A program made the position numbers and the translations under genes. 64,000 nt of DNA from Branchiostoma floridae (lineage: Eukaryota; Chordata; Leptocardii; Amphioxiformes; Branchiostomatidae), in NCBI RefSeq assembly GCF_000003815.2, contig NC_049993.1, positions 11,618,851 to 11,682,850 on the forward strand, given 5' to 3'. The notes beneath the pieces are model-generated. The model saw only the letters and a list, made by a program, of their open reading frames with translations, made no database searches and was not told the DNA's origin. Below, in pieces: positions 1 through 64,000 of the stretch. How positions within the stretch are numbered: position 1 is the first letter of the stretch; every line of letters begins with the position of its first letter.

Positions 1-1605
1 ACAGACACCTTATAAAGTTGCATTTTCCCACTTTGACTGAAACATAAAGATAACTTAAACTAATGACAACTTAAAATCAAAACACATTGTTAGCAATTTC
101 CATTTCTGATTTGAAAGCAGTTTTGCTACATAAGAATATTGTGCAGAAATTTGATTTATTGACTCCCTGAATCACTGTGTATTGTAGAGCAGTGTTTGCC
201 ATTATTGCTTTGTTCAATCTAGCAGTTCATTGCCTCTGATAGTCATAGTAACTATTTTGACACTGTGTCTAGTCTATCACCATATCTGGCTTTAATATTG
301 CTGTTAGTTTAGGCATACTCTGTGGTGTTGTGTTGTCATAACAGTTTTGTTCCCCAGGACCCAGAGGTTCTGGTTTGAATCCTCTAACATGCTGCCAATA
401 TTGTGCCCTTGAGAAAGGCACATTAACATATCTTTACTCCCTTCACTCAGGTTCAGGTGTAAAAATGAGTACCTGATTTTGGTTGAGAAGATAAAGGCAG
501 CGGGAGGAGAAGATTGGACTCCACCTTCCAATACCATGCCCTAGATACAGTAGATAAACCATCAGAAGGGGAGACAACAATTTGGAAGTCAGTTGACATT
601 GATAGAATTTAGACATATAACAACTCTGGTTCAGAGTTATGTAACAGACCTGAGCCTTTCTAATTTCCCATATTATATAAATATTGTGAAGTGAAGTGAG
701 AATGCCTTGATGTCTTTGGTCAAGGCAGATAAGACCTTTTAAAGTGAGGTACAATGAAGGCAGAGCCTGTTGCTGTTGACTAGGTTATCCTTCAGATGGT
801 GGCAGCATGATAGAGCTGGAAACTGTCACCTGAAAAACACAGGAGAAAATGTTTAAGTGTATTGTAACCTATAGCAAAAACAACTGATTTCAACCTTACC
901 TGCAACCAGCTATTATCCACTATTTGACAATTCATTCATAAGTAATTACATAAGTATATCAGATAAGTGATTTTTCGAATGATGGACTGAATAAATGTTG
1001 TTGGTGTAGCGAAACACTCTCAACAGCATATACGAATATCAATGCAAGCCACACAAGAAGTGCAATGTATAACTATAAAGATATATAGGTGTGCAATAAA
1101 AACATTTCCACATACAGGTGTGGGAATGTAGGGCTGTCCACAGATTAGATAGGCAAACAGGGAAGTATCACAAGCATCACACAGTGCAGTGGTACAATTC
1201 TGCAGCTCAAAGCAGTACCTTGCTGTGGCACCATGTACTGAAGTGTTAGTACCCGTATCCTGCATGCAGGTTGGAGATATTACTGACGGAGGTTGGATTA
1301 CTGAACTGGTGACAAAACCCTAGGAAGAGACCATATAAACTGCCAACGTTCTTACTTACTGTCACCGTAAAATTACTTTGGAATTTGAAGGGATTTTGTT
1401 ACTTCATTAATTGTACTTGGTCTGATTACTAGAAGTTGATTCATTCAATAGAATAGAGAATGTGCACATATGCAGAGCATGTCAAATACAAATCAATATC
1501 AAAATCAAATTCAACAATACTATATTGTATATGCAGAGCATGATTTACACTAAATTATGCTTCAATAACTACCACACACCATTTAAATTTATCAGTTTGT
1601 AGATC
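1..1605. other. intergenic region downstream of MTAP
   Basis: This is AT-rich sequence beyond the 3' end of the MTAP gene. Apart from the SINE-like segment at about 340-545, no coding exon, RNA gene or clear repeat was recognised. Short open frames here show no family similarity and no splice-consistent extension. Confidence 0.5.
340..545 (+). repeat. tRNA-derived SINE fragment (family 1)
   Basis: The segment holds a B-box-like stretch (GGTTCTGGTTTGAATCC) followed by the body TGTGCCCTTGAGAAAGGCAC and GGTGTAAAAATGAGTACCTGA. The same body recurs at 5835-5910, 6735-6925 and in a nearly complete copy at 54362-54540, which defines the family inside this window. The A-box half is missing here, so the copy is truncated at its 5' end. 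Confidence 0.7.
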
Positions 1606-1611
1606 TTTATT
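1606..1611 (-). terminator. probable polyadenylation signal of MTAP
   Basis: TTTATT on the plus strand is AATAAA on the minus strand, about 365 bases beyond the MTAP stop codon. It is the closest canonical hexamer that was noticed. No transcript evidence is available. Confidence 0.45.
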
Positions 1612-1974
1612 ATCAGTGATTAGGTATTAGGCTGAGTTTGTCATGAAGAAACATGACTGTAGATCCAATGACATCATTCATTCATCTTGATGATCAGTCA
1701 ATGCCATATATGGTGATACAATTTAAATGAACTATTATTGGTACATGACTGTAAACCCCCCTTTTCCACTACACAGCTATCGATGAATGATCGTCAAACA
1801 AGCATAACTGGATCTGTAAGACTTTTGACGTTATAATTGGAATATAATGCACAACACAACATATAACAGCATGATCTAAAAGACAACAAAACATAAAAAC
1901 ACTGGTTCTTTATCTATGAAATTTTTTGGATGACATATTGTTAGCTTAGGAGCTACCCACAATGGATACCCACA

Positions 1975-4900
1975 TTAGATCTTACTGCCTGCAGACAACA
2001 AGAGAGTTTCAAACTTTGACAGTTGTAACCTTACCCTGTTCTCCTCCAGCACAGCTGACCAGTCCCGCTGGGCAATCTTGGGAATGGCAGACTTAAAGAT
2101 GCGGACTCCCTTCTCAGCATTGCCCTTAAACACCTTCAGCACAGCCTCAACACTCACCTAGAACAGAGCAAACACATGTCACTCAAGCTTTCTGGATATT
2201 GAATACCAGGGCTCGAAATTCATTTGGGGAATAGGTGCACCCAACCTAGAAAATTGGGTGCACCAAAATATTTTTGGGTGCACGGTGCACCATATCAGAT
2301 AAAGTAGAATATCAGAATAACCTAATTCCAAACCTACTAAATTAGTACTAGTAATTTGAACGGAGCTCTTCAGAAATCGGAAGTACTATGACAGTCATTT
2401 TATTGTCTTTCTAACACATAGACGTCAAGAATATGGTGTTTACTTAGTATACTGACATCTTAACATACATAAGCCTATAAAAATATTTGGGTGCACCCTG
2501 TGCGCCCACAGAAAAAAATTGGGTGCACAGCCCCAATTTTGGGTGCACCTGGGTGCACAAAACCCCAGTATTTCGAGCCCTGAATACGAACAAGGCCATA
2601 AGCCTTTTCATGAATACATCCACACAGGCACGCATACCACATCCACACACACACACACACACACACAGACACACACACCAAACAAAGACATGACAAAGAC
2701 ATTGCTAAAATACACATACATGGTGTCCTGGATCATCCCTCCAACAATCATAATCTGTTGCCATGGCAACTGCAGCGTAGCACAGTCCCGCCTCCTTGGC
2801 CAGGGCGACCTCCGGCACCGTGGTCATGTTGATGACATCACCGCCCCACATGCGGAACATCTTGCTCTCCGCACGCGATGAAAAGCGAGGCCCCTCGATG
2901 GTGACCATGGTGCCGCTTTCATGGTGCCTGATTTCCAACTCCTTGCAAACATCAATCAGTATCTGGATGGAGAAAAACAACATGGATAATAAAACATACC
3001 AAAAATCCCCGTGGAATATTGTGTGCATTTGGTTGGTCATGAGTTCAATCCTGGCTGAGTCATACCCAAGACATTAAAAATGGTTCGTACTGTTTTCTCT
3101 GCTTAGTACTCAGCATTCAGAAGAGAGTATGGAAGTTGAACACACACCACTACCAGTGGACTAGTCCCCTGCTGTAGTGATTAAACAAAGTTGTGTGGCC
3201 CAGGAATACTGAAACAGAGAAGGGCGTTGCCCTATGCACCATCTGGTGCGGGAAGGACTTTAACTAACTAACTTAGTTCAAGTTTACAGAGGACCTACTT
3301 TTCTGGTGTGAGGACAGAAAGGTGTGTCCATCGGAAGGTGACACACACCCAGAGGACTGCCAGGGTTGCCGTCGTAAAATGTTGTGGCACGTTTCGTTGT
3401 CCGATCAATGAACTGGTCCAGGATGACCATGTCTCCTGGATGGATGTCTTCTCTGGGGTAAGATAAAGGGATAAATAAATAAATAAAAACAAAGGGAGTA
3501 GATAAATCTGCAATGTAGCTCCACACAACACCTAAGTTTGCATGTGAGGAATAACACAATAAACTTCCAAAAAAACAATTCCTGAAACTGATAAAGTGAG
3601 AGACAAGTACAACATTAAATTAGATTAGACATCTAAGTGTACAATAAATTATACAAATCATTCATATAGTCAGATGTTTTCTGAAGCGTCTGATTCTGTT
3701 AGAGACCTTATTTGGTTGTTTGATTTAATTTGCATAATGCAGCTACTAAGATGTCTAACCTTTATCAAACTTTACCCTGGAAACCAGCCTTTTAGCCAGG
3801 GCTGGCACAGAATCTGTTTGGCAGCTAAGGCAGGTTTTTTCGAGGACCTTAGATAAGCACACCAGGGATTTGTCATGCAGGGAGTGTTTGCTGGCCTAAC
3901 TAGTAGTATTAGCTGCCGAACAGATTCTCTGCCAGCCCTGGGTAAGTCTGGTTTCCAAGGTACATATAGTTCAGCTCAAATGAAAAAGTCCTCTCCTCAA
4001 CTGTGAAACACATCACTGAACACAAAGCACGTACCTGAGCGACCCGCAGGCTGTAGAGACGATCAGGTGAGTACAGCCCTCAGCCTTCAGGGCGTGGACA
4101 TTGGCTCGGAAGTTTATGTTGGTAGGCATGACAGTGTGGCCTCGCCCATGCCTGAAATCATGTTCAAAAACACGCTTCACAATGTATATACTATGGATGA
4201 CAACTTTTAAGAGATTATAAGAATGGAATACTATCAATGCTGTAGACTAGGAGACTGCTGCCTACTCCTGTGTCAGGGACCCCAGCAGCAGTATAATCAA
4301 ATACTAATACTGGATACTACTACTACTGTACTGCTCTTTACGAATTTTTTCCCCCTGTCAACAAAAAGTCACATAATATATCCATAGCTTTTTAAATTAC
4401 ATGTATCCTGTTATCTATAGTGTTAACCAACCTACCAACAATGCACAGCAACAAATGCTGATATAAACATTACCTCCTTGGAGATATTCTTCAATTTCAG
4501 CAATTACAGCATTTCCCAAAGAGTTTATCTCACCTGGCCAGAAGGACACATTCCACACCTCCGACATCACCCAGGATCAGGGCATCAGACGGCTGTTACA
4601 AATATCAATGGTTTATTTCATTTGTGTGAAAAGCTATTCTGTTGCTACTGTATATCTGCTGTTTGCATACTTTGGCACATTGATTTGCCAGAATTACAGC
4701 TTTTTTTAGGCTTATAGCAGTCAGTGGTAATAAAACATTTCATATACATTGTAATATGATTTAACCAAGGACGTTACATAACATCCTTGATTAACAACTA
4801 TAGGTGTAGATTTATGGTAGATTCATGAACCATTTTCCATTCATTTAAGTTTGTCCTAGGCTTTTACATCTACACTACCAGGTATATACAACACTACACT

Positions 4901-7467
4901 TTGCTCTTTCCTCTTGAATCAGAGTCCCCTAAATCAAGGAGGTTATATATCTCTGATGATGTGTCCAAGAATGTGTCACTGTTCGCACTACCAGAGTGTA
5001 TTCTAGAGTAACCTCCTTGCCTAAATTCATCAACTAACTCCTCTTGATCCAAGAACAAGAAGCCTGTCAGTTTTCAGATGTCATGAATAAATAGTGTCAG
5101 TCTTAGCACTGTGTGAAAAATGTTGGAAAGTATCTCATAATGTATATTGACCTCTGACCTTTCCATAGGGCGTGTCCACATGCTTCTCTCTCCTGTTGTC
5201 CAGGATATCTGGGTTGTCCAGTCCTGAACCTCCAATAATGCCGATCTGAAAAAAGTTGTAAAACTAAAAGTGTGCGTCGCCAAACTGACCATGCCAAATG
5301 GTCTTGCCTATTGGTGTAGTGGTTATCAGCGTTAGGCTTGTGAGCTGACGGCCTGGGTTCTGCACGGGTTCAAATCTTGGGACTGTTCATACTCGCCCCT
5401 TCTGTTTCAAAGTTAACAAATCTTAATGTCGTATCTTAATCTTCATTAGTGGCCATCGCAAAGGTCCAAATGTCTCAACTCTCACTTTTGGCGAAATATA
5501 GAAATTCAAATTCAAAACATTAAGATACCAGGGGTGTGAAAATCCATGGGAAATCTCACAATAACGTTATAATAGAAATCTCGATCAATGCTGCTCGTGA
5601 AATCAAAAACAAAGGCCTGCAATTGGAAGCAATTAGCAAATGAATCTTATGACATGTATGGGGTTTACGGAAAAGGCTGGCCTGTCTACCTGGGCTGTCT
5701 ACCTGGGCTGTCTACCTGGGCTGGCTATCACGTCAGGCTACTTGGACCTACGAAAGCCCATTGGGACAAAAGCTGTTTTAGCAGTAGGGATTGTTTGTAC
5801 TCAATAAAGAAGCTATGTGTGAAACTATTGTGCGTGTTACATAACCCAGAGGTTCTGGGTTCAAATCAGTTGATATGCCAGCGATCTTGTGCCCTTGGGA
5901 AGGGCTATAGTATTAACACGACTTATCGGCTGATTGGATTAGTCTTAATGTAAGAAAGGGGGCAGATGTTGTGGCCCCGGGTTCTTATTTGGAATTGCTG
6001 CCGAGAGTCTAAGACTGAAGGGAAGAACAACACGCAGAGACACAGGCCATTTTCCGCACACACACGGACTGCTTGCTGGGGAGCTACATCCTCGTGTCTG
6101 CACTCCACGCACGACTGACACAACTGATCTCTCTTTCTCCCCACCAGCAAGCTTGTCCTGTTTATTCATCCAAATTCACATATTCATACATATTATAGAG
6201 GTGACAATGTTTTTGAAGTCCCTTTGTTGTTCAAGATATCAAAGGCTGAGCGACTGCCATCTATCTGTTAGTTCTGTCTATGGCTTTGGTGTGAAACAAT
6301 TACACCTGGCACTAGAGGAGACGAACGTTCGTTTGCATACGACACTAATCAAAATGCAAATCTCCACACTTCACACTCTTGCTACAGCTCTGTGGCACTA
6401 ATCAAAACAACAACCTAACTTTAGCCCTACCAAATAATACACAAAAAGTATAAAACACAGTGAAGTTCATTTTGCCCTACTTACATTAAGACTGGTGGCT
6501 AGTTGGTCAAAGGCGTCCAGGAGCCTTTCTTTAGTGGCTGTCATGGTCCAGGCTTCTGCGCCATACATAAGGATCGACAATTGAATTGTGAGGAGCTTAA
6601 AATAATCGTTGCTAGAGGGTCTGGAACTGCTGCCATTCGGTGCTAACTCAGGTGACCTCAATACGACAGCAATTACCCCAGGTGTGGCCATAGGACTTAA
6701 GGTTTTGAACCACTTACACTGGGAAGGAAGGACCCCTAGTCTTTTCCGTAAGTGTGGTGGGTTCTTTGCCCTATCTGAGGGAGGGCCCTTACCGAAGCTA
6801 GGTACTCTTTTCTCTACCCTAGTGAAGGGAGGAAAGTCGTGTTAAGAGCCCTTCCCAAGCGCACAAGATCAGTGGCATATCAACAGATTCGAACCCAGAA
6901 CCTCTGGGTTATGTAGCATACACAACTCCTTCAAACACAGCTACTTCACATACAGCTCCTTCACACACTGCCACTTCACATAGCTCATTCACATAATAAC
7001 ACACAGATCCACCAAAAAGTAGTTACTCAAGCAACTGGATATGGTTCACCGTGACAGATCCTTCAAACAACCCCTACTGCTAACATAGCTTTTGTCCCAA
7101 TGGGCTTTCGTAGGTCCAAGTAGCCTGACGTGATAGCCAGCCCAGGTAGACAGCCCATGTAGACAGACCAGGTAGACAGCCCAGCCTTTTCCGTAAACCC
7201 GACATGTATGATAGCTCTATCCAAAGAGCGTTTTATCAACTGTTGATATGAAAATGCTCTTTGTTCTATCTATTATCAAAGGCCAAGGAGGCCTGTCTTG
7301 ATATTTAAAATTATGTTGACAGGAAATTATCACGATGATGCTACGCTTGTAATTAAAGAGTAGAGTAGAGTAGAGTTCTTCGGTTTGGTAGGAGCAAGGA
7401 GCTCCATATAGCCGCAGACGTTACCTTTATTTTCCTTGGCGCTGATTTGGCTTCCATCTTTTATTCT
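1975..7467 (-). CDS. MTAP: S-methyl-5'-thioadenosine phosphorylase, 7 coding exons
   Basis: MTAP cleaves methylthioadenosine with phosphate to adenine and methylthioribose-1-phosphate, in the cytosolic methionine and adenine salvage pathway. Coding exons on the minus strand are 7467-7435, 5245-5159, 4592-4534, 4151-4035, 3452-3299, 2962-2720 and 2157-1975. All have GT/AG borders, and the total of 876 nt is in frame: 291 aa against 283 in human. Family landmarks in order are [15 protein letters not shown] at the nucleoside-phosphorylase N-terminus, [56 protein letters not shown] and AMATDYDCW. The short first exon gives [11 protein letters not shown], which joins in phase to IGIIGG. Introns carry several transposon relicts. 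The gene lies head to head with a calcyphosine-like gene 925 bases away. Confidence 0.95.
2207..2582. mobile_element. MITE-like element with CAGGGCTCGAAAT ends
   Basis: This element lies in the last MTAP intron. It starts with CAGGGCTCGAAATT and ends with TATTTCGAGCCCTG, forming terminal inverted repeats. It is flanked by the probable direct repeat GAATAC. The interior is an array of GGTGCACC-type motifs. The same termini bound a different interior at 38179-38503. Confidence 0.75.
2644..2679. repeat. (CA)n microsatellite
   Basis: A dinucleotide CA run with one GA interruption, located in an MTAP intron just after the MITE. Confidence 0.9.
3028..3265 (+). repeat. SINE-like interspersed repeat
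   Basis: The segment begins with GTTGGTCATGAGTTCAATCC, which resembles a tRNA B box, and runs to a short ACTAACTAACTTA tail. It lies in an MTAP intron. No second copy was found in the window, so the assignment rests on the B-box-like start and the tail. Confidence 0.4.
3772..3962. mobile_element. short hairpin MITE
   Basis: The left arm (TACCCTGGAAACCAG, then GCCAGGGCTGGCACAGAATCTG) is mirrored by the right arm (CAGATTCTCTGCCAGCCCTGG, then CTGGTTTCCAAGGTA). The arms are roughly 55 bases with mismatches around a short loop. It is intronic in MTAP. Confidence 0.7.
5280..5400 (+). repeat. tRNA-derived SINE fragment (family 2)
   Basis: An A-box-like stretch (TGGTGTAGTGGTTATCAGCG) is followed by a B-box-like stretch (GGGTTCAAATCTTGGGAC). 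A related copy at 42539-42660 shares the leader CTGACCATGCCAAA. It sits in the first MTAP intron. Confidence 0.65.
5835..5910 (+). repeat. family-1 SINE fragment
   Basis: It contains AACCCAGAGGTTCTGGGTTC and then GATCTTGTGCCCTTGGGAAG, which match the B-box end and the body start of the fuller copy at 54362-54540. It is truncated at both ends. Confidence 0.65.
6467..6600 (-). pseudogene. LINE reverse-transcriptase C-terminal remnant
   Basis: The minus-strand frame reads [20 protein letters not shown]. This resembles the conserved YGxExWTLT...RLDxF segment that follows the fingers/palm domain in non-LTR retrotransposon reverse transcriptases. Only about 45 residues are recognisable and the flanks do not extend the match, so it is a dead fragment. 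Confidence 0.6.
6735..6925 (-). repeat. family-1 SINE fragment
   Basis: On the minus strand it reads AACCCAGAGGTTCTGGGTTC, then the CTTGTGCGCTTGGGAAGGGC body, and continues into a GGTAGAGAAAAGAGTACC-type region. It is inverted relative to the fragment at 5835-5910, inside the same composite element. Confidence 0.65.
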
Positions 7468-13630
<6,163 letters not shown>

Positions 13631-15100
13631 AAACTTTTGTGCAAAAATGTCAAAGTGCAGCTGACAGGATGAAAACAGGTCTTTTACCCATGTACAAGAT
13701 TCCAAAATAATTCCTTAGGACAGAATTGTGAGTAAAATTGTGAGTAAAATTGTACTGTATAACACATACAAATTGTTCTAATAATGTTATAGATTCTGAA
13801 ATTTTGGCCAGTTGCATTGATCAGAATGCATAAAAGTCTAAGTCCCTGATTAATTACTGTACATAAAGTGATATGTACAGTACTATATGTGTTAGTGGTA
13901 GTACTATAAGACTGTAGAGGGAATAATTTCAGTTCTCTCTGCTAGTGATTATCATGTGCAAACTTCTCTTCAGACAAGGTAAACTGTCATGAGAGAGGCT
14001 ATTTAGCTATTTTAAGTTGCTTATTTCTAGTTATGATTATAGTAGAATTTTAAATGTACATACATGTATTTTATCTTTGATGATTTCCATGGAAAGTTTT
14101 ATCCTAGTTGACAAAGAATTTCTATGTTCTGTTTCCTATTTGTGAAGTGGAACTGTTGAAATGGTACGTAAAAGATATCAGATATTGAGCCATTCCATTA
14201 GAAAATGGGGGGGGGGGGAAACATGTAAGGGTTCAAGATTAATCGCTGTGAGTTGGTATGACCAATGTAGTAAATGAAGCATGATGTTAAACACTTCTCT
14301 ATAGTTTTAATGTATAAGGCAGTCTAAAACACTTGTGACATTTATTCACCTGTGACATTGCTATTTAGTACATAAGTCATACTGTAGATTACTGTGCTGA
14401 TTTGTGAATCTTTGTTTGGTCTTTTTAGCTTGTGCTTGAATGAATGTAAAAAATCCTTTACATGACAATTCAAGTTGTAATGAAATGAATGTGGGATCAT
14501 GGCTTTGATACCATTATAAGCCAGTAGAAAACTATAGCTTGGCTACTTGCATGTTTTATTGGATGAGGGACAAAATACATTTTTGTAACATACTTCAGAG
14601 AAAATTATCAATTGGAAAACAAAAGCCTCATTAGAAAAAGGGAAAGAAACATATGTTCAGGGATAGTAAGAAATTACCCTACCCCTTGGCAGATAAAACT
14701 TTAGAAGAAAACTTTTGACAGTAGTAGGCTGAAGACAATGTTATAAGTTTTGGTCTCACAGTATTCCGATTTGTATATCTGTAATATATGCTGTAGCTAA
14801 GTCAATAAAACAATTTGTCTGCTCCCAAATTACCTAAATTGTCACAATTTGTGTAGTATTTAACATATTGATCAGCGTCAGGGGACGGTTTAATTAACAT
14901 AAGTTGTCTAACATTTTAGAACACAGACAATACGTTGTCTTTAATTGTCTATAATTTCCTTAAATATCGCAGCCTAGCTATATTCATGACATCCTTTTGT
15001 TTTAAGACCCCGTCGTCATAACACAAACACACCCAGCTAGTGTTTCCTGCAGATGTTTTTCCCTTAAGAATAACGCTGTGGGCGTTACCTCATCCTGAAC
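13631..15100 (+). other. 3' UTR and intergenic spacer after paralogue 1
   Basis: AT-rich sequence with a short poly-G tract at about 14206-14217. An AATAAA at 14804-14809 is a plausible polyadenylation signal, implying a 3' UTR of about 1.2 kb. No other gene was seen. Confidence 0.45.
14804..14809 (+). terminator. probable polyadenylation signal of paralogue 1
   Basis: A canonical AATAAA inside GTCAATAAAACAATTTG, followed by a T/G-rich stretch. Which of the two last exons uses it cannot be told from sequence. Confidence 0.4.
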
Positions 15101-15101
15101 C

Positions 15102-15109
15102 TGACGTCA
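15102..15109. promoter_or_regulatory. palindromic CRE (TGACGTCA)
   Basis: A perfect 8-bp CREB/ATF site 119 bases upstream of the paralogue-2 start codon. A TATA-like CATATATCC follows at about 15150-15160, so the CRE is in core-promoter range. Mammalian calcyphosine was first described as a thyrotropin/cAMP-regulated protein, which makes the site notable. Confidence 0.5.
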
Positions 15110-15227
15110 TCAAGGCAGGTGACCAATGACAAGCCTTGGTGCTAGACCTCATATATCCTGCGGAACAGGTAGTCGTGTTGTGTTAGTCTTGTGTTCGGAA
15201 CAGTATACGCCCCTGTTGTTTAGCAAG

Positions 15228-18702
<3,475 letters not shown>

Positions 18703-18795
18703 GGGGTTGACAGTTAGAATTGACCTTGAAAGTCCGTCGATATTCTAAACAGCTAGACTGCCTTCTAAAGCTACGCTTTAGCCTTCATCTGGTTG

Positions 18796-18848
18796 AAATG
18801 ACCAACAGCAGTGTCACGTGTCACATGTCACGTGGTGATTGGTCATTT
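18796..18848. repeat. hairpin with paired CACGTG in the paralogue-2 3' flank
   Basis: AAATGACCAA at the left and TTGGTCATTT (as GATTGGTCATTT) at the right bracket two CACGTG E-boxes. The stem is imperfect. It lies about 95 bases after the stop codon, so it could be in the 3' UTR. Confidence 0.5.
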
Positions 18849-21177
18849 GGACTTGCTGAAAGATAATGTGCGAACGGCCGAAAACTTGTGAGACTTTGTT
18901 TCATTTGAACATCGGAACGCAGTCTAGCTGTTTCCTATCGATAGAATTTTCTTGTTTTGACCATCTGTTCGTCATGGCCGTTATTTTTTCAAAAGTACTT
19001 GTTCATAGATCCAGTCCTTCATGCCCTTCATCATCATGTACTGCCAAACACATCAAACAGCGCAATACATTAAACAGTACTGTAATGGAATTCCTAGAAA
19101 CTAATGCGTACGGTAATGACAAGGTGCAACAACAACATACAGATAAGATAATTATGGTTTCAGTACAGATAATGTCATTTGTAACGTGTTTGGAAAATGC
19201 AGTTTTTCCAGGAAATGTGTTCAGTTAAGTTTAGCTTCAGAAAAGGAACATTAATGTTGTGGGATAAATGAAGTAGATGCTCAACTGTAAGTGCAAAAAG
19301 GAACCATGAATATTCAAAGTGTTGTAATGTTATTTAGTTTATGATGTTGATATACATGTATTGTTGTCACATGACCATGCAGGGCAATTTAAGTTTGTTT
19401 AAGTGAACAATTAAACAGTTGAAAGTGAACACAGTGATGTCGATACATTACATACAAGCATCGAATCCGGGAGTTTTCTTTATATTAAAAGCCATATAAA
19501 ACCGCGGTCACACTTAAACCCAGGAAATGCGGTATCTATAAAATAACACGTTTTCTTAACTCAATGCATTTGTTAATCAAATGCATGAGCAAAGCAGTCC
19601 AACTTCTGACGTCTTTTACATCGACATGTGTAGATTTCTTGCACTACTACTTCTTGAACACGTTTTATCTCCAGACTTCCAGGCGTGTGTTTTTTTCTTA
19701 TTAGTTACGGCGGGTATTATGGGACGGAAAATTAGTCGACTTTTAGATGCAAGTAGAAGCCAGTACTGTATCAACTGAACAAAGAATAAAGCTATCGAGT
19801 CGCAAAAAACAATTTCATGAAATCTTTAAGACAATTTACCGGAAGATATGCTTTGATATGCGGATGATGTGATACCAATGCCTTGTCAAGGAATGTACCT
19901 AAATAAAGTTAACTCACTCTGAGTCTTATCAGTTTTAAAATATTGATTTTTGTGACTTTTTCATCAATCGATAGTTTTGATAAAACTGAAATACTAGTAG
20001 TCTTAAAGATTAAGTCCATGGAGCAAATCTGTCGAGCATACACCATATAAAATTTGTACATTGTAGATAATTATACTTTTTCACTACGCTTCATCACAAG
20101 ATATGATGATGACTACACTCGCAATCCGAAACTGAGTAACCTAATGAGAGATTCTACTACACAGTTAACACATATAATCTCCAAGCAGATATAGAAAGGC
20201 AAAATAGTATTTAACCCTTGTCCTATTGAGGCTGTATACGGGTTGGACATATATAACGCCTGTATGTGTATGTCAGTCCAGTATCCCTATGGGCTTGGGA
20301 CAATTCTCACTTAAATGCGGCATACCGCAGCAAAACGCATGGATTGGGGAAGTAGATCTGCAGCAGCAGCACAGAATAGGTAAAGTTTTACTGATCTGAT
20401 TAATCATCCGGATCCAGCTTAGTTAGGGGGGTTAAATTGGCAAAAAGTTCTCAGCAGGACAAGAGTTAACTGGCCTCTGCTCCCTGAAACAGGGAGACTG
20501 AAAACTTATTATTTTGGCTGTGCTCATACTGCATGAACATGACTTAGTGTGCAAAGGTCTCTGTGAATACCTCTAACATAAACATCGCACTTGTACTTGT
20601 TAACTTTTAAAAAATCAGACATAAGGCTTATCTGTACTCTGACCTTATCTTTTTGAAATTTTGAATGATCATACAATGCAATGCAAGGGGACATTTGTGT
20701 GCAAATTAGAAGCAGAATTTCATACCCTTCAAAAATTCATTCAGCCAAACACTATGTTAGTGTACATGATATTCGGTACCCCTCATTCCAGTCTATGTAT
20801 GTTTATATTCTATGTCACCTTAAAGTTAAACAGATAATGGTTTGAAACAGTAGTTGTTGTACTCACTTATTCAGCCGACATATGGAGAGAGTCGTCACTA
20901 TTGACGGTGTTAGTCTTCGCTTGGCTGCATCACAAATGCCGGAGCTTCTCAGTTCCTAGTAATACATGGTTATCTGAGCACAAACTTGGTTGAGTCACGG
21001 CTCTTCGTTTACACAGACACGGTCGGCTCATATTGCACAATGTCACATGTGTACTAAATAACTACAGACTCCACATTCGGAGAACAAAACAAAGAACCAG
21101 AACAACAAGGTGCTCTGTTTAGGGCGGGACGGCCCACCTGTGTGTCACACCCGTGTTTATCCTTTGTTCACCACCTG
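18849..21177. other. intergenic spacer between paralogues 2 and 3
   Basis: AT-rich sequence with an AATAAA at 19785-19790 that may end the paralogue-2 transcript. It also contains the TTAA-type MITE at 20211-20469. No coding exon was recognised. Confidence 0.45.
20211..20469. mobile_element. TTAA-flanked MITE (piggyBac-like)
   Basis: The element reads TTAA, then CCCTTGTCCTATTGAG, an interior of about 220 bases, then CTCAGCAGGACAAGAG and TTAA. The ends are inverted repeats, and the duplicated TTAA is the target site typical of piggyBac-superfamily elements. It encodes no transposase. Confidence 0.65.
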
Positions 21178-21191
21178 GTTGCCATAGTGAC
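21178..21191 (+). promoter_or_regulatory. RFX X-box upstream of paralogue 3
   Basis: GTTGCCATAGTGAC differs from the X-box GTTGCCATAGCAAC at two positions. It lies 166 bases upstream of the paralogue-3 ATG, the usual distance for X-boxes of ciliary genes. RFX binding is an inference. Confidence 0.5.
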
Positions 21192-21324
21192 GGTACGTAA
21201 ATCCGCCCAACCGGTTTTCTGGGATGGTTGGTTGGATGTCTGTTTAGCGTACCCCTACACAAATACTAACAGTAGTGTCTTCACGTGACGGGTGGTCGGG
21301 CGCGTTTACTTACTCCATTCCTGA

Positions 21325-23668
<2,344 letters not shown>

Positions 23669-26600
23669 GGGCTCCACACGTACAGATGGAGCTGACCTTG
23701 AACCACGCCCAACAACAGACAATGTATCATAACATGGCCTTGGTTATACTCCAAATCTCCAAGCAGATGTTAGAGTTAAAGTCGTAGTGTTTTTTAAAGA
23801 AGAAGGGTGCTGCTTTAGCTACAAGGAAGTATCATAGGCGTAGTTAATAGTACGTGGAATGAATCATGAATGTGAGTATCGCTCAATACATCTGTATACG
23901 TAGCTTGACACTTTTAATGACAGAAACGATCCGTAAAAACGATGTACAGAAGTGCTATTTTCGTGCTTGTAGACTGTAACAATGACTTGAACACTGTGAG
24001 CTATATGCAGACGTTTACTGACGTGTCTTTAAAGTCCTACAAACAAGCTGGTCCCTCTTTCAATATTGTTTAGCTGACATACGCATATCTTGATGTCATG
24101 ACTTTGATATAAACGTGTGTGATGACGGTATACTCAGCTTTCCGAATGAATACGTCATATTGAATCAAATTAATGCTCCTCTGACTTCTGATCAATTGAT
24201 ATATTTCGTTAAGCTTGGATTGCAATCACTTGTGTTACGGGATCAATGAACATACAGTCATGTACTTTTAATCTGATGTAGCATGGCTAAAAATGCAATC
24301 GTAAGGAGAGGTTAAACAGAAGAGGCAGGTTTCAATGAGGCATTTGGTATCTGAGATGAGGTTGTGTCGGGCAGCCCCTTCTTTATAACACACAGGCTGA
24401 ACATGAACTTCTGCACCGATCCCTCCTACTGAAGGAGAAAATGGCAGCCCAGGCCATGAGTTCAGCGACTAGCATAGCAAACTTTTGACAGTAACGTTAC
24501 CATTTCAGGACAATACTAGAAAGCTAACATAATCATAATCTGCTATGTACAAAATGTATAGTGAAAATAACCCCAAAGAATAGGAATACTGCAGCTGAGA
24601 ACTTTAGGTCGATCTGTGACTAAAACAGTGTCTGTCATGCTGCTAATACACTGCGCTGCGCGCCATTTTGAATGGGCGGGACGGCCGCCGCGCCGGGAAA
24701 CGCGGGTAAACAGACATATGTACGGTTTTCAATTTACAATAAAACGCGTTGTAGAGGGTTATAGTTCACCAAGCTTCACAGACTTGTAGAACTTCTTACG
24801 TTCTTTCAGACCAGCTATTTTATTTGATCAGAAAATCCTTATATTTTTGTTAAAAATGTAGATGCCTTCGGTGTAAATTTTCACTTTGGTCTCCCTATCA
24901 TGCAACATACCGATAGCGGCAACTCCCACAATCAACACCCATACTGAGGATCTGAGTTACGGTTCTCGACATTCTTTTGACACATGTTGAAGATCTGGAG
25001 GTAATGTCAACAAAAGTATACCATGTTACCCGTGTGCGCCTTTCCCAGGCTTCTGTCTGCCTGTAGACAGCGTAAATCTTGTCTGTTGTTCATTTTAAGT
25101 CTCCAAGTCGACTCGCACGGTACAAGGACGCCACTATTATTCAGCGGAATAAAGTACAACTGCAACTGATGTTGCCAACTTCGTAATATGGATGTTGATT
25201 GGTTGTAAATGAAATAAAACGACCAATCAGTGTATACTTACCTTCGGCGAAATAACTATACTAAGTGCATGTATCACTCCGCTTGACGTTCAATCTGCGG
25301 CGTTTATTCTGTTGGCTGCTAGGGGTCGCTCTTGACACGTAGCGAAAAATCAGCCTGTAGTCATTGAGTTGTTTCTATTGTTGAGCGGAGAAGTAGGGGA
25401 AATATGCAATAATGGTAACTTTGAGGAAATTGTATATAACATCCATAGCTTCTACTTAGATTCTCATGTTAACGTTGTGTATCGCAACGTAAATTCTCCC
25501 CAAATCGTCATGTACATGTGTAATGAAAGTTGAGTTGATTCCAGAGGAAAGCGCCTCCTTATTTCCCACTTTATCCCATTTGATTCCTGTCTTATGGATG
25601 ATTGATAAAAGTGACATACCCTTGCATGTCCTTGTTCAATTTCTCATTGCATATAGCTTCTCCTTGTTGCCGGTTTCTCAATTTCCAGCCAGTTAGGATG
25701 AGTAACACCCCTATGATGTGGAAGCCGTATATTTCTGTTCATATTTAGTAATTTTTCAGTCACAAAACAGACGGGACAGGGTAAGGGGAGGGTCAGAGTC
25801 TATATTGAAAATTCTATGAACATCCATCTTTATGAATGACATACCTTCGTAAGAGGTAGAACGAAAATGTCTCTCCTATTTACTAATCTTACACAAGAAG
25901 AAATTGGTTCATATCACATGTTGGTGTTTGCTGATATGGATAAAATAGAAGTATGAATTCTGGTACAGAAAATTGTTGAAAACTCAAGAACTGATATTGT
26001 TTACAGGTAATGTGAATTGTGACAGGACTTTCCTCACAAAATAGATGTGGGACTTTTCGAGTAATGACTCGTTAAGGGGACTGTCTAATTTCTTACTATG
26101 AAATTTTTGCCATTGCAACATAAAAGTGCAACTTCCAAATATCTCAAACTTGAGAACAGTGCTCTTGGATTATTGATTAAGCAGTACATGTATAGCATTC
26201 AAGTTCTCTAAACAACACTGGTTACTGTCAAATGTGTACTTTGTGGTAATCAGCAGCAAATGCAAAGTCATGACAGGCATGGTAACAGTAAGTCATTCAA
26301 AAGTCCCTTTAACAAATATGTGTTCAAATCAAGCTTGGTATTAAAATGTGTACGCTAATGTCATTGTCATCAAATTAGCAAGTGACATTAGCAAATTAGC
26401 CAGTTAGGAAAGTAATGTCAGTTGTACACAGCTAGACATCAGGCAAAAATAGTGGTCCCACAACTCAACCTGCCAATAACCTATCCAAAAGAATGTCTAC
26501 AAGCATCATTACATAATAGAACTTACTGTATATTTATATATCACGTTAAATGTGTAACACTACAGCAAAGCTATGAAAGAGCAAGCCTACATACAGTCAG

Positions 26601-28820
26601 CAATACTGATTGCAATGTGACACATTAAAAATTTCCATATAACAAAATTAAATTCTCCAGATACAAGGCTTGTATTCTTGTGATATTCTTATGACAGAGA
26701 CTGGTTTTAATTGATTCCTTGACAGAAAAGGGGATGTCCTGACTCCTGATTATGAGATTTGTAAGTCATTATTGTGTTAAGATAATCTCTAGAACCTATA
26801 GTAACTACATGTACAAATAGTCAATATATACAGAACAATTGGCATTCCAGCCGTACTGACATTTTGACATGGTAGGGAAAAGATCTACATTTTAACCTCA
26901 ACCATGCCAAGGGCCAATTTTTGTATCCAACATTACATTGGTTACAACAGAGGTCAGCAGTGTGAGGGGTAAGGAATTTGTCTCCAAGAAATCTCAAAAA
27001 CAAAACTGAAACATTTTTCTCCACAACCCAATCTATGAACCATAAAGCATACAAATGACACAAAGTTTTTAACCTTAACCCCCCAAGGTAACCACTTGCT
27101 ATACAGTACACACATGGAGAATTGTGTATGATGCGAGTGCTTAGCACAAATACTGTACACAATATCTTCTGTATTACTTTCACATCAGAGAATTGATTAA
27201 GGCCTCCATTTTTCTGTACTTATTGTGGAAACAAAATGTTTCTTTCTGAACCTAACATAGATAATGCCATAACAGAGTATAATCATGTCCATCCAAAAAC
27301 ATCACAACTTTGCCTAAACATTTGTCAGTAAGTTCAACCATCACACACAATAGTTGGTGTCATTTAGCCTGCTTCATAGGGAAACTGACTTCCCCAAACT
27401 TTGCTTTCTAAAGAGTGAGGTTTCTTAGAATTTGATAAGAGTTTGTTTAAAAAAAGGTTGATTCATTTTGACCTTCCCCCTAAGTGCGGTAGAATTTGCA
27501 CATTTCTTTAGGATTCCAGTTCACTTCAGATGTTTTATCAAACTGAAATGAGATTTAATATAGGCATATTCTATGGGATACATTTTGCCGGATAATACAG
27601 TTGGAAGCAATCTTCAGCATATAAACAGGTTCCAAACAATATTTCTTATCATGAGAAGTGATACAACAATATGTTTCAAAAGTATTTTAGATGGGAAGTC
27701 ATACATATTCAACATGATGTTGAAATCTCAGCCCTACTTTTAGCGAGTACCCTTCTCAATTTTTATTATCTTATCCAATCGGAGGACAAATTGACAAATA
27801 ATGTTCTTTGATCTTCTTGCTGTGAAATTCAATTTCAGCCAATCAGAGAAGCACAGACAAATTCTACTGATTTTCTGAACATTAGATAGAATTTCTTCTC
27901 TATTTATTCAAGGTTTCAAATGTCAAACCAAGGGCATATAATGTCCTTGGTTAAACTATATCGTGGATAAAGTGTATCCCTCACATTGCATAAATATCTC
28001 CTACTGATTCATATTGGAATGACAAGTTAAGCAAGTTCACACTAGATTTTTCCATGCTTGATTTTGCCATCTAGCTAAAATCCCCTCAAAGCTAAACATC
28101 ATCTGCAATTGGTGGCCTTTGAAATCCAACAATATTCCTGGACCATCTTTCTCCTAAAGGAAGAATGCATCTATATCAACCTAAGGTTGACATCCACATA
28201 GTGAAGAAACTAAGGTGTAGAATTTTTCTACTAAATAGTGAAAAACAATCATGATATTCTATTTTCAAGTATGAACACAATAATAAAAGTTCAATCAGAA
28301 TGATCTATCATAGAATCACATGTACACTATTTGACGAAGGAATGCTGATAGTGCTCCACAGAGCTTGGTTTAGATACATATTCAGGTTGACATTCTTTCA
28401 TCCTGAAACAATATACAGTAGATCATAATTAACTCTTCTGCTGTTCTACCTAGCCATTGTGCACCATTCAAGGTAATCTATCATGTTTGCTGCATTTTTC
28501 ATTGAGTCATAAAGCAATAATTTTACAAGCTCGGAGAGCAGACTTTAAGGGCTTTCAGTGGACACAGCATACTACTCATCCAATACTCCTGCATAAGTGG
28601 AATATATTTCCTTAAAGCTACTGATGTCTCTTCCTTTTACAAGGTTAACTACCTCACATTTTTTGTGACTTCAATAAAATGTACAGAAACATACTCTAAA
28701 GGATAAGAAATGAGAAATTTGAGACTGAATCTATGGGGGCTTGCTAAAAGGGCTAGTCCATTTCTGTGTGGGGGTGGCATGAATGATGTACCCAGTATCC
28801 CTGGTGTGTTTGTCCCCGTG
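23669..28820. other. intergenic region between paralogue 3 and glucosidase II beta
   Basis: About 5 kb without a supportable coding exon. It contains a CpG-richer patch at about 24650-24710, with GCGCGCCATTTTGAATGGGC, that could be a promoter remnant. It also holds the MITE at 26072-26312. The right part, up to 28820, may hold the 3' UTR of the minus-strand glucosidase II beta gene. Confidence 0.45.
26072..26312. mobile_element. TTAA-flanked MITE
   Basis: The left end is TTAAGGGGACTGTCTAATTT. The right end is AAAAGTCCCTTTAA, whose complement TTAAAGGGACTTTT matches the left. It has the same TTAA target-site logic as the elements at 20211 and 29418, but a different interior. Confidence 0.6.
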
Positions 28821-31800
28821 CTATAACTCTTCATGACTAAACTCTGGGTTGTTGGGGACCTCCTTAGTGCACATGGCCGGAGTCTCAAACTCAAACACAT
28901 ACTCGCACCTGTTGGGCTCCGACGCTGATAACAACTTGTTTTCTATACCACACGTCATGCGGACCTGGAACAGACAAAGGTAGATGCTTTAATAACATTT
29001 CCATCAATTTTACTCCACAAAATTGTTCAAGATTGCATGGAAAGAATGATAAATACAATGAACATATATGCTTGGGGTATTGGCACTTGCATATAAAATT
29101 TCAATAAATACTAGTAAACACCAGATGTTGAGCCAGACAGCCTTAGATCTACAGTAGATAAAAAAAAACACAGAAATTTGAAAATGTGACACTGCCAAAA
29201 GCTTGTGGATGCTGACATTTTCTACATATTTCTGTATCTGACTCTATAAGTATATAGCTGCCATAATCGCCCTTTGACGTAACACACCAGCTTTGCAGGC
29301 ATGCGGTGCAGCAGCGTCTGGTTATATTACACCGAACATACCTAAACTGTCATACCTAAATTCTGCACATCTATTTCCTAAGCTTGAAAGTAAATGTGTC
29401 TGTGCATACATGTGTAATTAAAGGACAGCATCAGAAAATTTTCAATTCTTTATTTTCCAGTAGTTTACTCATTAAAAAGTTGATGTACGTCAATTTTTAC
29501 ATTGATCCGCCTAATATGACCCTGTAGACACGTTTGAACTTCGCGCTCTCCTCCTCTCCCCGCCGCGCTGGCCGATGACGTAATGGCCTCGTTCTGATCG
29601 TCTGAGATTGTATGACGTCACGGATCCAAAACTTCTAGCCAGCCATTTTTCTCGGTGAACCTCGGTCCTCTCAGCGGTGAATAATCACCCCGCCATTCTG
29701 GAGTTCAGTTTGTTGTTGTTGAAAATTACTTTCGTGGACCTGTAAGTCGCATTGTGAGCTGTCTACGAAGCCATAGTCCCCGGGAGACTGAACATGAATA
29801 AGCTTGCCTGCGAGTAAACCGCGCGGCGACGGGACGAAATCAAAACAATGGCGGTGGGGGAGGTTCACGCACCGTGCTTTTCTGGACTTTTACAAGAGCG
29901 AGTTCGGGTCAGTTCTTACCTTCTCCTTTCCGGACAGCACAGCGATAATTACACGTAAGCTTCCACGAATTTTGGTTGAATTCACAATTGTCCAACTGGC
30001 AGGGACATTAAAAAAAACATTTTTCCTCTGACAACATACCCTTGATCGCTACATATCGAACGACCCCCTTTTCGCGCCGAAACAGATAGCACCGCAACTT
30101 GTACAGATCGTGCGAGTTACGCCTCGCCTCTCACTTTATTTTCTGTTTCTCGGGTAAATCATCTGGACTGGTCGGTTTTTCAATCATGTAGCTTTGGCGG
30201 AGATTGCTAGGGGTTCATTCAAAACAAATCACGGACTCTGAAACGAAGCCGACATTTCGCGCCATTCACAATGCCGGCCTGTGTTGTATGTAAAAACAAC
30301 AATGCTGTATGTATGTTTCGGCGCGGAAGGGGGATCGTTCGATATGTAGCGATCAAGGGTATGTTGTCAGAGGAAAAATGTTTTTTTTAATGTCCCTGCC
30401 AGTTGGACAATTGTGAATTCAACCAAAATTCGTGGAAGCTTACGTGTAATTATCGCTGTGCTGTCCGGAAAGGAGAAGGTAAGAACTGACCCGAACTCGC
30501 TCTTGTAAAAGTCCAGAAAGGCACGGTGCGTGAACCTCCCCCACCGCCATTGTTTTGATTTCGTCCCGTCGCCGCGCGGTTTACTCGCAGGCAAGCTTAT
30601 TCATGTTCAGTCTCCCGGGACTATGGCTTCGTAGACAGCTCACAATGCGACTTACAGGTCCACGAAAGTAATTTTCAACAACAACAAACTGAACTCCAGA
30701 ATGGCGGGGTGATTATTCACCGCTGAGAGGACCGAGGTTCACCGAGAAAAATGGCTGGCTAGAAGTTTTGGATCCGTGACGTCATACAATCTCAGACGAT
30801 CAGAACGCGGCCATTACGTCATCGGCCAGCGCGGCGGGGAGAGGAGGAGAGCGCGAAGTTCAAACGTGTCTACAGGGTCATATTAGGCGGATCAATGTAA
30901 AAATTGACGTACATCAACTTTTTAATGAGTAAACTACTGGAAAATAAAGAATTGAAAATTTTCTGATGCTGTCCTTTAACAATAAGGAATAACAAATGTG
31001 GAAGAAACTGGTACATGTATTTAGTATTTCCTGTCCCCACCTCTGTAGACCTGTCCGGACCGTTCCAACAGTTCTGTCCCTTGGTGTACTTCATGGCGCT
31101 GTACTTGTTGTCCTCAGGGCCTGCCCAAGACTCCCAGCGGCTGGAGAAACACAACACAAACTGTAAACTCACTCATTCAAAACATGAACACAACACAAAC
31201 TGTAAACTCACTCGTTCAAAAAATGGCTTTGACCAGGAAGAATGAAGAGAGAGTGTGGGAAAACTACACTGTACTTTTGTCCAGGTCAAAACATTCTGAA
31301 AGCTTTGTCCTGCTGCACTTTTTCCTATTGTTTTTTTTTCCATCCTGATGAGATATATCCAACCTCACCTCCTTAAAATCCATTGTAAATCTATACTTGG
31401 CAACCATAAAAAACTTAGAGTAAATACTAGCAAATTAAAACAGTTAAACCTTCCACAGTGAATGTTTTAAAGACGGTCATAACATTAGTCAGAGTTGGAG
31501 TTCCTCGAAAATCTGCAATTCAGCAATGTAAGAATATTTAAAGTGATTTTAAGAGATACATCAATTCAGCATCAGTAATTCTGAGGTATAAACATTTGTA
31601 AACTTTGGATATTAAGGTGTACAAGACAATCTTGAGAAGGCCACTATTGCAATGTTTTTTGATGTGGCAGTATTATGGCACCCGGTGGAATGATGAGAGT
31701 TGATGTTACTCTTTAAAGTTAAATAATTTGACAACTAGGCTAGCAATGATGGGGAAAATGATACCATTTTTATTTTTATTTTCTAGCAGATGATATAATT

Positions 31801-34800
31801 TCAAACTCACCCTAATGTTGTCTCCGACCCGCCATGTTTGGGACTCTGTGAGCACTTGTCAAACGGACACAGCTTGTACTTGTACTCCTTAGTCTCCAGC
31901 TCAAAACACTGGCCATCCAGGGAGCTGTACTCCGCCTCTGCACCAAAGTCTGTGCCGAGCTGCTTCTCTAGTTGCCTGGTTGTTGAGAAATGTAGGCAAA
32001 AATATCAGAGATTTGTCTTGTCACAACTTGTCAGGCCTAATTTACACTACTACATGTAGTTGCTTATTCTATCCAACCTGTCTTATGTGCTTAAACTTAA
32101 AGAGTTACATACACAAACTCTGAGAGGTATGCAAAATTGACTTCTATTACGGTCCAGTAAGAAGCTGCGTGTGGTTAGGAATTTTGCTAGAAGTCAGCGT
32201 AAAAATCCTAGACATACAAGGAAGCTAACTAGCTGACTAAAGTATGAACACTGTGCTACAAAAGCAATTGGTAACCTCCCAAATTGCAAGTAGTGTGATG
32301 GGCAAAATGTATGCTTTATGGTACGCTCAAATTTACCAACTGGAGGATGATGCAGTTCACCTATGCCTCAGTAGGGGCTCTACTAACCTGATCTGTGCAT
32401 CAACATCACTGACTTTCTTGTTTGCTTCTGTGTACTCTGCCCTGGCCTGGTCTGCAGCTGTTGTCAACATGATGAAGATTATCATTGTTAAAACTGGAAC
32501 ACAGCTTTACACAAATGTACTCTCATTTCAAAGGTTCATTGTGCAAAGAAAAATGGCAGAGATGGCACTTTCAGGATATGGACACTAGTTTTGGTGCTGC
32601 CGAATATTGTTTCAAGCTTTTACTTTCAAAGTAGTTAACATGTTGCCACCTGGAGTGAATTGGTTACAAATAATATTTCATACATACTATGTCAAGGAAA
32701 TAGCATAATGACAATGTTCTTTTTCTCGAAATTGCTCTAGTACAACCCCATTTGCCAGCATATTTCTGGCAACTTTCTGGGTGGTGCAACATGTGAAGTT
32801 ATCCAGCTGGGCCGCATCAGTTTGGGATTTGGGGCTTCTTTGCAATTAACAGAAGTGTGCAGCGATCTGTTGTACAATTAACTGGCTTGTACTGAAGCTT
32901 AAGATTTCGAACTTTTGTAACCTTCCCCATGCTGTACTTTGAATACCCAAGTCTGCTGCCAAGAACAATTGTACCAGACGTTGTTGTTTGTTTACAACAG
33001 ACCTGCGATCAGCTGTTTTGTCTCCTCGTCATAATCTGGCATCGCATCCTCGTCTGGTTTGGATTCGTCCTTGACCAGGTCGATTTCAGGCTCATCATCA
33101 TCATCATCATCTGGGTAGTCGTCATCAAGATCATCATCATCATCATCTACTTCATCATCATCATCATCATAGCCTAGAAAAGCACATATAGAGTAACTCA
33201 CTCTATTACCACTACAGCATATAACAAAAAGGACCTTACTACCATCTTTTGAACAATCTTTTCTTTTATCAAACAGCTCTTTAAAGAAACTGTGGTATTT
33301 AAACAATTGTACTAAAATGAAAAAAAGTAGAAGGTTTAAAACAAATCCAACATTTGATGTACCAATTAGCTGAATTCATCACAACTACAAGTAAGCTTTT
33401 GTGGAAGGGTCAAAAAGACAATCTCAAAGAAAGAAGAAATTGCTGATGACTGAAGCTGCCAAACCCTCTAGGAATTAAATGCTAACACTTTGTATGCAAT
33501 TGGCCCTCGGACATTAATTTGCAATAAAGATTATCATCAAAATATATAAACTTACGCTCTTCTTCTTCTTCCTCCTCCTCTCTGTCCTCCTCCTCCTCAG
33601 CAGGAGGGGCGGGTGGTTCTTCAGTTGGAGGCAGATCTGTGTCTCCTTTTGTAGGTTCCTCTACGGGAGGTTCCTTTGCCTTGTCCTGTTATTAAAACAA
33701 TAATTAGAAAGTTTAGGACACACAAACCATACACGCAAAGCTATATCTAATCATCATCATCCAATCATCTGTCTATTTTTCCAAAATGATGATGTCTTTT
33801 CCAAAATCATATCCAGTTGTTTGAGTAATTGCTATATGGTGTATCTTATATCTGGCCTTCATTGACGGATCATGTCTTTAGTCAAAAATATGCTTTATCC
33901 CAGCATTTGTAAAAGTGTGGACTACATTATGATTTGTGTGTAATACGACACATTATTATGATTCAAGTGCTTTGTCTCTTGTTTTCCAGTCCTTAAATAT
34001 GCCCTTTCCGTTGTTACTGTACTTTAATCAACCTAGTATTTTCCCCCAGTGCACAACTCTAATAATTTCATGTAAAAATGCACCCCACTTACCTTTTCAC
34101 CCTGGTAAAGGTCCTTGATTTTGGGCCAAGTCTCTGACAGAAAACTCTCCAAATCTACCTCCGTCACATCACCAAGATGGTTCTAAATGTACCAAAAAAT
34201 GACATATGAACAATTTTGATCTGTGTTCAATTTACATATAAACCAGTATACCAAGACAGGGCACATCATATCGGGTCTGAAAGTACACGTTCATGGTTCC
34301 AAGTACACATGCAAAGTGTTACGTATTATGGGTAACATGTCAAAGGTGAATGCCCCTGAGACATATATAAACTAAACATAGTCTAGACAAGGTATCAGAC
34401 ATGGCTGTGACAAGAACTGTTGACAAGATAGGGGCCTCCAGCTTTCATCTTGCACCTGTGAGTTGGAACCATAAATCCACTTTAAGAGCAATGAATCAAG
34501 TAGAAAAGTTTAAATGCTGACCTTGGCCTCCTCCTCTGTGACCTCTCCATCCACATCATCATCAAACTCCAGGTGAGTCTGCAACTCCTCCAGTTTAACC
34601 CTACAGGACAGGAGAGTGGATATCAGTCATACAGACATTATTGTGTCAACATGTAAGCTTTACATCAAGCCTGAGTATCATGACATACTTATCAACATAA
34701 AGCCATTGTCTTTCTGACTAAGGTGAAGATGTCTTTTCAAGTAGCTTGTATATTTTGTATAGACACAACACACCAGTTATGCAGGCACCAAGCGAGACAG

Positions 34801-37800
34801 TGGCTAGCAATACACTAAACGACCTGTCATTCATAACCTTTGCACATCTAACTGTGTAAAAGCACTGTTTAGTGGTATCTAGAGAGGATGTCTCTACCGT
34901 ACTTGGTGTTAACGAGTTCAAATCTGTGCTAATTTCAGGAAAAATAAATGGTGCAAATAAGTGCAGTGTCAGCCAAGCACTACAGGTCACTCTTACTCTT
35001 CTGGACAAGTGTGTTGGGTTTCTGAGGCAAACTCATCAAATACGGTGCTTTCTAAAAGAAGCATTTCCTTCATTACCATTACATGGGATAGCTAAGTTGA
35101 AGGTAAGAAGACACACATAAATTACCATGTTAAACATTGGGAAAAACAACAATGGCACTTTGATTGAGACTTGACAGTGGGGGAGGGGGGCACACTTACA
35201 AGCCATCTCCATCCAGGTCCAGCTCACTGAAGGCTGCAGTTCCTGCCTCCTTCTGCCTCTCCAGTTCTCGGGCAGCCTTCACCTCTGAATTACACATGGA
35301 ACAATGTCACACTGGGAGAAACCTTAGCCATATGCAGAGTTTGTATCTGGTCATGTATATGAATTAGTCAAGTCACACTGGGAGAAACCTTAGCCATGTC
35401 CAGAGTTTGTATCTGGTCATGTATATGAATTAGTCAAGTCATTGTCAACAGAAGATTGTGCTGTTTAGTAGAAAATAAGTCCAACCTTAAGTGTTGGAGG
35501 TCAAACGATAAATCGATAGATACATCCTACATAGATTTGATCGGTAAGAATATATCATTCCTGGTTTACGTGTCTGTTTTTAAAAATGTATATGTATGAG
35601 TAAAACCAAGGATATTTTGTAGTTGAGTATAAAGAACAAACAGATCCAGACCTTCCCAGGCCTTCTTGTGCTTGTCTACTGCTTCCTTCTCAGGTGTTTC
35701 CGCAGCCTCCTTTGCAGCTGTAAAATCACATCAAATCAAATATACTAGTACTTTCAGGACAAACCCATCTAGATATGGTATTGACAATAACTCAGTCAAG
35801 CATTAAAGTCACCTAAAAGATAAAGTACATTAACATGTAGTACACAGCTTTGTTGTTTAGGTTGACCACTTTGCAGAAACCATTGTCATAATTTTAAACA
35901 GAAAAATCATCTGAAGTTTGCAGTGAACAAAACTTTCATCAATCTATCTACACTATCTACATGTGCAGAAATCAATTCCTTGATATTTGTCAGATGATGC
36001 AAAGAACATGCAAAGACATAATATTATGTTACAATACAGACTGACCTTGAGCCTCTTGCTTCTTGGATTCCACCACTTGTTTCTCTTCTTTCAAGGCATT
36101 CAGCCTGGTCTGGGTACAAAAAGAAAGGATTTTGCACAACTTAAGTCCTATGCTTCACAGTGTAACTTAAAGTTTTGTTATGCGACTTGTCATGTGAAGA
36201 CAATGCTTGGTACAAAATGTTGTTGTTCATACGTTTGGAATTACTGTCAACAACACAGACAACGAGACGTGAAGAGATACAGCTGAATTTTAAAGACATT
36301 AAATGATGATGTCACTATCACACAGGTAATACTTATACCTGTACTTGTGCAAAGATTCTGGTGTCCATCTCTATTATAGCTACCTAGTCTTTTTCATCCT
36401 CTCAGCAAAGTTGTGAAGAAGATGAAAGCAACTCAACAGCTATAACAGTGATGGATACCAGGCTAAAGTCCTGGTACCCACCTCTCTGTCCTGCCTAGTT
36501 TGTTTCCCATCAGCCACCAGGGTCTGCCTCATCTGGAAACCCTGGTTGATGATCTCGGCCTGTTTTTTCCTCTGTTCAAGTTCAACAGCACCCATCTCCC
36601 TTGTAACAACAACAGCGGCATAGACAATGTTGGAGCACTCTAATCACTTTAAACTAGATATGTATCAACAAATAATTGTAAATGCTCATAAGTTCGCAGT
36701 GATTTAAACTCGCAGTTACGTAAGGGGAAAATGGAGTGTTTGCCGTGGTTTTAAGTTTGTGCTAAGATATGCCCAAAAGTAGTTACTCAAGTAACTGGAT
36801 ATGATTTTGGTAGTATCCAACATCCACTAGCGTCTCTGTGACAAAAGATAGTGGATACTATCTGAAACGTCTGACAGTTTCCAAAAGCATATCCAGCTTT
36901 GCTGCTTTTTGGCGTACTACACACATACAGTATAGAAATGGAAACACTGGTGGCTTAAAGTTCATGATGAAGAGATCACTGTGATAACTGATGACATAAA
37001 AACACGGTGTCACCACAAAAATTTCATTTATTACATAGACTTCAGCAACCTATTAACTCCATCAACTACAGAATCCACACATACCTGAATTTTTTTTTTC
37101 TTTTGTTAGTAAGTGAAAAAGTGTGTATGCCTAGCTTTGCTTTCTTTATATTTCCATGTAGAAAATCAGGTGACATACCTGCACTTGTCTTCACACAGCA
37201 CCAGTCCACTGTACTCATCTGTACCGTCACAGCAGTCTGGCAATCAGATGATAAATCTATACATCAGTCTTACGTTTATGAAGGTTAGACATCCAGATTA
37301 ACAATATTCAAATACAATTCAATCTCTACGGCTGAATAAAAACAGAGATTTACTTCCGGATATTCTTCAGTGTCACTTCTTCAGCGTCCTAGTGAAGCTG
37401 AAGAAGAGTGATGAATGTCACTCAAAACATCAGGAAGTAAATCTCTGTTTTTATCCAGTTGTAGAGATTAAATCGTACTTGAATACATCAGTCTTGTAGA
37501 ATTGAATTGATCAATATACACTATACAGTAAAACCTACAATAAATAATACTGACAAAACCTGTCTATAATGGCCATTAAAGGGATGTGAAGAAAGTTGTT
37601 TCAGTACACATGTGGCCATTACCTACGAGATTCTCAATACAAGTGATCCCGATGATGTCACAGTGACGCAGTGGTAGGCAAAAAGCAGATGTTTGGCAAA
37701 AGCTTCACTTACATATTAACCAGTAATTTGAGCTGCTAATCTAAATATCAATTTTTAATCCAATCTACTGACGTCCTGGTAGGCACCAAATGCCCAATAC

Positions 37801-39716
37801 TCCGGATATAAACAACAACAGCGATTGCTCGTATGGAAAAATAATCTAAGGAACCATAAAAAGGTGACCACAATGAACAGGTGGACTATTAAAAATTTCC
37901 TTTGGACTGCTAAAAATTTGTCTTCCTCCCCTTTTTTTGTATTAATTCATACATGTCATAGTTAGGATAAACCTATTCTCCAACTAGATCTCTTTTGCAC
38001 ATTAATTCACAGCTATGATATTAAAAATCTCGCCAACAAGATTACTCCAGTGTCACTGACAAAAGACACTGAATGGTACATCTGAAACGTCTGGCCGCTT
38101 CCAAAATCATATCCAGTTGCTTGAGTAACTGCTCTTTGGCATAACAAACAGGTGGTCTCCATACTAGTCATCACTAGTCAGGGCTCGAAATACCACCTGC
38201 ATATGCAGGTTAGTGCAGGTAAAATTGGAGCTGTGCAGGTATTTCTGATGTCTACCTGCACCTAACCTGCACTGGTCCATGTACTGGGTTTTATACATAA
38301 ATGTCATATGATGTAGGTATATGTGGATTGTTATCAGCTGCATTGAATGTTACCACCTATAAAGTATAAAAAATAGCAATGTTTCCTGAAAAATCATACT
38401 TCCTAAATCAGAGTGATGCAGGTAAAATTTGTCAGGTGTAGGTAATTTTCAATCATGTTACCTGCAACAGAGCAGGTATGCAGAAAAAATATTTTGAGCC
38501 CTGCTAATATACATGTATATGTGTGACAAGTCCAGAAAGTTGACTGAATGGTAGTACTCACCACAAATGCCATCATTGACCCTGGAGGAAGGGATGGTTT
38601 TTGGAGTGAAGCCCTTGTTACTGCAGTAGTACATCATGTTGGGACAGGCAGCAGTACCTTTGTTAAAAAAAAGTTCCACAATCTCATACCTTTGCCAAAT
38701 AGTGTTACACATGTCTGGCATGACAAAAAAAGATTCTCATTTTTATACCAACAATATCAAAATAGGCCATAAGGACATTATTTGCCACCCAAAATAACAC
38801 AAATTGTTCAAAGTCTCACATTTCCAAAGATGGCTATTTTAACATTTCCTCATTAATTACATATATGAGGCCCAATTTGCATGATTAATGTATAAAAATG
38901 TTCATCTTCATTGAACTTTCAATAACTGGTTGATAAAAAAAAGCAAATAGCCTGTCACTAGATGTGTAATAGATAAATCAAATGTACAATCTTACCTGGT
39001 TCGTCGGTCCCATCCTTACAGTCACAGTAATCATCATTAACCTGATCAAAGGGGATGGTCGCTGAGCCGTCTAAACAAGTGAAGGGCTTCGACTCATCAT
39101 AGAAGGGTTTATCTAAAGAAAACATGATGGAAAATGCCTAGATTAAAACATATCAACATCACAGTTGTTCTGATCAATAACGTTGTGGATGTCAAGATCA
39201 CTGTCAAAATAACTACGGTCCTTACACTACCTTTAGAATTGGTAACATCGAACAAAATACACACGACAGGTTATTTAGGTCACACATAAATTATTACACA
39301 CCGACACCTGGTTGGCACATACAGTTGTAACACTAGAATTTACGAGAACACCATGTCACGAATACTGCAAATAAAATGGGGATAAAATGGTGACTGCGAA
39401 ACGTTGATGCACAACCCTGAAGGATTAGTATTATCTTGTCGAACCACTCTCTGCAGTGAAGCAGAACAATGGTGACTTCCTTTGTGAGGAGCCTTTTTCA
39501 GCAAATACAAGTGGGGAGGGCGACACGTGGACAAGGCATGTTTCAACAGTACTTACGCAGCAACGATACTCCCCTCGGCCGCAAAATTTCTACCGCAGCT
39601 GTGTTATAAAATGGACTAACTATGTGTAAAACTAGAAGTGCTAAGAACATTTCTCCGTATAGAAATGAGCGAAAATTGCACAAAATCCCTCGTACACACG
39701 GCATCGTTTCCGCCAT
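28821..39716 (-). CDS. PRKCSH: glucosidase II beta subunit, 16 coding exons
   Basis: This is the non-catalytic ER subunit that retains glucosidase II and recruits mannose-bearing glycoproteins. Exons on the minus strand are 39716-39557, 39112-38996, 38657-38562, 37236-37179, 36599-36482, 36109-36046, 35717-35652, 35284-35200, 34600-34522, 34182-34093, 33685-33556, 33173-33003, 32457-32388, 31975-31811, 31140-31041 and 28964-28821. They total 1713 nt and encode 570 aa. Domains in order are a signal peptide, [19 protein letters not shown], two LDLa-type repeats (CLDGSA...[15 protein letters not shown]...[10 protein letters not shown]), a coiled coil, an EF-hand (DLDGDGLVKLEE), a second EF-like [12 protein letters not shown], Glu-rich and Asp-rich segments, and an MRH domain ([18 protein letters not shown]...[15 protein letters not shown]). 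The C-terminal HEEL is an ER-retrieval signal. An in-frame ATG at 39704 is an alternative start. Confidence 0.95.
29418..30979. mobile_element. 1.56-kb fold-back element with TTAA target sites
   Basis: Arms 29418-30083 and 30315-30979 are inverted copies with only a few mismatches, around a 231-base spacer. The ends read TTAA-AGGACAGCATCAG and CTGATGCTGTCCT-TTAA, which is a piggyBac-type TTAA duplication. The arms are GC-rich and each carries a TGACGTCA. Both arms contain the same 75-codon open frame, which has no recognised similarity. The element lies in the last intron of PRKCSH. Its transcript would fold into a stem of about 660 bp. Confidence 0.85.
30271..30390 (+). other. short frame in the fold-back spacer, THAP-like start (speculative)
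   Basis: The frame begins [16 protein letters not shown] and runs 39 codons into the right arm. The C-x2-C followed by KN resembles the beginning of a THAP zinc finger. It is too short for a full domain, so at most it is a remnant of a transposase N-terminus. The similarity may be chance. Confidence 0.15.
33090..33173. repeat. TCATCA-type coding repeat
   Basis: A trinucleotide ATC/TCA tract inside PRKCSH exon 12 encodes, on the minus strand, an Asp-rich stretch (runs of five to six Asp). It is probably length-variable between alleles. Confidence 0.8.
33785..33840 (-). mobile_element. partial MITE of family T
   Basis: CCAAAATCATATCCAGTTGT and TGAGTAATTGCTATATGG match the right half of the element at 36771-36913, whose conserved core is TACTCAAGTAACTGGATATG. 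It is in a PRKCSH intron. Confidence 0.5.
35306..35440. repeat. 66-bp tandem duplication
   Basis: Two near-identical units start GTCACACTGGGAGAAACC and differ by only two bases near their middle. They lie directly upstream of PRKCSH exon 8 in gene orientation. The near identity implies a recent duplication. Confidence 0.9.
36771..36913. mobile_element. MITE of family T
   Basis: The left end is GCCCAAAAGTAGTTACTCAA followed by GTAACTGGATATG. The right end is CATATCCAGCTTTGCTGC followed by TTTTTGGC. Partial relatives occur at 7013-7045, 33785-33840 and 38075-38145. Confidence 0.65.
37321..37469. mobile_element. 149-bp hairpin MITE
   Basis: The left arm AATCTCTACGGCTGAATAAA continues to CAGAGATTTACTTCC. 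The right arm GGAAGTAAATCTCTG continues to TATCCAGTTGTAGAGATT. The arms pair almost fully. It is in a PRKCSH intron. Confidence 0.75.
38075..38145 (-). mobile_element. partial MITE of family T
   Basis: It contains ATCTGAAACGTCTGGCCGC, CCAAAATCATATCCAGTTGC and TTGAGTAACTGCTCTTTGGC, which match the right half of the copy at 36771-36913. Confidence 0.55.
38179..38503. mobile_element. MITE-like element with CAGGGCTCGAAAT ends, ACCTGCA-rich interior
   Basis: It has the same termini as the element at 2207-2582 (CAGGGCTCGAAAT / ATTTTGAGCCCTG). The interior is dominated by ACCTGCA and TGCAGGT motifs instead of GGTGCACC. It is in a PRKCSH intron. Confidence 0.7.
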
Positions 39717-39721
39717 CTTGG
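39710..39721 (-). promoter_or_regulatory. YY1-type motif overlapping the PRKCSH start codon
   Basis: CCAAGATGGCGG on the minus strand matches the YY1 core AAGATGGCGG, and its ATG is the proposed start codon. Such downstream YY1 sites are common at TATA-less housekeeping promoters with short 5' UTRs. Confidence 0.5.
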
Positions 39722-39722
39722 G

Positions 39723-40832
39723 AAATTTTGGTCCCGTGCGCAGGCGCATGATTTGTGATCTGCTGATTGGTCAACAGTTACTTTCCCTTTCCCAGGGTTC
39801 TCTTTGGCAGGTGCTTCGAGAAAATATTATGAACCACCTGCTACTTAAAGTATTACAAGAAAAACAAACAAAAGGGGACAAACCTTGGTCCGATAAAAAG
39901 CTTCTGAAAATGTGTACTAAGAACTCGTCCGATAGGCTTAACTATGTCTTTGAAGACGGTGCAGACACCAGATACACCGTGTAAAGAGAAAGTAAAGTTT
40001 AACCCTAATCATATTCATTGTCATAGATTAATATCAATAAAAAAGTTTGGACCAGTCTAAGTAGAAAAAAATGATTAGTACAGGCGTGTCTGAACGTTCA
40101 CGATATCGGAGCATCACTTAGGCGACGTATCTTCGTTATTGATAAATTATTCATAAAGATTATGTTGCCAAAAGCGTCCACATGTTATCATCTTTTTGCA
40201 TATCAATAATTCATAGCTACGATTGCACCCTAACCGATTGAAATGTTCATATTAGGAATAGCGCACCTCTCTGTAATATAATACTGCTTCCTGTTGCATT
40301 GAATGGCACCCTTGAAATTTTTCATGTTGAAATGACGTCAGGTTGATTTTTGCAAAGCAGTTAAATATTGTCCTATCATGATTGAATTCTCCATTAGCGA
40401 TGGTAAGTTGATCTACGGTGAACATTAGGGTGTTTCCCTAATCATAGAGGGTGTGGATGGTAAACGCCCATACCCAGGAATAGTAAACACTTCACCATAA
40501 AGAAGGTCAAGCCATTGCTACAACAGCAACAGCAACTTCTTTTAAATTGTGTTGGAAAAGTAGTTTGAACTCACGAAATACCACAAGGTAAGGATTAATA
40601 GGTGTTTTGTACCTATTTGCTACCTGCATCTTTGATCGTAGAGGTCTATGATAAGACGTACATTTATAAAATAGAGTGCAATATTAGCCCGGTTGGTTTA
40701 AGCATGTATGTTCAATGGGAAGCAAGGAACAAGCCTACAGACTTTGCCTGTAGTCCAATTTTTCCAGTTACTGTTTGTTATACATGTGTATCTATTATCA
40801 TGATTTTTATATTTTTACAGAGAACAATTGCA
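39723..40832. other. divergent promoter region between PRKCSH and the IFI44-like gene
   Basis: The region contains a likely noncoding first exon of the IFI44-like gene, ending at about 40587 (CCACAAG|GTAAGG) and joining the acceptor TTTTTACAG at 40812-40820. An open frame at 39622-39984 has no recognised family and overlaps PRKCSH exon 1 in antisense, so it was not called. No convincing interferon-response element was found. Confidence 0.45.
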
Positions 40833-43800
40833 ATGGCTTCCTACTTGCCTCGCGTAAACAAAAACAACACCAGTGTTCTTTTGTCAGGGGAACATGAGCA
40901 GAAGCTGAGGCAGTGGCTGAAGAAGCCTACGTCCGATTTTAAACTGCTTTTCAAAGCGACCGCGAACACCTACAACGCCCAGGAATTCCACCGTCTGTGT
41001 GACAACCAGGGGCCAACCATCATTGTCGCCTACAGCAACAGCGGCGACGTTTTTGGGGGGTTCGCCAGCGTGTCGTGGAGAAGCGCGGGAAGGCACGTCA
41101 CCGCACCTGGGTCCTTCCTCTTCAACCTGAACAGTAAAGTGCGCTTCCCGCTTAAACAGCAAGGTGACGCTTCTGCTTTGTATGACGACGGGGCTTACGG
41201 ACCGACGTTTGGAGGCTACGACTGGGTTTCCTTCACCGGGTCCGGGATGAAATCCTCCTTGTTGGGCCCACCTCACTCCCGAGTTGAAGCCCAGGGGGCC
41301 AGGGGTAATATCGGGAACTCTTATTCCCCCCACGGGACCGACAGAGCGGTGTCGTATGAGGAGTTTGGGGGGCTAGAGGCGTACGGATATCTGACTGGCA
41401 CCTTCTGCGCCGACCTGGACTACAAGGACATCGAAGTCTACACCATCAGAGGTGCGTTGTTGACGTTATCAGATGGGCTGATGTAAGGTAAAATCTTTCA
41501 CTGAGAACAGCGATCCGGCTACACGACGAGAAAGGTAGTAGAAAAATCTTACAACTAGTCTTATACGTTTCACTATATTTTTATTGCCGTTTTGACAGAC
41601 AAGCCAGTCGTTATCAGTGGAAAGAGAGCGGATGCTAGTCCAAATGTGCCGAGGCTTAAAGAGACAGCCTGGAGGACCATGGAGTGGACTGTTAGGTACT
41701 TCTTTCTACAACGTCATCATTCGTATCTTACAGTTGTCATTGTTAAAAGTTCTGCCCTTTGAGTTAACATGTGCTGCACATGTTCATGTTTTAACCGGCA
41801 ATAGACACATGTATAGCCATACAGCGGAAACATATTAAGTTCATCTAATAAGTCTAAAAGGTAGTATTTAAAGGAACTAAAAAATTGGCCATATCGTTAC
41901 ATACCAGTACACCATGAGCGGTCACTTTCGGTACAAAATATGTTGATGCAGGTTAGACGTTAAGTACAGAATGTTTTTGGTTATCTTCTCATACGTGCAG
42001 TACAAGAGATGACCTGGTGCGAGAAGTGAGTGAGTACCGTCCCCTGGACAGCACTAAGGTTCCACAAGCACAGATCCTGCTGTTGGGCCCGGCAGGGGCA
42101 GGGAAGTCCAGCTACTTCAATACCATCAACTCCATCTTCAGGGGCCACGTGACGTCACAAGCTGTCACTGGGATAGCGCCGCACAGCCTGACTAACAAGG
42201 TACACTTCGCACATGCGCAGTAAGCACTGCCAAATACGGGGTTGCGAAAATTGATTTCTATTGAACGATTGCAGTATCACTGGCAATAACTTACTCACAA
42301 TAAGGGAATAGGCTATTCCAAATAAGCCATGGTTTATATGCTCAGAAAAGGTGTCTTTTAAAACAGTAAAAACGTCATAAGAGATTTGACACTAAGACGT
42401 GTTCAGAATTTCTAACCAGAAGCTCTCCCCAAGTTATCGAACCTGATTGATGAATGCAGTAGGTAGTGACAGTTCGTTGTTTAAAAAGGAAACTACTGAT
42501 ATTGTTTATGTAATAGTGGGGTTCAAGCGCCGCCACTGAAACTGACCATGCCAAAGGCTCTGAGCTTTTGGCGTAGTGGTTTCCGGCGCTGGGTTTGTGG
42601 TCTGGTGGCTGGGTTTGGCGCGGGTTTGAATCCTGAGAGCCAGGAGACTGTTTCTACTCCTTTCTTACATTTATGTATTGGATGATCTCTCTACAGTTCC
42701 GGCGGTACGAGGTCCGGTCCGGCAGGGACGGCGGTGCGCTGGGGTTCCGCCTGTGCGACACGATGGGTCTGGAGGACGGGCAGGGTCTGGGCGTGGCAGA
42801 CATACCCTACCTGCTGGGCGGGAACGTACCTGACAGGTACCAGGTGAGAACGATCCCAGCTAGTGTAGAAAGGTGCTAACGATTCGCCTTTGAGATTGTC
42901 TTGAGACTGGAAGAACACGGTTGTTACAATGCAGTAGATCTGTGCACTCTAAGTTCTATGAATCAATGAATGGATCCGGAGAACTTTTTTTTGCATATTT
43001 TTGCCCCACTGGGATAAGCACAGGTCACATAGTAACAATCATATAACGTTACATGTGATAATGTGCATAAATACGTCTATTACACTACTGTAGTACATTC
43101 GACTTCTTGTCGCTATATTATAAGCTTTATGATTGGTTGGAGTTGGTTTATCGAAGGCTGTAAGGAATAGAAATTTCTCTTTACTATTCAAGTTTAAGTA
43201 GTTTAACACAACTTTAAGTCGAATAGAATTTTTCTATCGCTATCATTCAAAGGACAATGTAAGTAAGATATGAGATATGGACATCAGCCATTAAAGATAC
43301 ACCAACAAATCTTTTTTTTAAATCTTTTCCCCTAAAAGTTCAACCCAGCCGTGTCCATCGATCCCAGCATCCCCGAGTTCAAGGTCAAACCTCCCCTGGC
43401 TGAGACCATCCATTGCGTCACGTTCGTCATCGACGCATGCGTGATGAGCGTTTTGTCGCAAGGCATTGTGGATAAAATTAAAGGCTTGCGGACAAAAATC
43501 AACGAGCGAGGTTTGTACTTCTGAAATGTTCTTTGAGTTTCACATGCAGAATATTATATACACCAATAGGAACAATTTCAATACACAAATAGAAACAATT
43601 CTCTGGTGGGCCGTTAACAACCCGCTTTTGCGTGGTAACTGTTGCTAGGCAGTTTTTCATGCTTGGCAACGAGTAACTTACAGGACTGGTGTCTTTTTTT
43701 TTACCCGAAGACGTCTTAATTTCTGAGCCGTATGAAACAAACTTTTGTAGCCAAGATCGAATCTATTACATGTTTTGTTTCCTATAAATCTTCTCAAATC

Positions 43801-45415
43801 TGTTCTGATACATTTCTCTGAGCAATTTTTTTTCATAGAAATGTATATAAGTTACAACCTACCCTCTACAGGTATCCCGACAGTGGTATTATTGACTAAA
43901 GTGGACGAGGTTTGCCCAGAGGTGGCTAAGGACCTATCCGTGGTGTACAGCAGCGCGTGAGTTCAGAAAACTTTTTTCTGGGTTCAAACAAAAGTTGAAA
44001 TGCCGGCCGTAACTTAAACCACAAATCTTCCAACCTCTCATTGAACATGTTTAAGAGTGGACAATAATGGCAGGTCGATGTAGCACTTTGCCAGCTCGGT
44101 ATAAAAAGGTGACTTTCTAGTACTTAATAAAAGTTATATATAGACAGAGGTAGTTAGCCAGATTACTTTATGTACTGTTACAGTTTGTTGTTAACCATAC
44201 TGTATTTTTCACTCAGATTTGTACAGGAAAAAGTAAAGGAGCTGAGCGGAAGGCTCGGAGTTTCTGTGTCCAATATCCTCCCAGTCAAGAACTACGCCAC
44301 GGAGATGGAACTAGACCGGAGGGTAACGTTACAAGAATAGACCTATAATACCTGTCAATCACAATTAGCAGTTCAACCAATGATAGTAATTAGTGGTAGG
44401 ACAAATGAAAGACTGACTGCATGTCCGCCAACTATTAATTTTGTCTTTCTACATTTTGATGGTGGTGGTGGCAGTGGGACATGTGTGTGTAATGGATCTC
44501 ATGACGTGCAATCTTGTCAATGACATAAAACAAACAAGGCACTATTTTTACTTTGTTTTGTGTGATTTGTTGCCATTAGTCATACTTGTACGTTTTGCAT
44601 GATGTATTCCCATCATAAAATCAAGGGTAACACAAATCCATGTTAGGGCGCAGTGACGCCGCCGATGTAGTCCAGTGAGACACCATACCTGCTTAACATC
44701 CCTGTTGACCTTCGCTTAGTTATTGTAATTCACGTTAAAAATTGTCATGACAAAGCGCATGTGACGTTTGCCTGGAGTCCAGCCTTGTTTGCTTCACTCC
44801 GCTCAGTAAGGTCGCTACCCGCCAATCCGCTTGAGTTAGCTCATTACGTGACGTCACTATCAAACGTTTGAAACTTGTTGGCGGGAGCGACCTTAACGTG
44901 CACTCTCACTGCACTTGCATCAAGATTGCGTCACTGCGGGGTTCGTTCACTGCGTCACTGCTTTGTTATCTCCTCAGATTTTGTATAATTTAGATATTGC
45001 GTAATACGTAAAAGTATGACTTAGAAGACGACAAAATACACAAAAAGTAAGAAAATTCGTTCTTTATCTCTGAAATTCGTTGAGTATCTTTCGAACCTCG
45101 CGGTGACGCAAGCGTGACGCAAATGCAGTGAGAGGGCACCTTTAGGGAGAGAACTAAAGCAAACAAGGCTGGACTCCTGGCTCATGTGACGTAGCGCCCA
45201 AAAAAAAAAGGAATAATTCTTCCGGCCACTTTGACTCACAACCAACGTTCTTGTCTCTGTCCTCCCACTAGGTTGATATCCTGGCTCTCACCGCCCTCAG
45301 ACAGATGCTGCGCTTCGCCGATAACTACTTTGACGACTTCGATGAGGACCAAGAAGAAGAGCATGACGGGAGTGACGTCGAACCAGTCGACATCATTCAT
45401 GTGTCCACTAATTGA
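40833..45415 (+). CDS. IFI44L: IFI44-like protein: TLDc domain plus dynamin-type GTPase
   Basis: Vertebrate IFI44/IFI44L are cytoplasmic interferon-induced proteins; the invertebrate role is unknown. Exons are 40833-41451, 41599-41695, 42001-42199, 42697-42843, 43339-43510, 43872-43956, 44217-44322 and 45272-45415: 1569 nt, 522 aa, all in phase. Exon 1 encodes a TLDc domain, with CDNQGPTIIVAYSNSGDVFGG, FGGYDWVSF and DIEVYTIR as landmarks. The GTPase part has P-loop GPAGAGKSS at about residues 268-276, DTMGLEDG (G3) near 326, NPAVSIDPS, HCVTFVIDA and TKVD (G4) near 420. The order matches human IFI44, and the GTPase is the better conserved half. The tail is acidic (DEDQEEEHDGSD). The start ATG follows a 5' UTR splice acceptor. 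The gene symbol denotes the family only. Confidence 0.88.
42539..42660 (+). repeat. tRNA-derived SINE fragment (family 2)
   Basis: The leader CTGACCATGCCAAAGG is followed by an A-box-like TTTTGGCGTAGTGGTTTCCG and a B-box-like GCGGGTTTGAATCCTGAGAG. It is related to the copy at 5280-5400 and lies in an intron of the IFI44-like gene. Confidence 0.65.
44646..45200. mobile_element. complex palindromic repeat in the last IFI44-like intron
   Basis: AGTCCAGCCTTGTTTGCTT at about 44776 recurs inverted near 45150 (AAGCAAACAAGGCTGGACT). AAGGTCGCTACCCGCC recurs inverted as GGCGGGAGCGACCTT near 44880. The outer ends GGGCGC / GCGCCC may be short terminal repeats. It is probably a decayed MITE with nested arms. 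Confidence 0.55.
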
Positions 45416-45616
45416 TGATTTTGGGCGTTTGTTTACAGCGGGTGGATTAGGTCATGCTGGTGTGATTATATGGATGACATTCTCTGAGAAGCCCCAAACT
45501 GACCACAAAAAAAAAACAGTTTGGCCAAAACAGTTGCCTTCATTGTTGAATTTAAGTGATCAGTAAGGTTTAACGAATGAGTAAACACACAGAGTATGGT
45601 ATATATACCAAATAAT

Positions 45617-45780
45617 AGTCTACGCCCGTTTTGGACACATACGTACACTTTGACCTCACTTCTGTTAAAGAATAGATTGTGGATAGACCGGTTTTTAAGA
45701 TGTAAAGGTCTAAAACAGTCTACGCCCGTTTGACCTCGCCTCTGTTAAAGAATAGATTGTGGATAGACCGGGTTTTAAGT
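45617..45780. repeat. imperfect tandem duplication
   Basis: Two copies of a unit contain AGTCTACGCCCGTTT, CTCTGTTAAAGAATAGATTG (or the CTTCTGTT variant) and TGGATAGACCGG. The first copy has an extra stretch of about 20 bases. Confidence 0.75.
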
Positions 45781-47336
45781 AGATGCATGTATATAATGTA
45801 AAGACGTCGACAGCTTGGAGAGTTAAGGTGGGAATATTTTCACAGTACAACTTCTAGATATTCTAGAAAGCCATCTCTCTCACTGCACATGACCTTGGTT
45901 TGATAGTTAATCTGATAGTTTGTAAGTGGTGAAAATATGTTTCAAAGTGTTCAAATACCTTCCCAAATGAAAAAAAACTACTGTAAACGTACTATAGTCA
46001 TTATGTTTTCTGGCTCTCACATTGAATCTATGATTTGAGTGATTTTATCCATAAATTTCACTTGCGAAGATCGTAACAGTTATGGTTTTAGGTAGCTTCA
46101 GTCAGGCTAACATCCAAGGCCCAGTCGGGCTGTTTGTGGAAACCACTGAAAACAACAAGTGACCGTAGGTAACATACTCTGTGACCTAATTATGTTTTAT
46201 GTCGGTTGTGATGTTTTCTGTGGTGTACGACTTGGTGTTTATATCGCATACAGAACACATCACATCAACTTAGACCAAAAACTTAAAACGCAAAATGTTA
46301 ACAGTATGCTATATCAAACCAACCTCAGTACTGGAAACGCAAAGCCAGAACGAGGACAACATCTGCTTGACGATATTCAAGGCTTAATGCGCGATCATAA
46401 CGAAGACCTGAACCACTTTACCGGACGGGGTAGGGGTGACAACTGAAGTTATTACACCCATGATAAAAACAGCTACCGCGAAAAAAAAGAACGTTTCGCA
46501 ACGGAGTACAGACGGCATGCCAAACCACATACGATTGCGGCAAACGGAACATAGAGTTATAGGTGCGAACACTCAACACATAAAGTGATCACAAGACTCT
46601 GTCGCTGGAGAACAAATGCATTCATATTCACAAATAATGCCCACGATTATTCTCTTGACGTGTTAGGTTGGTTTGTGTCCTTGACATCATGCTTTCCGTT
46701 CGCGAAGGTTGCCCGGACTGGCCCTGGTTTGGAAAAGTGTAGGTAGTCCGTGGTGACAATAACTAAACTTGTGTAGCATAATCTAAAGGGCATATGCATG
46801 GGGTGTGTCATTTTAATACTGATCTGTGCTCGGAACTGTGCCCAAACTTGTGACGACATGTTTTGGCACAGTTCCATGAGATTTGCGACAACAAAAGGAT
46901 ACATGGGGTGCGACTGACCAAAGGTGGGATAAATGCATGCAGCAAGATCTGCGGTTGTATACTCGAGTCGTATACATAAGTGAATGTAGTACGTCGAAGT
47001 AAGTTCTAGTGACGCCGAGGACTGAGACTGGTGAATGCCACTCGATTCTGAGTTGTAAATCAAACAAATTTTTGGTGATAAAAAAGCATTTCAAGTATTT
47101 GGTGGCTTGCCGTATTTCAGCCATAACGTCACGGGTTCTGCATAAGTATTCATATTACTCGCTCAATCCGTGATTGTAGATTCTTTATATCGAATGTTCG
47201 CAATTGTGCTGTAATTACAGAAATCTGTTTAATACCTGCAGAGCAAGGACAACTCCTGTTGGATCACACCTCGTCCGTAAACAATCCGTGGCTACGGGTG
47301 ACCTTTTCAACACGACCTTTATATAAATAAAAGCGT

Positions 47337-47613
47337 GCGTATATATTCAAGTCCGTATGAGGCATGTTCGGAAGTCGTAGCCTCTACTAGGCTCCATAGG
47401 ACGTTGGAAAAATAGTAGAAATTGGACAAATATAGACAGATAACATGTCAGTTGGGTCGCAAACCAAACTCATCAGACAGCTAACTCGTTTGGCATGTTA
47501 TCTCTCTACATTTGTCCAATTTCTATAATTTTTCCAGCGACCTGTGGAGCCTAGTAGAGGCTAGGACTTCCATACGGACCTCATATGGACTTGAATATAT
47601 ACGCACGTGTGAA
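47337..47613. mobile_element. palindromic MITE (copy 2 of family P)
   Basis: It is bounded by GCGTATATATTCAAGTCCGT and GACTTGAATATATACGC. The inner arms AAATTGGACAAATATAGACA / ACATTTGTCCAATTTCTA match copy 1 at 22374-22680. Confidence 0.8.
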
Positions 47614-47629
47614 CCTACCTTTACATGGC

Positions 47630-47825
47630 CCGTATGAAGTCTGTATGCAATTCTCAGCCTCAGGCTCCACGTGCACAGGTCGCTGGAAAAATACTAGTAG
47701 AAATTTGACAAATATAGATACATAACATGCCAGAGGAGTTAGCTGGCCGATAAGTATGGTTTGTGAACAGCTAACTTTCTTCGCATGTTATTTGTCTATA
47801 ATTGTCCATTTTCTATTAATTAGAT
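47630..47825. mobile_element. partial palindromic MITE (copy 3 of family P)
   Basis: GGCCCGTATGAAGTCTGTAT, GGTCGCTGGAAAAATACTAG and GACAAATATAGATACATAAC match the left part of copy 2. The right end is truncated after TGTCCATTTTCTA. Confidence 0.65.
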
Positions 47826-48108
47826 GTGCAAAGGTTAGGCGTGGCAGGTCGTTCAGGGTAATAGTACTTACCAAGTACGTATACTTATGTTATTTAGTGT
47901 TTCTTTGATCAATGAATATGCATGAATAATGATAACCCGAGATGGTGGATCATATCACCAGATCAAGTATAACTAGCTTATTATTTCTTGAAATTCGTAA
48001 CTACATGGCAAACGTCTTCATGTAGCGAAATGACTGCTGTGGCGGACTGACAATGTGGCGAAACAACCAGTTACCTTACTTTCTATTATTACGTCTCTGT
48101 ATAGCACG

Positions 48109-51100
48109 ATGTCTACGCAAACGGCCTATAGGCAGCTACATACACACCAGTGTTTCACGTTTCTCCTGGGAGTGGCCACAGCGAGCTGTCTGGCCTACAT
48201 GGTCCTATTCCACAGCGAACACAACTATACTGCGTGCCTGGCGGGACCAGTCCAATGCGTTAACGCCCAGGCTAGGGCAAGACGGTAGGTTTTTGCCGTT
48301 GTTGCTTTCGCAATGAGGATTGAATCCCTGTAGTGAGAGAACTACAACTGAACTTTAACCAAACCTGATATATTCTTAAAATGTTCATCATATGTTGAAA
48401 ACATATCATGCTGATTGAAGATTTGAATATAACCTGATTACCAAGACGTCCATGAATGTGGTGAATTTCAATAAGAGAAAAAAAATTCTACATTCACAAT
48501 GCCTAGTTTCTTTTATTTTTGCAACTAGAGTTCCACGACCCCATAACTTCGCCTTTGTTACCTTTTAGAGTGATGTATTATACATATTTCTCAGTGATTA
48601 TGCAGTGATCAGCATAAAGTATTAGTTGATCATAATGTGATCATCTGCTCTATCTAAATAACACAATGTGATATTCATGTCTGGCAATGTTGACCTTTAC
48701 CTTGCTTCCAAATGACGCAAAGATGACGCTACTTCAGGAGCACATCCCCCCAACCCCACCCCCCACCCTCACCCGTACAGACGTCCCCTTTTCGTATCTA
48801 ATAAGCCAAGATCAGATGAAGAATGAATGAACTTTATTGCATGACATTTGTACATTGTATAATTGTAAGGCAACAGTAATAAGTCAATTAATACAATGAT
48901 ACTCGTCTAAGGTCTATAACTACATACATGTATAGTACAGGAATGTGAACATAAATGGCGTGTTGACATAGTGTAACATGCAAGTTAAACAAGTCGGTCT
49001 GTTACTGCACAATAGATTTTCTCTTTTTTAGAGCATTACATATGTATTGGCCTAATCACGAAGATGATAAGTCAAGTTCAGAGGAGCCTGTGCCGAGAAA
49101 GCCGAGAAAGATCCTGCTTGACTGCGGTGCTAACGTGGCGTCCTCAGTCCAGTTGTTTCGGGAGACGTACCCAGACGGTCAGGACTTCATCATACACTCC
49201 TTCGAGATAGACGAGAGGCTGGCGCCGTTCTTCGCACCGTACCCGAATCACGTGCTACACTGTCCCACTGGGGTGTCCAACAAGGACGGTGGGTAGGGCC
49301 ATGATGATTCGTTTATATGGATGACATCACATGGGAATCCAAAAACTGATGTGAGCGTGCGAATAAAAAAACTGCATTATGAAATCTAAGTGGAAGGTTG
49401 AACAGATGACTGAACACACAGAAAATAGTACAAACATATACATGTTATTGTAAACCAAACATCAGATTCTTCATTTTTGTTATTTCACCTTTTCTTTGAC
49501 CTTGTAATGTTCTATGAAATTTCTTCTTTTGAAGCTGCATTGTGCGATTTAGAGTATGGTTGAAAACCGTTTATATTTCAGTCCATACATGAATTGAAAT
49601 GTATTGTCTTTTGTCATGTTTATTATTCTTTTCCTTATATTTTCTATTAATTGTTTTTGGACCAAATTAGCTGAAATTTGGCATGGTGGTGGAGATAGTA
49701 AAGTCCCTAGGCGCCTTTCTTCACTTTTTGTTCACAAAGGCCTTAGAATTACTTAATTAGTTTTTTGGGGTCATTCTTAGACCAAAAATATATATTTTGG
49801 GCCCCTGTGCCGTGGTATTACATCCTAATGACCTGCAATTTGGTACAGATGTTCATTGGACATATGCCCATGGGATCCCATCAACACTTTTTGCATGCAG
49901 GACTTAAAAAATTAGCTATTTGTTGATATTTTGCGAATTTTGACTACAAATATAAAAATTNNNNNNNNNNNNNNNNNNNNNNNNNNNNNNNNNNNNNNNN
50001 NNNNNNNNNNNNNNNNNNNNNNNNNNNNNNNNNNNNNNNNNNNNNNNNNNNNNNNNNNNNTGAATCCAGCTGCAGTACTGGCCGAAGAACTTAGGGCGGG
50101 CATATACCAATGCAGAACCTGCAACACAAAGATAGGGCGGGTATGACCACGGCTTCAATGGAGGAGAGACAATCACAATTGTCCTGCACGTAAGTTGGTC
50201 CAATTTTATATTGTCTCTCTCCATTTCCGCCGTGGTCATACCTAGCATGACTTCATAGCAGAGGCCAGTACTGATTAACCAGAGAGACAAAAAGAAATTG
50301 TTGCAGAACATTCCAAATGTCAAAACAAAGGCCCAGTTAGCTGCCTTCATCATTACTTTAGACAGAACCCTGGCTGTGTAGGCAGTAGAGGTCGGAGCCC
50401 TCCTAAAAAAGTGTCCTGTGAAAAGAAACATTGGATCCAAATCTGCTAGATGCAGATAGAAAACTGCACAGCATTCCAGAGCTGAGAAGCTCGCAGAACA
50501 AGCCATGTCTGAAAAGAACGGAATATTCATATTCTATGAAAAAGAGCTTGCAAACACAAGGCATAACACCTTTAATTAATAGCCCAAAACAAGTACAGGG
50601 AATGCTGATTGGCGAAGACCTTGTTGGTCATTTACTTGTATATGGAAAAACCATAACCCAAGTGTGAAAAAGAGGTCGTTCGATCCATTTTGGTGAAGAC
50701 GAAGACGTTCTATTCGCATCTGAAAATGCCAAATGTTGGACTCTTCCTACCGAGTCTCAGCATGGAGTCTCAGCATGGGATCTGGAAGAGAACTATTTCA
50801 GGCGAGCACCTGTGGAGCAAATTCAACGCCACAGGAAAGCACCAGCCTGACACGCTTGGTCAGAGGAGAATTCAAATGAATATAAAATGTGTACTCTCGT
50901 GCTGGGTACCACCTGATTCATTCAAAAAGAAAAAAGATGAAAAGGAGGAATAAATCGACTCAATTTTACTCAAATCTTCATAACAGAGACAGAAGTCCTA
51001 TAAAACTTTCTCTGGCAAGAAAGTAAATAACGTTATGACACATAAACCGCCTTGACCTGTGGGCAAGGAACTGGGCAAACCGTCAAAGGTTGCTATGGGA

Positions 51101-54100
51101 ACGTGCTGTAGAAACGATCCGGGAAGATCGAAGCACACGCCTGTAAGAAAAACACCGGAATCCTTGTGAAGTAACGCGTGAATACGGAACGACCCGAAAC
51201 TCTGTGAAGCCGCCTACCGTTTCCAGCAAGAGCAGTAAGTATAACTGGCCGGCTGAGTACCTGAAATGAACGCACCAATCATTAACGGTTAATGCCGTAA
51301 CAAAAAGTACTCGTCCCACTGTGTGGGTGAACAAGAAAGCCCATGGCTAAGAGTGCAAAATCGAAACACGTTCGAATGCTGTAAAAGTCGTCGGAGATGA
51401 CCGGTACCGTACAAGGTAACGAACACGCTAACTCGAAAGCCGAGTATGGATGCGCTACTACGGAAGCGCTAAAATCCCGTCTGCACAGACGAAAACCGAA
51501 ACTGACGGCTGGCGTAGCCCACATCAGAAAAACTACAACGGTATACAAAAAACCATGGAAGTAACCCGGGTAAAAAAGACAAAGGCTCGATGAAACAACG
51601 CGGCAAAGACAATGTGTTGCACGTCAGAAGACGAGTCACTCAAGTGCGAGAGACGCCATATTAAAAATACACGCAAAGTCTGACCTAAAAACAGCGCCAT
51701 GTAGCGATTGTCGCATGAACTACAATGGACATGTAACATACGCGTTGACGGCAGACGAATGTGATGTGGTCAGGATGAGCTAAGCTTGAACTTGGAACCC
51801 GACGGACGAACAAGAGATGCTTGAACAAGGCCTATTTGAAAGGCAGCCTATCTAGTCCGTCGAGAAAAGAATGTACCACAAAGGTCTGTCATTCATACAC
51901 TCAAAAGGCACACGGCTTGTGATGACAATGGTAAAAGATTAACACGTAAACAGCTGAAGGCGAAGTCCGACCTAACACCACGTTCCAAAGCGGCCACCGC
52001 CGTAGCGGTAAAATATTCAAAGGGTAAAATATTCAAAAGAAGCGTGAGACTTCCTAACACCCGAGGTCAACGCCTGGCTAGCCTACAAAAAAACGGCGAA
52101 AATGCGCGTCTAAAAGACCCGAAAACAAATCGAAAACTGGTACGCGAGAGCGAAAACAATCGAAAACATACATCAGCGAAAAGAAACTCAAGTAACATAC
52201 CAAGTAACGAAAACCGCGAAGACCTAAAATGGTCAGACAACTCTGAAACAGCGGAAGCTGCTTGATCAGCTTGAAACAGAATAACCAAGGAGCTTTTAAG
52301 AAAAGTCGAACACGATGGCGATCAACGCTAACGTAGCCACGAAAATTTTACATGACAGTGACGACGAGTGACCCGAACGAGAAATATTACGGAAAGTGCG
52401 CTCAACGATCCATTCCAATACATTTGCATAAAAATGCTAAGCAACCTGGCGATCTAAGCCAAGTAGTAACAGCAAATTTTGCATAACAGTCAACAATAAA
52501 CAGCGGAGCGAAAACAATGGGTTTAACAAACCCTCATTTACCTCTAAAGAGGCGTAGCATGGCTCCATACTGGAAGTACTGGCAGTAAAACAATGAAAAC
52601 CACATAACTTTACTGCATAAACTCTCCCCATGGAGAACATTTTTCCAACCCTACCTGGCACAATCATGAACGTACTATAACGTTCTCAGTAAACAAAGAA
52701 TCAACAACTCAAGAATTTGAGAAAATTCATGAACGGTATGAAACGGATTACTTTAAAAACTTGGCAGAGACGTCGCTACGAGACTGCCAGCGTGAGAAAA
52801 ATCCTCGCCAAAAGGCACTGGGTGCCTCCTACGGTCATTTTGACCCTGTTAGACGGGATTGAAGTATTAAAAAACACCGCAAAAAGTCATTTGGGCGAGT
52901 ATAACACGCACCACGAAAGTGAACAAAAACATACATGTACCTCAGCTTGACGCCTATGGTTAGGCACGTTGCTATAGTCCTGAATTGGACTTTCCACTCA
53001 CCTGCAGCATGGCTTGGAATACACTTACCTACCATCGCTGCATTCGGTGCTTGTGTCCGCTCAGCGGAAGGCGCCCTGGAACCGTAGACGATTGCGGCGC
53101 CAGTCAGGATGATTCTATGTGGCCTAGGCCTGCAGTCTCCAGCAGCATGGCTCATAAACGGCCCTGCGTACGTCTTGATGGCGGTCTGCCAGCAGAGCAA
53201 GAAACGACGGCTGATACTAGTCACACTCCCGGTCTGCATGCCGGCTGTGTGAGAATCGTCGGGCTCCGAAAAGGCCGCACTACATCTCAGATACATTCTC
53301 GTGTCCGCTGACACCTGATACATGCTGCTGTGACCCATGACCAAATTCCGAGGAAGACTGGTTGGAATGGGTTCTCTGCTGTTGTGTCCCAAAGGTGTCA
53401 CATGGTGCACCATTATTGTGTTGGCAGCACATCCGCGCTACCCTGCCGAAGTGGGCTCGGTGGAACTGCAAACGTCTCCGCCCAGGCAGGAATGTGGTGC
53501 GAGCGTAGCTCACCTGAAACACTTTCATAGCAATGTATGCACGTGGATTGGACATACTAAATTTCGCGTGCNNNNNNNNNNNNNNNNNNNNNNNNNNNNN
53601 NNNNNNNNNNNNNNNNNNNNNNNNNNNNNNNNNNNNNNNNNNNNNNNNNNNNNNNNNNNNNNNNNNNNNNNACTTATGGCGAGATTAAGGAAGGACGTAA
53701 TCAATGTCGAAAGATCATAACATCTACCAAAACGACACCAGAGGACATTGGCGCTACAAGACGTAAGCAGGAATCTTGGCCACACTTCATTGTCGGCGAG
53801 TTGAGTTAGCTGTAAGGCATAATCAATATTAACATAATCAATATTACTATTCTCGATTACATCCAAGGCATCCGAGAGTTTTGTAGGCTCTCCGGGCACG
53901 GTCTACTCCAGCTGCTCGGCTCCCCCCTCGGGTGCCCCCCGCCTGGCGCTGGCTGTTCTAGTCGGTATGAACGTCAAGGCCGCGCACAAGTTGGTACAGA
54001 CAATAGCAGCTCATTCGAGCAGGATGCCGGTCACACTCTTCCTCTATGGTGACTTCGTGGAAACGTTTCCGGAACTGGTGACGGAATGGGCCAAAACGTT

Positions 54101-56003
54101 CACAATAGGCATGCGCGAGGTGAGGCTTGTTTCTACTATGAAAAATCGAGGTGTTGCTTGTGGTATATGTGTGTGTGTATTTGTGCGTGTTTGCGTGTGT
54201 GTGTGTATGTGCCTGTGCGTGTTTAATTGTGTGTGCGCTTGTGTTTTCGAACATTTTTTTTTCTATTTTGCTATTGGACAGACGAGGACAATGTGGCACT
54301 GGACTCAAGTTTTGTAACTTATATTAACAGCGCCACATACACGGTACAGACAGAAGGTATATATAGTCTTTTACCTCCCCGACCGAAGTCAGGTACCCAT
54401 TTTTACACCTGGGTGAAGTGAGGAAGGTCGTGTAAAGTGCCTTTCCCAAGGGCACAACGTCGGGGGGCACGGCGGGGATCGAACTCAGAACCTCTAGATT
54501 CCGAGCCGAACGCTCTACCAGTTACGCCACGCCCGACGCCACTTTGCCGAACATTTGTGGTCTAGCATAACTTTTAAAAACATAGATGGATTGGTATGAT
54601 GCTTCACAAGTGAATAGGGGGTTTTGAAGACCAAAGTCAAGGTCGATTTGGAGGTTTGGGCCCCCGTTTGTGTGACCTGTTACGATCCCCCACCATTGTA
54701 CAGTGTACACGTGTGTAAGGGGCTCCTAATGGCACCTAGTTACTAGTGGTATGGAGTGAATGACTGAATTGAATACACTTTGTGCAGTGGTATGTGCCGT
54801 GTCGACCCGTTCTGTGACTCTCTGGTTTAGAACGATAGGTCTTAACATGACCTTGGTACTGATCTTCCGGTTTTTGTTTCTTTTGTTATCACATGCTATG
54901 GTCTGAGCCCTCTATCAGCATACCCGGGAACTGCAGGGGCGTTTGCTTAACATACAATTAGGAAAAGTGAAAAAGGAACGACAGATTTCCATGATACTAC
55001 AACATACACTACAGCAGTATTTTTAAGAATCCGTGACACACTCCATGATTTTGTTGCCTGCAGAGCCAACCATTTCCGCTAGGACAATTTTCGATGCAGG
55101 CATCGCCCTGGATCCGGACGGGGCTAGTCAGTGCCATACAGCGTCTGAGCGAAGTGGACATACAAACAGCTTACTACTTACCCGAGAAAGTGACAGACAC
55201 CGTCATAAACGAAGCCAAGTCTCTGGGCTTGAGGATCATCCAGCCGACAGCTCGCTTCCCTCCAACCGATGGTATTTTTCTTTACTTTTCAGACCTGTTA
55301 GTGTGTGCCTGTTCGAAAATAGTAAAGATGATTTTCTTGTCGTTTCTGGACGCGATGTTAGATCCGACAATAATTCCACCAGGTTGATAGAATATAGGAT
55401 ATAGGAGATTTGTTTTGCACAACCAGTTGGTACTCAATTTGCTTACGTTTCGATGTCTCTCAGACACCTTCATCAGAGCTTATGACTCAAGTTCTGCTGC
55501 TCACCGCTATATGTAGCCGATGTAAGGTCACCGTAGAGTACTGACTTCCTCACTCAGTCCTTCCAGTACTCAAATGTCTGAGAGACACCGAAATGTAAGC
55601 AAAATGAGTGCTAACTGGTTGTGAAAAAGAATAATCCTATATTCCGTAATGTTGACGTTCTAACAAAACATAGTGATTCCAAAGCCTTCTACAGCTAAAA
55701 AAGGATCTGCTTGTCCATTGCAGGAAAAATATCGCCCATGTGGCATGATGTATACATATTTTCCTTTCATTTTGTGACACAGAAAAATGGCTCCTGACAG
55801 TTGCGAACTACTTCAAGAACAGAGATGTAGAGAGGGTTCCCAAAGCTCTCCGCGTCATCGCCAACCAACTGGACAACAATGGAGGCATCGTCAGTCTGGA
55901 CTCGGACCACCCGGACAGTTACATGAGTTCAGTCTTCCTCATGGACTATTTGGTGGAGAAGTCCGGTTATAATCTAGTCAGCATTGTGGGGTGTTTGGAG
56001 TAG
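48109..56003 (+). CDS. FkbM methyltransferase-type membrane protein, copy 1 (incomplete)
   Basis: Exons recognised are 48109-48284, 49032-49288, 53868-54119, 55064-55271 and 55783-56003. The N-terminus (MSTQTAYRQLHTHQC) leads into a hydrophobic anchor (FTFLLGVATASCLAYMVLF). Exon 2 carries the SAM-binding start LLDCGANVA and FEIDERLAPFF. The last three exons match the C-terminal region of copy 2 almost base for base. The two exons that in copy 2 encode KLDVEGAEYD and YYGEFHRW are missing. Joining exon 2 directly to 53868 would break the frame (433 nt upstream against a phase-0 exon). Gaps at 49961 and 53572 fall in exactly this interval. It is either a pseudogene or an assembly casualty. An in-frame non-ATG extension upstream was ignored. 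Confidence 0.7.
49961..50060. other. assembly gap (100 N)
   Basis: A round-number run of N, so the true size is probably unknown. It lies in the interval where exons 3 and 4 of FkbM copy 1 are expected. Confidence 0.95.
50140..50246. repeat. inverted repeat duplicating part of the DHHC-like exon
   Basis: GGTATGACCACGGC at 50142 is repeated inverted as GCCGTGGTCATACC ending near 50242, with adjoining AATGGAGGAGAGACAAT / ATTGTCTCTCTCCATTT. The plus-strand arm reads MTTASMEER and the minus-strand arm reads MTTAEMERD. An exon fragment was therefore copied in reverse beside itself. Confidence 0.7.
50165..50530 (-). pseudogene. possible DHHC palmitoyltransferase fragment
   Basis: The minus-strand frame contains VMMKAANWAFVLTFGMFCNN, a hydrophobic stretch FFLSLWLISTGLCYEVML, then GMTTAEMERDN. 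A transmembrane segment followed by TTxE is typical of the region after the fourth membrane helix of DHHC palmitoyltransferases. A likely acceptor (TTTTCACAG) precedes GACACTTTTTTAGG. No DHHC zinc finger is present, because the fragment runs into the assembly gap. It lies antisense inside FkbM copy 1. Other membrane-protein families are possible. Confidence 0.35.
50640..53571. other. gap-bounded interval of unassigned, decayed sequence
   Basis: The sequence is purine-rich on the plus strand, rich in CGAAAAC-like words, and unlike its flanks in composition. Several frames of 60-190 codons overlap on both strands (for example 52835-53413 minus), but none matches a family I recognise. The segment 52990-53190 repeats CAGCAGCATGGCT-like words. 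It may be a decayed transposon or misplaced contig. It contains none of the missing FkbM exons. Confidence 0.4.
53572..53671. other. assembly gap (100 N)
   Basis: A second round-number N run, about 200 bases upstream of exon 5 of FkbM copy 1. Confidence 0.95.
54165..54240. repeat. (TG)n-rich microsatellite
   Basis: An interrupted GTGTGTGCG-type run in an intron of FkbM copy 1. Copy 2 lacks it at the matching intron. Confidence 0.85.
54362..54540 (-). repeat. tRNA-derived SINE (family 1, nearly complete)
   Basis: On the minus strand it reads TCGGGCGTGGCGTAACTGGT, with AGAGC completing the A box. It then reads GGTTCTGAGTTCGATCCC (B box) and the body TTGTGCCCTTGGGAAAGGCA, GTGTAAAAATGGGTACCTGA. 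An RNA polymerase III promoter with a unique tail identifies a SINE rather than a functional tRNA gene. It sits in an intron of FkbM copy 1; the matching intron of copy 2 is short and lacks it. Confidence 0.85.
55363..55656. mobile_element. hairpin MITE with an empty site in copy 2
   Basis: Arms AATATAGGATATAGGAGATT...CAACCAGTTGGTACTCA...GTCTCTCAGACA and TGTCTGAGAGACACCG...TGCTAACTGGTTGTG...AATCCTATATTCC are inverted. The flanking intron sequence resumes as GTTCTAACAAAACATAGTGA, which in copy 2 follows ATGTTAGA directly (near 62654). The element therefore inserted after the duplication. Confidence 0.8.
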
Positions 56004-58992
56004 ATTATATATATTGGCATCGCTACAAAATAATCTCGTATCCTAGTAGATACGTACAGGTGTTTCTTTGTATTTGTATTTTAGGCGAATATAGGCGGAT
56101 ATAGGCAAATCCTAACATCGGACGCCATTATTCGCAATCCGAAAATAAGGAGTTTCGACGGGTACGGACCCGTATTGTATGCATTTTCTCGTAGATTCGA
56201 GGATAGGATTCCGTAACAAAGCCGAACATCAATTACTACTATCCGGAACCTCAGATCTGACAAAATCCGAAAACATGGATTTTCGACATGTACAGATACG
56301 GAACCGTAACGTTCGTATCTGTCGAGTATATTGTCAGGACCAACATACGGTCTTTCCACAATCTATCATATGTTCTGACACAGAATATGTTTGCATTTGC
56401 CACAGATACATACAGATCCAACATACGAACTTTGATAGAATGGCTTATCATTCAAACATAATTTTCATACACTATTTAACGGTTATCCCCTACATCATTA
56501 TTCAATGCTCTGGAGTTTGGAAAATTATTTCCAGCATATCTGTCACATCATTTCATAATTTAACACTTCAANNNNNNNNNNNNNNNNNNNNNNNNNNNNN
56601 NNNNNNNNNNNNNNNNNNNNNNNNNNNNNNNNNNNNNNNNNNNNNNNNNNNNNNNNNNNNNNNNNNNNNNNNNNNNNNNTTGGACAATTTTCTAGTAGAA
56701 TCAAAGATCATGGATTTGTCCGGATTTACTCTGAAACGTTCTGTATCTGCCATGATGCACGATTCTGTATCCGTCGGATTCCTCCGGATTAAATGTCATT
56801 TTGTGGAGTGTTAGCTGTAGGAAAAAGAGGCATGTTTTGGTTTTGTCTGTCATGTATGTATGTATGTATGTTTGTTTGTTTGTGCGTGTCTATTTCTGAA
56901 TTCCAGATATCTGTGTCTGCATGCCTCAAGAAGGTCTGAATGCGTTGTGCTGATCACATGTGAAAGCAACGACACCTATGCTGCAGTGCAATGTGTACCA
57001 GTCAGAACTGTATTGAGGAATGTAACAGACGGTCGCACGTCACACAAAACTTAGGTTTATGTTTTTGTCTGGTTACTTTGCCAGCTTGCTTAAATACCTG
57101 TTATTCATTGGCAACTGTAATCAACCTGCGTTTAGAGTTATCTTCTCCGTGAAGCGATAGGAATGTTGATCAAATGAAGACACAATTTAAAACTTCAAAA
57201 GGCAGGCTTCTAGGAGGATAAGCCTACACCACTTTTTACTTTACATAAACCATCGAAAGCCCAGCATATCCAACACAAAAGATAAAAATCGGAAGTTCTG
57301 TCGCAGTGCCAAGGTTACACACTAAAGCATCAAAAGACGATCTTGACCGTTGTCTTCCTAAGACCCACCCACATACCAAAATATCATCACAATCCGAATA
57401 ACCGTGAAAATTACCAAGTGTTTTTAACAGACCTTTCGTAGACGTATGGTGATCTGTATCAACACTGGAACAGCTCACTGGTGCTGAGTAATGTGATCTT
57501 GTCGGTGTCACGCCAAAGACTACCTGTTGAACAATTGCTCCGACATTGCTCGGAGAGTTATTTGAGGGTAGAAAATGGAGTCACAGTCGTGCGGCGTAGT
57601 AATTTTCCAGCAGAAGTCCGAGCGGGTTTAGGAGAAGGGCTGTATAGACAAACACTAACACTCTGTAACTTTGACCCTACCCAAAGAACCCTTAACCCAC
57701 GCAATATTTGGCAATGCAAGTATTTATCGCGACACCGAATGTTAATTTGTGTTCACATAAACATGACACCTTGTCTCTCACGTCATGAAACAAATGTATC
57801 AAACACGACGACTCGGGTTTTCCTTCCTAACAGGTCACATAAACATGGTTTTCAGTGACAAAACCGGGATTACGTGCTGCCAAGGGTAAATAATCCACAT
57901 AGTCACCAGTGAAAGCGCTTCTGCCATCACTTCACAACAAGTGTAACACATCGTGACGTCAGAGATAGAAAGAATTCGGACACAAGTTCACGCAAACTGT
58001 TGCTCCAGTTGACCAACTTCAGCACTAAGTGGACGTCACTTCAAGTTTCGGTAAGCCAACGTTAACAACACTAGAATAGAGACAAACGACGACATGAATT
58101 TCCTCATAGACGCCTGGTCCTGCGAGCGGTACGGAGCTGAGGAAGGTTAACGTTATACGTAAGGGGGGGGGGGGGGGGGGTAGTTAGGGATTTGACCGCC
58201 ATGACACCTGTTATGTTGGCGTAGGTTAGTAGTGGGTACCTGTACAGAAAAAAAATATCAGGCCCGGGCCTGAACCTGATTGTTTGTAAATGGGCAATGT
58301 GAATGGTCATTTCGCTACAAAGGAAGCTGTTTGGTGGAGTATCCTATCTTCACGTAAACAACGCTAACGTTATCAAACGGTTTTTTTATTCACCAAACCG
58401 GGTACGGGCAAATTAGTCCAAATAAACTCTGCACAAAACGTTTGGAATATTAATTTGGTTGATCATATTTCTGATGTATTTGCATCAATTTCAATGAATT
58501 GCATATGATATAAAATCTTGTATGATTACCTTTTCTGTGGTATAAAACATATTATGATTGTAAACTGATGAAACGAGCACTAGGCTGTGCTCAAGTGTGT
58601 AGGTCACCCCAAAACGTGCCCAAATTTCCCTGCTTGTATTCAACACTGTATCGCCTTGTTGGTATTGGCGTGTGTGTCAGTGATTCAATCAAACTTTTTT
58701 GACGTCACGTTTGGTATTTTAGCACATTTCAGTATATCTACCCTTTCGGCAGTTGAATGCCGAGCCAAAGCGCGTAGGCGGCAAGGGAAACCGCGCGCTG
58801 ACACGGCAAGTGTAACTTTCAGCGTTTGGTGATTGAGGCAATTTCATGTTGTGGGGTGGTATAGAAAGTCTAACCGTCATAGGAAAAACAAGACTCGTCA
58901 TCATTCCAGGCAACTTCAATGTTCAAGTTCCCGCTAGAATTGTATAATTTATGTTACCTGATTCAACACGACACAATTACAGCACACGTACG
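56004..58992. other. intergenic region between FkbM copies
   Basis: The left part (56080-56800) is a degraded repeat with many CGGATA / TATCCG words, interrupted by a 108-N gap at 56572-56679. A (TATG)n/(TTTG)n run lies at about 56850-56885 and a poly-G run at about 58164-58180. An open frame at 57481-57858 (+) has no recognised family. The part just before 58993 should hold the copy-2 promoter, but no clear element was identified. Confidence 0.45.
56572..56679. other. assembly gap (108 N)
   Basis: An N run inside a degraded repeat. Its length is not the round 100 of the other two gaps, so it may be size-estimated. Confidence 0.95.
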
Positions 58993-61900
58993 ATGGAGAA
59001 AGTCGTCCGTCGCGTGTGTGAAAGCCGATGGGGAGCGTTGCTTATCGGCGCCGTCATCGGGAGCTGTGTGACTCAGCTCTTTACCGCCGCGCCGAGAGTT
59101 CCTCACACCACAGAACTCCGTACATCTTCCTCCAGAAGCCCCGCATGGCTGTTACGAACCCAAGAAAGTCAGAGTAAGTCAGTGTGGTCTGAATACATCA
59201 AAGATCCCCAATCGAAGGAAGAAAAGTGAGTTTCTCCACTTTGTCATGGATTTTTCTCGATGAACTTGGCGTTTAAAGCTGTTCACCTTTTCTCTCCGAT
59301 TGTTCAAGAGAGTTTTTTTGCGTAATTAATGTAAAGTGCTATAATTCTTCTAAATGGTAAATAATTGCACAATCAACATTGTGACCAGTGTAAGTTATCT
59401 AAATGTGTACATAACCAAGCATAGATTATGTAAATGTAGAAATCATTTACATATCATGGAGATATAAGGTCTCCGAACTCTTGTTATTTCATGTAGCAAG
59501 TGGCAGGACAGAGATGTAGAGACTGGTCACCACATGATCCCACATGTGTAAGAATACGTAGAGCAGTAGTTTGTTAGGCTACTTCCTGGTCATTCAAAGG
59601 AAAACATTATTTTCTTGTACATTTTACCTTTCAAATTTATCATGAACTTCATACAGATTGCCGAGAAAGATCCTGCTGGACTGCGGTGCTAACGTGGCGT
59701 CCACAGTCCAGTTGTTTCGGGAGACCTACCCAGACGGTCAGGACTTCATCATACACTCCTTCGAGATAGACGAGAGGCTGGCGCCGTTCTTCGCGCCGTA
59801 CCCGAACCACGTGCTACACTGTCCCACTGGGGTGTCCATCAAGGACGGTGTGTAGGGAGAGGGTGGGAGGGGGTTGTTTGTATCTATGGTCAGGGGACAC
59901 AGTATTTATTCGCAAGCCGAACCCGTCCATGACACAGTTACATAAATGAAGTAGTACGGATAAAATTGCTCAATAACGGCTAGATCTAGAAAGTCTTATT
60001 TGAGAGGCAGCCAGATATAACCTGTGCTGCGTAGTCAAGGAATATGTCGACTTTTAGACTGTAGGATTAATCGGTTTGAATTGAGAAGGTTCTCCATTTT
60101 GCTGCACCATGAAAATGCGCCTCATGATCACCAAGCAACTGTTTTTCTATGGAGAGCCGGCTGAAGTTATTTGACCTTCACGTAGTGGCGTTTCTGCGTG
60201 GGCGTAAGAGGGCGATGCGCGGACAGATTTGTTTAAAAAAAAAAAATTTTAGATGGAACCCTAACTCAAATATACTCATTTTGGATATTCCTCCTAGTGC
60301 ACCCTTGCATGTCGCGTGGAAGCAAAAATATCCCCCATGAAGAAATGTTTCCGTACACACCCAGAAAAAATCAACAAACTAATTTGGTACTCGGAAAACA
60401 TAGCTTAGAAGGCAGGAAAAGATTCAACAAGGGGAACTATGCGTATGTTAGCGATAAATAGATTCATGACTAATACTTGTGATGATCATTTTATGTTGCC
60501 GAAGGCATCATAATAAGTTTATTGTGCTTGTGTTAAAATTTTCTTGATGTGACGTGTATTGTTTTCTCCCTGAGTTGAGATCCTGGAAACATGTTTTTCA
60601 TGTGAATCGTGGACCTTGTTCGAGCCAGGAAACATGACGGCGTACTCGGAGTCAGCCTGGTCCCCGGATAAAGGAAAGAACAACCGCAGAGACATGCAGT
60701 GGGGAGGGGGGTCACTCTTTGCTTTTGATGATGAGAAAGCAGACACCGAGACGGGAGGCAGACGGAAGTTGTCTCATCACCGGACGGTGCCGACAGTCGA
60801 CCTGTCCCGCTGGATTCAGGAAAACACGGCGGTGGAAGACTACGTCATCTTCAAGCTTGACGTGGAGGGTGCCGAGTACGACATCTTAAAGAAGATGCTG
60901 GAGGACGGGACCTTCAAGTGGGTGGACAAGTAAGTCTCGTGCTTCTCTCAAGTTAAGTATTCATTCTCTTGCTTTTACCCACTTGCAGAAGTCAGAAAGT
61001 GTAACATTTTGACAACATCTGGATAATCAAAGCATGATAATGTTGCTTTCGGTCGAGCGAGCAATGAGAGATGATGTCGTTTGTACTTATGCTACAACTT
61101 GCTACATTTATAAAGACATGATTACATTTATGTTTAAAGGGAGGATTATTTGCTATCTTTTTGCTAGGTCTCTGATCATTTGTTTTGATTGAAAGCAGCT
61201 TACATTTTCTATAAAGTAGATGAATGTGTTTCTGAATTGTTATTAACCATTATTAGTTAAGTCTGTAGGGTTTCCGAACTACGATGTGTCTTTGTGCCAC
61301 ATATAGCTGGCCCAAAACCAGCACACCTTTGTCCATGAAGAATGTACTTAACTTTCAGCTTTTGTTTTACGTCAGATATTACGGCGAGTTTCACCGCTGG
61401 CAACCGGTAACAGGCTGGGATAAGGAAGAGAAGGCAAACCTCGTGTCAGACGTAAAGACGAAAGGCAAACCTATGATAAGTTGGGCGGCTGAAGTCAGGA
61501 ACTACGGAGACTTTAACACCATGCACCCTCCATTGGTGAGTAGTGACTGAGTGCCAAAGGATTATTCCAAGAAATACATCTTAAAGCAGTTTGAAATTCA
61601 AGCTTCATCCTACACATAGTTAATTTTTGCCACAGAAAGCTGTCTCATGATTTTATAATAAAGGAGCAAGCGTTAACGTTAGGTCCGTTGTTGTTTAAGT
61701 TGAGATGATCAGGCCGAAACGGTTAACCATAGATTGGCCGGCAGAGCTCAAGGTTACGAAAAAGTAAGTAGTAAGGGGCTGTAACCGGCTGTTACTAGTA
61801 TATGCTTAATGCCATTTCAAAGTCACGCCATGTTGTTTTATCCAAGGCATCCGAGAGTTTTGTAGGCTCTCCGGGCACGGTCTACTCCAGCTGCTCGGCG

Positions 61901-63020
61901 CCCCCCTCGGGTACCCCCCGCCTGGCGCTGGCTGTTCTAGTCGGTATGAACGTCAAGGCCGCGCACAAGTTGGTACAGACAATAGCAGCTCATTCCAGCA
62001 GGATGCCGGTCACACTCTTCCTCTATGGAGACTTCGTGGAAACGTTTCCGGAACTGGTGACGGAATGGGCCAAAACTTTCACAATAGGCATGCGCGAGGT
62101 GAGGCTTGTCTGTGTCAAATATGCCATTATGCTGCATGTGAATAGTGCTGTTCAAGGGAATGTTGTTGAATTTGGAAAAAGGTCTTGATACTAGTATAGA
62201 ACAAAAAAAAAATAGTTTTTATGATTGAAATCTATCAATCTTTCCAACTATCTATCTAAATGTCTGTACTTATGTCTAAGTAAATCGAGATACAAAATTA
62301 TAGATGCACAAGTACGTCTGGTTCACAACGATTCTCCTAACATGAAGATTTTTCCCTGCAGAACCAACCATTTCCGCTAGGGCACTTTACGATGCAGGCA
62401 TCGCCCTGGATCCGGACGGGGCTAGTCAGTGCCATACAGCGTCTGAGCGAAGTGGACATACAGACAGCTTACTACTTACCCGAGAACGTGACAGACACCG
62501 TAATAAACGAAGCCAAGTCTCGGGGTTTGAGGATCATCCAGCCGACAGCTCGCTTCCCTCCAACCGATGGTATTTTTCTTCAATTTTTAAACTTGTTTTG
62601 TGCGCATGTTCGAAAATAGTAAAGATGATTTTCATGTAGTTTCTTGACGCAATGTTAGAGTTCTAACAAAACATAGTGATTCCGAATCCTTGTAGAAGCT
62701 TCATACAGCTAAAGAAGGATCTAATATGTATATCCTAGCACAAACATCGTCCCATATGGCATATGTTGAAACGTTTTTCCCTTTCATTTTGTAAAACAGA
62801 TAAATGGCTTCTTTCTGTTGAAAACTACTACAAGTACAGAGATGTGGAGAGGACTCCCAAAGCTCTCCGCGTCATCACACAACAACTGGACAACAAGGGA
62901 GGCATCGTCAGTCTGGACTCGGACCACCCGGACAGTTACATGAGTTCAGTCTTCCTCATGGACTATTTGGTGGAGAAGTCCGGTTATAATCTAGTCAGCA
63001 TTGTGGGGTGTTTGGAGTAG
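58993..63020 (+). CDS. FkbM methyltransferase fused to a NodB-like C-terminal region, copy 2 (complete)
   Basis: Exons are 58993-59225, 59657-59847, 60575-60929, 61376-61535, 61847-62098, 62362-62569 and 62800-63020: 1620 nt, 539 aa, every junction in phase. A short basic N-terminus and one hydrophobic segment (WGALLIGAVIGSCVTQLF, about residues 13-30) suggest a type II secretory-pathway membrane protein. Residues about 80-313 carry FkbM-family features: ILLDCGANVAS, FEIDERLAPFF, VPTVDLSRWI and FKLDVEGAEYDILKKML. The C-terminal 210 residues read RLALAVLVGMNVKAAHKLVQ, MPVTLFLYGDFVETFPELV and IVSLDSDHPDSYMSSVFLMD. They resemble the strand-helix pattern of polysaccharide deacetylases but lack TFDDGP and the HxxxH metal ligands. 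Substrate unknown. The start of exon 3 (60575) is the least certain border. An in-frame upstream ATG at 58951 would add 14 residues. Confidence 0.82.
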
Positions 63021-64000
63021 TTGTTGCATTGTTACTTTTGTTGTATGCAATCTATACCTTCATGGAAATGGTGGTGGATGGTAGCAACAACAATTGCCTC
63101 CAATAGTGGATATCTGCCTTGTTTATGCAAGCTGGTAGAATAGTAATGAACAATTAAGACAAGTTAAATATGCCTTCAATGTACACTGGTGTATCATAGT
63201 GTAGTGACTTCCTCTCAGTACGATACATTTACCACGTGCCTGTATCAAATTGCATAGCCAGTTTTGCTGTGTGCTCGACCGTATGTGAAGGTTATTTGTA
63301 TTTAATAGGCTATTTTTTGTATGTTCTGTCTTGTCAATATGTTCTACAAAGTAGCTTAGAACAGACCACTGAAAGGCAGAAATGTTATGGTGCATCATTA
63401 GAACATTACTTCATTAGCAATGAACTGTTGTCGCGGCGTGTTACATTTTATGGCTTTATTTGTTGCATATTTCTTATATGTGCCAATGAAGAGCTGTCCA
63501 GTTGCAACTTGCCCATCGTTCACCATTACAGATTGTTAGTGCTCTCAATTAGTCTCACACAATAATGATTGGTATTAAAATGTTTCAAGTACAACACGCC
63601 TCTAGCGCTTTTATGCTAAAGTACAACGGGCTTCTAATCCGATCCTTAAATGCAAATGTTGAAGGTAAGTCCCATTTAATGAGTTCTTGCAAATACGTTC
63701 GGTCAACAGAAACGGCTGCGCCACTGTATAAAGCTAGCTGTTGTTATATGGTGTCACGCAAGATGGCGTTAAATCACACTAATACTCCGTGTGCAAATGT
63801 TGACGGAAAAGATTGTGCGGCATTAGAAAGAACGATTCCACGTCTGGATGTGTAGTTTCTTTTGCAAAGACTTTAAGTTAAACCCAGGTTTACAATCCCT
63901 TTCAAGACACTAATAACAAAGGAAACTACCAACGTCCCGGTTTTCTGAGTGAAAGGGGTTCAGTCAATTACATGAACGATGACGCACATGGGGGGGGGGG
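63021..64000. other. 3' flank of FkbM copy 2
   Basis: No coding exon could be supported. Open frames at 63236-63565 and 63565-63855 (+) have no recognised family. The window ends in a poly-G run, which may mark a contig edge or low-quality sequence. Confidence 0.45.

Follow-up and report, generated by a model that had tools for sequence, protein, structure and literature searches.

Proteins of the FkbM type transfer methyl groups to hydroxyls on sugars and other compounds. In Drosophila, Star is a type II membrane protein which helps growth-factor precursors to leave the ER; it is a trafficking factor, not known to be an enzyme or to have a NodB-like tail. Methylated sugars occur on glycoproteins of invertebrates, where they have been called conserved targets of innate defence, and the same review states that methylated monosaccharides are found in invertebrates and were never detected in vertebrates (PMC6272458). 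A 2019 paper called the enzymes that methylate the N-glycans of C. elegans unknown (PMC6422873), and they were still described so in 2023 (PMC7614267). A clam FkbM transcript is on record (PMC9125321), and FkbM and nodB occur as separate genes (PMC3684757).

The motifs that define NodB domains, MT1 to MT5, are used here as given in PMC10967932. Several members of the family depart from the deacetylase scheme. According to that source, EcCDA (2VYO) is a NodB protein which is probably inactive, and the PuuE allantoinase is a metal-free enzyme in which the two MT1 aspartates and one of the MT2 histidines are missing, with its MT4 aspartate and MT5 histidine kept (PMC10967932). BA0330 and BA0331 are NodB proteins described as devoid of deacetylase activity, and the pair is reported to interact with peptidoglycan (PMC4505593).

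The window considered here is a stretch of 64,000 nucleotides of the Branchiostoma floridae genome. It contains, on its plus strand at 58993-63020, a gene of seven exons that splice reconstruction joins into a single frame of 521 residues. This gene, the downstream one of a tandem pair, is real; its six introns are all of the GT-AG type and the stop codon lies at 63020. The first-pass annotation had described one continuous seven-exon frame with an anchor, FkbM motifs and a tail, and the exons do join in frame, with LLDCGAN, KLDVEGAEYD, RLALAVLVGMN (residues 320-330) and PVTLFLYGDFVETFPELV all present in the 521-residue protein. Its numbering implied 539 residues, which would fit an alternative exon 2/3 junction adding 17-18 residues. 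The 521-residue form is preferred because a donor of identical place and phase is present in the tandem copy, and because its alignment to TIGR01444 is unbroken (49.0 bits over model 2-143); the longer form gives 47.2 bits, a small gap, with a best stretch covering model 72-143 only. Elsewhere in the window, EF-hand frames are seen on the plus strand (9731-10198, 17437-18299 and 23192-23506), a long open frame (40602-41483) carries a TLDc domain (Pfam, 1.5e-18), and a nucleoside phosphorylase frame (PNP_UDP_1), which we take to be MTAP-like, lies on the minus strand at 2708-3073.

Exon 1 (58993-59225) encodes a short basic N-terminus, a hydrophobic, signal-anchor-like segment and then a stem. 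The segment, residues 15-33, has a mean Kyte-Doolittle value of 1.83, and no 19-residue window starting past residue 40 reaches 1.3. By hydropathy, the protein would thus have a single hydrophobic segment at its N-terminus, as type II Golgi enzymes do. The FkbM domain starts in exon 2 (59657-59847; LLDCGAN, EIDERL), continues through exon 3 (60629-60929; KLDVEGAEYD, with an NMT sequon at residue 143) and ends in exon 4 (61376-61535; YGEFHRW...PMISWAAEV). Residues 84-248 match TIGR01444 over model 2-143 of 143 (E 1e-11, 45.5 bits, cut-off 37.7), and residues 86-230 match Methyltransf_21 (PF05050) over model 1-131 of 173 (E 3e-8, 34.4 bits, cut-off 22.7). Both matches lie above the curated cut-offs, which places the predicted domain in the FkbM family beyond chance, and the SAM motif LLDCGAN is retained together with DVEGAEY. 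The FkbM part also drew a beta-lactamase model in NCBIfam at E 0.12. A scan of genome contigs with the FkbM part gave 10 pattern matches and no relative, a result that says little for a scan requiring short exact peptides.

When the full-length protein was compared with a plasmid collection, five records were matched, each covering 10-50% of it and none more than 80%. Two of these five, both from Sinorhizobium (L022 and L023), were examined, and neither FkbM frame has the tail: the stop of one aligns in exon 4, and the other ends nearby. Some 230 residues of the amphioxus protein are therefore an addition relative to these two relatives. In L022 the tblastn match continues beyond the stop in the next reading frame, which looks like another gene, and this continuation is read as chance.

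The reading favoured here, with a rough probability of 0.5, is that of a secretory-pathway protein with a single membrane pass, in which a lumenal FkbM methyltransferase is combined with a NodB-fold module lacking a metal site. The short cytosolic N-terminus and the signal anchor would hold the SAM-dependent methyltransferase in the lumen, with the putative NodB-fold domain after it. Given the signal anchor, the protein would most probably work in the lumen of the Golgi, with a glycan as acceptor. O-methylation of a sugar hydroxyl on such a lumenal glycan would then be the most likely reaction of the methyltransferase, and the pseudo-deacetylase would most likely position or bind this glycan. 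In a first alternative there is no glycan binding, and the tail stabilises or dimerises an ordinary FkbM methyltransferase. Such a role may be supposed, but NodB domains act by ancestry on polysaccharides, and the reported interaction of a deacetylase-inactive NodB pair with peptidoglycan (PMC4505593) also argues against it; this alternative is rather unlikely.

The favoured reading depends on what the tail is. After the FkbM domain, the tail comprises about 203 residues (319-521), split over three exons. A linker and then the beginning of the NodB-like domain, from residue 319, are encoded by exon 5 (61847-62098), with RLALAVLVGMN at the MT1 position, a helix, VTLFLYG and PELV. Exon 6 (62362-62569) provides the middle of the domain, without the MT2 His-His and with an NVT sequon at residue 421, and exon 7 (62800-63020) its end, with GGIVSLDSDHPD at the MT5 position (GSIILLHD), then SGYNLVSI and the stop. 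Searched with either tail, Pfam returned no family up to an E of 10, and PHROGs had no match for the tail of copy A, the downstream gene. In NCBIfam each tail drew a single match, to the polysaccharide deacetylase PdaB. Its E is 0.069-0.083 with copy A (12.7-12.9 bits, cut-off 237.4) and at best 0.083 with copy B, the upstream one; taken alone, this match is at chance level, as the beta-lactamase model at 0.12 for the FkbM part illustrates. Neither Pfam nor NCBIfam thus gives a deacetylase model above its cut-off for either copy. A phmmer search of the PDB with the copy A tail found no match, and a two-copy profile gave a single chance-level one, to a beta-N-acetylhexosaminidase (E 1.1). Viral contigs scanned with the two-copy alignment yielded 119 pattern matches and no relative, and tblastn against plasmids found nothing up to E 10.

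The tail was next compared at the profile level with hhalign, the query being effectively one row. A scan of viral contigs with a NodB consensus seed had found no relatives among 39 pattern matches, and NodB rows were therefore taken from the plasmid collection: 15 proteins were hand-picked among 60 listed of 626 plasmid records matching the seed. One plasmid, from Roseomonas (L014), carries a polysaccharide deacetylase gene flanked by two annotated SAM-dependent methyltransferase genes. Against the 15-row profile, the copy A tail scores 29.7 in global and 36.2 in local mode, the global alignment being collinear from end to end, and the copy B tail scores 35.1 and 41.6. The null set consisted of 816 segments, no longer than the tail, from E. 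coli K-12 open frames of at least 150 residues. In each mode only eight of them outscore copy A, every one from YadE and PgaB, both annotated as deacetylases, or from ArnD, which has a NodB1-like domain (PMC10967932); other PgaB segments score below the copy A tail. The best segment from outside these three proteins reaches 22.4 globally (TatD) and 28.1 locally (TatD, PanB). None of 200 shuffles attains the copy A score in either mode, the reversed tail scores 3.1 and 13.6 (global and local), and the protein's own FkbM domain 3.9 and 18.7. With a seven-row TatD profile, the sole alternative profile compared, the values fall to 3.0 and 11.9 for copy A and 2.8 and 14.0 for copy B. Enlarging the NodB profile with YadE, PgaB and ArnD left copy A at 29.3 (38.5 in local mode under other settings).

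The 816 segments, the shuffles and the TatD profile all point to whole-domain NodB homology at the profile level. The relationship appears specific but very remote, since each of the 15 NodB rows, compared with the others, scores 124.8-321.3, far above the tail. The NodB interpretation of the first-pass annotation is thus upheld in part: remote homology, the NodB1 order of elements and best-supported relatives that are NodB proteins speak for it, but no family model matches the tail above its cut-off.

The same comparisons bear on a second alternative, in which the tail, an alpha/beta domain, has another origin and its NodB likeness is convergent or due to chance. Neither Pfam nor PDB sequence searches gave an above-chance match, which suits this view. 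With the 15-row profile, HMMER reached only 4.8 bits for copy A, spread over three short pieces. Taken singly, exons 5 and 7 align at the expected place (1 of 200 shuffles as good for each), and exon 6, with 4 of 200 shuffles as good, is misplaced on the profile, again in line with another origin. The failure of single-sequence comparison, a test without power, suits it too: the 15 NodB rows were not separated from the 816 segments (P 0.30). Exon 5 folded alone gave strand, strand, helix, strand, helices and strand at pLDDT 67.5, which for this single-exon fragment is the expected strand/helix order with one additional strand in front; exon 7 alone (pLDDT 47.4) was unusable. Fold searches with the exon 5 fragment, uninformative in themselves, returned weak matches to other, mixed folds and no NodB row among the rows shown. 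Against another origin, the tail outranks, in both modes, every segment of the 816 outside YadE, PgaB and ArnD, it scores about 3 with the TatD profile, and the second copy scores higher still with NodB. An unrelated domain seems doubtful on this balance.

The methyltransferase part could itself be misjudged, if the protein were a non-enzymatic, Star-like animal member of the FkbM group, such as a factor for cargo or trafficking, with a tail that binds protein. Star, as described above, is of type II topology and aids ER exit, and an annelid genome paper lists PANTHER family PTHR34009 (PROTEIN STAR) together with Pfam Methyltransf_21 (PMC12403961). The retention of LLDCGAN and DVEGAEY, with a family model above its cut-off, speaks against such a role, which is a serious rival though a less likely one.

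If the favoured reading holds, the NodB-like module would have no metal site, and the alignment is consistent with this. The first-pass annotation had placed RLALAVLVGMN where the TFDDGP strand is expected, and it indeed falls at the MT1 position, the tandem aspartates being aligned to Leu-Val of VLVGMN; neither TFDDGP nor HxxxH is present in the tail. It had also matched PVTLFLYGDFVETFPELV to the second NodB segment, which agrees with VTLFLYG standing where strand 2 has ATFFVLG, followed by PELV. Its claim that the metal-binding Asp and HxxxH are missing is borne out at MT1 and MT2, and MT5 can be added. The MT2 His-His has no counterpart, the nearest histidine (LGH) being a glutamine in the second copy. 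At MT5, GGIVSLD lies opposite GSIILLH, which turns the histidine into an aspartate (GIVSLDSD). The place of the MT3 arginine is occupied by YYLPE, without Arg, in a weak local alignment, and for the MT4 aspartate PTDDKW is nearby, in an unsure register.

Loss of these residues might also mean a changed, metal-free chemistry, the tail being a NodB-fold enzyme like PuuE, which works with neither MT1 aspartate and with one of its MT2 histidines missing (PMC10967932). The acidic LDSDHPD at the MT5 position is identical in both copies, but it falls within the 123-base stretch at the end of exon 7 that does not differ between them, so that its conservation is uninformative. PuuE moreover keeps the MT4 aspartate and the MT5 histidine, the latter being Asp in the tail, and a metal-free enzyme is considered very unlikely.

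The tandem paralogue lies upstream on the plus strand (48109-56003), with exons 2, 5, 6 and 7 matching the downstream gene. Its probable exon 1 (48109-48284) is dissimilar in sequence, with a hydrophobic segment of mean 1.99 and the same exon phase. Exon 2 (49032-49288) holds the FkbM start, in the same phase as downstream. Exon 5 (53868-54119) shows 98.8% protein identity to its counterpart, and exons 6 and 7 are at 55064-55271 and 55783-56003. Exons 3 and 4 were not found at their expected place, around 49961-53671; since two 100-base N runs of the assembly (49961-50060 and 53572-53671) lie there, no inference is drawn on their loss. The stretch between these runs (50061-53571) has no match to the downstream gene and may be intron or a misplaced contig.

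Between the two copies, exons 5-7 show 14 silent changes (160.8 sites) and 17 replacement changes (517.2 sites). For this one pair of copies, pS is 0.087 and pN 0.033, hence a pN/pS of 0.38 (Fisher P 0.008). The 123-base identity at the end of exon 7 suggests gene conversion. The tail is likely under constraint, which is only roughly measured because it comes from one copy pair with this identical end. Gene decay or an assembly artefact in one or both copies, as the N runs in place of upstream exons 3-4 and the apparently recent conversion might suggest, is highly improbable in view of the open downstream frame, its GT-AG introns throughout and tail changes that lean silent.

A wider scenario can be proposed, speculative and on present evidence unlikely, in which a chordate lineage fused FkbM to a NodB deacetylase whose catalysis was then lost, the domain becoming the glycan-reading module of a Golgi glycan O-methyltransferase, which would be one of the missing animal glycan methyltransferases. 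In that case, a pseudo-deacetylase would have gained a new use; more generally, if the tail binds glycan, the NodB fold would serve as a non-catalytic reader within another enzyme. In any event, a duplicated FkbM gene whose product has an anchor and what looks like a carbohydrate-related module is a concrete candidate for an animal glycan methyltransferase. The first-pass annotation knew of no described protein with this order of domains. Literature searches, whose coverage leaves out most subscription journals, gave no paper on an FkbM-NodB fusion among the matches listed, none pairing FkbM with amphioxus or with a deuterostome, and none pairing amphioxus with methylated glycans.

Compared with known systems, the N-terminal half resembles the Sinorhizobium FkbM proteins L022 and L023 (181 and 199 residues), which share the catalytic domain with its GAN and DVEGAEY-type motifs at 27% identity but stop at the end of that domain, without the 230-residue extension. 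The PROTEIN STAR family (PTHR34009) groups animal proteins that also carry Methyltransf_21, likened here by description only (PMC12403961). For the tail, the NodB domain (CE4, PF01522) offers a collinear whole-domain profile match, with VTLFLYG at the place of ATFFVLG and PELV; it differs in that the MT1, MT2 and MT5 residues are replaced in the tail, which has no Pfam match and scores far below all 15 members. EcCDA (2VYO), probably inactive, and BA0330 and BA0331, devoid of deacetylase activity, are members of the NodB family, as the tail would be, and the accessible text on them mentions no methyltransferase part (PMC10967932, PMC4505593). PuuE has the NodB fold and, like the tail, has lost both MT1 aspartates; it remains an enzyme and retains the MT4 aspartate and the MT5 histidine, whereas in the tail the MT5 histidine has become an aspartate.
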